Positions 1 to 56,113 of a stretch of DNA of 56,113 bases are shown piece after piece (position 1 is the stretch's first letter; every line of letters begins with the position of its first letter). The stretch covers positions 1 through 56,113 of the forward strand of contig JACPDX010000051.1 in NCBI GenBank assembly GCA_016183805.1, read 5' to 3'. A model generated the notes under the pieces. The model ran no database searches, was not told the origin of the DNA, and saw only the letters and a program-made list of their open reading frames with translations. The stretch comes from Bacteroidota bacterium (lineage in GTDB: Bacteria > Bacteroidota > Bacteroidia > Flavobacteriales_E > Vicingaceae). The position numbers and the translations under genes are program-made.

Positions 1-135
1 AGTTATCTCGGTATATAACTTCTCTAAATCAGCACTGTTTCTTGATGCTAAAGCTAAAGAATACCCTTGCTGAGCTAATGCTAAAGCAATGGCTTTCCCT
101 AATCCTCTTGTTGCTCCAGATATTACTGCTACCAT
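1..135 (-). CDS. Short-chain dehydrogenase/reductase, N-terminal fragment
   Basis: The gene starts with ATG at 135 and reads leftward off the window edge, so only 45 codons are visible. The residues SGATRGLGKAIA, near residues 6-17, are the glycine-rich NAD(P)-binding turn (TGxxxGxG type) that opens the Rossmann fold of SDR enzymes. They are followed by a second strand, SLALASRN, in which an Arg-Asn pair suggests NADPH preference. The substrate cannot be told from this fragment. The next gene is divergent and begins 57 bases away, so the two promoters share that gap. Confidence 0.8.
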   Translation of the reverse strand, partial: MVAVISGATRGLGKAIALALAQQGYSLALASRNSADLEKLYTEIT

Positions 136-191
136 GTTTCAAAAATAGTTAACTTTATCGAAGTTTTTTATGATATAATACAGATAAATTA

Positions 192-979
192 GTGGCAAAC
201 CGAATTGTATATTATGTATTGATTTTACCTGTCTCGTATTTACCTTATTTTCTTTTGTATCGATTATCTGATTTTACATTTTTTGTAATGTATTATCTTA
301 TCGGATACCGAAAGAAAGTGGTGTTGAATAATATTAAAAACTCCTTTCCTAAACTTTCTGAATCGGAACACCAACAAATTATGAGAAAATTCTACCAGCA
401 TTTTTGTGATTTGGTTTTAGAGTCATTAAAAGGGTTTACTATTTCTGAAAAACAACTCAACAAACGATTTAAAGTTAGGGATAGAGCCATTGTAGATAAA
501 TTGTATGATGAGGGCAAAAATATTGTTTTTGTCGGAGGGCACTACAACAACTGGGAAATGTTGGCATTAGGCGTTTCAATGCAAATGCGACATTTATTAA
601 TAGGAATTTATAAACCGTTATCAAACAAATATTTTGATGAAAAAATGCAAAAATCTCGTCAACGGTTTGGAATGATGCTTTGCCCAATGAAACAAACCAG
701 ACGATTTTTTGAACAAGATTTTGGAACCAAGACACTCCAATGTTTTATGGAGCCGAAAAATATGCTAAGGAATTTAACATGCCTGTTGTTTATGGTGTAA
801 TTCATAAACCTAAAAGAGGTTATTATGAAGCAGAATTTAGGCTAATAACAACTACCCCAAATGAAACAGCTTATGGAGAGATTATTAAAATATCGAACCA
901 GATGCTAGAGGAAAACATCAAGGAATTGCCCCAATATTGGTTGTGGACACACAAACGTTGGAAACACAAACGAATTTGA
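192..979 (+). pseudogene. Broken LpxL/HtrB-type lipid acyltransferase (internal deletion with frameshift)
   Basis: The first frame (GTG at 192, stop at 800) encodes an N-terminal membrane segment and GGHYNNWE, the HX4E catalytic motif of the LpxL/HtrB acyltransferases that add secondary acyl chains to lipid A at the inner membrane. Near base 720 homology leaves this frame and resumes in the next one (WNQDTPMFYGAEKY onward) through to the stop at 979. The block normally between them, which contains the family's D-Q-x-P region and roughly 20-30 residues, is missing. The summed length of about 262 codons is shorter than the usual 290-300. I infer a deletion that also shifted the frame, so the enzyme is probably inactive. 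An assembly error is the alternative. Confidence 0.75.
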
Positions 980-1005
980 AGATTTGAAAATTACAGAATT
1001 TGAAA

Positions 1006-1554
1006 ATGAAAAATTACATTGCTTTATTGAGAGGGATCAACGTTAGCGGGCATAAACTGATTAAAATGTCTGAATTGAAATTAATGTTTGAAAAGTGTGG
1101 CTTTAAGAATGTGATAACTTATATTCAAAGTGGCAATGTGGTTTTTTCTTCGGATGACAAAGAGTTTGAAAAACTCCAAGAAAAGATAAAAAATTCGATT
1201 TTTAATACATTTGGTTTTGATGTGGAAGTACAAGTATTGGAAGCGAATAAGCTAAAACGAATCACAGAGAATCATTCTTTTTTAAAAGGCAATGAAGCTC
1301 AGATAAAAGCCATTTATTACATTTTATTAGCAGAAAAACCGGATAATGGTTTGGTGAACGAATTGAATAAATTAGAACAAAAGATAGAATTTTTCAAAAT
1401 AATGGATGAGGTAATTTATTGTTTTTATCCTAATGGATATGGAGATTCGAAATGGCACAATGTGTTTTTTGAGAAAAAATTAAAAGTGAGTTGTACGACG
1501 CGCAACTATAACACTATGCTTAAACTGTGCGAATTGTCTGAAAGGATTGAGTAA
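1006..1554 (+). CDS. DUF1697 family protein
   Basis: This 182-residue protein opens with KNYIALLRGINVSGHKLIKM and continues with the YIQSGNVVFSS block. Both are the signature of DUF1697, a family of small cytoplasmic proteins of unknown biochemical role in many bacteria. Length fits the family. The ATG at 1006 is chosen over a TTG two codons upstream because it begins at the conserved N-terminus. The 3' end overlaps the next gene by 8 bases, so the two are probably translationally coupled, although I see no functional link between DUF1697 and a glycosyltransferase. Confidence 0.85.
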   Translation: MKNYIALLRGINVSGHKLIKMSELKLMFEKCGFKNVITYIQSGNVVFSSDDKEFEKLQEKIKNSIFNTFGFDVEVQVLEANKLKRITENHSFLKGNEAQIKAIYYILLAEKPDNGLVNELNKLEQKIEFFKIMDEVIYCFYPNGYGDSKWHNVFFEKKLKVSCTTRNYNTMLKLCELSERIE

Positions 1555-2692
1555 TCAAAAAACCATATTGGTTTGCCCATTGGATTGGGGATTGGGACAT
1601 GCAACCCGGTGCATTCCCGTTATCAATGAATTTTTATCCAATAATTGTAGGGTTATTATAGGTTCGTCAGGAAAACAAAAAGCATTATTAGAACAAGAAT
1701 TTCCTAATCTAACCTTTTTAGAATTGAAAGGATATGAGGTTGAATATCCAACCTCGGGTTCAATGACTTTAAAGATGCTTTTGCAACTTCCTAAAATTAA
1801 TAACGCAATACAAGAAGAACACTGTTGGTTGGATAAAATTATTGATGAACACCAAATTGACTTGGTGATTTCTGATAACCGCTACGGATTGTGGAGTAAT
1901 AAAGTCAAGAGTATTTTAATTACACACCAAATTTTTGTTAAGGCTCCAATTGGCGAAGGATGGATAGAAAATGTATTAAAAAACTATTTTGATAAATTTT
2001 CTGAAATATGGATTCCAGATGTTGAAGGAGAAAACAATTTATCAGGCGATTTATCACATAAAAAACCGTTACCCAATAAGTTTAAATTTATTGGAATCCT
2101 TTCTCGGTTTTCTTCGTCATTGCGAGAGCAACAGCTTGTCCCGACTTCTCGGGAAAGCAATCTTAATGAAGAAAAATTCGACTTTATGGCAATCATTTCC
2201 GGACCAGAACCCCAACGGACTATTTTTGAGAAATTAGTTATTGAACAACTCCAAAAAACCCAATTAAAAGCGGTTGTGTTAAGAGGGTTGCCGGAAACAA
2301 ACGTCATTGCGAACTGTGAGGAACGAAACAGGAAGCAATCTGCTCGAATCAATGAGATTGCTTCGTCTGTTTTACTCCCTCGCAATGACGATAGAATTAA
2401 AATTTTCAATCACCTCGAAACCAATGACTTTTTAAACTACCTGCAAAAAAGTAAAGTGGTGATAAGTCGTTCAGGTTATTCAACTATTATGGATTTGGCA
2501 GCTTTAGGAAAAAAAGCCATTTTAGTTCCAACTCCCGGGCAAACCGAACAAGAATATTTAGCAAAATACCATCACGAAAAAAGGCATTTTTACACTCAAA
2601 CACAAGGTGAGTTTGATTTAGAAAAAGCTTTAGTAGAAGTTGAAAAATACAATGGTATGAAAATAGAATATATCAAAAAGCCCCTCAACTGA
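1547..2692 (+). CDS. MurG-like (GT28/GT1 fold) glycosyltransferase with two in-frame repeat insertions
   Basis: The 381-residue product begins with LVCPLDWGLGHATRCIPVI, the glycine-rich loop and GHxxR turn of nucleotide-sugar glycosyltransferases with a GT-B fold. Its C-terminal half has SRSGYSTIMDLAALGKKAILVPTPGQTEQEYLA, the donor-binding motif seen in MurG and related enzymes. It probably transfers a sugar to a cell-envelope acceptor in the cytoplasm, but the substrate is unknown. The start is TTG at 1547, overlapping the upstream gene. Residues about 190-206 and 252-281 are encoded by dispersed palindromic repeats, and they read as low-complexity stretches foreign to the fold. Both insertions keep the frame, so the gene may still work. 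Confidence 0.75.
   Translation: MSNQKTILVCPLDWGLGHATRCIPVINEFLSNNCRVIIGSSGKQKALLEQEFPNLTFLELKGYEVEYPTSGSMTLKMLLQLPKINNAIQEEHCWLDKIIDEHQIDLVISDNRYGLWSNKVKSILITHQIFVKAPIGEGWIENVLKNYFDKFSEIWIPDVEGENNLSGDLSHKKPLPNKFKFIGILSRFSSSLREQQLVPTSRESNLNEEKFDFMAIISGPEPQRTIFEKLVIEQLQKTQLKAVVLRGLPETNVIANCEERNRKQSARINEIASSVLLPRNDDRIKIFNHLETNDFLNYLQKSKVVISRSGYSTIMDLAALGKKAILVPTPGQTEQEYLAKYHHEKRHFYTQTQGEFDLEKALVEVEKYNGMKIEYIKKPLN
2115..2163. repeat. Dispersed repeat, partial copy inside a coding sequence
   Basis: The stretch starts with CGTCATTGCG and ends with AAGCAATCTT, the same terminal words as the element at 2301. Between them is a hairpin with arms TCCCGA and TCGGGA (2139-2154). The reverse complement of this hairpin region matches the intergenic repeat at 24518-24539 at 20 of 22 positions. 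It lies in frame inside the glycosyltransferase gene. Confidence 0.8.
2301..2389. repeat. 89-bp palindromic element inserted in frame in the glycosyltransferase gene
   Basis: The outer arms CGTCATTGCG (2301-2310) and CGCAATGACG (2380-2389) are exact inverted repeats. A nested second pair, GAAGCAATCT (2331-2340) and AGATTGCTTC (2354-2363), is also exact. This is the classic layout of a REP- or MITE-like mobile palindrome. The reading frame passes through it without a stop. Confidence 0.85.
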
Positions 2693-2704
2693 GGGGCTTT
2701 GGCT
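2677..2704 (+). terminator. Rho-independent terminator overlapping the glycosyltransferase stop codon
   Basis: AAAGCCCCTC and GAGGGGCTTT form a ten-pair stem around an AACT loop, followed by GGCTTTCTTT. The TGA stop (2690-2692) lies at the loop, so the last codons of the gene form the 5' arm. The stem is symmetric and may also serve the convergent gene that ends at 2721. Confidence 0.85.
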
Positions 2705-2720
2705 TTCTTTAAGAAATCAT

Positions 2721-4799
2721 TTAATTTTTAATAATCTTTTCAAAGGTTATGTTTGTTCCTGAAGTAATTTTAATAAAATATATACCTTTTGGTTCGTTAG
2801 ACAAATCAATGTTATTTATACCAATAAAGATGTCTTTGTTATATATTTCTTGACCCTGTAAGTTGTAAATCGCTATTGAATGGTTTTCTTCTATGTTACC
2901 TGATAACTCAATAGCAAAGTCTCCCTTGTTTGGGTTTGGGTAAACTTTTACATTATTATCTTCAACTAAAATAGTTGTTGGTTCGTTTACATCACTAAGT
3001 CGTTGTAATGGCATGACACCACTATAATTACTGTTTGAGTTAGTAGGGCAATGTAAGTCATCAATATATAAATGTGAAATAGCCCCATTATAAGCTTTCA
3101 CACCTGGTAATAAATGAATCCTTTTCTCAGCTATAAATTTAGTGCTTGAACCATTGTTTAGAGTAACATTGTCTAAAACTTGTTCAGCCAAATCTGTATA
3201 TTCCGTTGTACCACTTGAAAGGCTAATGTTCCCCTCATTGGTTTCAATATAGGTTAAGATTACGTTTCCAACATTCTTACTTGGATAGGATCCAATATCG
3301 AGTATAATATGCTCTTCAATACATTTCGTAGCAACTATTTTCATTGTTAACCCTAATGTAAAAACATTCGACCATGCAGTAGCAACATCAAAAGTACCAT
3401 CAGCTCTAGAAAAAGACATATATTTCGACCCATTAGGATTTTCTATATATATAATAGCGTTATTAATTGGCTGGCCAAATTTATCTAAAACGGTACCAGA
3501 AGCCCAATTATTACCTCCTAGATTATTACCATAATAATCATAATAACTAGATGGCTGACTACATGGCTGACAGCAGGTTCCATTATTATATGGCGACCCA
3601 TTTACATTTGGATTCAAGAAATTGGCAAATGGTAGATTTGTATAAGCAGTTTTATAATTACCATTAATGGTGTATGGAACAGTATTATAAGTGGCTTGAA
3701 AAGTAGTTTGATCATTATTTAATAGACCATGTCCATCTCCCGATTGATCTTGAAATGTCCACCATGAATAGCCACTAGAATAGCAATTTCTAACATCTTC
3801 TAGTGAAGTACTTGCAAAACCAGCCAATTGTGAATATGTTCCATTTACACCAGTACCAGAAGAGCTAGTGGTATAACCCGTTTCACCAATAATCCATGGA
3901 GCATCAACAGCATTTTTCATCCAATACAAATGGGTTCTTATTTTATCTAATGATGGATTTGATTCTTCTAAATCTGGATAAGAATGAAAAGAAAGAAAAT
4001 CAACCTTCATTAAACCTGGATCCCATTCAACAACATCCGTAAAACCAACCAGACCAATCGTTGTTAAATGATTTGGAGCTACATTTTTTATAGTATTATA
4101 CCAATCTTCTACGAATTTTTTAGTTTCGGATTTAGTATAGTTTCCTTCATCTTCGTAAATGGGTTCATTATAAAAATCATAAGCCATTAAGGCAGTATAA
4201 TCCTTTAGTTCATTCGCCAGAGCATCTAAAAAAGTCATGTATTTATTTGATTGTGTTTGAATTCCAGTTACTGCAGAGTTAGCTTGTGAATCACCGCCTC
4301 CTGTTAATAATATTACTCGTAAACCAAAGTCCGAGGCAGCCAACAAAATTTGCTGCACCATCGGTGCTATTTCGTCTTTTGTAAAAGTATTAGTTAAATC
4401 ATAAGCAGTAATTCCCCAAAAAGATACCGTTGAACTCGAAAAGGATCTTGCTGATAACCCTGTTAAACGAATAGTGTTAAATCCCATCTCTCTTACTGCT
4501 GCAAAATGTTTCCTTATTTCAGCTATTCCATCTGTCATAGTATTTCCATAAGGTGTAGGATTTGTAGTTGCATCATAATCTGGATGATAAGTGTATCTGG
4601 GTGTTATGAAAAAATTCCCAGAACCATTTCTTCCTATACTAACATTATAATTTACAACCATCGGATAGTAAACTTCATTATCATCCATGAATGTATTACA
4701 ATCCAATGTTATATAATTCGATCCGGTTGGAATTTGAGATGATAATTTTGAGCCAAAAGTAATTATCAGCAGTACTGATAAAATTATTTTAGTTTTCAT
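2721..4799 (-). CDS. Secreted GH5-like glycoside hydrolase with T9SS type-A sorting domain
   Basis: The 692-residue protein has a signal peptide (residues 1-21, ending at LSSQ) and a TIM-barrel glycosidase domain to about residue 400. YDFYNEP carries the likely acid/base Glu212, FHSYP sits at 271-275, and IIGETGY carries the likely nucleophile Glu306. This is the clan GH-A pattern used by GH5 cellulases and mannanases. A small carboxypeptidase-regulatory-like fold (about 440-500) and a beta module with IHLLPGVKAYNGA follow. The end is a type-A Por secretion tail (VYPNPNKGDF to the C-terminus). It is probably exported and attached to, or released from, the cell surface to cut a polysaccharide. 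The substrate is not determined. It lies downstream of two other secreted-protein genes in the same orientation. Confidence 0.8.
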   Translation of the reverse strand: MKTKIILSVLLIITFGSKLSSQIPTGSNYITLDCNTFMDDNEVYYPMVVNYNVSIGRNGSGNFFITPRYTYHPDYDATTNPTPYGNTMTDGIAEIRKHFAAVREMGFNTIRLTGLSARSFSSSTVSFWGITAYDLTNTFTKDEIAPMVQQILLAASDFGLRVILLTGGGDSQANSAVTGIQTQSNKYMTFLDALANELKDYTALMAYDFYNEPIYEDEGNYTKSETKKFVEDWYNTIKNVAPNHLTTIGLVGFTDVVEWDPGLMKVDFLSFHSYPDLEESNPSLDKIRTHLYWMKNAVDAPWIIGETGYTTSSSGTGVNGTYSQLAGFASTSLEDVRNCYSSGYSWWTFQDQSGDGHGLLNNDQTTFQATYNTVPYTINGNYKTAYTNLPFANFLNPNVNGSPYNNGTCCQPCSQPSSYYDYYGNNLGGNNWASGTVLDKFGQPINNAIIYIENPNGSKYMSFSRADGTFDVATAWSNVFTLGLTMKIVATKCIEEHIILDIGSYPSKNVGNVILTYIETNEGNISLSSGTTEYTDLAEQVLDNVTLNNGSSTKFIAEKRIHLLPGVKAYNGAISHLYIDDLHCPTNSNSNYSGVMPLQRLSDVNEPTTILVEDNNVKVYPNPNKGDFAIELSGNIEENHSIAIYNLQGQEIYNKDIFIGINNIDLSNEPKGIYFIKITSGTNITFEKIIKN

Positions 4800-4820
4800 A
4801 ACTTGTGTTTTGGTTCCTAA

Positions 4821-5417
4821 TTATTTGGTTTTTAATGCATCGATTTCTTTTTTAAGTTGAATTACATACAACGTCAATTCCTCAATTTTCTCCATCATCA
4901 ATATATTCATTTCTGAAACATTTACTCCGCCATCAATCATTTTTTCTTGAGAAGGAATCTTTGGTAGGTGATTGTTTTTTTGAATGTAATTTTCTAATTC
5001 ATACAACGACATTAATTGATAATCTTTTTTAAATACATAATCAGCCCAAACATTGGTTTGTACAAATATTTCTTTGGCTTTTAAGGTCGCATTAATATGT
5101 GTCGTACCATCATTGTCAACAGCAAACATAGTTAGGTCATTTGAGGATTGCTGTATTTTTAATGAATAAAATGCACTTTGACTACCTGGATTGCATTGGT
5201 ATCGTGTATCATCCCTATCAATTAATTTAGGAGTAGTTACAGGAGAATATGAATCGATACCAATACTCCCCCCGACATACAATTTGTTATAAATTTTGAC
5301 CTCATCATATGTTTCTATTGGACCAGTTCCAGACCACTGACCATAACTAAAATTTGCTATTAAAAATAACCCTATTATTAATGTTAGATTTAAATTTTTA
5401 CATAATTTCATTTTCAT
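4821..5417 (-). CDS. Secreted protein with C-terminal S74-like/coiled-coil tail domain
   Basis: This 198-residue protein has a signal peptide (cleavage near FSYGQ, residue 27). After a variable middle, the C-terminal 80 residues carry a conserved block: VWADYVFKKDYQLMSLYEL, then HLPKIPSQ, then GVNVSEMN, then a coiled coil (MMEKIEELTLYVIQLKKEI). In Bacteroidota this block ends many large surface proteins and resembles the S74 intramolecular chaperone region of phage tail fibres, which trimerises through the coiled coil. The protein is short for such a family, so it may be a trimeric adhesin or accessory subunit. It sits between the glycosidase and esterase genes with gaps of 21 and 27 bases, consistent with one transcript. 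Confidence 0.7.
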   Translation of the reverse strand: MKMKLCKNLNLTLIIGLFLIANFSYGQWSGTGPIETYDEVKIYNKLYVGGSIGIDSYSPVTTPKLIDRDDTRYQCNPGSQSAFYSLKIQQSSNDLTMFAVDNDGTTHINATLKAKEIFVQTNVWADYVFKKDYQLMSLYELENYIQKNNHLPKIPSQEKMIDGGVNVSEMNILMMEKIEELTLYVIQLKKEIDALKTK

Positions 5418-5444
5418 AATTTTTTATTTTTTAAGGATTAATAT

Positions 5445-7538
5445 TTATTGTTTAATTATTTTTTTTGTGATGGTTTGCTTTGAATTATTGATTTGAATAA
5501 AATAAATACCATTGGGTTGGTTATTCATGTCAATAGTCGTTATTTTTTCAGTATGTTCCTGACTGTAGATAAGTTTTCCTAAAGTATTGAAAATAGAAAT
5601 ATCCAACTCTTCAGATGAATTTATGCTTTCTACGTTAATAACTCCACTAAAAGGATTTGGATAAACTACAAATTTTGAATCTACGGTTGCTGTAATTTTA
5701 TCATCGTTACTAAAATTTCCTAATCTGCTTGCAGGTGCAGTTGTGCAATTATCAGGGGAGCTAATATAAGCATGAATTGTAGATCCTGAATAAGCTTTAA
5801 ATCCTGGCTTAAAATGAACGGTATTTTGTGCTCTTAATTCTACATCAGAACCAGAATTTATATTTGTGTATCCACTTCCACAATCAACATTACAATTGGT
5901 TATGTATTTGTCTTTAATAATACTCGTACTTACAGTGCCACACAACTCTTGGTCGTAATTATTGTTAGTACACTCATTAGTACCTATCGGAAACTTATGG
6001 AATGAAAAAGCAGCATTCCCTTCAGGGTTTTTCAACCAAAACATTTGCCTTTGAACAGTAGAAGAAGACGTAGGATACAAGGTAGGGTCTCCTTCTCCCA
6101 AATAAGAGATAAAACTACTTGGTGCTGAACCCGAATAATCTAAGATTACTTTATTCTGTTTTGATTCTCCACTTATAAAATTTGCTAACTCATTCCCTGA
6201 TGATCCATCTACGAAAAAGAAAAAATCCTCCAAATTAGCTGGGAAGCTAGCTAAATTTTGATCAAATTCTAAAACAACTTGCCCACTACCCTCAAAATAT
6301 GCATTTTGAATGTTAGGCGAATTTATACCAGACATCTTATTGGAGCAGTAAAAATCTCGACTTACTACATCGAAGATTCGGTCTGCAAATACATTATAAG
6401 CATCAATATCAAAATGACAATAGACAGTGTTTCCTGAATTTTGTTCAATTAAATCTGATCCAGCTGAGTTTCTTTTTCTACTACCTATTCCATTTGCTGA
6501 AATAATCTCAATATTATTATGGTCGGGGTGGTTAATAAAAGTACGTTGTACTTCTCTAATTCCTCTAGAATTCCCATAAGTCCCACAACCTGTATGTATT
6601 TGAACAATATATATTTTATCAACAGCATCCCATCCCCAACTACTATTTTCCCAATTAGTAATTAAATTATCAAGATCGGATTTATAGGTCGCACTTGATG
6701 TTCCAGAATTAGATTCTCCCTGGTACCAAATAACACCTTTAATTTTATTAACATAATTAGCCTGATGTACTTTGTAATTTAAGGCTCCAAAATTTGTTGT
6801 AGGGTCTAGAGGATCGTTTGTTGCACTATACTCAAGTTGATGTTTTTCAATGGATGAGCCCCCTTCTACTCCGTTAATAATGCACGTAGGCATTTGTTGC
6901 TCTTGTTGAATACGGTATTGCAATTTTAAAGCCCACACTCCAATTGCAGGTTCTACACTCCAATTGTGGTTACAGTACGATTGCGACCAAAATATATCGG
7001 TTGAATTATAGGGAACAGATTGATCGGAAGAATTTGTTACTCCAAAAGTTTTACTAAATATACTTTTATAGTTTGCGTCTTGTGTAACCCGTTCAGACTG
7101 CCATGCTCCTGCAACAGCATTGGATTGCCCTGCAACAACATAAACATCTCCGCACACAACGGTATCAGCCACAACAATAGTTTCAATTAGCATCCCATTA
7201 TCCCGTAGCTCAATTTTAAATTTATAGGTGTACATTCCAGCCTCTATTATATGGCTAAATGAAAAAGTGCTCCCGTAAGTTGGATTGTAAGTTGTAGGTT
7301 GAGGTGAGCCCGAAACAGAAGTCTTAGTTACTATCAATTTGATATCATCATAAAGAGAAGGGTTGGTAATAGTTCCCTGTATAATTACTGTTGCCTCATC
7401 ATTACCATCTCTTGGATACAATTGATCATTTACAGGGTAAAGTCTTATACCATTAGCATCAATATCATATTGTATTTGGGCGATAATTAATGAGTTAATT
7501 ACGAATATCAAGATAAGCAATAAGTTTAGTTTCTTCAT
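5445..7538 (-). CDS. Secreted SASA-type carbohydrate esterase with T9SS sorting domain
   Basis: The 697-residue product has a signal peptide (cleavage about residue 20). The catalytic module has VYVVAGQSNAVAG (nucleophile Ser139), VIWYQGESN (residues 269-277) and a late CHFD with probable catalytic His375. These are the GQSN, QGE and His blocks of the sialate O-acetylesterase-like (SASA, CE6) family, which removes acetyl groups from sugars. Near residue 590 is a module with VHFKPGFKAYSGS, matching the IHLLPGVKAYNGA module of the downstream glycosidase. A type-A secretion tail (VYPNPFSGVINV onward) follows. The shared module and order suggest an esterase and glycosidase that act together outside the cell on an acetylated glycan. 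Confidence 0.8.
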   Translation of the reverse strand: MKKLNLLLILIFVINSLIIAQIQYDIDANGIRLYPVNDQLYPRDGNDEATVIIQGTITNPSLYDDIKLIVTKTSVSGSPQPTTYNPTYGSTFSFSHIIEAGMYTYKFKIELRDNGMLIETIVVADTVVCGDVYVVAGQSNAVAGAWQSERVTQDANYKSIFSKTFGVTNSSDQSVPYNSTDIFWSQSYCNHNWSVEPAIGVWALKLQYRIQQEQQMPTCIINGVEGGSSIEKHQLEYSATNDPLDPTTNFGALNYKVHQANYVNKIKGVIWYQGESNSGTSSATYKSDLDNLITNWENSSWGWDAVDKIYIVQIHTGCGTYGNSRGIREVQRTFINHPDHNNIEIISANGIGSRKRNSAGSDLIEQNSGNTVYCHFDIDAYNVFADRIFDVVSRDFYCSNKMSGINSPNIQNAYFEGSGQVVLEFDQNLASFPANLEDFFFFVDGSSGNELANFISGESKQNKVILDYSGSAPSSFISYLGEGDPTLYPTSSSTVQRQMFWLKNPEGNAAFSFHKFPIGTNECTNNNYDQELCGTVSTSIIKDKYITNCNVDCGSGYTNINSGSDVELRAQNTVHFKPGFKAYSGSTIHAYISSPDNCTTAPASRLGNFSNDDKITATVDSKFVVYPNPFSGVINVESINSSEELDISIFNTLGKLIYSQEHTEKITTIDMNNQPNGIYFIQINNSKQTITKKIIKQ

Positions 7539-7655
7539 TTTAAAATTTATATTATAAACAAAATTCTCATATCTAATAAAAAATTATTTAAAACAAATAT
7601 ATATACAGTTTAAAGCTGAAATTAACTATGTTCAATTTTTTTTTTAAACGGTATG

Positions 7656-7695
7656 TTTTTGACCACTTTTGTGTCATTTTTGACCGCTTTTGTGT
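7656..7695. promoter_or_regulatory. 21-bp tandem direct repeat upstream of the esterase/glycosidase cluster
   Basis: TTTTTGACCACTTTTGTGT at 7656-7674 recurs at 7677-7695 with one change (GACCG for GACCA). The 21-bp period equals two helical turns, as expected for tandem sites of a DNA-binding protein. The rest of the 333-base gap (7539-7871) is AT-rich and holds no other gene that I can see. The element lies about 120-160 bases upstream of the esterase start. Confidence 0.5.
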
Positions 7696-7871
7696 TTTTG
7701 AGGGGAATAAATTTGATCGAATTAAGGCTAATTTTTATCATAAAAATGCACTTTTTGGCGTAAAAGTGTCGTAAGTTGATTAAAAATGTAAAATGTGTGA
7801 TATTGATTTAGAAAATCCAAAATGTATTCTAGAAAAAGTTCGAAGTACGAGATAAATTAACCTATTTGTAA

Positions 7872-9029
7872 TTAAATTAAACTTTCAGCAAACTTTCTGG
7901 TTTCCAAATCGGTAGTTACAAAATCTTTGTAGCTTGGATTTTTTACAAATTTTACTGCATTCATACATTGCTCGTTGATGTCTGCAATTTGTAAAAATTT
8001 AATTTTATCGTGTAAAAAAGCATCAACAGCTACTTCGTTGGCAGCATTTAAAATACAAGCTAAATTTCCACCTTTTTCTAACGCTTCGTAAGCAAGTTTT
8101 AAATTTTTAAAGGTTTCTAAATCTGGTTTCTCGAACGTTAAATTCGGATAATCCATAAAGTTAAAACGTGGCGATTTTGAAGGAAAACGATAGGGATACG
8201 TTAATGCATATTGAATAGGCAGTTTCATATCAGGCAAGCCCATTTGTGCTTTCATACTGCCATCGGTAAATTGAACTAAGGAATGAACAATAGATTGAGG
8301 ATGAACAATTACATCAATTTGTTCGGGTTTTAAATTAAACAGCCATTTTGCTTCAATCACTTCCAAACCTTTGTTCATGAGTGTTGCAGAATCAATGGTG
8401 ATTTTTGCTCCCATTTCCCAGTTGGGGTGTTTTAAGGCTTGTTCTTTAGTAATGTTTTGTAGCTCGTCTCGCTTTTTACCTCTGAATGGTCCGCCTGAGG
8501 CAGTTAAATATATTTTTTCTATTGGATTTAAAATCTCTCCAACTAAACATTGGAAGATGGCTGAATGTTCTGAATCTACAGGATAAATGTGAACCCCATT
8601 TTCTGTGGCTAATTTGGTAATCAATTCTCCAGCTACCACCAAAGTTTCTTTATTGGCTAAAGCAATGGTTTTTTTAGCTTTTATAGCATTGATGGTTGGC
8701 AATAATCCGGCATAACCAACCAATGCGGTTAACACAACGTCAATTTCTTTCATTTCAACCACTTGAGCAAGAGCTTCTTTTCCGGTATAGGTTTTGATAT
8801 CGTGTTTCCATAAAGCTTCGGAAACTTTTTGATATTGTGTTTCATCAACAATAACTACTGCATTCGGTTTGAATTTTATGGCTTGTTCAATGAGTAAATC
8901 TGCATTGGTATTAGTAGTAAGAACCTCTACTTGGAATTTTTCGGCGTGTTCTTCAATAACTTCTAACGCTTGAGTACCTATAGATCCTGTAGAACCAAGA
9001 ATAGCTATTTTCTTTTTAACTTCTTCCAC
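7872..9029 (-). CDS. dxr: 1-deoxy-D-xylulose 5-phosphate reductoisomerase
   Basis: This enzyme catalyses the second step of the MEP isoprenoid pathway in the cytoplasm, converting DXP to MEP with NADPH and a divalent metal. The NADPH loop GSTGSIG is at residues 12-18, ALANKETLV at 123-131 and the metal ligands DSE at 152-154. SGGPFRG follows near 178, then HPNWEMGAKI near 201 and SATLMNKGLEVIEA with the third ligand Glu223. Length (385) is normal. The stop of the upstream VWA gene is 2 bases before its start, so they are probably one operon. The polyprenyl synthase at 26912 would use products of this pathway. Confidence 0.97.
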   Translation of the reverse strand: MEEVKKKIAILGSTGSIGTQALEVIEEHAEKFQVEVLTTNTNADLLIEQAIKFKPNAVVIVDETQYQKVSEALWKHDIKTYTGKEALAQVVEMKEIDVVLTALVGYAGLLPTINAIKAKKTIALANKETLVVAGELITKLATENGVHIYPVDSEHSAIFQCLVGEILNPIEKIYLTASGGPFRGKKRDELQNITKEQALKHPNWEMGAKITIDSATLMNKGLEVIEAKWLFNLKPEQIDVIVHPQSIVHSLVQFTDGSMKAQMGLPDMKLPIQYALTYPYRFPSKSPRFNFMDYPNLTFEKPDLETFKNLKLAYEALEKGGNLACILNAANEVAVDAFLHDKIKFLQIADINEQCMNAVKFVKNPSYKDFVTTDLETRKFAESLI

Positions 9030-9031
9030 AA

Positions 9032-10357
9032 CTATTTCTTTCTCGATTTAGCTTTAATCTCGTTCATTAACACTTGTTGTGCTTGGGCAAAAGATTCAAT
9101 GTGCAAATAATTTCCTCCACCCGCTTCAGCCATTGCCGACATCGAAGAAACCGTCCATTTTTCGTTTTTTACTCCTAAAACCGATAGGAAAACTCCTTTT
9201 TTATAGTTTGCAGTTACGTCGTTCAAAATAGTTTTATCTCCCTTTTCTAAATTAAAAGCACCGTCTGTGGCAATAATCACTTGATTGTTTGCATCTTTCA
9301 TAAAATTATCTCGTGCCACTTGATATGCTTTTTTAATTCCTTTAGCTCCAGCCGTATAACCTCCTGCTGATAAGTCCTGTATCAATTGTGTAATTTTTGC
9401 TTTATTGGTAACATATTCAGATTCTAAAATTACATCTGTTGATGAGGCATAGGTTACAATGGCCAGTTTATCTATTGGTCGAAGTCCGTTTAATAATTCT
9501 ATCATCGAAGCCTTTAATACATCCATTCTACCTTTTTGTTTCATGGATACTGAAACATCAATTAAAAAAACCACATTGTTTGGAGCGTATAAATTAACAG
9601 GAAGTTCCAATGTAGAAATGGTATCGGTTGGCTCAGGAATAATTATAGGTTCTACAATTATTGGTTCTTCTTTCGCTAATATTTCTTCCTTGGTAGGTTC
9701 TCCCAATTCAAATTGAATAGAATTATTGAGGTTATCCAACGAAAAATCTGATTCTTTACTTCCATAACCTTCTGCATTTACCACCAGATAGTAATTATCT
9801 ACCTGAAGATTCTGCAATGCATCTCCTAATTTATCGGTAGTTACTTTTTTATAGACCAATCCATCCCAAATAATTTCCACTGTAGCATCTTTTATTGGTT
9901 TTTTTGTATTTACATCAACCACATTAATTTTGAGGGTTGCACGTTCTTCGACCGGTTTTTGAATTCTTACAAAATCGGGACAAGCCATGGTTTCATTTAC
10001 ATCAAATGTTAAAGCATTGCCTTCTATGGTAAAAGTAATGGGTTCATTATTTACACTCACCCAAACAGGAATATCTTGCTTAAATGTACCTTTTCTTCTT
10101 GGAGTATATTTTATTCGAACTGTAATGGTACTGTCAGGTTCAATGGTTTTTGCAGAAAATCTAGAACTGATTCCGTAAGGTTCTTCAATACGAACAATGT
10201 TAGCAGCAACTTTTCCGGCATTGGTTAACGTGAAATCAAAATACTTTTTATCTTCTTTGTTGATGTCGCCTAAATTGTGGTAGGAAGTATTAAAAATAAT
10301 TTGTGAAAACAGCGAATTTGCTGAAAATATTAAAACGAAGAGGATAATTCTAAACAT
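9032..10357 (-). CDS. DUF1573/VWA-domain envelope protein
   Basis: I choose ATG at 10357 because MFRIILFVLIFSANSLFSQ is a clear signal peptide; a longer upstream reading is possible but breaks it. The N-terminal domain (about residues 20-125) is of the DUF1573/Ig-like type (HNLGDINKE, then IKYTPRRKGTF). A carboxypeptidase-regulatory-like beta domain follows (INVVDVNTKKPIKDATVEI). The C-terminal half is a von Willebrand A domain with an intact MIDAS DVSVS near residue 267, in FLIDVSVSMKQKGR, so it probably binds a metal and a protein partner outside the inner membrane. Function is unknown. It sits directly upstream of dxr, which need not mean a shared pathway. Confidence 0.75.
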   Translation of the reverse strand: MFRIILFVLIFSANSLFSQIIFNTSYHNLGDINKEDKKYFDFTLTNAGKVAANIVRIEEPYGISSRFSAKTIEPDSTITVRIKYTPRRKGTFKQDIPVWVSVNNEPITFTIEGNALTFDVNETMACPDFVRIQKPVEERATLKINVVDVNTKKPIKDATVEIIWDGLVYKKVTTDKLGDALQNLQVDNYYLVVNAEGYGSKESDFSLDNLNNSIQFELGEPTKEEILAKEEPIIVEPIIIPEPTDTISTLELPVNLYAPNNVVFLIDVSVSMKQKGRMDVLKASMIELLNGLRPIDKLAIVTYASSTDVILESEYVTNKAKITQLIQDLSAGGYTAGAKGIKKAYQVARDNFMKDANNQVIIATDGAFNLEKGDKTILNDVTANYKKGVFLSVLGVKNEKWTVSSMSAMAEAGGGNYLHIESFAQAQQVLMNEIKAKSRKK

Positions 10358-10444
10358 GTAAAACCTATAGTTTGATAAAAAAAATGTATTTAACAAATTT
10401 ACTGCCAAAGGTAATTTAAATAACCTGTTGAAACCATTTTCTGA

Positions 10445-11944
10445 CTAAATTATAAATTTTGCCAACTCTTCGGCAAGCTGCCTGTCGTTGGCTAATCGGG
10501 GGAGTTTATTTTGTCCGCCCAATTTACCGGAAGCTTTCATGTATGCATTAAAACCACCAATTTTAATAGGAGTGATTTTAATAATATCCAACATTTCTCC
10601 TTTTCTCAAATCTTTGTAATAAGAGTTTTTACCTTGAAGTTGTTGATCCAATACCTCTGCAAATTCTGCAACTTTTGTTGGTTCTGCTGAAAATTCGATA
10701 AACCACTCGTGATAGGCAATTCCTCCTTCTTTAGGCATTACTTGAGGTGCTACATGGTATTCGTTAACATCTAAATTTAATACTTTGCACGCCTGTTCAA
10801 TGGCATAATCTACTTCTTCGCCAATTACATGCTCGCCAAAGGCAGATGTAAAATGTTTTATTCTACCCGACACCACAATTCGATAAGGTTTTAACGAAAC
10901 AAATTTTACCGTATCGCCAATGCTATACCCCCACAAACCTGCATTGGTATTTAAAATCAATGCATAGTTTTTGTTGAGTTCCACGTCTTTTAACGAAATC
11001 CGAGTTGGCTTTTCATTGTAATATTCGTCAGCAGGAATAAATTCGAAAAAGATGCCAGCATTGATGTTAAGCAATAATCCCGGCTGAGTTTGTGTATCCT
11101 GAAAAGCGATAAATCCTTCCGATGCAGGATAGGTTTCGATACTGTCAATTTTTTTTCCGATGGTTTGTTCAAATTTGGCTCGGTAAGGTTCAAAATTTAC
11201 GCCACCATAAATAAACAACGAAAAATCGGGGAAAATGTCTTTTATCTGTTTTTTTCCGGTTTTCTCCAACAATCTATCAAAATACATTTGTACCCATGGA
11301 GGAATACCTGAAATTAAGGTCATTTTTTCGGGCAAAGTTTCTTCAATAATGGCATCAATTTTTGTTTCCCAATCGTCAATGCAATTGGTTTTATAAGAAG
11401 GCAACCGATTTTTTTGTAAATACTTTGGCACATGGTGAGCCACAATGCCAGACAACCTACCAACAGGCACTTTAAGTGAATAATCTAATTCAGGACTACC
11501 TTGCAAAAAAATCATCTTCCCATCAATAAAATTGGTTTTTTTGGTTTCGTTGATGTAACACAAAATGGCATTTCGGGCAGCTTCTACTTGGTAATTTAAC
11601 GACTCCTTAGTATTCGGAATGTATTTTGCACCCGAAGTAGTTCCTGATGTTTTAGAAAAATAATTGGGCAATCCCGGCCACAACACATTTTCTTCGCCTT
11701 TTTTTATTCGTTCGATATATGGTTTTAAATCTTCGTAATCTTTAACTGGAACATTTTTTTTGAATGATTCATAATCAGTAATCGAATTAAAATCGTGGTC
11801 TTTTCCAAAAGCAGTATTTTTTGCTGTTGCGACTAATTTCTGAAAAACTTTTTCTTGGGTAGCGATGGGGTTAGAACTCCACTTTGCAATTTTTTTGCAA
11901 ACAAGTTTAGCAAATACAACACCTAACGAAGCTTTAATACTCAT
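10445..11944 (-). CDS. GH3-family acyl-adenylating enzyme
   Basis: The 499-residue protein carries SKTSGTTSGAKYIPNT near residues 97-112, the ATP-binding loop of the GH3 family (named for plant auxin-amido synthetases). It also has the later blocks YPASEGFIA and LWGYSIGDTVKF. Family members activate a carboxylic acid as an acyl-adenylate and pass it to an amine or thiol. Bacterial members are common in Bacteroidota, but their substrates are mostly unknown. No signal peptide is present, so it is cytoplasmic. It is 87 bases upstream of the VWA gene on the same strand and may be a separate transcript. Confidence 0.85.
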   Translation of the reverse strand: MSIKASLGVVFAKLVCKKIAKWSSNPIATQEKVFQKLVATAKNTAFGKDHDFNSITDYESFKKNVPVKDYEDLKPYIERIKKGEENVLWPGLPNYFSKTSGTTSGAKYIPNTKESLNYQVEAARNAILCYINETKKTNFIDGKMIFLQGSPELDYSLKVPVGRLSGIVAHHVPKYLQKNRLPSYKTNCIDDWETKIDAIIEETLPEKMTLISGIPPWVQMYFDRLLEKTGKKQIKDIFPDFSLFIYGGVNFEPYRAKFEQTIGKKIDSIETYPASEGFIAFQDTQTQPGLLLNINAGIFFEFIPADEYYNEKPTRISLKDVELNKNYALILNTNAGLWGYSIGDTVKFVSLKPYRIVVSGRIKHFTSAFGEHVIGEEVDYAIEQACKVLNLDVNEYHVAPQVMPKEGGIAYHEWFIEFSAEPTKVAEFAEVLDQQLQGKNSYYKDLRKGEMLDIIKITPIKIGGFNAYMKASGKLGGQNKLPRLANDRQLAEELAKFII

Positions 11945-12040
11945 AAGTTTTAATTAATGGGAGTTGATACAAGATAAAATCATACAACAAAAATAGTCGA
12001 CTTTAACTAGAATTTCTCTTCGGTCAGAAAAAAATATAAA

Positions 12041-12184
12041 ACCACATAGGCACATAGCTTATTTTTATTTAAAGATGACATAAGGTAACCATAGTATTCT
12101 CCGACATGTCGGAGAAATAACTAATGTGTAACTATCATAATGGCAACACTTTTAAAGTAAGCATTTTCTATGTATCTATGTGGT
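12041..12184. repeat. CACATAG-type dispersed inverted-repeat element, copy 1
   Basis: The left arm ACCACATAGGCACATAG (12041-12057) and right arm CTATGTATCTATGTGGT (12168-12184) pair at 15 of 17 positions. A perfect 20-bp palindrome TTCTCCGACATGTCGGAGAA lies at the centre (12097-12116). The same layout recurs at 17341-17475. The element fills most of the 338-base gap between the GH3 and VOC genes. I see no open gene in that gap. Confidence 0.8.
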
Positions 12185-12282
12185 AAAAAGATTTGTTTTT
12201 ATTAGAATTAAACTTTTTAAGCAACGCTTTTTTGTTCCTTATTTTATCCGAAGTATTCATTCCAAGCGTTTATTAGTGTAGG

Positions 12283-12738
12283 TTAGCTGTTTCCAAACAA
12301 TCCCATTTTGTTTCCTTCGGTGTCCAAGAAATAAGCAAAATAACCCAAGTTACTTCCGTCGATAAAATTTTTGGGAATGATGTACTGACCTTCTACTGTT
12401 TTATTTTTGATTAAGGTTTTACTCACTAAAATTTGCCCCCCATATTCAATAATTTTTTTTTCTAAATCACTGATTGAAGGGTCTCCATCAAAAAATAAAA
12501 CGACACCCGGTTTTAATATGGCAGTTCCATAATCCACAACGGCACCAGTTACCTGACCTTCATTTAGTTGAAAGATACCGTGATTTATTCCGTTTAACTC
12601 TACTTGATTGAGTTGTAAGCCAAATACGTTGGTGTAAAATTTAGCAGCTCTGTCAAAATTATTCGCAGGGATTTCAAACCAACGAATGAATTGTTTGGGG
12701 AGGTGTTTATCCTTTCTATCTTTTATTAGCCACGACAT
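12283..12738 (-). CDS. VOC family (glyoxalase/bleomycin-resistance fold) protein
   Basis: This 151-residue cytoplasmic protein shows a VOC fold: FIRWFEIPANNFDRAAKFYTNVFG at residues 18-41 opens the first beta-alpha-beta-beta-beta unit, and YFLDTEGNKMGLF closes the second. It resembles the small VOC proteins of Bacteroidota annotated as glyoxalase-like, which usually bind a metal and act as dioxygenases, isomerases or binding proteins. The substrate is unknown. It stands alone between two repeat- or terminator-containing gaps. Confidence 0.8.
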   Translation of the reverse strand: MSWLIKDRKDKHLPKQFIRWFEIPANNFDRAAKFYTNVFGLQLNQVELNGINHGIFQLNEGQVTGAVVDYGTAILKPGVVLFFDGDPSISDLEKKIIEYGGQILVSKTLIKNKTVEGQYIIPKNFIDGSNLGYFAYFLDTEGNKMGLFGNS

Positions 12739-12773
12739 GGACTAAAGATACTATTTTTTTTGTAAAAACAAAA

Positions 12774-12803
12774 AAGTCCTGTTTAGTTTTAAACAAGACT
12801 TCT
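12774..12803 (-). terminator. Rho-independent terminator of the FG-GAP surface-protein gene
   Basis: On the minus strand the arms AGTCTTGTTTA and TAAACAGGACT form a stem with one bulge, followed by TTTTTTG and further T-rich sequence. It lies about 80 bases past the stop of the large gene and just before the VOC gene start. Confidence 0.75.
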
Positions 12804-12883
12804 TTTGGTAAGTACAAAAACTTTTCTCCTTCTTGTTAAACCTCCTACATCGGCACTCGAATTGATAAAGGGTTTAGGCTAAG

Positions 12884-15800
12884 CTATTGAGCAACGATTC
12901 GTTCGCTAAATAACTTTTTACCATTAGTATCTGTACCTACTATAATGTAAATGCCATTTTTTAATTGGCTTACATCTAATTCAGTTTTGTTGCTGGTATT
13001 GTTTTCCTTTTTCAACAATTCTTTGCCTGACATGTCAAATAATGAAACATGATAAGCAGCATTTATTTTTGCTTTATAATAAACAGTAATGTGTTCTGTA
13101 AATGGATTAGGGAAAACAATTATTTCGTTGGTTTCGGTAAAGGTAATTTCTTGAACAGAAACTGGAAAACTTGTTGTATCTTCAATGGTATTTAAAACTG
13201 TATTGGTAATAACTGCGGTATTGTAATCAAAATAAATATGTCCTGTATTAAAAATTGGGGTATTCGGAGCTAGGTTAGGATTTTGGTTAATACTAAATTT
13301 AACAAAACCTTGACTGCCTAAAAAATCTACATTACTATCAGGCAACATAATATTGTTAAATTTAAATACAGCTTCTCCATCTTGTTCTATCCATACTTGC
13401 ATAGAATGACTGCTTGCCAATGGCTTTAAACTAGCCCAATCTAAATTATCGTCTAATTGATCCCTAACCATTACTGTTAATGCAGTATCATTCCCCGTAT
13501 TTTGAAAACGAATTAAATATTCCAAGGGTTGATTGTTAGCAATAAAACCTTGTGAACCGATACCTTTCGGTAAAACTGTTTTATCGTTAGGGTCAAATGA
13601 ACAGACTAAAATTTGATTTAAAGTATCTGTATTGGTATAAACAATGTTGTTACTACCATCCAATTCGTAAACATTTAATATGGAAATTAAGGTATCTCCC
13701 ATACTTGTAAAAGGGGGCATTTGAACTTGTAGGTTAATCATCTCTTCAGAGAAAAAGAACAAACTATCAAAATGCCAATAGATGTTTTGCCCAACAATAG
13801 AATCTGGGGGATTTATTGATGACACATAAGAAACGGAATCATCTAATTGTATATGAACAATTCCATCTGGAAGAGTTGTCCCTTCATTTCGGATGTTTAC
13901 CCAATAATTTATAATAGTATTACATCTAGGAAAACCACCTGTTAGTTCGGGTTCTATAATTGTAGTAATGGTGTTTGGGTAAAACCCAAAATCTAAACTA
14001 TCTGCAATTGGATTAGCTCCAGTTAAGGTTTTGGTGTATGAGGATGAATCGGTAGTTAATCCCCATAAGCTATTAGGTATATAATTTACTGTATAAGTAC
14101 CAGTGTCAGTAGCAAAAAAATAATTGCCATTATTGTCGGAATATGCTGCAAGTGAATTAGGGTTTAATTCCATTTGAATAAAAGGTAGTCCAAATTCATT
14201 ACTATCAATTATTGTATTTTGATTAGAATCGTAAAATACATTTCCTTGGAATTGATAAGGACTGTTAAAATAATTTTCGTTCCAAATTATGCTGCTATTA
14301 CTAGCAACAGAAAGGATATCCTTATCTCCGTCTCCATCCATATCAATCCCCATAATAGAAGATGTTTCTGAAGACCCAGCAGCGGTGTATGACGAAGTAA
14401 TGATTTGTTCGGGACTAAAAGTAGTACCTCCAAGATTCTCTAACCATACTATATTATCCGCTATATATTGAGAAGTTATGATGTCATTATCTCCATCACT
14501 ATCTAAATCAGTGGAGAAAATGTCATTGGCATAGCTAACACTTGTTGTCAATGGTTGTGGAATGTTGAAATTGGCGTTGCCAGGGTTTAAAGAATAATAT
14601 ATTCCACCACTCGTTCCAAAAATCAAATCTAGATGAACATCATTGTTTATGTCGGCTGCATAAATTGTTAAAACTCCTGTAAGGAAACTAGAGAGTGGGG
14701 GGCCAAAATTACCACCTCCATAATTTTCATACCAAGAAACTTTCTCGTCATTAGTAGAAGCAGATAGAATATCATTATCTCCATCTTGATCTAGATCAGC
14801 AGCATATACTGTACACGCTCCATCAGCAAATGTTGTTAATATTTTTTCAGAACTAAAACTACCATTTCCAAGGTTTTCGTACCAGGCGATTTTATCATCA
14901 GAAGAAGATGCCGAAAGAACATCTATGTCACCATCATTATTAAGGTCAATAGCATATACATCGCGAGCTCCATCAGCATTGTTTGAAAGAATTTGCTCGG
15001 AGCCAAAAGTACCATTTCCAAGGTTTTTATACCAAACTACTTTTTTTTCGGAAAAAGAAGTAGAAAGAGCGTCTAAAAACCCATCATTATCTAAATCAGC
15101 GGCATATACAGAGCTGAAAAGTGAAAAGGAATCAATAACTTTCTTAGGACTATAATGGTTATATCCCAAATTTTCAAACCAATTTATGTGGTAATCATTT
15201 CTAGAAGCGGAGAGAACGTCAATGTCCCCATCGTTATCCAAATCGGCAGCATGTGTTGAAAGAGGACCGAAAGCTGAAGCGGTAGAAACAGGATTTTGTG
15301 CACTAAAAATAGAATCCCCAAGATTCTCGTACCATGCTATTTCCCCATTACCTACAGAAGCCGACAGCACATCTGAATCTCCATCTCCATCAATATCTGA
15401 TGCATATACTGCTGAGGCAATATACACATTATTTGCAATAATTAGGGAAGATCCAAAATTACCATTTCCAAGATTTTCATACCAAGCAATTCTATTATCG
15501 CCTTCAGAAGCTGATAACACATCAAGGTCTCCATCTCCATCTAAATCAGTAGCATCAACAGAGGAATACCGAATAGAAGTACCTTGTTTAATAATTTGTT
15601 TAGGTCCAAAGCTCCCATTTCCAAGGTTTTCGTACCAAGCTATGGAAGCGTTAATAACAGATGATGAAGCTGAAAGAACGTCAACATCTCCATCTCCATC
15701 TAAATCAGCAGAATAAACAGACCGAGCCTCATTTAGACTACTAGAAATAATTTGTTGGGCACCAAAATTACCATTTCCAAGGTTTTCATACCAAGCAATT

Positions 15801-16426
15801 TTATCATCATTATAAGATGCCGAAAGAATATCTATATCACCATCATTATTAAGGTCAATAGCATATACATCGCGAGCTCCATCAGCATTAATAGAAATAA
15901 TTTGTTGAGAGCCAAAACTACCATTTCCAAGGTTTTCGTACCAAGCAATTTTATCATCATTAGTTGAAGCAGAAAGAATATCAAAATCACCATCACCATC
16001 TAAATCTGAAGAATATACAGATGAGGCTCCATCAGCATTAATAGAAATAATTTGTTGAGAGCCAAAACTACCATTTCCAAGGTTTTCATACCAAGCAATT
16101 TTATCATCATTAGTTGAAGCAGAAAGAACATCAAAATCACCATCACCATCTAAATCTGAAAAATACACAGATGAAGCACCATTGGCATTGGAAGAAATAA
16201 TTTGCTGAGATTCAAAAGTACTATTTCCAAGGTTTTCATACCAAGCAATTTTATTATCATTAGCCGAGGCGGTAAGGATATCAAAGTCTCCATCTCCATC
16301 TAAATCAAAACTTTTCACATCTGTAGCACCAGTACTAAATACAATAGTTTGGTTTTCAGAACCGAATTGGGCAGTACTAATAATTGTAATTAGTAATAAA
16401 GGCAAAAACAGGAATAGCTTTTTCAT
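12884..16426 (-). CDS. FG-GAP/VCBS-repeat surface protein with T9SS type-A sorting domain
   Basis: The 1180-residue protein has a signal peptide (cleaved near TAQFG, residue 20). About fourteen tandem units of roughly 50 residues follow, each with DLDGDGDxDxLSAS and IAWYENLGNGxF. These are FG-GAP/VCBS beta-propeller blades whose DxDxDGDxD loops bind calcium. A SdrD-B-like domain follows (VFYDSNQNTIIDSNEFGLP, about 730-800), then a domain with CSFDPNDKTVLPKG and GHIYFDYNTAVITN near 960-1090, and a type-A tail (VFPNPFTEHITV onward). It is probably a large exported adhesin or surface-layer protein. Units 2-4 are almost identical in DNA, a sign of recent duplication or gene conversion. Confidence 0.85.
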   Translation of the reverse strand: MKKLFLFLPLLLITIISTAQFGSENQTIVFSTGATDVKSFDLDGDGDFDILTASANDNKIAWYENLGNSTFESQQIISSNANGASSVYFSDLDGDGDFDVLSASTNDDKIAWYENLGNGSFGSQQIISINADGASSVYSSDLDGDGDFDILSASTNDDKIAWYENLGNGSFGSQQIISINADGARDVYAIDLNNDGDIDILSASYNDDKIAWYENLGNGNFGAQQIISSSLNEARSVYSADLDGDGDVDVLSASSSVINASIAWYENLGNGSFGPKQIIKQGTSIRYSSVDATDLDGDGDLDVLSASEGDNRIAWYENLGNGNFGSSLIIANNVYIASAVYASDIDGDGDSDVLSASVGNGEIAWYENLGDSIFSAQNPVSTASAFGPLSTHAADLDNDGDIDVLSASRNDYHINWFENLGYNHYSPKKVIDSFSLFSSVYAADLDNDGFLDALSTSFSEKKVVWYKNLGNGTFGSEQILSNNADGARDVYAIDLNNDGDIDVLSASSSDDKIAWYENLGNGSFSSEKILTTFADGACTVYAADLDQDGDNDILSASTNDEKVSWYENYGGGNFGPPLSSFLTGVLTIYAADINNDVHLDLIFGTSGGIYYSLNPGNANFNIPQPLTTSVSYANDIFSTDLDSDGDNDIITSQYIADNIVWLENLGGTTFSPEQIITSSYTAAGSSETSSIMGIDMDGDGDKDILSVASNSSIIWNENYFNSPYQFQGNVFYDSNQNTIIDSNEFGLPFIQMELNPNSLAAYSDNNGNYFFATDTGTYTVNYIPNSLWGLTTDSSSYTKTLTGANPIADSLDFGFYPNTITTIIEPELTGGFPRCNTIINYWVNIRNEGTTLPDGIVHIQLDDSVSYVSSINPPDSIVGQNIYWHFDSLFFFSEEMINLQVQMPPFTSMGDTLISILNVYELDGSNNIVYTNTDTLNQILVCSFDPNDKTVLPKGIGSQGFIANNQPLEYLIRFQNTGNDTALTVMVRDQLDDNLDWASLKPLASSHSMQVWIEQDGEAVFKFNNIMLPDSNVDFLGSQGFVKFSINQNPNLAPNTPIFNTGHIYFDYNTAVITNTVLNTIEDTTSFPVSVQEITFTETNEIIVFPNPFTEHITVYYKAKINAAYHVSLFDMSGKELLKKENNTSNKTELDVSQLKNGIYIIVGTDTNGKKLFSERIVAQ
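15751..16200. repeat. Near-identical 150-bp tandem units within the surface-protein gene
   Basis: Three consecutive 150-bp units (15751-15900, 15901-16050, 16051-16200) each encode one 50-residue blade. The last two differ at only a handful of bases. The segment encoding GARDVYAIDLNNDGDI in the first unit is also nearly repeated about 900 bp away near 14930-14980. Confidence 0.8.
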
Positions 16427-16507
16427 GGTGTTTTTGTTTTAGATTTCTATCTACCTCCATATTTTAGAATAAAATAGGAGTTACGAATATAAAGAAAATC
16501 TGCTTTC

Positions 16508-16600
16508 AAATGACCGGTGTATGGGTTTTTCTTTTTAATGGTATGTTTGAGCCGGTTAACGGTCATTTTTTTGATGTTTTTGGTAAATCACTTTTGTAGA
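16508..16600. promoter_or_regulatory. Inverted repeat and shared promoter words upstream of the surface-protein gene
   Basis: AAATGACCG (16508-16516) and CGGTCATTT (16560-16568) are exact inverted repeats. GGTATGTTT at 16540, followed by TCATTTTT and CACTTTTGT, also appears in the leader of the secreted esterase cluster (7650-7695). This suggests a common regulator of T9SS cargo genes. Confidence 0.4.
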
Positions 16601-16640
16601 TTTTATTTTACCAATAACCATGAATTGTTAAAAACAAAAA

Positions 16641-16664
16641 ATCCCATTTAAAATTAAATGGGAT
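16641..16664 (-). terminator. Rho-independent terminator of frr
   Basis: ATCCCATTTA and TAAATGGGAT form a perfect ten-pair stem with a four-base loop. On the minus strand it is followed by TTTTTTGTTTTTA. It lies about 20 bases after the frr stop. Confidence 0.85.
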
Positions 16665-16685
16665 TGTTAAGTTGAAAAACAGTTT

Positions 16686-17249
16686 TTAAACCGTCATGAT
16701 ATCTTTTTCTTTGGATTCAATAAAATGATCCACTTTAGCAATAAAACCATCCGTTACTTTTTGAACATCGGCTTCTGCAGTTTTGGCTAAATCTTCACTT
16801 AAACCATCGATTTTAAGTTTTTTTATTTCGTCGTTGGCTTCTTTTCTGGCATTTCTGATACCCACTTTTGCATGTTCGCCTTCAGCTTTAGCTTGTTTAC
16901 TTAAGTCCCTCCTGCGTTCTTCGGTAAGCATAGGTACATTAATCATTATTTGTTCGCCGTTATTTTGTGGGTTTAACCCTAAGTTTGAATCAATAATGGC
17001 TTTTTCAATAGGCTGCATCATGCTTTTTTCCCAAGGCTGAACAGTAATGGTTCTACCGTCTAAGGTATTTACATTGGCCACCTGAGCAAGAGGTGTTTTT
17101 GCCCCATAATAATCAACCATAACGCCGCTAAGCATCATTGGACTGGCTTTTCCGGCACGAATTTTTTGTAATTGTTTATCTAAATGCTCAATAGCCGATT
17201 GCATGGCTTCTTTTGTGCTGTCTAATATAAATTGTAATTCTTCATTCAT
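16686..17249 (-). CDS. frr: Ribosome recycling factor
   Basis: RRF splits the post-termination ribosome together with EF-G. The 187-residue product has the family core: LDKQLQKIRAGKASPMMLSG near residues 25-45, VDYYGAKTPLAQVANV, TLDGRTITVQPWEKSMM and PMLTEERRRDLSKQAK. The ATG at 17249 (MNEELQFIL) is preferred over an upstream ATG at 17276 because it gives the usual family length near 185. It follows pyrH in the common pyrH-frr order, but a 135-bp repeat element separates the two here. Confidence 0.97.
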   Translation of the reverse strand: MNEELQFILDSTKEAMQSAIEHLDKQLQKIRAGKASPMMLSGVMVDYYGAKTPLAQVANVNTLDGRTITVQPWEKSMMQPIEKAIIDSNLGLNPQNNGEQIMINVPMLTEERRRDLSKQAKAEGEHAKVGIRNARKEANDEIKKLKIDGLSEDLAKTAEADVQKVTDGFIAKVDHFIESKEKDIMTV

Positions 17250-17340
17250 GGTAATTATTTTTTCCAAAAATAACAAATTTTATAACTGTTCAATGGAGTT
17301 TAAAACTAAAAATATTCGCTAAGTGTTTGTGAAAATTTTA

Positions 17341-17475
17341 ACCACATAGACACATAGTTTGTTTCTAATTGTTTAAAGTTTTACTAAGACCGTCAAGGAC
17401 GGTTCTATCATAGTAACAAAACGTAAAATCTATGACTTACCTTTTTTCGTTAAATTAGCTATGTTCCTATGTGGT
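17341..17475. repeat. CACATAG-type dispersed inverted-repeat element, copy 2
   Basis: The arms ACCACATAGACACATAG (17341-17357) and CTATGTTCCTATGTGGT (17459-17475) pair at 15 of 17 positions. A central GC-rich inverted repeat, ACCGTC and GACGGT, lies near 17389-17405. The layout matches copy 1 at 12041. It sits between pyrH and frr. Confidence 0.8.
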
Positions 17476-17481
17476 AAAAAA

Positions 17482-18192
17482 TTATCCTTCTACAATTGTC
17501 CCTATCGAGGCATCTTGATTCACCACTTTTTTAAGGTTACCCGGTTTATTCATATCAAAAACAATGATGGGTAGTTGATTTTCTTTACACAAGGTAAAGG
17601 CTGTCATGTCCATAATGTTTAGCCCTTTTTGGTAAACTTCATCAAAAGAAATGGTGTTGTATTTTTTAGCATTAGTATCTTTTTCGGGATCGGCAGTGTA
17701 AATACCATCCACTCGTGTTCCTTTTAAAATAACATCAGCTTCAATTTCAATAGCTCTTAAACAGGCAGCTGTATCGGTAGTAAAATAAGGGTTTCCTGTT
17801 CCTGCACCAAAAATTACTACCCGCCCTTTTTCTAAATGTCGAACAGCTCTTCTTTTAATAAAAGGTTCAGCAATCTCTTTCATTTCGATAGCAGTTTGCA
17901 AACGGGTTTTTACTTTGGTAGCTTCTAAAGCAGATTGTAAAGCCATACTATTGATAACTGTTGCCAACATTCCCATGTAATCGCCCTGAGTACGTTCCAT
18001 TCCCCCTTCTTCGGCTTGGATGCCTCTAAAAATATTTCCACCACCAATAACTATGGCAACCTCAACACCTTGTTCAACAATTTCTTTTATTTCATGGGCA
18101 TAGATGTTTAACCTATCATTGTCAATGCCAAATTGCTTATTTCCCATCAGGGATTCGCCACTAAGTTTTAATAAAATCCGTTTAAATGCCAT
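17482..18192 (-). CDS. pyrH: UMP kinase
   Basis: The bacterial UMP kinase makes UDP from UMP and ATP in pyrimidine nucleotide synthesis and works as a hexamer of the amino-acid kinase fold. Visible motifs in the 236-residue product are [10 protein letters not shown] (residues 7-16), [10 protein letters not shown] (48-57), and [17 protein letters not shown] near 131-147 for substrate binding. [16 protein letters not shown] follows near 157-172. Length is normal. It is downstream of rpsB-tsf, the conserved gene order, with a terminator hairpin between tsf and pyrH. Confidence 0.97.
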
Positions 18193-18214
18193 AGTTAAAA
18201 AAGTTAATGCAAAA

Positions 18215-18241
18215 AAAAAGAGAAGTTAACTTCTCTTTTTT
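18215..18241 (-). terminator. Terminator hairpin between tsf and pyrH
   Basis: AAAAAGAGAAGTT pairs with AACTTCTCTTTTT as a near-perfect palindrome flanked by T-rich sequence on both strands. It lies about 15 bases after the tsf stop and immediately before the pyrH start, so transcription from the ribosomal genes probably drops before pyrH. Confidence 0.8.
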
Positions 18242-18256
18242 CTTAGTGTGGTTATA

Positions 18257-19093
18257 TTATCCTAACATGATGCGTTTAAAGCCTAAAACGGTTAATCCGT
18301 TTTCAACTTCTTGCAATGTTTGACTTACCGTTTTTTTATTGTCTTTTATCGATGGTTGGTTCAATAAAGTATTTTCTTTTAAATACTTTTTAACTTTGCC
18401 TTCTGCAATTTTATCCACCATATCGGCTGGTTTGCCTTCTTCTATGGCTTGTTCTCTACCAACTGACATTTCTCTGGCAATAACTGCTTCAGAAACTTGT
18501 GATTCATCAACAGCAATTGGAGCCATAGCAGCAATTTGCATAGCTACTTGTTTTCCTGCTTCAGCAATTGAACCACCGGCTTTATTTAATGCTACGATAG
18601 AAGCTAATTTATTTCCCGGATGATTGTACGCAACTGCAAATTCTCCATTTACAACTTCGTAACCTGAAACATCAATTTTTTCGCCAATAACACCTGTTTG
18701 TTCAATTATTTTATCAGCAATGGTTAAACCATTACCGTTAAAACTTAATGCTTTTAATTCCTCAACATTTGCAGGATTTTTGTCCATTGCAATATCAAGA
18801 ATTTTATTAGCGAAAGCACTAAAATCATCATTTTTTGCTACGAAATCAGTTTCGCAATTTACTACAACCATAACTGCTTTTTTACCGTCTGCTGTAGTTT
18901 TTGCAAGCACTAAACCTTCTTTTGCATCTCTATCACTTCTGTTTGCCGCTACTTTTTGTCCTTTTTTTCTAAGGATGTCAATTGCTTTTTCGAAATCGCC
19001 TTCTGCTTCTACTAAAGCTTTTTTGCAATCCATCATTCCTGCACCTGTAGTTTGACGTAATTTGTTAACGTCTGCTGCTGTAATGTTTGACAT
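18257..19093 (-). CDS. tsf: Translation elongation factor Ts
   Basis: EF-Ts is the GDP-GTP exchange factor of EF-Tu. The 278-residue protein begins with the N-terminal UBA-like domain (VNKLRQTTGAGMMDCKKALVEAEGD, residues 9-33). The core follows with VNCETDFVAKND near 77-88, the TDFV motif that contacts EF-Tu, and a second core repeat. Length is typical. It directly follows rpsB on the same strand (44-base gap). Confidence 0.97.
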   Translation of the reverse strand: MSNITAADVNKLRQTTGAGMMDCKKALVEAEGDFEKAIDILRKKGQKVAANRSDRDAKEGLVLAKTTADGKKAVMVVVNCETDFVAKNDDFSAFANKILDIAMDKNPANVEELKALSFNGNGLTIADKIIEQTGVIGEKIDVSGYEVVNGEFAVAYNHPGNKLASIVALNKAGGSIAEAGKQVAMQIAAMAPIAVDESQVSEAVIAREMSVGREQAIEEGKPADMVDKIAEGKVKKYLKENTLLNQPSIKDNKKTVSQTLQEVENGLTVLGFKRIMLG

Positions 19094-19137
19094 GTTCTAT
19101 ATTGTTTTTTAATCCCAATAGTTATCGGGAGTGATTA

Positions 19138-19920
19138 TTATTCTTCAACAGTTTCTTCTTTTTGAGAAGTTTCTTTTTTGCCGTCTTTACCATCTTTTAC
19201 GTCTTTCACGTCCTTGATTTTATCTCTTTCTTGTTTTCTTTCAGCAAGACCTTCAGCGATAGAAACACACAAAATTTCTATAATTTTTTCAATAGATTTT
19301 GATGCATCATCATTTGCAGGAATAGGAAAATCAACTAAGGTTGGGTCAGAATTGGTATCAACAATAGCAAAAGTAGGTATTCCTAATTTTTTTGCTTCAG
19401 CGATGGCAATGTGCTCTTTCATGATGTCCACCACAAAAATTGCAGCTGGCAATCTGGTTAAATCAGCAATACTACCTAAGTTTAATTCCAGTTTGTCTCT
19501 TTGACGAGCAATTTGCAAACGTTCTCTTTTTGAAAGAATTGCCATGGTTCCATCTTCTAACATTTTGTCGATAGAAGACATTTTTCGAACCGCTTTTCTA
19601 ATGGTAACGAAATTGGTTAACATACCACCCGGCCATCTTTCAGTAACATAAGGCATGTTAATGTTTTTTACTTTTTCAGCAACGATGTCTTTAGCTTGTT
19701 TTTTTGTAGCCACAAACATTATTTTTTTACCTGATTTTGCGATTTGTTGTAAAGCTTGAGAAGCTTCATCTAATTTTACAATCGTTTTGTGTAAGTCGAT
19801 AATGTGAATACCATTACGCTCCATAAAGATGTAAGGAGCCATTTTAGGATTCCATTTTCTTCTTAGGTGACCAAAGTGTACACCTGCATCTAATAATTCT
19901 TGAAAAGTTACTTTTGACAT
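19138..19920 (-). CDS. rpsB: 30S ribosomal protein S2
   Basis: S2 of the small subunit, 260 residues. FQELLDAGVHFGHLRRKWNPKM opens the protein, followed by FVATKKQAKDIV, RWPGGMLTNF near residues 93-102 and FVVDIMKEHIAIAEAKKLGIP near 162-182. The last 35 residues form a Lys/Glu/Asp-rich tail (DKIKDVKDVKDGKDGKKE) beyond the conserved fold, with a short repeated DVKD word. Such low-complexity tails are usual in Bacteroidota S2. Confidence 0.97.
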   Translation of the reverse strand: MSKVTFQELLDAGVHFGHLRRKWNPKMAPYIFMERNGIHIIDLHKTIVKLDEASQALQQIAKSGKKIMFVATKKQAKDIVAEKVKNINMPYVTERWPGGMLTNFVTIRKAVRKMSSIDKMLEDGTMAILSKRERLQIARQRDKLELNLGSIADLTRLPAAIFVVDIMKEHIAIAEAKKLGIPTFAIVDTNSDPTLVDFPIPANDDASKSIEKIIEILCVSIAEGLAERKQERDKIKDVKDVKDGKDGKKETSQKEETVEE

Positions 19921-20043
19921 TTTTTTATTGTTTACATTCCTTAATAACTCAATTTCGAAGTAGTTAGCTTAATGCTAAGTCTTAAAAATTTAGATACTAA
20001 ACAATAGGTTATAAATAGATTTGGATTTATTCCAAAAAATATA

Positions 20044-20430
20044 CTAACGTTTACTAAACTGAAACTTTTTACGAGCTTTTGGTTGTCCCGGTTTTTTACG
20101 CTCTACCATTCTAGGGTCTCTAGTTAATAAGCTGGTTACTTTTAATAATGGTTTATTATCAGCATTCACTTTTACTAAAGCTCTTGATATAGCATGTCGA
20201 ACTGCTTCAGCCTGACCGGTAATACCACCACCATAAACATTTACTTTTACATCAAATGTATCAACCAATTCTGTAGCAACAAAAGCTTGTTGTACTTTAC
20301 CTTGTAATACAGTTGTTGGAAAAAATACTTTATAGTCTTTTTTGTTTACAGTAATGTTTCCTTTACCTTTAGTAAGATAAACCCTAGCTACTGCCGTTTT
20401 TCTTCTTCCTGTTGCGTTAACTAATTCCAT
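20044..20430 (-). CDS. rpsI: 30S ribosomal protein S9
   Basis: The 128-residue small-subunit protein has NATGRRKTAVARVYL at the start, the GGGITGQAEAVRHAISRAL block near residues 67-85, and the basic C-terminal tail ending QFSKR that reaches the P-site tRNA. It lies 5 bases after rplM in the conserved rplM-rpsI pair. A 123-base gap without a gene separates it from rpsB. Confidence 0.97.
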   Translation of the reverse strand: MELVNATGRRKTAVARVYLTKGKGNITVNKKDYKVFFPTTVLQGKVQQAFVATELVDTFDVKVNVYGGGITGQAEAVRHAISRALVKVNADNKPLLKVTSLLTRDPRMVERKKPGQPKARKKFQFSKR

Positions 20431-20435
20431 GCTTC

Positions 20436-20891
20436 TTATTTAATCTCAGTTAATTTTAATTGTTGTGGTTTTTGTGCTTCGTGTGGATGTTCTGCTCCAG
20501 CATAAACATATAAATTACGATACATTTCACTTCCAATTTTGTTTTTTGGAAGCATCCCTTTAATGGCGTGCTCAATCATGTAAGTAGGTTTTTTAGCCAT
20601 TAAACGAGCTGGATTCGTAGTTTTCTGACCACCAGGATAACCTGTATGAGAGATGTACTCTTTATCTTCCCATTTATTACCTGTTAAGGTAATTTTATCA
20701 GCGTTAATAACAATAACATGATCTCCACAATCCACATGAGGGGTGAAGTTTGTTTTGTGTTTACCTCTTATTAGTATAGCCACTTTACTGGCTAATCTTC
20801 CTAATGTTTCATTTTCTGCATCTATAAGTACCCAGTTTTTGTTTACTGTAGCACTGTTTGCCGAGATTGTTTTGTAACTTAATGCGTCCAC
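20436..20891 (-). CDS. rplM: 50S ribosomal protein L13
   Basis: The 151-residue large-subunit protein has the conserved [16 protein letters not shown] (residues 20-35), the [13 protein letters not shown] core and [31 protein letters not shown] at the C-terminus. The start is GTG at 20891, which gives the family N-terminus [12 protein letters not shown]. It heads the run rplM-rpsI-rpsB-tsf on the minus strand. Confidence 0.96.
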
Positions 20892-21105
20892 GTTATTATT
20901 CTTTTAATCAGTATATTAAATGTAATATCCCTTAAATTGGGGCTGCGAATTTAGGACTATTTTTCTAAATCAACAACATTATGAACAATTTATTTGTTAA
21001 TAAATTGATTTTTGTTGTTGTTGTTGAGTGTTTAATAATCAATAAAACGCTAAAATACTAAAGCGACATGAACTTTAGTAAGAAGAAAATAAAAGCTTTA
21101 GGTTG

Positions 21106-21285
21106 TTATTTCAAACCACCTTCAGCTTGTGCTTTTTTGTTGTATTTTCTCTGAAGATTTAACCAGTAAAAAAGACCTCCAAATCCTAAAGCAATAAAAG
21201 CATAGTTAGGAATGTTGCCTAATTTTTGTAATAATCCGAAAAAAGCATAAAAAACATCGCCTAACCAGTAAATAAAATCAGTCAT
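21106..21285 (-). CDS. DUF6341-type small membrane protein
   Basis: A 59-codon gene (ATG at 21285, stop at 21106) encodes MTDFIYWLGDVFYAFFGLL at the start, a central hydrophobic stretch (YAFIALGFGGLFYWLNL, residues 28-44) and a basic tail (QRKYNKKAQAEGG). It matches the small flavobacterial DUF6341 proteins, which usually sit next to a DUF6427 gene, as here. It is probably an inner-membrane protein of unknown function. The rest of the gap 20892-21359 is AT-rich and probably holds the divergent promoters of rplM and the DUF6427 gene. I see nothing else in it. Confidence 0.75.
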   Translation of the reverse strand: MTDFIYWLGDVFYAFFGLLQKLGNIPNYAFIALGFGGLFYWLNLQRKYNKKAQAEGGLK

Positions 21286-21359
21286 AAATATTATTTTTGA
21301 ACAGCAAATGTAAAATTTATCTTTAGTTTTTAAAAACTTATTTTAATTAATATTACAGC

Positions 21360-22340
21360 ATGGTAATAAGAATTTTTAAAACCAACCAAATAATAGCCAA
21401 CATTTTTATTGTTGTATTAGCGGTTTTACTACTTATACCGGGTTATTTTTCTCCGATAGCCCCGATAGTTATTGGGGGAGTTGAATTAAACACAGAGAAT
21501 TATTCGTTGTTTAATTTTACGATAGAAAACAGATTTGTTGATGTTTTATTATTTTCCATATTAATTGGTTTTCAAGGAGTATTCTTGAATTTTATTATTA
21601 ATAGAGAAAAATTAATTAAAGGAAATACACATTTGGTTGGCTTGTTTTATGTGGTACTTAATAGTGGAATTCCTATTTTATTTGCAGTAACCCCAATTAT
21701 TATTTCAAATACTTTAATCATTACCATTTTATGGTTGTTTTTCAAATTGTATTCGCTTCATAATGCTAAACCTTTATTATTTAATATTGGGTTTTTATTG
21801 GGAATAAGTGTACTGATTTATGTTCCTCTTTTTTGCTTGTTTCCATTAATTTGGATAGTGTTGTCGTATGTTCGAACGCCTAATTTTAGAGATTTTTTTG
21901 TATCCTTATTGGGGTTTTTATTGCCTTTTATCTACTTAGTTGCTTATTTATATTTATCCAATCAACTTTTTAATTCTAACTATATTGATTGGATTTATTA
22001 TCCTGCAATTTTTTCGACATCTGTTATTAGCAAGCCATTTATATATTTTTTAGTGATAATTATTGGCTTTGTGTTACTAGCATTTTTCAGTATGTTTTTT
22101 CAATTGGAGAGAGATGTTATTAAAGACCGTAAACTTTTTATTATCTTTATACTTCTTGCTTTGTTCTTTTTTGTAACACTTATTTTCAATAGCGATGATT
22201 ACAATTCGCTTTATATTTTATTAACGATACCTTTTTCGGTATTTTTAGCTAATTATTTTAATAAGCTAAAAAAAGAATGGTTGGCGGAAGTTTTTTTTAC
22301 AATTATTTTGTTAGGCATTCTTGGAAGTTATTTCTTGTAA
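21360..22340 (+). CDS. DUF6427 multi-pass membrane protein
   Basis: The 326-residue protein has about ten hydrophobic segments (for example IIANIFIVVLAVLLLIPGY at 11-29 and FFTIILLGILGSYFL at the C-terminus), with lysines and arginines on short loops. It fits the flavobacterial DUF6427 integral membrane proteins, whose role is not known. The neighbouring DUF6341 gene supports this. Its 3' end overlaps convergent nadD by 13 bases. A short palindromic word, CCCGATAGTTATTGGG near 21464, lies within the coding sequence and resembles dispersed repeats elsewhere. Confidence 0.75.
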   Translation: MVIRIFKTNQIIANIFIVVLAVLLLIPGYFSPIAPIVIGGVELNTENYSLFNFTIENRFVDVLLFSILIGFQGVFLNFIINREKLIKGNTHLVGLFYVVLNSGIPILFAVTPIIISNTLIITILWLFFKLYSLHNAKPLLFNIGFLLGISVLIYVPLFCLFPLIWIVLSYVRTPNFRDFFVSLLGFLLPFIYLVAYLYLSNQLFNSNYIDWIYYPAIFSTSVISKPFIYFLVIIIGFVLLAFFSMFFQLERDVIKDRKLFIIFILLALFFFVTLIFNSDDYNSLYILLTIPFSVFLANYFNKLKKEWLAEVFFTIILLGILGSYFL

Positions 22341-22939
22341 AAATTCATTTCCTGAACATACTTGTAAACTACTTCAGTGAGCAAATAGCGAGTATCTTTT
22401 TTATTTTTAATAGCATCTCTGATAAAGCTTGCCGAAATTTTCATCAAAGGAGCATCACAAACAATAATATTTTTTTTATTAGAAAAACTGTTTTCAACAC
22501 TTGCAGATTCAATCATTTCTATACGCTCTTGTTCGGTTAAGGCACGTGGATAAACATAAATTTCATGATTTTCTAAAATCTGCTCGTAATTTTTCCATTT
22601 GTGAAAAGTACGCAAATTGTCTTCACCCATTATTAACGAGAACTGGTGTTTGGGATGTTTTTCTTTAAGATAAGTTAAGGTGTTAATAGTATATGATGGT
22701 TGTGGTAATTTGAATTCAATGTTAGATGCTTTAAGTTTATCGTTATCAAAAACTGCCATTTCAACCATTGCATAACGGTGATAATCTTCCAATAAAGTAG
22801 ATTTTTTCTTTAATGGGTTTTGAGGGCTGACAACCAGCCAAACCTGATCTAAATCGGTAAACTCTACCATGTAATTGGCAATAATTAAATGCCCCACATG
22901 GATGGGATTGTAAGTGCCGAAATAAAGCCCAATGTTCAT
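22328..22939 (-). CDS. nadD: Nicotinate-nucleotide adenylyltransferase
   Basis: NadD makes deamido-NAD from nicotinate mononucleotide and ATP in NAD synthesis. MNIGLYFGTYNPIHVGHLIIA holds the nucleotidyltransferase signature (G-T-x-N-P-x-H-x-G-H) at residues 8-17. KISASFIRDAI near 164-174 is the ISxSxIR ATP-binding motif. The 203-residue length fits. It is 7 bases after gmk, so they are co-transcribed. Confidence 0.93.
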   Translation of the reverse strand: MNIGLYFGTYNPIHVGHLIIANYMVEFTDLDQVWLVVSPQNPLKKKSTLLEDYHRYAMVEMAVFDNDKLKASNIEFKLPQPSYTINTLTYLKEKHPKHQFSLIMGEDNLRTFHKWKNYEQILENHEIYVYPRALTEQERIEMIESASVENSFSNKKNIIVCDAPLMKISASFIRDAIKNKKDTRYLLTEVVYKYVQEMNFYKK

Positions 22940-22946
22940 TTTTAAT

Positions 22947-23513
22947 TTAACTTTTTAAAAAAGATTTTACAATACCATAAACTTCTTTTTGAGCCACTTC
23001 TAATTGATTGTTTTCTACTGAAACGTCAAACCTTTTTTCGTATTCCATTTCTTCTGTAGCTTTATTTATTCGTCGTTGTATGGTTTCTTCGCTTTCGGTT
23101 CCTCGGCTTCTTAGTCGCTTTTCTAATTCAAGAATAGAGGGTGGTTTAATAAAAATAGCTAACGCATTTTTACCAAAGTGTTTTGATAAGTTTAATCCGC
23201 CTTTTACATCCACATCAAAAATAACATGTTTGCCACTTTCCCAAATTCGATTTATTTCGGCTTTAAGTGTACCGTAAAAATTGTTTGCATAAACCTCTTC
23301 CCACTCAATAAAATCTTTCGCTTCAATTCGGTTTTTAAACTCATCAATAGTTAAAAAATAATAATCAATACCATCCGTTTCATTAGGTCTTTTGGCTCTG
23401 GTACAAGCCGAAATAGAAAACTCCAATCCTAAGTTTTGTTGCAACAAGTATTTTGTGATGGAAGTTTTTCCAGCTCCTGAAGGGGCACACAATATGATAC
23501 ATTTTCCATTCAT
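22947..23513 (-). CDS. gmk: Guanylate kinase
   Basis: Guanylate kinase converts GMP to GDP. The P-loop is APSGAGKTS at residues 10-18. The GMP-binding part has SACTRAKRPNETDGIDYYF (35-53) and the lid has RLRSRGTESEETIQRRI (132-148). The 188-residue length is normal. It sits between yicC and nadD in the yicC-gmk-nadD order common in Bacteroidota. Confidence 0.96.
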   Translation of the reverse strand: MNGKCIILCAPSGAGKTSITKYLLQQNLGLEFSISACTRAKRPNETDGIDYYFLTIDEFKNRIEAKDFIEWEEVYANNFYGTLKAEINRIWESGKHVIFDVDVKGGLNLSKHFGKNALAIFIKPPSILELEKRLRSRGTESEETIQRRINKATEEMEYEKRFDVSVENNQLEVAQKEVYGIVKSFLKS

Positions 23514-23522
23514 TGGTTTATT

Positions 23523-23570
23523 AGTTCACAGTTGTCAGTTCATAGTCTTCAGACTCCAATCTCTAATTTG
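23523..23570. repeat. Dispersed intergenic repeat (CAGT-TTC-AGTC family)
   Basis: The words AGTTCACAG, GTCAGTTC and AGTCTTCAGACTCC fill the gap between yicC and gmk. The same words recur at 27894, 28403, 31387 and, in inverted or related form, at 36541, 43745 and 49864. Confidence 0.65.
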
Positions 23571-24443
23571 TTATAATATATTCAACGTTTGTTCTTTAAT
23601 TTTTTCTAATTCATCTTTCATTTGAACCACGAGCATCTGTATATCTACATTATTGGCTTTTGAACCCAACGTGTTAATTTCCCTGCCCATTTCTTGTGTT
23701 ATAAACCCCAATTTCCTACCTTCAGAATTATCATTATTAATGGTCTCAATAAAATAATTGCAATGAGTAGTTAAGCGAGTTTTTTCTTCGGTTACATCAA
23801 ATTTTTCGATGTAAAAAATCAATTCTTGTTCAAATCTATCTTTATTGATGTTTTCTTTGCCAACTGCTTCGGTAAGGTGAGTTGCAATACGTTCTTTTAC
23901 CACTTCCAATCGTTTTGGTTCGTGAACATCAACTTGTTTAAGTAAAGAAAGAATGTTATTTACCCGTTGTAATAATTCTTTTAATAATGTTTCTCCTTCG
24001 GTAATTCTAAAATTGTTGGTTGCAGCAATGGCTTCAAATATTAGTTCGTTTACTTTTTGCCATTCGGTTTCTTCCAGTTCTTGTTTGTCGGTTTTAAACA
24101 CATCGGGCATTCTTGAAACTATGGTAAATAAATCAGTATTTGTTTGATTTAACTCATTTGCCATACCAGCCAATTCGTTGTAATATTTTTTAAATAAATC
24201 TTTGTTTACCGAAAAGTTGTTGGTTTCCCCAAGTGTTTCAAAACCCAATGAAAAATCAATTTTACCACGCTCTAATTCTTGATTAATTAACGAACGAATT
24301 CCGAATTCTTTTTCTTTAAACATAGACGGCATCCGAACCGAAACATCGGCTTGTTTGCTGTTTAAGGTTTTAATTTCGACACTAAATTTTTTACCGTTTA
24401 TTTCGGCGGTAGCTTTACCGAAACCGGTCATTGATTTTATCAT
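23571..24443 (-). CDS. yicC: YicC family endoribonuclease-like protein
   Basis: The 290-residue protein has the YicC N-terminal signature MIKSMTGFGKA and the C-terminal DUF1732 region (LGFITQEMGREINTLGSKA). E. coli YicC is reported to be an endoribonuclease that helps degrade a small RNA, and the family is found next to gmk in many genomes. The protein is cytoplasmic with coiled-coil potential in the middle. The upstream gap is short and contains a repeat. Confidence 0.92.
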   Translation of the reverse strand: MIKSMTGFGKATAEINGKKFSVEIKTLNSKQADVSVRMPSMFKEKEFGIRSLINQELERGKIDFSLGFETLGETNNFSVNKDLFKKYYNELAGMANELNQTNTDLFTIVSRMPDVFKTDKQELEETEWQKVNELIFEAIAATNNFRITEGETLLKELLQRVNNILSLLKQVDVHEPKRLEVVKERIATHLTEAVGKENINKDRFEQELIFYIEKFDVTEEKTRLTTHCNYFIETINNDNSEGRKLGFITQEMGREINTLGSKANNVDIQMLVVQMKDELEKIKEQTLNIL

Positions 24444-24517
24444 AATTTTATTTTAGGATGTAAAGATAATTTATTTGTTTGAAGTTTCGAATTTGAGGTT
24501 ATGTAAACAACCTTAAA

Positions 24518-24539
24518 TCCCGAGAAATCGGGACAGGCT
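24518..24539. repeat. Short palindromic repeat TCCCGA-n4-TCGGGA plus tail
   Basis: TCCCGAGAAATCGGGA is an inverted repeat followed by CAGGCT. The reverse complement of the in-frame insert at 2139-2154 and its flank matches this 22-base stretch at 20 positions, which ties the two loci to one repeat family. It lies just past the stop of the EamA gene on the minus strand, where it could also act as a hairpin. Confidence 0.7.
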
Positions 24540-24540
24540 C

Positions 24541-25443
24541 TCAAACTTTGAACTTTTCTGGCTTACTCACCAAATAAACTCCAGCAAAAATTAAAATAGC
24601 AGCAACAAATTTTATCCAAGTAAAACTATCTTTTCCAACCCAAATAGCAAAAAGAGCAGCAATTAAGGGTTGCAGATAAATGTAAGATGAAACTACAGAA
24701 GGGCTTAATTTTTTTAACCCATAAATATTAAATAGATATGCCAAAAAAGTAGTAGCAATAATTACAAAACCAAATTTTAGCCAAATATCGAGTGAGAAAT
24801 CAGTCCAGTTTATTTCAGAAAATTGATTAAAACCAAAAGGAATAACGTATAAAAAACCAAAAGTAAATACCCATTTTATTACCGTTATTGGACTGTACTT
24901 TCTCATAAGTGGTTTTACCAAAACAAGGTAAATAGCATACGAAGTGGAATTTAATAAAATAAATAAATCACCTATCCAAGTGTCGGAACCAAATGAAAAT
25001 CCTTTTTTAAACAATAAAATCATTAAAGCCCCAGAAATACCTAGCACAAGCCCGAAAATTTTGGTGTAAGTTATTCTGGTTTGTAAAATAAATGCAGCAG
25101 CCAACAAAACCATTATGGGGTTTGAAGTCATAATGATACCAGCATTTATAGGATTGGTTTGGTTTAAGCCATAAAAAAACATGAGTTGGTTAGCTGCAAC
25201 TCCGAAGAAACCACAAATAGCTAAGCGTACGATATCTTTTTTATCAATTTTCTCTTTATAAAAAGAACTCACTAAAGTGAATAAAATCAGAGCTCCTATA
25301 ACTCTGCATAATATAAATCCAAAGGGTTTAATAAATACAGGCATCACATCTTTTGCTATGGAATAGTTTATTCCATAAATGATGTTAGCACCAAGAATGG
25401 CGAGATGAGGAAGAAGATTGGAGGTTTGAGGTTTGAGGTTCAA
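24541..25443 (-). CDS. EamA/DMT-family metabolite exporter
   Basis: The 300-residue protein has ten predicted transmembrane helices in two homologous EamA halves (first near 12-140, second near 155-290), with LKKLSPSVVSSYIYLQPLIAALFAIWVGK typical of the last repeat. Drug/metabolite transporters of this type export amino acids or small metabolites, but the substrate cannot be told. The first ten codons (NLKPQTSNL) are written by the dispersed TTGAGGTTTGAGGTTC-type repeat at 25420-25443, so the true ancestral start may be further in. It is followed upstream by an ArsC-like gene, 14 bases away. Confidence 0.85.
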   Translation of the reverse strand: MNLKPQTSNLLPHLAILGANIIYGINYSIAKDVMPVFIKPFGFILCRVIGALILFTLVSSFYKEKIDKKDIVRLAICGFFGVAANQLMFFYGLNQTNPINAGIIMTSNPIMVLLAAAFILQTRITYTKIFGLVLGISGALMILLFKKGFSFGSDTWIGDLFILLNSTSYAIYLVLVKPLMRKYSPITVIKWVFTFGFLYVIPFGFNQFSEINWTDFSLDIWLKFGFVIIATTFLAYLFNIYGLKKLSPSVVSSYIYLQPLIAALFAIWVGKDSFTWIKFVAAILIFAGVYLVSKPEKFKV

Positions 25444-25457
25444 TGTTGTTTAGAATT

Positions 25458-25811
25458 TTATGAGATTAGGAGTTTAGCAGCATCTTCAATAGTATTTTTG
25501 GCATTTCCAACAAAAATATTTTTTCCAACAATAATAACTGGTCGTTTTAAAAATGTGTATTCCTCCAAAATCAATTTTTTATAATCGTTTTCGGTTAACA
25601 ATTTTTCTTTAAGATTTAAGGTTTTATATTTAATAGCTTTTCTGCTAAATAAACTTTCGAACGAGCCGCTCATTTTAGCCATTTCTTCTAGTTGAACTTC
25701 GGTTATTTTAGTAGATTTGATGTCTTGGTATTCGAAGTCATTACCCAAGTTTAATGCTGCAATAATTCGAGTACAAGTTGAGCAAGTAGATAGGTAGTAT
25801 ATTTTTTTCAT
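25458..25811 (-). CDS. ArsC/Spx-family thioredoxin-fold protein
   Basis: I choose ATG at 25811 (MKKIYYLSTCSTC) because a longer reading would overlap the divergent gene. At 117 residues the size fits ArsC/YffB/Spx proteins. STCSTC at residues 8-13 is the CxxC redox site, and FLKRPVIIVG near 83-92 is the cis-proline strand of the fold. The family includes arsenate reductases and Spx regulators. The basic RPV strand is usual for YffB-like members. It is cytoplasmic, and its role here is not determined. Confidence 0.8.
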   Translation of the reverse strand: MKKIYYLSTCSTCTRIIAALNLGNDFEYQDIKSTKITEVQLEEMAKMSGSFESLFSRKAIKYKTLNLKEKLLTENDYKKLILEEYTFLKRPVIIVGKNIFVGNAKNTIEDAAKLLIS

Positions 25812-25825
25812 ACAATTAGATAATA

Positions 25826-26866
25826 ATGCCCAAAAGTAATAAAGTAAGTGATGTTTTTTCAGCAAAAAAAATAGCTATTCCAATAGTTATTGGATTGCTT
25901 GTTGCTGCATACATGCTTTGGAGCAAAACCAATTGGGAGGCTTTTCGGGAAATAGATTGGAATTATACCATGTTTTTTTGGTTGTTAATTGCCTTGCTTA
26001 TGATGGTTATTCGTGATCTAGGATATATGTTTCGAATTAGAGTATTAACCGATAATCAGCTCAGTTGGCGACAAAGTTTTAATGTGATTATGCTATGGGA
26101 ATTTGCATCAGCCATTACACCTTCGGTAGTTGGAGGTAGTAGTGTTGCCATGTTTATTCTAAATAAGGAAGGGATAAATTTAGGGAAAAGCACCGCAGTG
26201 GTAATGATTTCTGCTTTTTTAGATGAACTTTTTTACATTATTACCGTTCCTCTTGTTATTTTAATGATTGGAACAGAGCATTTATTTCCAGTAGAGCTGA
26301 CCAAACAGATTTTTGGCTACACCTTATCCACCAAAGAAATTTTTTATGTGGGTTATGGTTTTATTGTATTGCTTATTACCCTTATTTTATATGGTGTTTT
26401 TATAAATCCGTTGGGCATTAAAAAATTGCTTTATCGTTTGTTTTCGTTTAAATTACTGAAGCGTTGGCGAAAAATAGTAATTAAACTAGGAACAGATATG
26501 ATAAAAACTTCTCTTGAACTTAAAGAAAAAAACGGTTGGTTTTGGATAAAAGCTTTTGCTGCAACTTTTTTTGCATGGACAGCACGTTTTTGGGTGGTTA
26601 ACTTTATTATTTTAATAGTTACCGATGTAGGTAGCCATTTTTTAATTTATGGTCGCCAATTGGTAATGTGGGTGATTATGCTCATCAGCCCCACGCCTGG
26701 AGGTGCCGGAGTAGCCGAATTTGCTTTTAACGGGTTTTTACAAGAATTTATACCGATTGGTTTAGCAGGTTTGTTGGTGGTGCTTTGGCGATTTATAAGT
26801 TACTATCCTTATCTTTTTATCGGTGCTTTTATATTGCCTAAATGGTTTAGAAAAAGAGAGGGTTAA
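25826..26866 (+). CDS. UPF0104/LPPTM-type flippase-like membrane protein
   Basis: The 346-residue protein has about eight transmembrane helices and a late PTPGGAGVAEFAF motif near residues 290-302. That motif is the hallmark of the AglD/MprF-like (lysylphosphatidylglycerol synthase TM region) superfamily. These proteins are thought to flip or modify lipids. The ATG at 25826 is 14 bases from the divergent ArsC-like gene. The polyprenyl synthase gene follows 45 bases later on the same strand, so a lipid-linked role is plausible, by inference. Confidence 0.8.
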   Translation: MPKSNKVSDVFSAKKIAIPIVIGLLVAAYMLWSKTNWEAFREIDWNYTMFFWLLIALLMMVIRDLGYMFRIRVLTDNQLSWRQSFNVIMLWEFASAITPSVVGGSSVAMFILNKEGINLGKSTAVVMISAFLDELFYIITVPLVILMIGTEHLFPVELTKQIFGYTLSTKEIFYVGYGFIVLLITLILYGVFINPLGIKKLLYRLFSFKLLKRWRKIVIKLGTDMIKTSLELKEKNGWFWIKAFAATFFAWTARFWVVNFIILIVTDVGSHFLIYGRQLVMWVIMLISPTPGGAGVAEFAFNGFLQEFIPIGLAGLLVVLWRFISYYPYLFIGAFILPKWFRKREG

Positions 26867-26911
26867 TAATTTAACAAGATTGATGGTTTAATTATTAATT
26901 TTACCCCTCAA

Positions 26912-27889
26912 ATGTCAACCATACAACAAATACAACAACCCATCGCTGAAGAAATGGAAAAATTTGAATCCTGGTTTAGAGATTCGATGCGAAGTCGTGT
27001 GTCGTTGTTGGATAATATTATGCACTACATCATTAAACGCAAGGGGAAACAAATGCGTCCGATGTTTGTTTTTTTGTCGTCGAAAATTTTTGCCCCTACT
27101 ACCGAATCTACCTATATTGCAGCATCGATGATAGAATTGTTGCACACCGCAACGCTGGTTCATGATGATGTGGTGGACGATTCCAGCAAACGAAGAGGTT
27201 TTTGGAGCATTAATGCCATTTGGAAAAACAAAATTGCTGTTTTAGTAGGTGATTATTTATTGTCGAAAGGGTTACTATTGGCAGTTGACAACAAAGAGTT
27301 TGAGTTGTTACAAATTATGTCGAACTCGGTGCGGGAAATGAGTGAAGGGGAATTGTTGCAAATAGAAAAAGCTCGAAGATTAGACATTACAGAAGAAATT
27401 TATTTTGATATTATCCGACAAAAAACAGCTACATTAATTGCAGCATGTTGTGCGGCCGGGGCAAATTCTGCTAAAGCAAGCAAAGAAGATGTAGAAAAAA
27501 TGCGATTGTTTGGTGAATATACAGGAATTGCTTTTCAAATAAAAGATGATTTGTTTGATTATGGCTCTGATGGAGAAACCATTGGAAAACCAACAGGAAT
27601 TGACATTAAAGAGAAAAAAATGACTTTACCTCTGATTTATGCTTTAAGCAAAGCAAGTTGGTTGGAAAAACGAAAAATTATATACATCATCAAAAATCAA
27701 AACCAGAATACTAAAAAAGTGAAAGAAGTGATTGATTTTGTAATAGCAAGCGGAGGCTTGGAGTATGCTCACAAAGCCATGTTGGAGTATAAAAATAAGG
27801 CTTTAACTATTTTGAAAGAATTTAACCAAAATGAAGCCAACAGAGCTTTAGTTGATTTGGTGATTTACACTACTGAAAGGAAAAAATAG
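26912..27889 (+). CDS. Trans-polyprenyl diphosphate synthase
   Basis: This 325-residue enzyme adds isopentenyl units to allylic diphosphates to make long polyprenyl chains, for quinone side chains. The first Asp-rich motif is in LVHDDVVDDSSKRRG near residues 85-99 and the second in QIKDDLFDYGSD near 210-221. Small residues (Ala, Thr) sit before the first motif, a feature of long-chain enzymes. KPTGIDIKEKKMTLPLI follows the second motif. Precise chain length (C35-C45) is not predictable here. The substrate comes from the MEP pathway, in which dxr at 7872 acts. Confidence 0.92.
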   Translation: MSTIQQIQQPIAEEMEKFESWFRDSMRSRVSLLDNIMHYIIKRKGKQMRPMFVFLSSKIFAPTTESTYIAASMIELLHTATLVHDDVVDDSSKRRGFWSINAIWKNKIAVLVGDYLLSKGLLLAVDNKEFELLQIMSNSVREMSEGELLQIEKARRLDITEEIYFDIIRQKTATLIAACCAAGANSAKASKEDVEKMRLFGEYTGIAFQIKDDLFDYGSDGETIGKPTGIDIKEKKMTLPLIYALSKASWLEKRKIIYIIKNQNQNTKKVKEVIDFVIASGGLEYAHKAMLEYKNKALTILKEFNQNEANRALVDLVIYTTERKK

Positions 27890-27893
27890 TTTT

Positions 27894-27951
27894 TAGTTCA
27901 CAGTTTTTCAGTTCTCAGTCTCCTAACTTCCGTCTTCGGACTTCGGACTTT
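27894..27951. repeat. Dispersed intergenic repeat (CAGT-TTC-AGTC family)
   Basis: AGTTCACAG, TTCAGTTCTCAGTCTCC and CCGTCTTCGGACTTCGGACTT fill the gap after the polyprenyl synthase gene. The second half belongs to the CTTCGG-rich class seen at 36541 and 49864. Confidence 0.7.
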
Positions 27952-27983
27952 TTTTACTATTTTTGAAACAAACAAATTATAGC

Positions 27984-28403
27984 ATGAAATCAGCATTAAT
28001 TCTATTCGGTATTTTACTTGTATTATTTTCTTGTGGCGAAAAAATCATTGAAAAAGTGGAAGAAACCTATCCAAACAACCAACCAAAAACTACCGGTTTT
28101 TATAAAATGGTTGATGAAAAAGAAATAAAAGTTCAGGAAAAGGAATTTTACGAAAATGGAAAAGTAAAAATGGAAGGTGAATTTAAAGATGGAAAACGAA
28201 CCGGTATTTGGAAAGCTTATTTTGAGGATGGAACACTTTGGAGTGAAGGCGAATTTGTAAATGGAGAGCGAAATGGCTATGGCTTGAATTATTATCCAAA
28301 CGGAAAATTGAGAATGGAAGGAAATTACAAAAATGATAAACAAACGGGACCATGGAAATATTACAACGAACAAGGAATTTTAGTTGAAGAAGTGGAGAAG
28401 TAG
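27984..28403 (+). CDS. MORN-repeat lipoprotein
   Basis: The ATG at 27984 gives a 139-residue product whose signal peptide ends in LVLFSCGEK, a lipobox with lipidated Cys near residue 14. Four or so MORN/YwqK-type repeats follow (EFYENGKVKMEGEFKDGKRTGIW, then FEDGTLWSEGEFVNG, then YYPNGKLRMEGNYKND), forming a beta sheet. Such proteins are commonly envelope-anchored in Bacteroidota, with unknown partners. The gene at 48929 is a second member. Confidence 0.82.
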   Translation: MKSALILFGILLVLFSCGEKIIEKVEETYPNNQPKTTGFYKMVDEKEIKVQEKEFYENGKVKMEGEFKDGKRTGIWKAYFEDGTLWSEGEFVNGERNGYGLNYYPNGKLRMEGNYKNDKQTGPWKYYNEQGILVEEVEK

Positions 28404-28432
28404 TTCTCAGTCCTCAGTCTTCAGTTCTCAAA
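28403..28432. repeat. Dispersed intergenic repeat (CAGT-TTC-AGTC family)
   Basis: GTTCTCAGTCCTCAGTCTTCAGTTCTCA follows the stop of the MORN lipoprotein directly. It is a short copy of the element at 27894. Confidence 0.65.
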
Positions 28433-28477
28433 CCACAAGCCATGAGCTTCTAAACTCATAAACACCTAAACTAAAAA

Positions 28478-30421
28478 TTGATACCAAAACACACCATAGA
28501 TCAAATTTTTGAAGCTGCCATCATCGAAGATGTTGTGGGTGAATTTGTGGTGTTAAAAAAACGTGGAGTTAACTTGTTAGGAAATTGCCCTTTTCATAAC
28601 GAAAAAACGCCCTCTTTTACCGTATCTCCAGCCAAAGGAATTTACAAATGTTTTGGATGCGGAAAAGCAGGCAATTCGATTAACTTCATCATGGAGCATG
28701 AGCATTATACCTATCCGGAGGCATTAAGGTATCTTGCCAACAAATACCAAATAGAGGTTGAAGAACTTGAAGAAACCGATGAGCAAAAACAAACTGCCAA
28801 CGAAAAAGAAAGTTTGTTTATCGTTTCCAATTTTGCGGCAACTTATTTTCAACAACAATTACACGAAACACAAGAAGGTAAAAGCATTGGATTAAGTTAT
28901 TTTGTGGAGCGTGGATTTCGTGAAGACATCATTAAAAAATTCCAACTGGGTTATAATCCTGATGCTTGGGAAGCTTTTACAGGGGAAGCACTAAAACAAG
29001 GTTATCAATTAGAGTTTCTTGAAAAATCGGGGTTAACCATTATAAAAGACCAAAAACATTTCGACCGTTTTAAAGGTCGTGTAATGTTTCCCATTCACAA
29101 CCTTTCGGGAAGGGTGCTTGGTTTTGGCGGTCGGATTTTGAAAACCGATCCAAAAGCAGCAAAATATGTAAACTCACCCGAATCGGAAATTTACCACAAA
29201 AGTAATGTGCTTTACGGAATTTATTTTGCCAAAAAAGACATCATTGCAAAAGACAACTGTTATTTAGTAGAGGGTTATACCGATGTGATTTCGTTACACC
29301 AAGCCGGAGTAGAAAATGTGGTGGCTTCTTCCGGAACATCATTAACCGAAGGGCAAATTCGGTTAATTAGTCGATATACAAAAAACATTACTATTTTATA
29401 TGATGGTGATGCTGCCGGTATAAAAGCTTCGTTTAGAGGAATTGACATGATTTTAAAAGAAGGGATGAATGTGCGTGTGGTACTTTTTCCAGAAGGAGAA
29501 GACCCTGATTCGTATGCTAAAAAAAATTCATCATCTGAACTAACAGATTATATTACTAAAAATGCTCAAGATTTTATTCGTTTTAAAACATCTGTTTTAA
29601 TAACAGAAGTTGGTAACGACCCCATAAAAAGAACCGAATTAATTAAAGATATTGTAGCAAGTATTTCTATTATTCCAGATCAAATTCAACGTTCAGTTTA
29701 CATCAAAGAATGTAGTAGTTTATTAGATATACAAGAAAATGCATTAATTAACGAAACCAATAAATTATTACGTAAAAAGTTTACTAAAAACAACCATGAA
29801 GAACTTCCAATAACCGAAGAAAATTATACTCCTTTTACAGAAGAAGAACATCCTGAAGAAGAGACGGACATTAAACATTGGGAAGATGAAATTATTCGAT
29901 TATTGATTGCTTACGGAGATCAAACGATTGAGTTAGAGTGGTTAGATGAAGAAAACCAAGAACAAAAACATCATGTTTTAATCAGTGCTTTTATCATTTC
30001 GAACATGATTACCGATGAACTTGTTTTTGAAAACGAAACCTACCAAACTATTTTTAACGAATATGTGGTTTGGGTGAATGAAGATAAAACACCTACTCAT
30101 CAGGATTTTATTTCACATCAAAATCCAGCCATTAATTCAATAGCAATCGACGTGCTTTCGCACAAATATCAAATAAGTGAAAATTGGGAGCGACATAGTA
30201 TTTTTGTAAATAAAGAAGAAAATCAGTTGAGTTTGGCTGTTTTAAACACTATTTATGCTTTTAAATTGAGCAAGTTGAATAAAATTACCAATCAACTTCA
30301 GGAAGACATTAAAAATGCAAAAACCGACGATGATTCGTTGATTTTAATGTCGCAATTAATTGGTCATCAATCAGCAAAAAAACAGTTGGCAGCTAAGTTG
30401 GGCAGAATTATTTTGAGATAA
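28478..30421 (+). CDS. dnaG: DNA primase
   Basis: DnaG makes the RNA primers for replication. The zinc ribbon is GNCPFHNEKTPSF and YKCFGCGKAG (three Cys and one His, residues 36-66). VMFPIHNLSGRVLGFGGR begins the catalytic domain near residue 202, and the Toprim core has VEGYTDVISLHQAG and LYDGDAAGIKA. The C-terminal 200 residues are acidic and poorly conserved, as in the helicase-binding part. Length (647) is typical. The start is TTG at 28478, giving MIPKHTIDQIFEAA. Confidence 0.96.
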   Translation: MIPKHTIDQIFEAAIIEDVVGEFVVLKKRGVNLLGNCPFHNEKTPSFTVSPAKGIYKCFGCGKAGNSINFIMEHEHYTYPEALRYLANKYQIEVEELEETDEQKQTANEKESLFIVSNFAATYFQQQLHETQEGKSIGLSYFVERGFREDIIKKFQLGYNPDAWEAFTGEALKQGYQLEFLEKSGLTIIKDQKHFDRFKGRVMFPIHNLSGRVLGFGGRILKTDPKAAKYVNSPESEIYHKSNVLYGIYFAKKDIIAKDNCYLVEGYTDVISLHQAGVENVVASSGTSLTEGQIRLISRYTKNITILYDGDAAGIKASFRGIDMILKEGMNVRVVLFPEGEDPDSYAKKNSSSELTDYITKNAQDFIRFKTSVLITEVGNDPIKRTELIKDIVASISIIPDQIQRSVYIKECSSLLDIQENALINETNKLLRKKFTKNNHEELPITEENYTPFTEEEHPEEETDIKHWEDEIIRLLIAYGDQTIELEWLDEENQEQKHHVLISAFIISNMITDELVFENETYQTIFNEYVVWVNEDKTPTHQDFISHQNPAINSIAIDVLSHKYQISENWERHSIFVNKEENQLSLAVLNTIYAFKLSKLNKITNQLQEDIKNAKTDDDSLILMSQLIGHQSAKKQLAAKLGRIILR

Positions 30422-30434
30422 TATTCAATTAATG

Positions 30435-30511
30435 TCACCCACCCTACCCTCCCTCAAGGGAGGAGGCCACAACGGAGGCCATTCTCCCCTTGAGGGGAGT
30501 TAGAGGGGTGA
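30435..30511. repeat. GGGGAG-type dispersed inverted repeat
   Basis: CTCCCTCAAGGGAGGAGG and CTCCCCTTGAGGGGAG are two small hairpins. TCACCCACCCTACC on the left complements TTAGAGGGGTGA on the right. This 77-base element is of the type seen many times in Bacteroidota genomes and also separates two convergent genes, where its hairpins may stop transcription. Confidence 0.75.
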
Positions 30512-30542
30512 TTTCAATATTTCTTATATCGAACTCACGTTT

Positions 30543-31355
30543 TTACAATCTTCCAATCAACTCCATATAAAGCATTGTCAATTGAGGTTCTGCAACAGCC
30601 GCCGCAGCCAATATTTCGTCTAAAGAAACTGGTGCTAAATGGTCTGGGTCGCACTCATCGGTTAAAACTGAAATGGCACAACAAGGTAAACCTGTATGGT
30701 TGGCAACAATAACTTCAGGAACTGTACTCATTCCGGCTGCATCACCACCTAATTTTTTAATCATACGGTATTCTGCACGAGTTTCTAGGTTTGGTCCAGT
30801 AACTGGAACATAAACACCTTCATTTAGCAAAATGCCTTTTTCTTTGGCAATTTCACGTAGTAGGTTATTTAGTTTGTTACTGTAAGGTTCACTCATATCA
30901 GGGAAACGTGGGCCCAACTCAGAGTAGTTTTTTCCTATTAAAGGGTTTGAAGGAAATAAGTTGATGTGGTCGGTAATCAACATTAAGGTGCTTTTTTTGA
31001 ACTCTAAATTTACCGCACCGGCAGCATTTGAGATTAACAGGTTTTTTACTCCAATTTGTTTCATTACTCGAATAGGAAAAGTAATTTGTTGCATGTCGTA
31101 ACCTTCGTAATAATGAAAACGACCTTGCATTGCCAATACTTTTTTTCCTTTTACTGTTCCGTAAATCAATTTACCATGATGAGATTCTACAGTAGAAACC
31201 GGAAAATGAGGTATTTTATCATAATCAATGGTTTTGATGACCTCAATTTCTTTTACTAATCCACCTAAACCTGTTCCTAAAACAATTCCTACTTCTGGTG
31301 CATCAATTCCTTGTGATTGAAGGAATGTGGTGGTTTCTTTAATTTTATTTAACAT
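30543..31355 (-). CDS. Purine nucleoside phosphorylase (PNP-II type)
   Basis: This enzyme cleaves purine nucleosides with phosphate in salvage. The 270-residue protein has the phosphate loop GIVLGTGLGGL (residues 23-33), VESHHGKL near 57-64, ISNAAGAVN near 109-117 and GPNLETRAEYRM near 180-191. GGDAAGMSTVPEVIVANH near 196-213 carries the Met ribose contact of trimeric PNP. Length and motifs fit type II (trimeric) enzymes. Confidence 0.94.
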   Translation of the reverse strand: MLNKIKETTTFLQSQGIDAPEVGIVLGTGLGGLVKEIEVIKTIDYDKIPHFPVSTVESHHGKLIYGTVKGKKVLAMQGRFHYYEGYDMQQITFPIRVMKQIGVKNLLISNAAGAVNLEFKKSTLMLITDHINLFPSNPLIGKNYSELGPRFPDMSEPYSNKLNNLLREIAKEKGILLNEGVYVPVTGPNLETRAEYRMIKKLGGDAAGMSTVPEVIVANHTGLPCCAISVLTDECDPDHLAPVSLDEILAAAAVAEPQLTMLYMELIGRL

Positions 31356-31386
31356 GTATGTCTTGAAGTTTCTTGTTTTTTTGTTT

Positions 31387-31410
31387 ACTGTGAACTGAAG
31401 ACTGAGAACT
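31387..31410. repeat. Dispersed intergenic repeat (inverted copy)
   Basis: ACTGTGAACTGAAGACTGAGAACT is the reverse complement of the AGTTCTCAGTCTTCAGTTCACAG class seen at 23523 and 27894. It touches the 3' end of the lipoprotein gene. Confidence 0.6.
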
Positions 31411-31960
31411 AATTAACTTTTCTTCCCTTAACTTTAGTACTCGATTCTTTGTATTTTTTAACGTTTTGCAATTGGAATTTCAGGTAAGCACCTGCACCTC
31501 CAGGCATTACATAAAATACCTTGTCGCCATAATTAATTTTACCCTTACCGTTTTCCCATTCAGCCCCCATTAATAAGTATCGTCCACGATTATTAGGGTC
31601 GCCAAAAACTAAATATTTATTGTCATCAGAAGCATCAAAGCTAACTGCTATTTTATTGTCGTCAATTACCTTAACACAAACACCTGGAGTTTTTCCTGTT
31701 ATCAAAATGTTGTCTAAACTTGCAGAACTAGAAATAATCAACTTACCGTCTTTATCCAATTCTTGAGCTTGGTTAGATCTTTCTCCTCGTTGTAATGTTA
31801 CATCGGTTGAAATATAGTATTGTAATTTTTTCAATTTAGCTTCATCTAAATTGTATTTTAGTCGGTCTTCATTGGTAAAAGGCTGATAGCTTGCACATGA
31901 GCTTAAAAAGCCGGCAGTTGCAATTAGAGCAACAAATAATAATGATTGTAATTTCTTCAT
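31409..31960 (-). CDS. Lipoprotein of unknown function
   Basis: The 183-residue product has a signal peptide and lipobox (GFLSSCASY, lipidated Cys near residue 22). It probably faces the periplasm or outer membrane. The rest has mixed beta-rich sequence (DNILITGKTPGVCVKVIDD, VSFDASDDNKYLVFGDP) and ends in a Lys-rich tail. I do not recognise the family. Repeats flank it on one side. Confidence 0.7.
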   Translation of the reverse strand: MKKLQSLLFVALIATAGFLSSCASYQPFTNEDRLKYNLDEAKLKKLQYYISTDVTLQRGERSNQAQELDKDGKLIISSSASLDNILITGKTPGVCVKVIDDNKIAVSFDASDDNKYLVFGDPNNRGRYLLMGAEWENGKGKINYGDKVFYVMPGGAGAYLKFQLQNVKKYKESSTKVKGRKVN

Positions 31961-32093
31961 TTTTTTAAATTTTTATTTACTCGGTTTTATCAAAAATTGA
32001 ACCAAACAAAAGTAGTGTTTTTTTTATTACTTCGTCGGCTCAATTTATTCAAAATTTTAATCAACTCATCCCTGATTAACGAGGTTAATCTTT

Positions 32094-32115
32094 CCTTCCG
32101 TCAGCTGACGGAAGG
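32094..32115. repeat. 22-bp perfect palindrome
   Basis: The arms CCTTCCGTCAG and CTGACGGAAGG are exactly complementary with no spacer. It lies in the gap between the divergent lipoprotein side and the end of the LuxE-like gene (32130), so it could be a hairpin at the 3' end of that gene. The same CCGTC...GACGG core appears at 38960. Confidence 0.6.
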
Positions 32116-32129
32116 GGTACAGGGGAGAG

Positions 32130-33110
32130 CTATTGTATTAATAAATTACATCCCCTCAAATCGGTGTTATCGAATCGACCTAAAACTTCGAAACTATTAT
32201 CGACAAAAGTTTTACCTAAATCTTGAGTAGCAATAAACGAACATGAATTGTAATTAGCCAAATCAATTACATTGATTCCACCCGTTTTGTTTGGATTTAA
32301 CAAATTAAAAGGATCGTTTGGTTCTCTTATCAAAATTTTCATCCAATTTGGAGTTTTAAAAATTCCGTTTCCTTTTGAGTATGCTTGAGATAAAAGTTCG
32401 GTCATACCATATTCCGAATGGATTTCTTTTACATTAAAACATTCTTTATAAATAGAATGAAGCTCAGTTCTGGTCATTTCTTTACGACGCCCTTTCATAC
32501 CACCAGTTTCCATGATAATAATATCTGACAAATCCAGTTGATGTTGTTCTGCTAAATCAAGCAAAGCAAACGAAACACCTATTAAAATGGTTTTCTGTTT
32601 TTGTTGCTTCAATTTTTTAATGGTTTCTATCAACGCTGCATAGTTGTTGAGATAAAATCCACTTAATGAATGATTGGAATGTTTAACCAAATATTCCGTC
32701 ATGTAAATAAGCGAAGAGCCTTCTCGTTCCATATAAGATGGTAGTAAAGCCAAAAAACAATAGTCGGTTATTTTACCATAAAATTGCTCAAACCCCTTGA
32801 TAAAACTCTCTATGTAAATAGTTATATCTTTTACAAAATGTTTGCTTTGATTTTGCCCTGTTGTTCCACTACTCAAGAAAACCTCATCAACGTTATTTTT
32901 GCCACAAATGACTTCTTGGGTTTTAAAAAATTCTATCGGCAAAAAAGGTATTTTTTCAATAGAAGTAACAACCGAAGGATTTTTCTTAAGTAAGTTACAA
33001 AATGTTTGATAAACAAGGTTCTTTTGGTATTGAAAACCAAACATCTTTAATGCCAACCGATTAAACTCCTGCTCTGTCGAGATATTAAAAATGTCTTTTG
33101 ATAAGTTCAT
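32130..33110 (-). CDS. LuxE-like acyl-protein synthetase family protein
   Basis: The 326-residue cytoplasmic protein resembles the LuxE/acyl-adenylating group. It has PFLPIEFFKTQEV near residues 55-67, FLSSGTTGQNQSKHF near 78-92 as the phosphate-binding SGTTG loop, and HSEYGMTELLSQAYS near 236-250 with the tyrosine/glutamate adenylation motif. LuxE activates fatty acids and passes the acyl group to a reductase. In Bacteroidota this family is found without light organs, often in lipid or polyketide-like contexts. The partner here is unknown. Confidence 0.75.
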   Translation of the reverse strand: MNLSKDIFNISTEQEFNRLALKMFGFQYQKNLVYQTFCNLLKKNPSVVTSIEKIPFLPIEFFKTQEVICGKNNVDEVFLSSGTTGQNQSKHFVKDITIYIESFIKGFEQFYGKITDYCFLALLPSYMEREGSSLIYMTEYLVKHSNHSLSGFYLNNYAALIETIKKLKQQKQKTILIGVSFALLDLAEQHQLDLSDIIIMETGGMKGRRKEMTRTELHSIYKECFNVKEIHSEYGMTELLSQAYSKGNGIFKTPNWMKILIREPNDPFNLLNPNKTGGINVIDLANYNSCSFIATQDLGKTFVDNSFEVLGRFDNTDLRGCNLLIQ

Positions 33111-33135
33111 TCAAAAATATTGGTAATTTTATGGT

Positions 33136-33630
33136 ATGCAAAGGTCAACAAACTTAGTCATATTATTATTCATCATTTTATTTTTTGGTTGTAAGAAAGA
33201 AGACCCTACACCTATGCCTCCCGTAATCAAGTTTATTGAAGGAGGTTTGTCAAACGACGGAAGTTATGCAGTGGTGAAATTCGAGTTTTTTGACAACGAT
33301 GGCGACTTAGGTCTAAAACAAGACGAAAATCTAGGAGAACAACAATACAATTTATTTATTGATTATTACGAAAAATACAATGGTGTTTGGCAATTAAAAT
33401 CGCCTGTAATAACCTATAATAGTGGAACTAATGAGTACGATACAACTGTTTTTCATTTACGTGTTCCATTTATTCAAAACAAAGAAAAAACTTCCCTTAA
33501 AGGCGAAACTTATGTGAAATTGATTTACAATAACTTTTCGCTTGCCGATACTTTTAAATATGAAATGGTTTTAAAAGATAGAGCGTTACATTCCAGTAAC
33601 AAAATTGAAAGTACGGAGCTTTATAAGTGA
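33136..33630 (+). CDS. Lipoprotein of unknown function
   Basis: This 164-residue protein has a signal peptide with lipobox (FFGCKKED, Cys near residue 19) followed by a Pro-rich linker (PTPMPP). Its main body reads as a beta-sandwich: VVKFEFFDNDGDLGLKQDE, with an acidic DNDGDLG loop that could bind calcium. It is divergent from the LuxE-like gene and 25 bases away. I do not recognise the family with certainty. Confidence 0.65.
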   Translation: MQRSTNLVILLFIILFFGCKKEDPTPMPPVIKFIEGGLSNDGSYAVVKFEFFDNDGDLGLKQDENLGEQQYNLFIDYYEKYNGVWQLKSPVITYNSGTNEYDTTVFHLRVPFIQNKEKTSLKGETYVKLIYNNFSLADTFKYEMVLKDRALHSSNKIESTELYK

Positions 33631-33704
33631 GTTTTAAAGCCTATTTTCATAAATTAATTTTTCTTCCAAATATTTTTTTTCGTGGAAACACAACATATAT
33701 AGAA

Positions 33705-33748
33705 AATTATATATAACTTTGCATGAAATTATATACATAATTATATAT
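33705..33748 (+). promoter_or_regulatory. Promoter with three AATTATATA operator repeats for the ArsR-led sulfur operon
   Basis: AATTATATA occurs at 33705, 33727 and 33739, the last overlapping the ATG at 33747. TAACTTTG (33714-33721) fits the Bacteroidota TAnnTTTG promoter core, so the repeats straddle the -7 region, the likely start site and the initiation codon. That is a typical place for an ArsR-family repressor to bind and silence its own operon. No clear -33 element is visible. Confidence 0.6.
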
Positions 33749-34037
33749 GATAGAGTTAAAAAAATTAGAAAATGCGTCAGAAATGCTAAAAGCAATAGCT
33801 CATCCTATGCGAATAGCCATAGTAGACATGCTATCTGATAACCAAACGCTAACTGTAACAGAAATCCATGAGGCTTTGAAAATTGAGCAAGCAGTTGCCT
33901 CGCACCACTTAAGCATTTTGAAAAACAAAGGTGTTTTATTAAGTGTAAGAAGCGGGAAAAATTGTAATTATAAATTGAAACACCCTCGTTTATCACAAAT
34001 TATTTCATGCATAGATAAATGCCAAAACGAGCTCTAA
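33747..34037 (+). CDS. ArsR/SmtB-family regulator
   Basis: The 96-residue protein has the winged-helix ArsR fold: AIAHPMRIAIVDML (16-29), the recognition helix VASHHLSILKNKGVL (50-64) and the wing SVRSGKNCNYKL (66-77). Cysteines are at 73, 88 and 92; the last two are C-terminal and four apart. ArsR proteins of the BigR/SqrR kind sense persulfides through two cysteines, and this placement at the head of a sulfur operon suggests such a role, by inference. It is 4 bases from the next gene. Confidence 0.82.
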   Translation: MIELKKLENASEMLKAIAHPMRIAIVDMLSDNQTLTVTEIHEALKIEQAVASHHLSILKNKGVLLSVRSGKNCNYKLKHPRLSQIISCIDKCQNEL

Positions 34038-34041
34038 AAAT

Positions 34042-34824
34042 TTGGAAATTTTAGGTTACATATTAGCAATTTTTGTGGGTGTTTCCATTGGTTTGATTGG
34101 TGCAGGAGGCTCTATATTGGCATTACCTATATTGGTGTATTTGTTTGGTATTGAAGCAGCAGAAACAGCTCCTGCTTATTCGTTATTTGTTGTCGGGATT
34201 TGTAGTGTAATTGGAGCATATATGCGGCACAAACAAGGTTTAGTAAATTTTAAAACAGTATTGTTTTTTGGTGCCCCCACAGTTTTCGCTATTTTTATTA
34301 CCCGCTATTTTATTATTCCAATTATACCTCACCATCTTTTTACCATTAACCATTTCATTTTTACCATAAGGATTTTAGTAATGGGAATGTTTGGGTTATT
34401 GATGATTTTGGCATCTTATTTTATGATACTAAAACCCGTTTCGGATACACCGGTAAAAGTGAATCAAGTATTAAATTTTGGAGGAGGGGTTTTTACCGGA
34501 TTTTTATCGGGATTAGTGGGTGCAGGTGGTGGGTTTATTATGATTCCCGCTTTAATTAAAATAGGCAACTTAACTGTACAAATGGCCATAGGAACTTCAT
34601 TGGCAATAATAGCACTAAACGCCATTGTAGGTTTTGCAGCAAGTACAAGTCATATTTTTATTGATTGGAAGTTATTGCTCACGTTCTCAAGTTTATCTAT
34701 TATTGGAATAGTAATAGGTAACCATTTTTCAAAAAAAATAAAATCCGAAATCCTAAAAAAAGGCTTTGGCTGGGTTATCCTTTTCACAGGAATTTTTATT
34801 ATAATAAAGGAATTGATTTTTTAA
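34042..34824 (+). CDS. TauE/SafE-family sulfite/anion exporter
   Basis: The 260-residue membrane protein has about eight helices and the two conserved glycine-rich repeats of TauE/SafE: IGLIGAGGSILALPILVYL near residues 17-35 and LSGLVGAGGGFIMIPALIKI near 155-174. The family exports sulfite, sulfoacetate or related anions. The start is TTG at 34042, 4 bases after the ArsR stop. Placed before a persulfide dioxygenase that makes sulfite, it likely removes that product from the cell. Confidence 0.88.
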   Translation: MEILGYILAIFVGVSIGLIGAGGSILALPILVYLFGIEAAETAPAYSLFVVGICSVIGAYMRHKQGLVNFKTVLFFGAPTVFAIFITRYFIIPIIPHHLFTINHFIFTIRILVMGMFGLLMILASYFMILKPVSDTPVKVNQVLNFGGGVFTGFLSGLVGAGGGFIMIPALIKIGNLTVQMAIGTSLAIIALNAIVGFAASTSHIFIDWKLLLTFSSLSIIGIVIGNHFSKKIKSEILKKGFGWVILFTGIFIIIKELIF

Positions 34825-34835
34825 ACACTTAAGTA

Positions 34836-36239
34836 ATGTACGTAGAACAATTATACACAGGATGTTTGGCTGAAGCAGCCTATTACATCGAATCGAATGG
34901 CGAAGTTGCCATTATTGATCCTTTAAGAGAAACTTTTCCTTATACTCAACTTGCTGAAAAGCGAGGGGCAAAAATAAAATATGTTTTTGAAACACATTTT
35001 CATGCCGACTTTGTTTCGGGGCATGTGGATTTAGCTCAAAAAACAGGTGCAACCATAGTTTATGGCCCAACAGCTACTGCAGGTTTTAACATGTATGTTG
35101 GTAAAGACAACGAAGAGTTTAAAATTGGCAATATCAAAATAAAATTATTGCACACACCCGGTCATACACCTGAATCTTCGACTTATCTGTTGATTGATGA
35201 GCATGGTGAAAATCACGCAGTATTTACCGGTGACACTCTATTTTTGGGTGATGTTGGAAGACCTGATTTAGCTATAAAATCAGATGTTACCGAAAAAGAT
35301 TTGGCCGGGATGTTATTTGATTCGTTACGAAACAAAATAATGCCACTGGCAGATGAGGTAATTGTTTATCCGGGTCATGGTGCAGGATCAGCTTGTGGTA
35401 AAAATATGAGTAAAGAAACCATAGGTACAATTGGTAACCAAAAGAAAACCAATTATGCCTTGAGAGCCGACATGACCAAAGAAGAATTTATTGCCGAAGT
35501 ACTTCACGGTATTTTACCTCCTCCACAGTATTTTGCTAAAAATGCCATGATGAATAAAAGTGGTTACAAAAGTATTGACGACGTAATGAAAGCAGGTTTA
35601 AACCCAATGGCTATTGATGAGTTTGAAAACGAAATGGCAGGAGCCGTTATTATTGATACCAGAACACAACGTGAATTTAAAGATGGGTTTATTCCTTCTT
35701 CCATTTTTATTGGATTAAATGGTCAGTTTGCAGTTTGGGTTGGAGCATTGATTACCAATTTAAATCAAAAAATACTTTTAGTTACTGATGAAGGAAAAGA
35801 AGAAGAATCCGTTTTACGTTTGGCTAGAGTTGGTTACGACAATTGTGTGGGATACTTACAAGGAGGATTTGATACATGGATAACTGCCGGGAAGCCTGTA
35901 GATATTATTACATCTATTTCTGCAAAAGAATTGGAACAGGTTGTATTAACAAAAGAAGTGCAAATTATTGATGTTAGAAAGCCAACAGAATTTTTATCAG
36001 AAAGATTAGAACAAGCAGAATCTTTTCCATTGGACGACATTAATAACTGGTTAAATAAATTAGATAAAACTGAAACAAAATATTTACACTGTGCAGGTGG
36101 TTATCGTTCAATGATAGCCACTTCCATCCTCCGAAGAGAAGGATATAAAAATATTATTGATGTAGCAGGAGGTGCCAATGCCATCTTTAATAACACCAAT
36201 TTAAAAAGGACAGCTTATGTTTGTCCATCAACGCTTTAA
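34836..36239 (+). CDS. CstB-like persulfide dioxygenase fused to a pseudo-rhodanese and a rhodanese
   Basis: The 467-residue protein begins with a metallo-beta-lactamase domain. Its iron-site residues match persulfide dioxygenase: ETHFHADF with His54, His56 and Asp58, TPGHTPESS with His110, FTGDTLFLGDVGRPDL with Asp133, and PGHGAGSACG with His181. The first rhodanese domain (about 265-350) has no cysteine in its loop (LLVTDEGKEEES), so it is inert. The second (about 365-450) has HCAGGYRS with Cys419. This is the three-domain plan of staphylococcal CstB, which oxidises persulfides and makes thiosulfate or sulfite. It is cytoplasmic. Confidence 0.88.
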   Translation: MYVEQLYTGCLAEAAYYIESNGEVAIIDPLRETFPYTQLAEKRGAKIKYVFETHFHADFVSGHVDLAQKTGATIVYGPTATAGFNMYVGKDNEEFKIGNIKIKLLHTPGHTPESSTYLLIDEHGENHAVFTGDTLFLGDVGRPDLAIKSDVTEKDLAGMLFDSLRNKIMPLADEVIVYPGHGAGSACGKNMSKETIGTIGNQKKTNYALRADMTKEEFIAEVLHGILPPPQYFAKNAMMNKSGYKSIDDVMKAGLNPMAIDEFENEMAGAVIIDTRTQREFKDGFIPSSIFIGLNGQFAVWVGALITNLNQKILLVTDEGKEEESVLRLARVGYDNCVGYLQGGFDTWITAGKPVDIITSISAKELEQVVLTKEVQIIDVRKPTEFLSERLEQAESFPLDDINNWLNKLDKTETKYLHCAGGYRSMIATSILRREGYKNIIDVAGGANAIFNNTNLKRTAYVCPSTL

Positions 36240-36263
36240 TTAATAACTAAAAACAAACAAAAA

Positions 36264-36539
36264 ATGAGTTACGAAAACGTAAATTTAAACGAAGCAACAA
36301 TTGTAGATGTAAGAGAACCGTTTGAATATCAAATGGGAAGGGTAGAAGGTTCAATAAATATTCCATTAGGACAAGTACCCGAAAGAATTAACGAATTTAA
36401 AAACATGAAAAAACCATTAGTACTTTGCTGTGCATCAGGTGGAAGAAGTGGTCAGGCCACACATTTTTTATCACAAAATGGAGTCGACCAAGTGTATAAT
36501 GGTGGTGGCTGGAACATGGTTGCTATGAGAAAAAGATAA
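36264..36539 (+). CDS. Single-domain rhodanese with vicinal cysteines
   Basis: This 91-residue protein is a single rhodanese domain: ATIVDVREPFEYQMGRVEGSINIP opens it, and LCCASGGRSGQA (Cys55 and Cys56, with Arg61) is the active-site loop. Cys56 is the predicted sulfur carrier and Cys55 sits beside it, as in the next rhodanese gene. It lacks a signal peptide, so it works in the cytoplasm, probably receiving or giving sulfane sulfur to CstB-like or other carriers. Confidence 0.88.
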   Translation: MSYENVNLNEATIVDVREPFEYQMGRVEGSINIPLGQVPERINEFKNMKKPLVLCCASGGRSGQATHFLSQNGVDQVYNGGGWNMVAMRKR

Positions 36540-36540
36540 G

Positions 36541-36588
36541 TTGGAAGACCGAAGTCGGAAGACCGAAGTTGGAAGATAGAAATTAACG
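36541..36588. repeat. Dispersed GGAAGACCGAAGT repeat between two rhodanese genes
   Basis: TTGGAAGACCGAAGT, then CGGAAGACCGAAGT, then TTGGAAGATAGAAATT form three imperfect tandem copies of about 15 bases. Related words occur at 27920, 43745 and 49864. Confidence 0.7.
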
Positions 36589-36607
36589 TTAACTAATAAA
36601 TAAACAG

Positions 36608-36910
36608 ATGAGTTTTTTGAGGAAAATATTTGGACTAGGTCCAAAGGTAGATGTGCACGAATTAATACGAAATGGTGCTACATTAATAGATGTTAGAACA
36701 CCAGCAGAATATAATTCAGGACATGCAAAAGGTTCTACCAACATTCCGTTAGATAAAATAAGTACAAAAATCGAAAAGATTAAACAGCTTAAAAAACCAG
36801 TAGTACTTTGTTGTCGTTCTGGTATGCGAAGCGGACAAGCCACCTCAATTTTAAAAGGAGCAGGAATAAAAGAGGCTTATAATGGTGGTCCGTGGAATAA
36901 TTTTGCATAA
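36608..36910 (+). CDS. Single-domain rhodanese with vicinal cysteines, paralog
   Basis: The 100-residue protein repeats the plan of the preceding gene: TLIDVRTPAEYNSGHAKGSTNIPLD and then LCCRSGMRSGQA with Cys68, Cys69 and Arg74. Shared wording (KKPxVLCCxSGxRSGQATxxL and YNGGxWN) points to a tandem duplication, with the dispersed repeat lying between the copies. The N-terminal MSFLRKIFGLGPK extension is basic. It is cytoplasmic. Its stop at 36910 is 1 base before the next ATG. Confidence 0.85.
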   Translation: MSFLRKIFGLGPKVDVHELIRNGATLIDVRTPAEYNSGHAKGSTNIPLDKISTKIEKIKQLKKPVVLCCRSGMRSGQATSILKGAGIKEAYNGGPWNNFA

Positions 36911-36911
36911 G

Positions 36912-37127
36912 ATGAAGGACTGGATATTACATCATAAAAAGAACTTTCTGTTATTATTAATCGGGGCTATTGCCGGATATTGTTATTGGTACTTTGTGGG
37001 TTGCGAATCGGGTACTTGTGCCATTACTTCAGTTTGGTATCGAACAACAATTTATGGTGCTGTAATGGGGTGGTTAGTAAGCGATTTATTGTTTAAAAGA
37101 ACTAAAAACAAAACAAATGAAGACTAA
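36912..37127 (+). CDS. DUF6132 family small membrane protein
   Basis: The ATG at 36912 (MKDWILHHKKN) gives 71 residues. One or two membrane segments (FLLLLIGAIAGYCYWYFVG, IYGAVMGWLVSDLLF) flank a loop with GCESGTCAITS holding two cysteines four apart. The pattern matches DUF6132 proteins that recur beside rhodaneses in Bacteroidota sulfur operons. The cysteines may exchange sulfane sulfur or bind a metal, by inference. It overlaps the next gene by 11 bases. Confidence 0.78.
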   Translation: MKDWILHHKKNFLLLLIGAIAGYCYWYFVGCESGTCAITSVWYRTTIYGAVMGWLVSDLLFKRTKNKTNED

Positions 37128-37710
37128 ATTATTGTATTTTATCCCTTTGGTATTTTTATTTGCTTGTAATACTTCAGAAAAAAAAGTGGATGAAGAAAAA
37201 ATTAAAGTTATTGCTAAAACAGAGAACGACTATTTGATTGAAGGTAAACAAATTGCAGAAGCTACCTTTAAGGTTTTAAGTACAAATTTAAAAAATGTCA
37301 TGGCTGAAGGAGGAGTAGAAAACGCAATTAAATTTTGTAATGTAAATGCCATGCCACTAACCGATTCTTTGTCTGATTATTATAATGTTACCATAAAAAG
37401 AGTTAGCCACAAACCACGTAATTTAACCAATGAACCTACTGCGTTGGAACAACATATTATTGACAATTATTTAGCATTAGGTACTGTAGAAAATATGCAA
37501 CCTATGATTGCCCGAAATGAGCAACAAAAAAACGTTTTTTATGCACCAATTCCGGCTAAAGGATTGTGTTTGAGTTGCCATGGTATAATTGGAGAAACCT
37601 TATTGCCGGAGCATTATGAAACAATTAAAAAGTTTTATCCAAACGACAAAGCAATAGGGTTTAAAGAAGGAGATTTTAGAGGTATGTGGAGTATTACGTT
37701 TAAACAATAA
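37117..37710 (+). CDS. Tll0287-like (DUF3365) c-type haem lipoprotein
   Basis: The 197-residue product is a lipoprotein (FLFACNTS, lipidated Cys17). It has a single CLSCHG haem c motif at residues 151-156 in a DUF3365/Tll0287-like domain, with KFCNVNAMPLTDSL and VSHKPRNLTNEPT upstream. Tll0287-like domains are PAS-like and bind haem c. It faces the periplasm, so it may pass electrons or sense redox state there. It is embedded in the sulfur operon, between DUF6132 and thioredoxin. Confidence 0.85.
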   Translation: MKTKLLYFIPLVFLFACNTSEKKVDEEKIKVIAKTENDYLIEGKQIAEATFKVLSTNLKNVMAEGGVENAIKFCNVNAMPLTDSLSDYYNVTIKRVSHKPRNLTNEPTALEQHIIDNYLALGTVENMQPMIARNEQQKNVFYAPIPAKGLCLSCHGIIGETLLPEHYETIKKFYPNDKAIGFKEGDFRGMWSITFKQ

Positions 37711-37714
37711 TAAC

Positions 37715-38011
37715 ATGTCAAAATTCAAAGAGCTTTTAAATTCAGATTTGCCTGTTTTAGTCGATTTTTATGCCACATGGTGTGGCCCTTGTAAAATGAT
37801 GAGCCCTATATTAGAGGATGTTGCAGGTAAAATGAAAGGAAAAGTAAAAATAGTTAAGGTTGATGTAGATAAAAATCAACACGCTGCTGAAGCTTATCAG
37901 GTAAGAGGCGTTCCAACCTTAATATTATTTAAACAAAGCAAACCCGTTTGGCGACAATCAGGTGTTGTACAAGCCAGCCAATTAATTCAAATTATTAATC
38001 AAAACCAATAA
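37715..38011 (+). CDS. Thioredoxin
   Basis: The 98-residue protein has the thioredoxin fold with YATWCGPCKMMSP (active-site WCGPC at residues 21-25) and the cis-proline VRGVPTLILF near 67-76. It lacks a signal peptide and is cytoplasmic. Its place in this operon, 4 bases after the haem lipoprotein, suggests it reduces persulfidated rhodaneses or other sulfur carriers, by inference. A general housekeeping role is equally possible. Confidence 0.92.
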   Translation: MSKFKELLNSDLPVLVDFYATWCGPCKMMSPILEDVAGKMKGKVKIVKVDVDKNQHAAEAYQVRGVPTLILFKQSKPVWRQSGVVQASQLIQIINQNQ

Positions 38012-38015
38012 AAAC

Positions 38016-38417
38016 ATGAAGAAAATTATTTTATTATCAGCAGTAGTGTTAGCACTTTTTACTACTTCTTGTGGAACAAGTCAAAACAATAACACTGAAG
38101 CAGTAATTGTAACTGTTGACGCAACAAAATTTAAAGAATTGTCAACTCAGGCAGGAACTATCTTGGATGTTCGAACCCCAGAAGAATGGGCAGAAGGTAC
38201 TATTGAAGGAGCAACAAAAATTAATTACCACGACGATAATTTTGAGCAACAAGTAGAAAAATTAGATAAAGAAACTCCTGTTTATGTATATTGCAAATCA
38301 GGAGGAAGAAGTTCAAGTGCAGCAGATATATTGGAGAAAAAAGGATTCAAAAAAGTTTATAATCTTGACGGGGGTATAACCTCTTGGAAAGAAAATGGAT
38401 TTGAGGTGGCTAAATAA
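38016..38417 (+). CDS. Rhodanese-domain lipoprotein
   Basis: The 133-residue protein has a signal peptide with lipobox (LFTTSCGTS, Cys near residue 19) followed by a rhodanese domain: TILDVRTPEEWAEGTIEGATKINY and YCKSGGRSSSA with the catalytic Cys near 93. It is therefore a membrane-anchored periplasmic sulfurtransferase, in contrast to the three cytoplasmic rhodanese-type proteins of the same operon. It is the last gene before the terminator at 38434. Confidence 0.88.
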   Translation: MKKIILLSAVVLALFTTSCGTSQNNNTEAVIVTVDATKFKELSTQAGTILDVRTPEEWAEGTIEGATKINYHDDNFEQQVEKLDKETPVYVYCKSGGRSSSAADILEKKGFKKVYNLDGGITSWKENGFEVAK

Positions 38418-38433
38418 TCCAAATGTTGTAAAT

Positions 38434-38465
38434 AAAACAGCCTCGTTTTTAGCGAGGCTGTTTTA
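38434..38465. terminator. Strong bidirectional terminator at the end of the sulfur operon
   Basis: AAAACAGCCTCG and CGAGGCTGTTTT form a twelve-pair stem with a short loop, followed by ATTT. It serves the rhodanese operon on the plus strand and the convergent acidic-protein gene (stop at 38471) on the minus strand. Confidence 0.9.
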
Positions 38466-38470
38466 TTTAC

Positions 38471-38884
38471 TTATTTTTCATCGTCATCATCAAATTCTTC
38501 ATCTGCAATATCATCAACGTCTTCATCATCATCAAAATCATCTATGTCATTAACATCATCCACATCATCGTCCACGTCGTCAACTTTAAATTCATCCACG
38601 TCAGCATCAACCCCTTTTAAATCTTCCTCAATAGCTGCTACATCATCAAAGTCATCATCATCCTCATCTTCATCATCAGTGGGTTTGTATTTGGTTTTTT
38701 TCTCGGTATCTAAAATGACCAAATAATTTACTTCATCACCTTCTGTCTCGAATAAAAAACCTTCTTCTATATTTCCTTGATAAGGGAAATTAAAAAATTT
38801 AACATCTTCATTCTCTAATTTCTGGCGAACAGCCTTTTTTAGCTCGGTTGAAAGCTTCGAATATTTAATAACTAATTTTTTCAT
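38471..38884 (-). CDS. Small protein with a very acidic C-terminal tail
   Basis: The 137-residue protein has a short basic N-terminal domain (MKKLVIKYSKLSTELKKAVRQ) and a central LFETEGDEVNYLVIL strand. After residue 70 it is almost all Asp and Glu (for example DEDEDDDDFDD), which binds cations or basic proteins. I do not recognise the fold with certainty. Similar acidic proteins are found in Bacteroidota and are sometimes called primase-like. Codon use in the tail is dominated by GAT and GAC. Confidence 0.7.
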   Translation of the reverse strand: MKKLVIKYSKLSTELKKAVRQKLENEDVKFFNFPYQGNIEEGFLFETEGDEVNYLVILDTEKKTKYKPTDDEDEDDDDFDDVAAIEEDLKGVDADVDEFKVDDVDDDVDDVNDIDDFDDDEDVDDIADEEFDDDDEK

Positions 38885-38959
38885 TTACGCTGTATTGATA
38901 ACGGTGTCAAATATAAATTTTATATTAAAATAAAAAACTTTTTTTTGAAAAAAAAATAA

Positions 38960-38975
38960 TCCGTCAGCCGACGGA
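38960..38975. repeat. Short palindrome TCCGTC-n4-GACGGA
   Basis: TCCGTC (38960) and GACGGA (38970) are exact arms around AGCC. The core resembles the palindrome at 32094 and that at the centre of the element at 12041. It lies upstream of the MscS gene. Confidence 0.5.
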
Positions 38976-39078
38976 CAAAATCATATAGTTTATCGTAAAA
39001 TATGAAGGTTTTATAGCAATTTTTTAAAACTATTCCAGTTTTGACTAAATCTTAATACCTTTACTAAAAATAAAATTC

Positions 39079-39960
39079 ATGCATAAAATTAGCGAATCAG
39101 TTTCAGGATATGACTTTATTTACTTTCGATATGGTGTTTTAATTGTAAGTACCATTGCTATCGCTTTTTTAGTTTCTTTTATTCTTCGAAAAATTGCTCA
39201 TGTAGCAATCAGAAACTATTCGGAACGAATAAAAGTTGACCCTACTAACTATTCATTTCTAAAAAACTCGCTCAGTTTTATTATTTTTTCCATTGCCTTG
39301 TTTTTTATTTTCTCTAAAATACCTTTTTTTAAATCTTTAGGTACAGCCTTATTTGCAGGAGCGGGGGTTTTTGCCGCAATATTGGGTTTTGCTGCCCAAA
39401 AAGCTTTTTCAAACATTGTAAGCGGAATTTTCATTTTAATTTTTAAACCTTTTCGTGTTGGTGATACTATTGAATTTTCAACCTATAAGGGAGTGGTTGA
39501 AGAAATTACCTTACGACATACGGCAATAAAAAATTACGAAAACCGGAGAATTATTGTTCCTAATAGTATTATTAGTGAAGATGTAATTGTAAACAGCGAT
39601 ATTATTGATGAAAAAATCCGCCAACCTATTGAATTTGGTATTAGCTACGATTCAAATATTGATAAAGCGATTGAAATTATTCAACAAGAAGCAGAAAAAC
39701 ACCCTTTCGTAATTGATTATAGAACAAAAAAAGATATTAAAGATGGACAACCCAAAGTATTAGTAAGAGTGGTAAGTCTAGACGATTATTCTGTTCGGCT
39801 TAGAGCCTATGTGTGGAGTATTGGAAATGATGCAGCATTTGTTTTAAAGTGCGATTTATTAAAATCGGTAAAAAAGTCGTTCGATAAAAATGGAATTGAA
39901 ATCCCGTTTCCTTATAGAACTATAGTGTATAAAAATGATTTACTAAAAAATAACCAGTGA
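39079..39960 (+). CDS. MscS-family mechanosensitive channel
   Basis: The 293-residue inner-membrane protein has three hydrophobic segments (13-38, 60-82, 88-110). The pore helix and its exit are AGAGVFAAILGFAAQKAFSNIVSGIFI near residues 90-117. The beta domain then starts with FRVGDTIEF near 125. Small-conductance channels open under membrane tension to release solutes. The short length fits the minimal MscS class. The gene overlaps the next one by 4 bases (GTGA), so the two are translationally coupled. Confidence 0.9.
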   Translation: MHKISESVSGYDFIYFRYGVLIVSTIAIAFLVSFILRKIAHVAIRNYSERIKVDPTNYSFLKNSLSFIIFSIALFFIFSKIPFFKSLGTALFAGAGVFAAILGFAAQKAFSNIVSGIFILIFKPFRVGDTIEFSTYKGVVEEITLRHTAIKNYENRRIIVPNSIISEDVIVNSDIIDEKIRQPIEFGISYDSNIDKAIEIIQQEAEKHPFVIDYRTKKDIKDGQPKVLVRVVSLDDYSVRLRAYVWSIGNDAAFVLKCDLLKSVKKSFDKNGIEIPFPYRTIVYKNDLLKNNQ

Positions 39961-41015
39961 AGAAAAATAAATCGTTTGTAAAAAAAGGAATGGCTCCGGG
40001 TAATTTAGATTATCATGGAGAAATCTATACGCAGAATAGAGAAATAGAACTGATTAGCTATTCAAAAAATGAGGTAAAAAGTTTAATGAGTGAGAGTGCC
40101 AGACATGTTTTCTCTCAAATTAATAGCACCAACGAAAATTGGATTAATCTTATTGGTCTTCATAATGTAAAACACATTGAAGAGATAGGAACTTATTTTA
40201 ATATACACCCCCTCGCTTTAGAAGATATACTAAATACTGAACATCGACCCAAAAGTGAACTTTTTGATAATTATGTATTTTTAATTGTAAAAATGTTCTT
40301 GATCTCTAATGATAATAAGGATTACCAATTTGAACAGGTGAGCATTATTTTAGGCAAAAACTATATGCTTTCATTTCAGGAAAAGGAGGGTGATGTGTTT
40401 AATGTGATACGAGAACGATTAAATGACAAGGAATCGAGACTCCGTTCAAAGCATATAGATTATCTTTTTTATAGGCTGGTTGATACTATTGTAGATAGTT
40501 ATTATTACACGTTGGAACACATCGGAGATAAAATAGAAGTGCTGGAAGATCATTTACAAGAAAATCCGACAAAGGAGAGTTATAAAGAGATTCAAAAATT
40601 AAAACGAGATTTGATTTTTTTGAGAAAATCGGTTTATCCGTTAAGAGAAGCAATAGCAAAAATTACCAAAGAAAATAATGGATTAATTGAACCTGAAAAC
40701 CTTACTTATTTTAATGATGTTTATGATCATTGCATTCATATCATTGATACCATTGAAACATATAGAGATTTAACCTCAAGCTTAATGGATTTGTACATGA
40801 CTTCGATGAGCAACAGAATGAATGAAGTAATGAAAGTATTAACCGTTATTTCCACCATATTTATTCCTATTACCTTTATTGCTGGGGTTTATGGAATGAA
40901 TTTTCAATACATGCCTGAGTTGACACACCAATGGGGTTATCCAATTGCATTAAGTGTAATGGCATTGCTGGTGATTTCAATGCTGGTTTATTTTAAAGTA
41001 AAAAAGTGGTTTTAG
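39957..41015 (+). CDS. corA: CorA-family magnesium/cobalt transporter
   Basis: The 352-residue protein has a large cytoplasmic N-terminal funnel with a long coiled helix. Two C-terminal membrane helices carry the defining VYGMNF motif (residues 308-313) in the pore, followed by the TM2 loop MPELTHQWGYPI. It imports Mg2+. The start is GTG at 39957. Coupling to the MscS gene suggests both respond to osmotic or ionic stress, by inference. Confidence 0.93.
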   Translation: MKKNKSFVKKGMAPGNLDYHGEIYTQNREIELISYSKNEVKSLMSESARHVFSQINSTNENWINLIGLHNVKHIEEIGTYFNIHPLALEDILNTEHRPKSELFDNYVFLIVKMFLISNDNKDYQFEQVSIILGKNYMLSFQEKEGDVFNVIRERLNDKESRLRSKHIDYLFYRLVDTIVDSYYYTLEHIGDKIEVLEDHLQENPTKESYKEIQKLKRDLIFLRKSVYPLREAIAKITKENNGLIEPENLTYFNDVYDHCIHIIDTIETYRDLTSSLMDLYMTSMSNRMNEVMKVLTVISTIFIPITFIAGVYGMNFQYMPELTHQWGYPIALSVMALLVISMLVYFKVKKWF

Positions 41016-41861
41016 TTAATAACTTACCACAAACGAATCAGTCAGTTGATGTCGTTGAATCAGCTTTTCTTTTAATGCTTTAGCTTCCTCATAAGTTTCA
41101 AATTTTCCTATATAAATTTTAATCATACCATTCACCTCTTTTTTATAGGTTTCGGATGATTTTATTTTGTAGGAGCTTAGAAACGAATTCAACCTGTTTT
41201 CGTTATAAAATTGTAACGACAAAATTTGTACGGAATACAATTTGTTAGAAGCTGCCAGACCACTTTTGGTAGATGAATTATATCCTTCAGGCATTGCCGT
41301 TAATTCTTCTTTTTTCGAAATAGTTTTATTTTCTGAAGTATTCGAGGGTAAATCTTTTACTTTGTTTAGAGCAATTGCATCTTTATTTTCAAATTTTTTC
41401 GACAATTCTTCAAGATAAGTTGTCAAACTATCCATTTGTTCATTCGAAATCAACTCGTTTTCCGATAAAATTATTTCTTTTTCCAACACAACCATTTCGT
41501 CATTTACAGAAAATTGAAGGTGAATAGGAATTGATGCCTCGCTATTATCAGGTTGAATTCTGGTTAATTTACAATTGATTTCAATATGATTGTCGGCATC
41601 AAAATTAGTATAGAACTTTACTGTTTGACCTCGTGAATCAATTAATAAATTCGGATTATTATATAAATCAAACTTGTATTCATCAGGAATGGATAATGTT
41701 AATTTTAAAATACCCGGATTTTCTTTGCCGGTAATTTTTAATGTTACTTGATAAGAGTTATTATCGGCTTTTAAGACAGTATTTTTTATATCAATATCGC
41801 TTGCAATCAGAGAAATACTGAAAAAGAAAAAAACAACCGACCAAAAAAATAATTTACCCAT
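41016..41861 (-). CDS. SPOR-domain envelope protein
   Basis: The 281-residue protein has a signal peptide (cleaved near LIASD, residue 21). A beta-rich middle (ILKLTLSIPDEYKFDL, FYTNFDADNHIEINCKL) is followed by a Ser/Lys-rich linker. A C-terminal SPOR domain ends it: LYSVQILSLQF near residue 209, then MIKIYIGKFETYEEAKALKEKL. SPOR domains bind denuded glycan strands of peptidoglycan at division sites. It converges on corA, whose stop is next to its own. Confidence 0.8.
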   Translation of the reverse strand: MGKLFFWSVVFFFFSISLIASDIDIKNTVLKADNNSYQVTLKITGKENPGILKLTLSIPDEYKFDLYNNPNLLIDSRGQTVKFYTNFDADNHIEINCKLTRIQPDNSEASIPIHLQFSVNDEMVVLEKEIILSENELISNEQMDSLTTYLEELSKKFENKDAIALNKVKDLPSNTSENKTISKKEELTAMPEGYNSSTKSGLAASNKLYSVQILSLQFYNENRLNSFLSSYKIKSSETYKKEVNGMIKIYIGKFETYEEAKALKEKLIQRHQLTDSFVVSY

Positions 41862-41977
41862 TTGTATGTTTTGAAATAAAAGTTGCCAATTTAAAAATAA
41901 TACTACGAATTACAAATATTTTTATCGATGGTTTTATACTCTTTAAATTTAGAAGAAAAAATAGTTAAATTAGCCGA

Positions 41978-42814
41978 ATGAATAAAAAAGTAATTCTTTT
42001 TTTTATTTTAACCATAGTGCAGACATTGCTTTTTGCTCAATGTCCTGTTGAGGTTGTCATAACTCCAAATCCGTCAGGAGCAACATGTAAAAATACGGTT
42101 ATAAATTTTACTCAAACACCTACAAATGGTGGTACCAACCCAAGTTATTACTGGATGGTGAACGGTGATACTGTTGGTACAGCATCAACTTTTTCTACGG
42201 CTGTAAATGGTGCACATGTTGAACTGATAATGATTTCGAATAGTGGTTGTGCTCAAGATTCGGCTTATACCAGTTATTACATTAATACAATAACTATGGA
42301 GGCTTCGTACAATGTAATCATAGAAGAATGCAACCAACCCATGGCAGACGTGCAAATTACCAATATTAATGGCGGTACACCACCTCATACTTATGTTTTA
42401 TACACGAATGAAGGTGAACTTTCGGGGACTGATTATTTTACAGATGTGGGAGCAAGTAGCTATCCATTGGCAATTACAGATGCCGAAAACTGTAAAGATA
42501 CTTCATGGATTCATGTAGTGCCAAAAGAATGTCCGCCAATTATACCAGAAGAGGTATTTACCCCAAATGAAGACGGCTTTAATGATACCTTTAGAATTAA
42601 CAATATCGAATTTTATCCCAAAAATAAAGTGTTTATATTCGATAGGTGGGGACAACGTGTTTACTATAAAGAAGGATATGAAAATATTGATGGTTGGGAT
42701 GCAAAATATTTAGCTTCAAATATGCCTGTTTCGACATATTATTATGTAATAGAATTAGAATTTGATAAACAAGAGAAACAAGTATTTAAAGGTCCTGTTT
42801 CGATTTTAAGATAA
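41978..42814 (+). CDS. Secreted protein with T9SS type-B (gliding-motility) C-terminal domain
   Basis: The 278-residue product has a signal peptide (cleaved near LFAQC, residue 21) and one or two PKD/Ig-like folds (NFTQTPTNGGTNPSYYWMVNGDTVG). It ends with VFTPNEDGFNDTFRINNIEFYP, FDRWGQRVYYKEGY and FKGPVSILR. This is the type-B sorting domain (SprB family), which needs a PorP/SprF partner. That partner is encoded by the very next gene with no gap. It is probably an exported surface adhesin. Confidence 0.88.
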   Translation: MNKKVILFFILTIVQTLLFAQCPVEVVITPNPSGATCKNTVINFTQTPTNGGTNPSYYWMVNGDTVGTASTFSTAVNGAHVELIMISNSGCAQDSAYTSYYINTITMEASYNVIIEECNQPMADVQITNINGGTPPHTYVLYTNEGELSGTDYFTDVGASSYPLAITDAENCKDTSWIHVVPKECPPIIPEEVFTPNEDGFNDTFRINNIEFYPKNKVFIFDRWGQRVYYKEGYENIDGWDAKYLASNMPVSTYYYVIELEFDKQEKQVFKGPVSILR

Positions 42815-43744
42815 ATGAAAAATTATTTACTAATACTCTTTATCGTCATTGGTGGAAGTTTGTTTTCTCAACAATCAGTTCATTATACTCAATACTCATT
42901 TAATAATTTGGGGTATAATCCTGCATTTATTGGCACCACAAAGTGTTTAGAGTTTAAAGCAGGTTCCCGATTACAATGGATGGGTTTTAAAGGGGCTCCC
43001 CGAAGTTCATTTGCCAGTGTTCAATACACATTTAAAGCAAAAAATTTTCATCAAAACGGTAAACATGGTGTTGGTTTATATGTTGAGCAAGACGAAATTC
43101 ATATCACTACACGAACTTATGTTAAGTTGGGTTATGCTTATCATAAAAAATTGTCAAGCAAATTTACAGGAGCTGTTGGTGTTTTTGCCGGTATTCAGCA
43201 ATATGCAATAAATACGGCTTTTTCAGAAAATAACCCAGACCCTGTTTTAGCAAGTGCCTCAAAATCGGAATTAAAGTACCCCGATATTATGCCCGGATTG
43301 TTAATTTATAATAATAAGGTATATTACAGTTTTTCAATTAACCAACTTTATTTTAAAGAGTTAGGTAATTCAGAAAGCACACAGGTAAATCAATATTATT
43401 TAGGTTGGGGGCATAAATCACCGGCAGGAAACTGGACATTTTTTAAGTCTTTTCTGTTAAAAGCCAATGTAATGGGTCCTCCTGCATTAGATTTGAATGC
43501 CCATTTTGACTATCAAAACAATATCGGATTTGGTTTGGGTTATAGGGTGGGTGAGGCAGTTAATGCACAGTTAAAGCTCAGAATATTTGAATCGATAGCT
43601 ATTGGTTATGCTTTTGATTTTCCTTTAAATAAAATTTATGGAAATTATACTCATGAATTAATGATTAGTTTTAGTAGATGTAGCAGTGGTGGAATTGGAG
43701 ATGGAGGTAGTATTAAACCGCATGCTTGTCCGGCATACAATTAA
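42815..43744 (+). CDS. PorP/SprF-family outer-membrane protein
   Basis: The 309-residue protein has a signal peptide (cleaved near GSLFSQQ, residue 18) and many short amphipathic strands. They fit a beta-barrel, with QSVHYTQYSFNNLGYNPAFIGT opening the mature part. PorP/SprF proteins attach type-B T9SS cargo to the outer surface, and the adjacent upstream gene carries such a domain. The start follows the upstream stop directly. Confidence 0.9.
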   Translation: MKNYLLILFIVIGGSLFSQQSVHYTQYSFNNLGYNPAFIGTTKCLEFKAGSRLQWMGFKGAPRSSFASVQYTFKAKNFHQNGKHGVGLYVEQDEIHITTRTYVKLGYAYHKKLSSKFTGAVGVFAGIQQYAINTAFSENNPDPVLASASKSELKYPDIMPGLLIYNNKVYYSFSINQLYFKELGNSESTQVNQYYLGWGHKSPAGNWTFFKSFLLKANVMGPPALDLNAHFDYQNNIGFGLGYRVGEAVNAQLKLRIFESIAIGYAFDFPLNKIYGNYTHELMISFSRCSSGGIGDGGSIKPHACPAYN

Positions 43745-43797
43745 CGGAAGTTGGAAGATTAGAAATTAGGGAACTGACGACTGGAAACTATAAACTA
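43745..43797. repeat. Dispersed intergenic repeat, GGAAGTTGGAAGATTAG class
   Basis: CGGAAGTTGGAAGATTAGAAATT and GGGAACTGACGACTGGAAACTAT follow the SprF stop. The first half matches the class at 36541. It lies between two convergent genes. Confidence 0.65.
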
Positions 43798-43968
43798 CTA
43801 TAGAGCTTTTACCAATTTTTTAACCTTTGAGTAGTCCATTTTAACTACAATATTTTCTCCCTGAATTTTTTCAATGATGGTGTTTTTGCCGATTTTTCGA
43901 ATAGAACGAATATTATCTTCGTCAATAAATAAATCGCCAAGTTTTATCCACGTTTTAATTTTTTTCAT
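43798..43968 (-). CDS. 56-residue protein of unknown function, co-transcribed with the YgiQ gene
   Basis: An ATG at 43968 starts 2 bases after the stop of the YgiQ gene and reads 56 residues: MKKIKTWIKLGDLFIDEDN at the start, then IRSIRKIGKNTIIEKI and a final MDYSKVKKLVKAL. It is Lys- and Ile-rich, with no membrane segment or signal peptide, and could form a beta strand pair with a helix. The tight junction and in-frame length support a real gene. I know no family for it. Confidence 0.6.
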   Translation of the reverse strand: MKKIKTWIKLGDLFIDEDNIRSIRKIGKNTIIEKIQGENIVVKMDYSKVKKLVKAL

Positions 43969-43970
43969 TT

Positions 43971-45899
43971 TCAATTATTTTTTCTGTGTTGATATTTTTT
44001 ATGATGAGGTTCAAATTTAGGCTTTTGGTTAACCTCCATATCTTTCGTGGCGTTATTTATTTGACTAAAAGGCAACAATTTTTTTAACAATTCAGGTTTT
44101 CCTACCTTGAGCAGTGTACTTTTTATCCACCCCTGATTTTCTTTCTTGTACCAAAAAAAGAAACGGTGTTGATTGGCTTTTTCTTCCTTAGATTTTGGCG
44201 TGTAAACTGGTTTTAAAGTATATGGGTGAAACCCTGAATAATAAATTACAGTTGCAACTGTCATAGGTGTGGGTGTAAAATCCTGTACTTGCTCTAATTG
44301 AAAGCCTAAGTCCTTAGTCTCGGCAGCTAAATTTGCCATGTCTTCCAATTGGCATGCCGGATGGCTCGAAATAAAATAAGGAATTAGTTTTTGATTCAGA
44401 TTATACTTTTTATTTATCCTATCAAACGTTTTTTTAAACAAATGAAAATTTGAAAAAGAAGGTTTTCGCATTATCTTTAATACTGCGTCAGAAGTATGTT
44501 CCGGAGCAACCTTTAACCTGCCCGAAACATGGTTTTTAATCACTTGTTCGGTATATTCTTCTAAATCTTTTTTATCGGCAGTTTTGTTAAACTCAGGAAC
44601 CAACAAATCGTATCGTATTCCACTACCAATAAATGCTTTTTTCACTTTAGGATGAGCATCGGCAGCTTTATAAATATCAGTAAGCGGTTTGTGAGTAGTG
44701 TCTAAGTTGTGGCAAATTACAGGGTTTATACACGACGGACTGATACATTTATCGCATATCGATTGAATTTTTCCTTTCATTTTATACATATTGGCAGAAG
44801 GGCCTCCTAAATCGCTGATGTAACCTTTAAAATCAGGCATTTGAGTTACTTTGTCTACTTCTTTTAAAATAGATTCCTGCGAACGACTTGCAATAAATTT
44901 TCCTTGATGTGCCGAAATGGTGCAAAAACTACAACCTCCAAAACAGCCACGATGCATGTTGATAGAAAATTTAATCATTTCAAACGCAGGAATAACACCA
45001 CGTTTTTCGTATTTTGGGTGGGGTAATCGAGTGTAAGGTAAATCAAACGAAGCATCAATCTCATCCTCTGTCATGGTAAGGAAAGGTGGGTTTATGACCA
45101 ATGTTTTATTACCAACTTCTTGAATTAACCTATCTGCAAATAGTTTGTTCGATTCCTGCTCAACATGTTTAAAATTGGAAGCGTACATTTTTTTGTCTTT
45201 CAAACATACTTCATGTGAGTTAAGCTTTTTGTCTTCCCAATTTTTATTTTTTGGAAGCGATTCATCTTTACTCAGTAAAAAAGCCGTTTGTTTTATTGTT
45301 TTTAACGATTCGAAAGGAACGCCTTTTTTAAGTAAAGTAATTATTTCACGAAGTGCTTGTTCGCCCATACCGTAAACCAACATATCAGCTTTGGAGTCAT
45401 GTAAAATGGTTGGTTTTAATTGGTCGCTCCAATAATCGTAGTGGGTTACTCTTCGTAATGAAGCTTCTATTCCACCAATAACAACGGGAACATCGGGGTA
45501 AATTTCTTTTAATATATTCGAATATACTATAGTTGCGTAATCTGGTCGAAACCCTGTTTGACCTCCTGGAGTGTAAGCATCATCAGAACGTAATCGTTTA
45601 TTTGCTGTATAGTGGTTAATCATAGGATCCATACAGCCACCTGTTACACCAAAAAACAAATTAGGTTTGCCCAGTTTTTTAAAATCTCGTAAGTCGTCTT
45701 TCCAATTGGGCTGGGGAATAATGGCAATTTTAAGCCCCATGCTTTCAACAATTCTGCCTATAACAGCAGCACCAAAAGCAGGATGGTCAACATAAGCATC
45801 ACCACTAATGAGGATGATATCTAAGTTGTCCCACCCACGCAATTCAACTTCTTTTTTTGTGGTTGGTAGCCAATCGGTTAGCTGTAGTTTTTGTTGCAT
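43971..45899 (-). CDS. YgiQ-family radical SAM protein
   Basis: The 642-residue protein has the radical SAM cluster motif in HRGCFGGCSFCTISAHQG (three cysteines in CxxxCxxC) near residue 317. It is preceded by a long N-terminal cobalamin-binding-like part (DIILISGDAYVDHPAFGAAVIGR), the family signature. Length and layout match YgiQ. The reaction is not known. It is cytoplasmic, and the C-terminal end is Lys- and His-rich. Confidence 0.92.
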   Translation of the reverse strand: MQQKLQLTDWLPTTKKEVELRGWDNLDIILISGDAYVDHPAFGAAVIGRIVESMGLKIAIIPQPNWKDDLRDFKKLGKPNLFFGVTGGCMDPMINHYTANKRLRSDDAYTPGGQTGFRPDYATIVYSNILKEIYPDVPVVIGGIEASLRRVTHYDYWSDQLKPTILHDSKADMLVYGMGEQALREIITLLKKGVPFESLKTIKQTAFLLSKDESLPKNKNWEDKKLNSHEVCLKDKKMYASNFKHVEQESNKLFADRLIQEVGNKTLVINPPFLTMTEDEIDASFDLPYTRLPHPKYEKRGVIPAFEMIKFSINMHRGCFGGCSFCTISAHQGKFIASRSQESILKEVDKVTQMPDFKGYISDLGGPSANMYKMKGKIQSICDKCISPSCINPVICHNLDTTHKPLTDIYKAADAHPKVKKAFIGSGIRYDLLVPEFNKTADKKDLEEYTEQVIKNHVSGRLKVAPEHTSDAVLKIMRKPSFSNFHLFKKTFDRINKKYNLNQKLIPYFISSHPACQLEDMANLAAETKDLGFQLEQVQDFTPTPMTVATVIYYSGFHPYTLKPVYTPKSKEEKANQHRFFFWYKKENQGWIKSTLLKVGKPELLKKLLPFSQINNATKDMEVNQKPKFEPHHKKYQHRKNN

Positions 45900-45934
45900 A
45901 CTGCAAAGTTAAGTATAACTTTAACAGGTTGTTG

Positions 45935-47746
45935 TTATCTATTCACACTCACTTTAAACACATCACTTGTACCATCAGAAAAAGTAAGTTTAAACAAATA
46001 ATTACCGTTTACCATAGAAGCTACGTTAAGTTGAAAAGGCTCGTTGCTTATCATTTTATTTTCGGTTAACACTACTTTTCCCAACATATCAAACACTTCA
46101 AGTTTCACCTGCCCGAATACGTTCAGGCGGGCGTTGCCAGCCACATGTTGCCTTACTGGGATAGTTAATAAGTTGTTTGTAGGGTTTGGGTAAGGATAAA
46201 AAGTTGTGGCTGCTGCTGTTTCATTTACGCTAGTTGCTATATCCATGGTAACTGATATTGCAGGTACTGCATCAAAGCCAAAACCATCTCTGTACCATAC
46301 TTTATTATTACTAGAACAAAGATCTACTGTACTAACAGGGCTGATAGGTTGTAAATAGTGATTAATTGTTGTTGTATAATCTAATTGAGTATCGTAGCCT
46401 GTTCTTAAAGAATCACCAGGATTAAAAACACAAAAAAGATAGCGTTGGTTATCTTGTAGAGCAATAGGCGTAGTAAATGGCAAAAATATATTGGAATCAA
46501 TTAAAGTATTATCATTGTAAATGTAAAAGGAACTATCTAATAAAGATAGATTACTGAATGTTACAGGAGAATTGATGTCAGCAAATACATCGTTCCATTG
46601 ATAGGTTCTAATTTCGATGTATTGACTTGTAATTGTAAAACCTATAGGTCTGGAAGAAAAAGTCATCCCTGTAACCATTGCATTTCTTGTTCCTGCATAC
46701 TCATTTTTAAAAACAATACAGTTTTCAAAAGAACCATTACAACCTGTTTCATTTAATGAAAATGCCGTATTATGAATGGGTTGATTTAAACTATCTAACC
46801 TACATTTTGCGTAAACATCCTCGTTGCTGGTAAATTTAAACTCAAAAGAAAAAACGTTGTCCGATAAATCCTGGTCGTTGGTATCATTAATGGTGTAAGT
46901 AGCGGTATAAGTACCTACATTCCATAAAGCAGGAGCATAAGTGCCTAAATCGAAGTAAATAGTATCGGTTACTGCAAAATTAACCGGGGCAGAAGTTTGG
47001 TTATACACCGATAAACCGTTGTACACCACATCAACTGTAGCGGTAACCCCGTTTTGAGCGTCAAACCCTTTGTTGTACGCCCAAAGTCCAAAATCAACAG
47101 GATATTCAATACCGTTTTGAGCTAAATCCCAAGGTATAGCAGAGCTTTCTGTCATTAAAATATTTGATATGTCAGAACTCATGTTGTTTGCATACAAGCC
47201 ATTGTTGTTACCAATAAATGCAATAACACCACTACCGGCAATACAAGTCATTAAGTTTTCTCCGTCTGTTCTACCTATCATTACTACGGGTATGGTTACG
47301 TTTATCCCACAAGTACCTTCTGCCATTCCAACAGCATCACCAGTATGGTTGATAATAATTACTCCAATGGCACCTCTGTTTTGGGCTTTATCGACTTTAC
47401 AACTAAATTCGCAACCACCACGCCAAATGACTGCTATTTTACCCGTTAAATCTTGTGTCCACAAACTATCTTCACAAGCATCGGTAGTGGTTTCCACCGA
47501 AAGTGGTGGCGTACCAATGTTGGTAAAAACTCCGGGAGTTGTACCATCGTTTACAAAAACCAGTTCGGCTTGTACGGAATTTGCAGGCAAAAGCATATCG
47601 GGCGAGTTAGTCCAATCCGCAATTTCAAAATTATAAGACTGTTCGGAAGCAGGGTTGCATGGATTGGAAACCACTTGAACTACAACTTGAGAAAAAGTTG
47701 ATGTATAAACACCAAACAATGATAGTATTAAAACTAGCCTCTTCAT
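45935..47746 (-). CDS. Secreted PA-domain protein with T9SS type-A sorting domain
   Basis: ATG at 47746 starts MKRLVLILSLFGVYTSTFSQ, a signal peptide; an upstream ATG at 47791 breaks it. The 603-residue product has a protease-associated (PA) fold (VIWRGGCEFSCKVDKAQNRGAIGVIIINHTG near 115-145). A beta-sandwich and Cys-rich loops follow (NETGCNGSFENCIVFKNEYAG). It ends with a type-A tail (FYPYPNPTNNLLTI). No catalytic protease domain is visible. It is probably a surface or secreted binding protein. Confidence 0.78.
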   Translation of the reverse strand: MKRLVLILSLFGVYTSTFSQVVVQVVSNPCNPASEQSYNFEIADWTNSPDMLLPANSVQAELVFVNDGTTPGVFTNIGTPPLSVETTTDACEDSLWTQDLTGKIAVIWRGGCEFSCKVDKAQNRGAIGVIIINHTGDAVGMAEGTCGINVTIPVVMIGRTDGENLMTCIAGSGVIAFIGNNNGLYANNMSSDISNILMTESSAIPWDLAQNGIEYPVDFGLWAYNKGFDAQNGVTATVDVVYNGLSVYNQTSAPVNFAVTDTIYFDLGTYAPALWNVGTYTATYTINDTNDQDLSDNVFSFEFKFTSNEDVYAKCRLDSLNQPIHNTAFSLNETGCNGSFENCIVFKNEYAGTRNAMVTGMTFSSRPIGFTITSQYIEIRTYQWNDVFADINSPVTFSNLSLLDSSFYIYNDNTLIDSNIFLPFTTPIALQDNQRYLFCVFNPGDSLRTGYDTQLDYTTTINHYLQPISPVSTVDLCSSNNKVWYRDGFGFDAVPAISVTMDIATSVNETAAATTFYPYPNPTNNLLTIPVRQHVAGNARLNVFGQVKLEVFDMLGKVVLTENKMISNEPFQLNVASMVNGNYLFKLTFSDGTSDVFKVSVNR

Positions 47747-47855
47747 GATTTTAAATAGATTAAAAAGCAAAAAATTACTTAGGATAACCAAATTTAAACA
47801 AAGATTAAATGAAAGTTAAATTTATTTTACAGAATAGTGTGCTTTATCAAAAACA

Positions 47856-47886
47856 AAACGAGTGTATGGGCTAAATACACTCGTTT
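47856..47886 (-). terminator. Rho-independent terminator of the 47909 gene
   Basis: AAACGAGTGTA and TACACTCGTTT form a ten- to eleven-pair stem. On the minus strand it is followed by TGTTTTTG. It lies just past the stop of the 245-residue gene. Confidence 0.8.
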
Positions 47887-47908
47887 AATTTTTCAATAGA
47901 GATTAATT

Positions 47909-48646
47909 TTAATTATCAGCTAAATCATTCACCATGTTTTGGATTGTTGTTGCAAAATTATCTAAATCATCAACATTTAATTTTTCATCGGTAACTTGAG
48001 CCGTAATAAAAACATCTTTAATATCGCTTTCAAAAAATTTCTGACGGGCTTTTAATACATCTTCAAAATTCTCAAACCGTCCAATGGAGTAGGTGTCGTT
48101 ATCTGTGCTGATTTCGATAATTTGTTCATTGCCAATTTGCTCCAATAATTTATCTACCGTTTCGGTCGATTTTATAGGAATAGCCAAAGCATAGTAATGT
48201 TTTAAACCTGATTTTTGGATATCCAATAAATAAATTACTTCACGAGTAGATATTTTTTTTAAACCATTTCTTTCTTCCGAAGCTTCATTGGTCAACATAT
48301 CAGTTTTATAGTTGATAGAAATAGCCTCAGCAACCGAAATTTCTATTTGGTCTTTATAAGCAATCACTTCAATTTTTGTACAACCTTCTTTTTCTAACAA
48401 TGTTTTAACGGAATCAATAGAGGAAAAGGTTTGGAAATTACCAAAAATATAAACAGATGAATTCTCTTTAATAATTCGTGTTAAATAAGGATATTCAAAA
48501 ATAACCTGTTGAGATTTTTCCAAATCATTACCATTTAAAGAGATTTGATATACAATTCCTTTAGGTAGGTTTGGATTAAAAGCATTCGTTATAGTTGTGT
48601 TACCTATTAATAAAGCTAAGACGAGGTATGTGGCTAAAGTTTTCAT
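47909..48646 (-). CDS. Exported protein with SPOR-like repeats
   Basis: The 245-residue protein has a signal peptide (cleaved near TNAFN, residue 23). It has two related halves, each with a strand-helix unit like a divergent SPOR fold: SVYIFGNFQTFSSIDSVKTLLEKEG near 63-87 and TYSIGRFENFEDVLKARQKFF near 185-205. It is Asp/Glu-rich at the end. Function is not known. A peptidoglycan or envelope-binding role is possible by analogy. It is a single-gene unit with its own terminator. Confidence 0.65.
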   Translation of the reverse strand: MKTLATYLVLALLIGNTTITNAFNPNLPKGIVYQISLNGNDLEKSQQVIFEYPYLTRIIKENSSVYIFGNFQTFSSIDSVKTLLEKEGCTKIEVIAYKDQIEISVAEAISINYKTDMLTNEASEERNGLKKISTREVIYLLDIQKSGLKHYYALAIPIKSTETVDKLLEQIGNEQIIEISTDNDTYSIGRFENFEDVLKARQKFFESDIKDVFITAQVTDEKLNVDDLDNFATTIQNMVNDLADN

Positions 48647-48928
48647 ATCGGTAAATTTTAATTGTTAAACGCTAATTTTCCTTGTACCTTTAGAAGGTAT
48701 TTTTTCTTTTTTGAAATAATTAAACTAGTTTTGGAACACTTAGTTGTGTTTTACTTTATATGTATTTGAAATGTTTCACATATTCTTAATTTTAAATAAA
48801 TATGATATAAAACATTTTTATTTAAAATACATACAATATAATATACGGAATAATTTAAAATATTCAATACAATATAAGTAATCAAAATATGCGAATTCAT
48901 TTTTATAATTTTGAGGTATAGAAAACTC

Positions 48929-49300
48929 ATGTTTAAATACAACAGCAAACATAAATTAATTATCGGGATACTCATTATGCTTTGGGCTGCCTATTCATTT
49001 TCCGGAAAACGTAAAAATGATACATTTGACAAACAAGGGCATTTATTACAAACAGGCAACATTAAAAATGGTAAAAATCATGGAAAATGGACATGGTTTT
49101 ATGCCGATGGTGCTAAAAAACTAGAAGGCTCATTTGATATGGGAAGCAGAGAAGGTTTGTGGTTAACCTTTGATAAAAATGGCGATACCTTAAATAAAGG
49201 TTATTATGTAAAAGACCAACTCGAAGGTCCTTTTATAAAATATAAAAATGGAATGCCGGTTGATACCTTATTATACAAAAATAATGTTGAACTCCATTAA
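48929..49300 (+). CDS. MORN-repeat exported protein
   Basis: The ATG at 48929 gives 123 residues. A signal anchor (LIIGILIMLWAAYSFSG, residues 10-26) precedes three MORN/YwqK-like units, GHLLQTGNIKNGKNHGKWTW, then GAKKLEGSFDMGSREGLWL, then LNKGYYVKDQLEGPF. It is a smaller relative of the lipoprotein at 27984. The 282-base gap before it (48647-48928) is very AT-rich and holds no other gene that I can see. It overlaps the convergent gene by 4 bases. Confidence 0.75.
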   Translation: MFKYNSKHKLIIGILIMLWAAYSFSGKRKNDTFDKQGHLLQTGNIKNGKNHGKWTWFYADGAKKLEGSFDMGSREGLWLTFDKNGDTLNKGYYVKDQLEGPFIKYKNGMPVDTLLYKNNVELH

Positions 49301-49758
49301 AGAGGTAATTCGAATTTGGTTCCCCAAACTTTTTTAGAAGCAATTTCTTCGGCTTTAACTTTTAAGTACGAATCATCACCTTCTTTTAATAATGCTCTGT
49401 CAATGATTATACTTTTTAACTCGTGATTTTCATTGGCAAAAATCTCATCATTTAAACGAGGTAAAAATGGATATTGAATAGTAATTTTTTCATCTTCTGT
49501 AATTACCATATTTAAAGCTGTTTCAAAAATAATTTCTTCAAATTTTTCAGCAATCATTTCATCATTTACCTCTTCTTTTGCTTTAGGATTAAGGCTGGTA
49601 ACCCATTTAAAAAAACCATCAACGGCTTTTTCTTTTAAAATGGGGCGAATATATTCAGGGAATGGAGAACGAATATGCTCGTTATCGGTAAACCAAAAGT
49701 TAAAAGTTTGTTCTACTAATTCGCTACTTTCTAAAGTGTTTGGCTCTAACTCTTTCAT
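49297..49758 (-). CDS. Conserved hypothetical cytoplasmic protein
   Basis: ATG at 49758 (MKELEPNTLESSE) gives 153 residues. A longer upstream reading would extend into a repeat and is less likely. The protein is acidic and helical (KAKEEVNDEMIAEKFEEIIFE), with a central block FWFTDNEHIRSPFPEYIRPIL and PFLPRLNDEIFANENHELKS. It has no signal peptide or membrane segment. I do not recognise the family. The 3' end touches the MORN gene. Confidence 0.65.
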   Translation of the reverse strand: MKELEPNTLESSELVEQTFNFWFTDNEHIRSPFPEYIRPILKEKAVDGFFKWVTSLNPKAKEEVNDEMIAEKFEEIIFETALNMVITEDEKITIQYPFLPRLNDEIFANENHELKSIIIDRALLKEGDDSYLKVKAEEIASKKVWGTKFELPL

Positions 49759-49863
49759 CTTATTTTTTTCTTCAAAGATAAGAATAGATAAGCCGTTAAT
49801 AAAATGACATAAATCATACAATAATGATTGTCCATTAAACTGGAAAAAACCCGTATTTTTTTT

Positions 49864-49926
49864 GTCAGAAGACCGAAGACAGAAGGCAGAAGTACTTCCG
49901 TCTTCTGTCTTCGGGCTTCCAACTTT
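49864..49926. repeat. Dispersed repeat forming a 40-bp near-perfect palindrome
   Basis: CGAAGACAGAAGGCAGAAGT (49874-49893) is followed at once by ACTTCCGTCTTCTGTCTTCG (49894-49913), which matches its reverse complement at 18 of 20 positions. Flanks are GAAGAC and GGGCTTCC. It lies between the divergent 49758 gene and the FNR-type gene. The rest of this gap is AT-rich. Confidence 0.75.
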
Positions 49927-50011
49927 TTATTATTCCATAAAAGAAACCATTTTTTTAACTTGATTTGATATGTTTTTTTATATATATTTGAACTCTTTCC
50001 AAGTTTTAACA

Positions 50012-50719
50012 ATGAGAAAAGTATTTACAAAGTGTGTCGAATGCCGTACTTCAAGTTGTTTAATTAAGCAATATGCAAATTCTTCGTGGATTAAAATTTT
50101 AGAAGAACATAATCAAATGGCTTTCTACAAAGAGGGGCAGCATATTGTCTATGAAAATAATCCGGTTATGGGATTGTATTTTATACAGTCGGGAAAAGCT
50201 AAAATCTATTCTACCGGAATTAATAATAAAATGCAGGTAGTTAGATTGACAAAAACGGGTGGCATTATTGGGCATAGGGGTTATGGTGGCGATTTATATC
50301 CGGTTGGTGCGATTGCCATTGAAGATTCGGTGGTTTGTTTTATTGATAATGAAACCATGTATAATGCTTTTATAGAGAATCCGAAACTTACGTTTAACTT
50401 AATGATGTATTATTCAAAAGAGTTAAGAAATTCGGAAGCTAAAATTAAAAACATAGCTCAAATGAATGTGAAAGAAAAAGTAGTTGATGCACTTCTTTAT
50501 GTTGATGATGTTTTTAATCCTGCAAGTGACACACACAAAATAATTTCTTTAACACGTAAAGATTTATCCGATTTAGCCGGAATTAACCCCGAGCAACTTT
50601 CCCGCATTCTGTCTGAATTAAAAAATGAAGAATTAATCTCTATTGTTTCCAATGAAATTAATATCATTGATATTGATAAATTAAGAGATTTCGTAAGTCC
50701 ATTTAACAGGACATATTAA
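50012..50719 (+). CDS. FNR-type oxygen-sensing transcription regulator
   Basis: ATG at 50012 (MRKVFTKCVEC) gives 235 residues of Crp/Fnr type. An N-terminal cluster Cys8, Cys11 and Cys16 plus Cys109 (DSVVCFID) mirrors the four FNR cluster ligands. The spacing from Cys16 to Cys109, 93 residues, equals that of E. coli FNR (Cys29 to Cys122). The recognition helix carries INPEQLSRIL, with the FNR-type ExxSR (Glu194, Ser197, Arg198). It likely binds a 4Fe-4S cluster and activates or represses genes when oxygen is low. Matching TGAT-n4-ATCA boxes precede the nitrate-type transporter 200 bases away. Confidence 0.88.
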   Translation: MRKVFTKCVECRTSSCLIKQYANSSWIKILEEHNQMAFYKEGQHIVYENNPVMGLYFIQSGKAKIYSTGINNKMQVVRLTKTGGIIGHRGYGGDLYPVGAIAIEDSVVCFIDNETMYNAFIENPKLTFNLMMYYSKELRNSEAKIKNIAQMNVKEKVVDALLYVDDVFNPASDTHKIISLTRKDLSDLAGINPEQLSRILSELKNEELISIVSNEINIIDIDKLRDFVSPFNRTY

Positions 50720-50762
50720 TCCGAAATGATTTTTGTTTCATGACGGACATCATTTTTATGTG

Positions 50763-50778
50763 TATGATTCAAATCATA
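50763..50778. promoter_or_regulatory. FNR-like box, 7-2-7 inverted repeat
   Basis: TATGATTCAAATCATA is an exact 7-2-7 palindrome centred on TGAT-n4-ATCA (50765-50776). It lies about 140 bases upstream of the NarK-like gene and 44 bases after the FNR-type stop. A weaker relative TGACGGACATCA is at 50741 and a palindrome TTGACTTGTCAA is at 50781. Confidence 0.65.
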
Positions 50779-50859
50779 TATTGACTTGTCAAAAAACAAT
50801 CATTTCATTGAGCATTATCATCTAAAGGCACTTTCATACTTAATACATTTGTTGTGTTA

Positions 50860-50871
50860 TGATTTACATCA
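50860..50871. promoter_or_regulatory. FNR-like box TGATTTACATCA
   Basis: TGAT-TTAC-ATCA matches the FNR half-site layout. It is the exact reverse complement of the box at 50884. Upstream, TACATTTG (50844-50851) fits the TAnnTTTG promoter core, so this box may lie near or after the start of transcription. Confidence 0.6.
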
Positions 50872-50883
50872 TTTTTTAATTTA

Positions 50884-50895
50884 TGATGTAAATCA
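50884..50895. promoter_or_regulatory. FNR-like box TGATGTAAATCA
   Basis: TGAT-GTAA-ATCA is the reverse complement of the box at 50860, so the two form a mirrored pair with 12 bases between. It is 21 bases before the NarK-like ATG. Its position near the ribosome-binding region could also mean repression. Confidence 0.6.
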
Positions 50896-50916
50896 AAAAA
50901 TTAAAACTAACCTATT

Positions 50917-52521
50917 ATGGAAGATAAATTTAAATTATTCGATTTTTCGCAAGAAAGAGTTCGGGTGCTACACTACACATGGATTGCATTCTTTTTAACC
51001 TTTTACGTGTGGTTTAATATGGCACCGATTAAAAGCTTAATGATTGAATCATTCGACTTTTTAACCGATCAAAACATCAAATCATTATTAATTTGTAACG
51101 TAGCTTTAACCATTCCTGCCCGAATTATTATAGGCTCATTGGTTGACCGATATGGACCAAGAGTTGTTTTTTCGGGCTTAATGGTAGTTACAACCATTCC
51201 CGGGTTAATGTTTGCTTTTGGCGATTCATTTACTCAATTGGTTGTTTCCCGTTTACTATTAAGTTCAATTGGAGCTGGTTTTGTTATTGGAATTAAAATG
51301 ACCGCTAACTGGTTTCCTCCAAAAATGATTGGTAGAGCCGAAGGGTTTTATGCAGGATGGGGAAATTTTGGTTCGGCAGCAGCTTCAGGTATTGTTCCTA
51401 TTGTAGCCTTATCGCTAATTGGTGGAGAGTTTGGTTGGAAATATTCGTTAGCATTAAGCAGTATTGTTTGTGGAGTTTATGGAGTAATGTATTTCTTTTT
51501 GGTTAAAGATTACCCGTTTGGAAAAGAACCTAAAGAAGCCGTAAAAAAAGCAAGCATTATGCCTGTTTCTTCTTATGGCGATTTAATTCAGTATATTCTT
51601 TGGACAGCACCGATGAATTTAGCTCTAGGATTGTTGGCTAAAAACCTGCAAAAACAAATAGTACACGGCGAAACTATGTTTTCAGAAAATGCCCTTTATA
51701 TTATTTGGGCAATTCTAGCTGCTTTTTACATCTACAAAGTAATAGCTATTTTAAAAGTTAATTTACCTCGGTTAAAAAAAGGTGTTCCCGAATCAGAAAA
51801 ATATCCGTTTAGTAGTGTATCAGCATTAAACACCACTTATTTCGCCAATTTTGGTGCCGAGTTAGCAGTGGTATCTATGTTACCTGCATTTTTCTTTGAG
51901 GTGTTTGAACCTCTGAAAAATGCTAATGGCGACCGAATTGTAACACTGGCAATGGCAGGTTTAGTAGCCGGATCATTTGCTTTTATCAATTTAGTTGCCA
52001 GACCTTTAGGAGGTTATCTGTCCGACAAAATGGGCAGTCGTAAAAAAACCATGTTGATTTATATGCTTGGGATAGCAGTAGGTTTTGCAGCAATGGGATT
52101 TATTGGCAAATATTCAGGATCATTTCACGAGAATGGGGCAGAAATTATTGTACCAACATTTGATGGAATATGGTGGTTAGTGGTATCGGTAATTATTACC
52201 ATGGGATGTTCCATGTTTGTTCAGGGAGCCGAGGGAGCAACTTTTGCAGTAATTCCAGCCATTAAAAAAGATTTAACAGGTAGAATTGCAGGTATGGCAG
52301 GAGCTTATGGTAATGTAGGAGCAGTAACCTATCTGTACATTTTTACGATGGTTAATGAAAAAACATTCTTTTTTATATTAGCAGGAGGAGCATTTTTCAG
52401 TTTCATTTATTGTATGACTTTCTTAAAAGAACCCAAAAACTCATTTGGAGAAGACGATGAGATAGAAACATTGCCTCCAATAATGGAAATGGATGAAGAT
52501 GTTGTTTTAGTAAAAAATTAA
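50917..52521 (+). CDS. narK: NarK-type MFS nitrate/nitrite transporter
   Basis: The 534-residue protein has twelve or so helices. TFYVWFNMAPIKSLMIESF near the start and TIPARIIIGSLVDRYGPRVVFSG near residues 65-87 carry the RxxxGxxxDRxGPR region of MFS carriers. LLSSIGAGFVIGIKMTANWFPPKMIGRAEGFYAGWGNFGSAAA near 110-150 is the conserved block of nitrate/nitrite porters. It moves nitrate or nitrite across the inner membrane. The FNR-type boxes upstream suggest induction without oxygen. The C-terminal tail is acidic. Confidence 0.88.
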   Translation: MEDKFKLFDFSQERVRVLHYTWIAFFLTFYVWFNMAPIKSLMIESFDFLTDQNIKSLLICNVALTIPARIIIGSLVDRYGPRVVFSGLMVVTTIPGLMFAFGDSFTQLVVSRLLLSSIGAGFVIGIKMTANWFPPKMIGRAEGFYAGWGNFGSAAASGIVPIVALSLIGGEFGWKYSLALSSIVCGVYGVMYFFLVKDYPFGKEPKEAVKKASIMPVSSYGDLIQYILWTAPMNLALGLLAKNLQKQIVHGETMFSENALYIIWAILAAFYIYKVIAILKVNLPRLKKGVPESEKYPFSSVSALNTTYFANFGAELAVVSMLPAFFFEVFEPLKNANGDRIVTLAMAGLVAGSFAFINLVARPLGGYLSDKMGSRKKTMLIYMLGIAVGFAAMGFIGKYSGSFHENGAEIIVPTFDGIWWLVVSVIITMGCSMFVQGAEGATFAVIPAIKKDLTGRIAGMAGAYGNVGAVTYLYIFTMVNEKTFFFILAGGAFFSFIYCMTFLKEPKNSFGEDDEIETLPPIMEMDEDVVLVKN

Positions 52522-52575
52522 GGTGGGGAATAAGAGGCATAACCCTTGCTTACCATAAAAGCAAATTGGATGCAA

Positions 52576-52631
52576 ACTATACAAAATTGTAACAACGCCT
52601 CGCTTTTGTATAGTATTTATTATAGGGCGTT
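52576..52631 (+). ncRNA. Pseudoknot-capable leader before the small gene at 52646
   Basis: Stem 1 is ACTATACAAAA (52576-52586) with TTTTGTATAGT (52604-52614), an exact 11-base inverted repeat. Its loop holds AACGCC (52594-52599), which complements GGCGTT (52626-52631) downstream. That is H-type pseudoknot topology. No T-run follows, so it does not look like a terminator. It ends 15 bases before the ATG, where folding could control ribosome access. Confidence 0.5.
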
Positions 52632-52645
52632 TAATTTTCAATAAT

Positions 52646-52903
52646 ATGAATTTTCTAATTAACTCAACGGAATTAAGAAAGGCTTTAAAAGATATCGAAG
52701 CCGCAGAATTAAATGGTTTTATGCATTGTGAAGCAGTATTCAAGTTTACACAAGATGGAAGACGTTTATCAGATTGCAAAGCTGAATATTCCGACTTATG
52801 GGAAAAGGCACACCCCACGGATAACAATTTGAATTGGGGTCGATTTCATGGGATGTCAAAAGAAAACAAGTTTATTGATGGTAAATTGGTTCGAATTGAC
52901 TAA
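52646..52903 (+). CDS. 85-residue protein of unknown function between two NarK-type genes
   Basis: The protein has INSTELRKALKDIEAAELNGFMHCEAVF (5-32), then FKFTQDGRRLSDCKAEYSDLWEKAHPTDNNLNWGRFHG near 32-69. It has two cysteines and is rich in Lys, Glu, Asp and Trp, and lacks a signal peptide or membrane segment, so it is cytoplasmic. I do not recognise the family. Its place between two transporters and the structured leader upstream suggest a regulator or assembly partner, by inference only. Confidence 0.7.
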   Translation: MNFLINSTELRKALKDIEAAELNGFMHCEAVFKFTQDGRRLSDCKAEYSDLWEKAHPTDNNLNWGRFHGMSKENKFIDGKLVRID

Positions 52904-52971
52904 AAGTAACAGACCTAAATCTATTAATAAGGCACAAGCAAGATTAACCTAACTAAAAACAAAAAAAAATT

Positions 52972-54579
52972 ATGGCACAAACAAACATTGACAAATGGGA
53001 GGTCGAAGATGAAGGATTCTGGACTTCAACGGGAAAAAAAATAGCTAACAAAAATTTATGGTTTTCCATTCCTGCACTGCTACTTGCTTTTGCAGTATGG
53101 ATCATGTGGGGAGTAATTATTAAGTACATGAAAGATTTTGGTTATAACTTTGGAATGACCGAGGGATTAACTCCTGGTTCTGAGGAGTTTAATGCTGTAA
53201 TTGCAGATGTAAATAAACTTTATTACACCTTACCTGCAATAGCTGGTTTAGCTGGAGCCACTTTACGTTTACCTAACTCTTTCCTAATTTCATTAGGTGG
53301 TGGTAGAAATGTAATTTTTGTTACAACAGCATTGTTGCTTATTCCTGCAATTGGAACTGGAATGGCTTTAGGAGACATCAATTCTTCTTATTTTACCTTT
53401 GCTCTAATGGCTATGCTTTCTGGTTTTGGTGGAGGTAATTTCTCCTCATCCATGAGTAACATTAGTTTTTTCTTCCCTAAAAAAAATCAAGGATATGCAT
53501 TAGGTATGAATGCGGGTATTGGAAATTTAGGTGTTGCTGTAATGCAAAAATTGATTCCTTTTGTTGTCGGATTTACATTTTTTGGTGTAGCTGGTGCTTC
53601 TGCCGGAGTTGCTGGTAGTGGACCACTAGCCGGAATTCAAAATGCCGGTTGGGTATGGGTGCCTTTATTAATTGCTGCTGTAATTGGTGCTTATGTTGGA
53701 ATGAATAATGTAATAACAGGAACACCAAACCTACCAACTACTGCCCAAGGTGTTGGAAAAACATTGTACATGGTTACTTTAGGTGTTGTTGCCGCAGCTG
53801 TTGGTTCCTATTTACTTGTAGGTTTACATTTAAATATGTGGATAGTGCTTCCTATTGTAATTATCTTAGCTGTGCTATTAATGAAATTTGCTACTCCTGG
53901 TGAAATAAAAGCAAACTTAAACAAGCAGTTTTCGATATTAAGTAGTAAACACAACTGGATTATGACCATTATTTATACCATGACTTTTGGTTCATTCATT
54001 GGTTTTTCTGCTGCGTTTCCAAAATTATGTCAGGATATCTTTGTTTATACTAATCCAAACGATCCAAGTTTTATTAATCCAAATGCTCCAAATTTTATGT
54101 TGTGGGCATTTATCGGACCAATGATTGGTGCGTTGGTTCGACCCGTTGGAGGAATATTGGCGGATAAGTTTAATAGTGGAGCAAAGGTTACCATGGTAAG
54201 TACTTTAATGCAAGTTGTTGGAGCTTTAGCAGTTGCTTATTTTGTTATCCAAGCCAGAGAAAGTGCAACCCCAGAATCTTACTGGTGGCCATTCTTTGCT
54301 TGTTTCATGTTGTTGTTTTTAGCAACTGGAATTGGTAATGGTTCTACATTTAGAAGTATTCCTTACATTTTTAGTAAAGAACAGGCTGGCCCGGTTTTAG
54401 GGTGGACTGCTGCCATTGCTGCCTATGGAGCATTTATAATTCCAAATGTATTTGGAGAGCAAATTAAAGCTAAAACTCCAGAATATGCTTTATATGGATT
54501 TGCTGCTTACTATGTGATATGTTTAGTATTAAACTGGTGGTATTATCAAGGTCCTAAAAGAGAATTTGATAATCCTTGA
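52972..54579 (+). CDS. narK: Second NarK-type MFS nitrate/nitrite transporter
   Basis: The 535-residue protein is a diverged partner of the gene at 50917. Conserved motifs include LPAIAGLAGATLRLPNSFLISLGGGRNV near 84-110, and SGFGGGNFSSSMSNISFFFPKKNQGYALGMNAGIGNLGVA near 145-185 with the glycine-rich nitrate-porter block. Paired NarK-type genes (types 1 and 2) can combine nitrate/proton uptake with nitrate/nitrite exchange. The gene starts with ATG at 52972, 68 bases past the small gene. Confidence 0.88.
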   Translation: MAQTNIDKWEVEDEGFWTSTGKKIANKNLWFSIPALLLAFAVWIMWGVIIKYMKDFGYNFGMTEGLTPGSEEFNAVIADVNKLYYTLPAIAGLAGATLRLPNSFLISLGGGRNVIFVTTALLLIPAIGTGMALGDINSSYFTFALMAMLSGFGGGNFSSSMSNISFFFPKKNQGYALGMNAGIGNLGVAVMQKLIPFVVGFTFFGVAGASAGVAGSGPLAGIQNAGWVWVPLLIAAVIGAYVGMNNVITGTPNLPTTAQGVGKTLYMVTLGVVAAAVGSYLLVGLHLNMWIVLPIVIILAVLLMKFATPGEIKANLNKQFSILSSKHNWIMTIIYTMTFGSFIGFSAAFPKLCQDIFVYTNPNDPSFINPNAPNFMLWAFIGPMIGALVRPVGGILADKFNSGAKVTMVSTLMQVVGALAVAYFVIQARESATPESYWWPFFACFMLLFLATGIGNGSTFRSIPYIFSKEQAGPVLGWTAAIAAYGAFIIPNVFGEQIKAKTPEYALYGFAAYYVICLVLNWWYYQGPKREFDNP

Positions 54580-54640
54580 TTTTTTAAAATATTGTTCACA
54601 AACCATATAAAATTAAAATATTAATTATAAAACAAACAAA

Positions 54641-56113
54641 ATGAAACTATCAAAAAAAATACTAATAGGATTAATGCTTTTATCCGCAGCTCCTACTTTT
54701 GCTCAATTTACCTTAGATGGCGAGCTTCGCCCACGTTTTGAATACCGACATGGTTATAAATGGGTTGCAGATTCGGCACAAGATGGAGCGGCATCGATAG
54801 AACAGCGTACTCGCTTAAACTTTGGGTATAAATCAGAAGGCTACATTTTTAAAGTAACCTTGCAGGATATTCGTGTTTGGGGTAGTCAACCACAATTGAT
54901 CCAAACTGCGTCGCAACAAAATAATTCCGGTGCATATTTATCAATTCACGAAGCATGGGGGGAAGCATTAATGTCGAATAAATGGTCGTTAAAATTGGGT
55001 CGCCAAGAAATAGATTATGATGATGCCCGTATTTTAGGTAATGTTGGATGGGCACAACAAGCTAGAAGTCATGATGCTGCAATTTTGAAATTTAAGTCCG
55101 AAAAATTAAAAATTGATTTTGGAGGAGCTTATAATCAAGATCAATCTGCTTTAATTGGAACCTATGCTTCTCAAGGTAGTTATAAAGCCATGCAATATCT
55201 ATGGTTAAACAATAAATTTAATGATAATTTTTCAGCTAGTATTTTGTTCTTAAATTTAGGCAAAGAACAATTAAATTATGATAGTAGTGCTTCTTCATCA
55301 GCTATTCCTCCTGTTGGACCTAAAGCTTATTATACTGATAATTACAGCCAAACTATTGGAACACGATTGATTTTTAATAAAAACAAGCTAAATATTGCAG
55401 GTGCATTTTATTATCAAATGGGGGTAGATGCAAATAGAACAACTGTTTTAAGAGATGTGGAAGGTGAATACGATAAAAAAATTGAAGCCATGAATTTTAG
55501 AGTGGAAATGGCATATAAAATTACCGAAAAAGTTACTGCCAGTGCCGGATATGAATACATGAGCGGACAAAGTCAAACGGATACTTCTTTCTCTTATAGA
55601 ACAGTTAATCACTCATTTAACCCTCATTTTGGAACCAATCATAAATTTAACGGTTTAATGGATTATTTTTATGTGGGAAACCATATTAATAGTGTTGGAT
55701 TACAAGATATTTTCTTCGGATTAAAATATAAAGCTGAGAAGTTTTGGGTAGCTGCTGATGGACACCTATTCTCTGCAACGGCTGATGTTCGTGATAAATA
55801 TAAATATGATAAAGCAGTTGCTGATGCTGTTGCCTCAGGTCTTCCAACAACAGATATTAATCAATATCCTGTAATGAATGCAAGTTTAGGTACTGAAATT
55901 GATGTTTCCTTTGGATTCAATTTATCAAAAGGAGTTGATTTACAAGCCGGCTATTCGATGATGATTGATACCGAAACGTTAGCCTACTTAAAAGGTGTTA
56001 AATATGCCGGAAACAATGTAAATGCAGGACAAGGCAGAACCGACCAAATGAATTCTTGGGGTTGGTTAATGATTACCTTTAAGCCAAAATTTATAACCGG
56101 TGAAGAGAAAAAA
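54641..56113 (+). CDS. Alginate-export-type outer-membrane porin, N-terminal portion (runs off the window)
   Basis: ATG at 54641 begins MKLSKKILIGLMLLSAAPTFAQ, a signal peptide. At least 491 codons follow with no stop. The mature part starts FTLDGELRPRFEYRHGYKW and has repeated amphipathic strands (LKLGRQEIDYDDARILGN near 106-123, TERVTASAGYEY-like strands later). This fits the large 18-strand barrels of the alginate export (AlgE) family. Bacteroidota nitrate loci often carry such a porin, so it may admit nitrate across the outer membrane, by inference. The gene is partial at its 3' end. Confidence 0.8.
   Translation, partial: MKLSKKILIGLMLLSAAPTFAQFTLDGELRPRFEYRHGYKWVADSAQDGAASIEQRTRLNFGYKSEGYIFKVTLQDIRVWGSQPQLIQTASQQNNSGAYLSIHEAWGEALMSNKWSLKLGRQEIDYDDARILGNVGWAQQARSHDAAILKFKSEKLKIDFGGAYNQDQSALIGTYASQGSYKAMQYLWLNNKFNDNFSASILFLNLGKEQLNYDSSASSSAIPPVGPKAYYTDNYSQTIGTRLIFNKNKLNIAGAFYYQMGVDANRTTVLRDVEGEYDKKIEAMNFRVEMAYKITEKVTASAGYEYMSGQSQTDTSFSYRTVNHSFNPHFGTNHKFNGLMDYFYVGNHINSVGLQDIFFGLKYKAEKFWVAADGHLFSATADVRDKYKYDKAVADAVASGLPTTDINQYPVMNASLGTEIDVSFGFNLSKGVDLQAGYSMMIDTETLAYLKGVKYAGNNVNAGQGRTDQMNSWGWLMITFKPKFITGEEKK

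Follow-up and report, generated by a model that had tools for sequence, protein, structure and literature searches.

Nine genes follow each other on the plus strand of the window, which is the whole stretch of 56,113 nucleotides that was analysed, a contig of a Bacteroidota bacterium with affinity to the Flavobacteriales. They encode an ArsR regulator, TauE, a CstB-like fusion protein, two rhodaneses, DUF6132, a haem-c lipoprotein, a thioredoxin and a lipoprotein rhodanese (Table 1), and each gene is matched by a family profile. The intergenic distances are, in block order, 4, 11, 24, 68, 1, −11, 4 and 4 bases. This agrees with the initial annotation, which had described a nine-gene run from ArsR to a strong terminator; "under 70 bases" is correct for the gaps since they range from −11 to 68, and the perfect inverted repeat supports the terminator as the end of the block. 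The complete gene set as one run was found in the window and at only one of 59 other CstB loci, so it is rare, though its parts recur. In a literature search that largely covered journals outside subscription, no description of this gene combination was among the matches listed.

Table 1. Positions and characteristics of the genes and sites of the block
Feature	Position (strand)	Characteristics
Putative operator palindrome	33693-33714 (+)	ACATATA-N8-TATATRT; overlaps promoter box
Promoter box	33714-33721 (+)	TAnnTTTG; before ArsR gene
ArsR-family repressor	33747..34037 (+)	HTH_5/ArsR profile
TauE/SafE membrane exporter	34042..34824 (+)	PF01925, 129.7 bits
CstB-like fusion	34836..36239 (+)	Lactamase_B plus rhodanese profiles
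Single-domain rhodanese	36264..36539 (+)	Loop CASGGRS; rhodanese profile
Tandem repeat	36538..36576 (+)	14 bases, 2.8 copies; between rhodanese genes
Single-domain rhodanese	36608..36910 (+)	Loop CRSGMRS; rhodanese profile
DUF6132	36912..37127 (+)	PF19628, 45.5 bits, over cut-off 23.2
Tll0287/DUF3365 (sCache_heme) lipoprotein	37117..37710 (+)	Lipobox Cys17; Cys74; CXXCH 151-155
Thioredoxin	37715..38011 (+)	WCGPC; TIGR01068
Lipoprotein rhodanese	38016..38417 (+)	Loop CKSGGRS; rhodanese profile
Intrinsic terminator	38428..38470 (+)	Perfect 18-bp inverted repeat

The ArsR regulator and the control region

The regulator belongs to the ArsR/SmtB family, with 73.9 bits against the model NF033788 and its cut-off of 55. 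Its C88-x3-C92 motif close to the C terminus is shared by 14 of the 19 ArsR-like proteins found at the surveyed loci; the other five are more distant. An assignment as BigR or SqrR was rejected: the BigR model gave 46.2 bits, below its cut-off of 155, and D27 faces the cysteine of the corresponding helix in the SqrR chain, at the place of Cys41, which together with Cys107 forms the sensing pair of SqrR. The palindrome pattern occurred at nine of 361 loci, and these represent five genomes, including that of the window, with one such site each, upstream of the ArsR gene. A longer form of the palindrome was present once in the genome of the window and 0 times in the reversed control.

The sequence TAnnTTTG is the promoter consensus of Bacteroidota. 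Within the block, five matches were counted on the plus strand, where single-base shuffles gave 2.8 on average, and one of them sits directly upstream of DUF6132, so that an internal promoter may be located inside the predicted operon.

The cytoplasmic proteins and TauE

The CstB-like protein contains in one chain a metallo-beta-lactamase-fold persulfide dioxygenase domain, a middle rhodanese without the loop cysteine and a C-terminal rhodanese with HCAGGYRS, which is the CstB-type domain set. It aligns over nearly its full length with 3tp9 (E 2e-61) and 3r2u (E 6e-59). The motifs HxHxD, HTPGHTPES, GD and PGHGAGSxCGK, which we take to be the metal ligands, are present and aligned with those of 3r2u. 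As read from its sequence, the protein is a predicted persulfide dioxygenase-sulfurtransferase. The TauE gene starts with TTG, several relatives share the opening residues M-E-I-x-G-Y, and the protein plausibly exports sulfite or a related anion. No signal was seen in the sequences of the two inner rhodaneses. The thioredoxin, with WCGPC and 122.6 bits against TIGR01068 (cut-off 96.8), is a member of its family and has no visible lipobox-type signal or signal peptide.

Enzymes of the persulfide dioxygenase class work with non-haem iron, draw both oxygen atoms from O2 and do not depend on a reductant. Passage of electrons from the haem protein into the dioxygenase, as postulated in the initial annotation, is therefore unlikely, and the thioredoxin without a visible signal peptide gives no help to this route.

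A search of the genome of the window with the type III-like SQR of locus L042 gave one weak match. The matched frame lies outside the block, elsewhere in this genome, and reads as SQR-like by a second query, by reading of the frame and by a structure-sequence search (E 3e-56, Aquifex 3hyv), albeit with 116.3 of 525 bits it passes no NCBIfam SQR cut-off. The SoxA search of the same genome yielded no match, and neither did its control. In Lutibacter maritimus DSM 24450, one strand carries a SulP permease, CstB, a lipoprotein rhodanese, the haem protein, a flavoprotein and an SQR-like flavoprotein, both flavoproteins scoring under the curated cut-off. Neighbours in single relatives that were scanned included OsmC, SQR-like, YgaP-like and YeeE-like proteins and a flavoprotein-rhodanese fusion.

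The outer proteins and DUF6132

The haem protein, at C17, and the last rhodanese each show a lipobox-type signal. This rhodanese did not reach the cut-offs of the PspE models NF007627 (38.8 bits, cut-off 102) and TIGR02981 (34.5 bits, cut-off 126.3). CXXCH, fold and 72.2 bits against the Pfam model (cut-off 24.1) make the haem protein a Tll0287-like protein. Its predicted structure (pLDDT 90.3) agreed best with Tll0287 (5b82; Foldseek E 2e-9; Z 16.7 over 151 residues, rmsd 3.3), followed by Cache/PAS sensors. No NCBIfam model matched it at E values up to 0.01, and homology to SoxA or TsdA was not found in this comparison. Among 132 homologues of 150 residues or more, which include pairs from the same genome, all 132 contain CXXCH and 130 contain Cys74; because it is nearly universal in the family, Cys74 is no mark of sulfur chemistry. 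Sequence alignments to 5b82 end before Cys74, so that its role as an axial ligand rests on conservation and the family description. We infer a covalent c haem with Cys/His ligation, Cys74 being the candidate axial ligand.

In 80 named loci, the best 80 of 541 confirmed relatives, the haem protein adjoins CstB or a rhodanese in 40. It is found beside an exported rhodanese in 23 and, with CstB there as well, in 15, counts that followed a strict signal rule and missed some likely cases such as L321. The claim that known CstB systems lack a periplasmic half fits the Gram-positive clusters compared, as far as the available parts of their sources go, but is too broad in view of these 15 Bacteroidota loci and of the described PspE of Escherichia coli (PMC10215317, available part). 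The far zone of 182 kb contained two CstB and four rhodaneses, a flank rate that, like those below, ignores kinship between genomes. In a tree of 52 haem proteins, which was built without proteins shorter than 170 residues, L054 and L151, with identical rows removed, and has some very long-branched rows, the rhodanese context required nine changes versus a mean of 14.4 and a minimum of 10 in 300 shuffles. Evaluation of the family needs to consider also 40 further loci, chosen at about one per genus, of which only seven had a rhodanese neighbour, although this count was lowered by leaving out nine loci known to be next to DUF6132. The haem family as a whole is therefore not tied to sulfur. Of 59 CstB loci, only three have the haem protein nearby.

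Alternatively, the outer proteins may serve in sensing or in general redox balance, for instance of nitric oxide or oxidant stress, and be merely carried along with the sulfur operon. This would agree with the 33 of the 40 further loci without a rhodanese neighbour and with NO binding by Tll0287-type domains fused to signalling modules, one such protein having been tested according to the available part of PMC12889525. The one stand-alone protein tested there, however, showed no strong binding of O2 or NO, the haem protein of the window has no signalling domain, and its family was repeatedly paired with an exported rhodanese and CstB. Such a function of the outer proteins is unlikely.

In DUF6132, both cysteines of the Cys-x4-Cys motif were kept in 87 of 87 sequences. 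They are within a weakly charged loop, with a mean K+R of 0.57 compared to 2.86 before and 2.64 after the loop, and the protein is predicted to form a two-helix membrane hairpin with the cysteines facing the periplasm. This reading leans more on the charge pattern because the hydrophobicity thresholds for both helices were reached in only 22 of the 87. An origin as a split-off YgaP membrane domain (PF11127-type) was unsupported at the sensitivity of the shallow profiles used (hhalign probability 1.4%, 13 columns). In a full-text literature search for DUF6132, one paper, which concerns DUF6/EamA transporters, was listed.

The surroundings of DUF6132 were scored in 76 loci, which remained of 80 (L126-L205) after removal of L195, L197, L198 and L200 with no DUF6132 profile match. 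Within 2.5 kb on the same strand, a rhodanese was present in 55, a thioredoxin in 41, CstB in 21 and the haem protein in eight, and DUF6132 adjoins at least one of these four in 66 of the 76, whereas the far zone (at least 4.5 kb away, 195 kb of coding sequence) contained 0 rhodaneses and two thioredoxins. A unit of DUF6132, haem protein and thioredoxin with no adjacent rhodanese or CstB occurred in L128 and L277-L279, L128 and L279 being from one genome. With respect to the survey of shared genes proposed in the initial annotation, DUF6132 and the haem protein co-occurred at chance level in genomes (22 of 295, 26.8 expected). Physical clustering, in contrast, was far above expectation: in nine of the 22 shared genomes, spanning five families, the two genes were less than 3 kb apart compared to 0.04 expected, a binomial figure that likewise ignores kinship.

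A two-compartment reading and its comparison with known systems

The block is probably a repressor-controlled operon for handling and detoxifying sulfane sulfur (persulfide, polysulfide or thiosulfate) in two compartments. From the earlier version of this proposal, the inner and outer protein sets are retained, for which linkage above the flanking rate was observed, and the electron route from haem to dioxygenase is not. ArsR would release the promoter upon thiol modification of its C-terminal Cys-x3-Cys, and the SQR-like enzyme encoded elsewhere would oxidise sulfide. Using O2, the CstB-like enzyme would oxidise low-molecular persulfide to sulfite, which its own rhodanese would combine with sulfane sulfur to thiosulfate, either product leaving via TauE. 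In the cytoplasm, the two small rhodaneses and the thioredoxin would move or reduce sulfane sulfur. On the outside, the lipoprotein rhodanese would draw sulfur from thiosulfate or polysulfide, with the haem-c lipoprotein removing or supplying electrons in this exchange, whose destination would be the respiratory chain and not the dioxygenase. DUF6132, with its cysteines predicted to be periplasmic, would relay persulfide sulfur or a disulfide between both sides.

The lipoprotein rhodanese and DUF6132 may instead collect sulfur from thiosulfate for use in biosynthesis, the dioxygenase then serving as an overflow. PspE of E. coli indeed makes cytoplasmic sulfane sulfur from external thiosulfate (PMC10215317, available part), and a YeeE-type Sulf_transp pair adjoins CstB in L036, but the operon is headed by the exporter TauE and the dioxygenase, and control by an ArsR repressor suits stress better than assimilation, which makes this explanation improbable. 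A slim chance is given to the haem-c lipoprotein being itself a sulfur enzyme that arrived at a chemistry like that of TsdA/SoxA from an unrelated Cache fold. In this reading, Cys74 would come off the iron and be loaded oxidatively with sulfur from thiosulfate or persulfide, which it would pass on to the rhodanese lipoprotein's cysteine; the Cys-x4-Cys of DUF6132 would then take sulfane sulfur across the inner membrane to the rhodaneses of the cytoplasm. Very unlikely is a metal or metalloid stress operon, with the Cys-x3-Cys of ArsR sensing a soft metal and the response coming from the thiol proteins together with a sister efflux pump: the window ArsR also matches metalloregulators, TehB-like and HMA proteins occur in single relatives, and sister locus L057 contains another ArsR, an RND permease beside two genes that look, by eye, like its partners, a YgaP-like protein, DUF6132, the haem protein, thioredoxin and rhodaneses, but a metal pump, ATPase or reductase is absent from the block of the window, CstB and TauE indicate sulfur, and the RND permease of L057 scored below every listed NCBIfam cut-off, including that of heavy-metal CusA/CzcA.

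As an operon for sulfane sulfur in two compartments, the block suggests a testable role for DUF6132 and the haem protein family in the handling of sulfane sulfur, for DUF6132 in view of the 66 loci with sulfane-sulfur genes and for the haem protein in view of the half of its 80 named loci that have CstB or a rhodanese alongside. In E. coli, the periplasmic rhodanese PspE supplies cytoplasmic sulfane sulfur by an import step called unknown in the available part of PMC10215317, and the operon is a candidate for this step from periplasm to cytoplasm. If Cys74 did act in a sulfur enzyme, this import step would be supplied, and the stand-alone Tll0287 proteins, described just as likely "redox-related" in the available part of PMC12889525, would gain a role in one context. 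Lutibacter maritimus DSM 24450 is a cultured carrier of the part composed of CstB, exported rhodanese and haem protein.

CstB of Staphylococcus aureus has the same three-part MBL-rhodanese-rhodanese architecture (3r2u) as the enzyme of the window, and to our knowledge no outer arm belongs to its cst operon. BigR is an ArsR-type repressor as well, with a cysteine pair different from that of the window ArsR, and the CstB-like protein of the window reached 63.4 bits against the Blh model NF040641, under the cut-off of 625. According to the available part of PMC5823870, the BigR-Blh operon of Xylella and Agrobacterium contains a sulfurtransferase/dioxygenase fusion like the window. Regulation by CstR and the presence of CstA and SQR in the cluster distinguish the cst operon from the block, and the yrkD-pdo cluster of Bacillus licheniformis is likewise repressor-led, co-transcribed there, with PDO-type enzymes, rhodanese, TauE and thioredoxin for SQR-PDO detoxification; its repressor is CstR-like instead of ArsR, it has DsrE, TusA and NreBC, and, unlike in the window, no outer rhodanese, haem protein or DUF6132 is named (all PMC9918477, available part).

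On the outer side, stand-alone sCache_heme/Tll0287 proteins (PMC12889525, available part; 5b82) share the fold, CXXCH and one more conserved cysteine with the haem protein, which differs by its sulfur context, the words "rhodanese" and "thiosulfate" being absent from the main text of that paper. PspE (PMC10215317, available part) is an exported single-domain rhodanese like that of the window, which is a lipoprotein. TsdA and SoxA (PMC4423706, available part) combine a c haem with Cys/His ligation and a sulfur context; the same ligation is expected in the window protein, which, unlike them, has one haem and a Cache-like fold. The block would be a detoxification operon of the SQR-PDO-rhodanese type with an outer arm added, for which we infer the chemistry outlined above.

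Architecture and regulation of the nine-gene operon

The genome that contains the window comprises 3.47 Mb on 109 contigs with a completeness of 95.9%, and the window is its contig C74. The initial annotation had claimed a tight block of nine genes that is closed by a terminator. This block was indeed present on the forward strand, with intergenic gaps of 4, 11, 24, 68, 1, −11, 4, and 4 bases from the ArsR gene to the gene for the lipoprotein rhodanese, and all nine gene names were upheld by family scans. The CstB-like protein aligned over nearly its full length with the solved three-domain MBL-rhodanese proteins 3tp9 (E = 2e-61) and 3r2u (E = 6e-59), which revealed that the metal-site motifs and the catalytic cysteine of the last rhodanese are kept and that the loop of the middle rhodanese is without a cysteine. 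The loops of the separate rhodaneses are intact (CASGGRS, CRSGMRS, and CKSGGRS), and the thioredoxin carries WCGPC.

Coordinates of features in the window, on another contig of its genome (C80), and in loci fetched from other genomes (L-numbers)
Feature	Location	Strand	Description
Nine-gene operon	window 33747-38417	+	
14-base tandem repeat	window 36538-36576		2.8 copies of AAGTTGGAAGACCG, occupying most of the largest gap of the operon
Terminator	window 38428-38470		perfect 18-bp inverted repeat, 3' of the nine-gene block
Acidic protein	window 38471-38884	-	137 residues, very acidic, convergent with the operon; frame end adjoins the terminator stem
150-base tandem repeats	window 15590-16307		about four copies, perhaps within a repeat-protein gene
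SQR-like frame	C80:25419-26468	-	best solved match Aquifex SQR 3hyv, E = 3e-56
MauG/di-haem peroxidase-type protein	L085:7021-8055		at or beside the haem-protein position
MauG/di-haem peroxidase-type protein	L042:6770-7807		at or beside the haem-protein position
ArsR-led run	L057:11160-19399		ArsR, RND permease and two likely partners, small YgaP-like protein, DUF6132, haem protein, thioredoxin, rhodaneses
Split YeeE/YedE-type sulfur transporter	L036:9358-10326		Sulf_transp and DUF6691, between CstB and rhodanese

Two further contigs of the genome also carry a 20-base pattern derived from the 14-base tandem unit.

Upstream of the ArsR gene, an imperfect palindrome, ACATATATAGAAAATTATATAT, runs into a TAnnTTTG box, which we take to be a Bacteroidota promoter element. 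The pattern ACATATA-N8-TATATRT, built from the window and two relatives, matched in 9 of 361 loci, representing five genomes with the three source genomes among them, and in all five the match was located a few tens of bases upstream of an ArsR gene. A longer form of the palindrome had one site in the window genome, and the reversed control gave 0 matches; three further relatives (L126, L036, and L048) possess degenerate versions only. The ArsR protein contains C88-x3-C92 close to its C terminus, a motif common to 14 of the 19 ArsR-like proteins of the loci examined, and an aspartate where the SqrR helix has a cysteine. From its sequence it is therefore classed as an ArsR protein whose site would bind metal or react through thiols, and it lacks the cysteine pair that defines BigR/SqrR.

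The haem protein and DUF6132

The haem protein belongs to Tll0287/DUF3365 according to Pfam (72.2 bits) and matched the solved structure 5b82 by sequence (E = 3e-6) and by profile (E = 1e-14). Its predicted model (pLDDT 90.3) again matched this fold (Foldseek E = 2e-9; Z = 16.7 over 151 residues with an rmsd of 3.3). All 132 homologues gathered have CXXCH, and 130 of them have Cys74; Arg95 and Arg101 are conserved in 130 each and Arg188 in all 132. Cys/His ligation is described in the accessible text of a 2026 preprint (PMC12889525) for Tll0287 and one stand-alone Pseudomonas protein with redox-like behavior, along with tight NO binding by one signaling-type protein.

The short DUF6132 protein has two cysteines that are invariant (87 of 87 sequences), and no solved relative emerged from a sequence search. 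Both cysteines reside in a loop of low charge that separates two hydrophobic stretches with basic residues at their flanks; this pattern predicts a hairpin whose two cysteines face the periplasm. DUF6132 occurs in 92 and the haem-protein family in 86 of the 295 genomes of the class.

Association of the genes in other genomes

CstB-like genes (E ≤ 1e-60) were present in 48 of the 60 genomes searched, including that of the window. Within 2.5 kb of 59 CstB loci, the neighbors were TauE (34), rhodanese (19), thioredoxin (10), ArsR (9), DUF6132 (9), and the haem protein (3). The complete set of roles in a single run was found in the window and in L042; in L057, from the same genus as the window, the roles are split over two adjoining ArsR-led runs, the second with an RND permease.

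Same-strand neighbors at distances of up to 2.5 kb were counted for 76 DUF6132 loci: rhodanese was found at 55, thioredoxin at 41, CstB at 21, the haem protein at 8, and any of these at 66, compared to 0 rhodaneses and 2 thioredoxins in 195 kb of distant coding sequence around these loci. The rhodaneses near DUF6132 were cytoplasmic in 54 and exported in 6 of the 76 loci, as judged by our own signal rule. Seen from the haem protein, CstB or a rhodanese stood beside 40 of 80 named relatives, the best 80 of 541 confirmed ones, with an exported rhodanese at 23 and an exported rhodanese plus CstB at 15 of these 80. In Lutibacter maritimus DSM 24450 (L305), CstB, a lipoprotein rhodanese, and the haem protein follow one another, and no DUF6132 was seen in this locus. 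Only 7 of 40 further haem-protein loci, chosen by us to leave out those adjoining DUF6132, had a rhodanese neighbor. These neighbor counts point to what seem to be two separable modules, an inner "rhodanese-rhodanese-DUF6132-thioredoxin" and an outer "exported rhodanese-haem protein" module; in the window, both are joined to a CstB-TauE core.

At the genome level, DUF6132 and the haem protein were uncorrelated (22 shared versus 26.8 expected in 295 genomes, one-sided P = 0.93), and 9 of these 22 genomes have both within 3 kb. On a 52-row tree, the rhodanese context required 9 changes versus at least 10 in each of 300 shuffles; this context is therefore partly inherited and was gained again or lost several times.

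The congeners L085 and L126 carry a 344-residue gene at the position of the haem protein, its product being of the MauG/di-haem peroxidase type by family scan in L085 and known by position and length in L126, and L042 possesses both proteins. RND-like genes, identified solely by their N-terminal residues, adjoin haem proteins in L055, L259, L264, L266, and L274. The surroundings of DUF6132 in other Bacteroidia (L176, L181, L130, and L167, each set scanned in one locus or judged by eye) included a Crp-type regulator, OsmC, a YgaP-like membrane protein, a TehB-like methyltransferase, a flavoprotein-rhodanese fusion, and HMA.

Putative sulfur route and comparison with known systems

The inner part of the operon probably agrees with the known route of SQR, persulfide dioxygenase (PDO), and rhodanese. 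Sulfide would be converted to persulfide by an SQR encoded elsewhere in the genome, for instance by the SQR-like frame on C80, which scored below the NCBIfam SQR cut-off. The dioxygenase would use oxygen to form sulfite from the persulfide, a rhodanese would then generate thiosulfate, and TauE may be the export step.

The part added to this route is the outer arm, for which we infer the following steps. The lipoprotein rhodanese could act like PspE, which according to the accessible text of PMC10215317 obtains periplasmic sulfane sulfur from thiosulfate, with entry into the cell by an unknown step. The haem protein would be positioned for electron exchange in the lipoprotein-rhodanese step, and DUF6132 could serve as a membrane relay. 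The initial annotation had let electrons flow from the haem protein to the dioxygenase; the respiratory chain would be the sink instead. The nine-gene operon itself was confirmed, and the initial interpretation of it was supported in part.

Alternatively, the haem lipoprotein might itself be a sulfur enzyme with TsdA/SoxA-like chemistry at Cys74, handing sulfur to the lipoprotein rhodanese and DUF6132. In TsdA, the haem-ligating cysteine bears thiosulfate as S-thiosulfonate next to active-site arginines, as stated in the accessible text of PMC4423706. The haem protein of the window has a single c-haem motif, an additional conserved cysteine, conserved arginines, and a neighboring rhodanese, on a fold unrelated to that of TsdA. 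Against this reading, Cys74 occurs throughout the family, also in members without sulfur neighbors, and no aligned residue proves haem ligation by Cys74; the reading is improbable.

A literature search largely outside subscription journals found, among the matches listed, no published description of the gene combination. The inner part resembles a Bacillus licheniformis cluster, which likewise contains a repressor, PDO, rhodanese, TauE, and thioredoxin according to the accessible text of PMC9918477. The window operon belongs to a known kind, the CstB-type sulfane-sulfur operons, extended in a new way by DUF6132 and an exported arm of haem protein and rhodanese.
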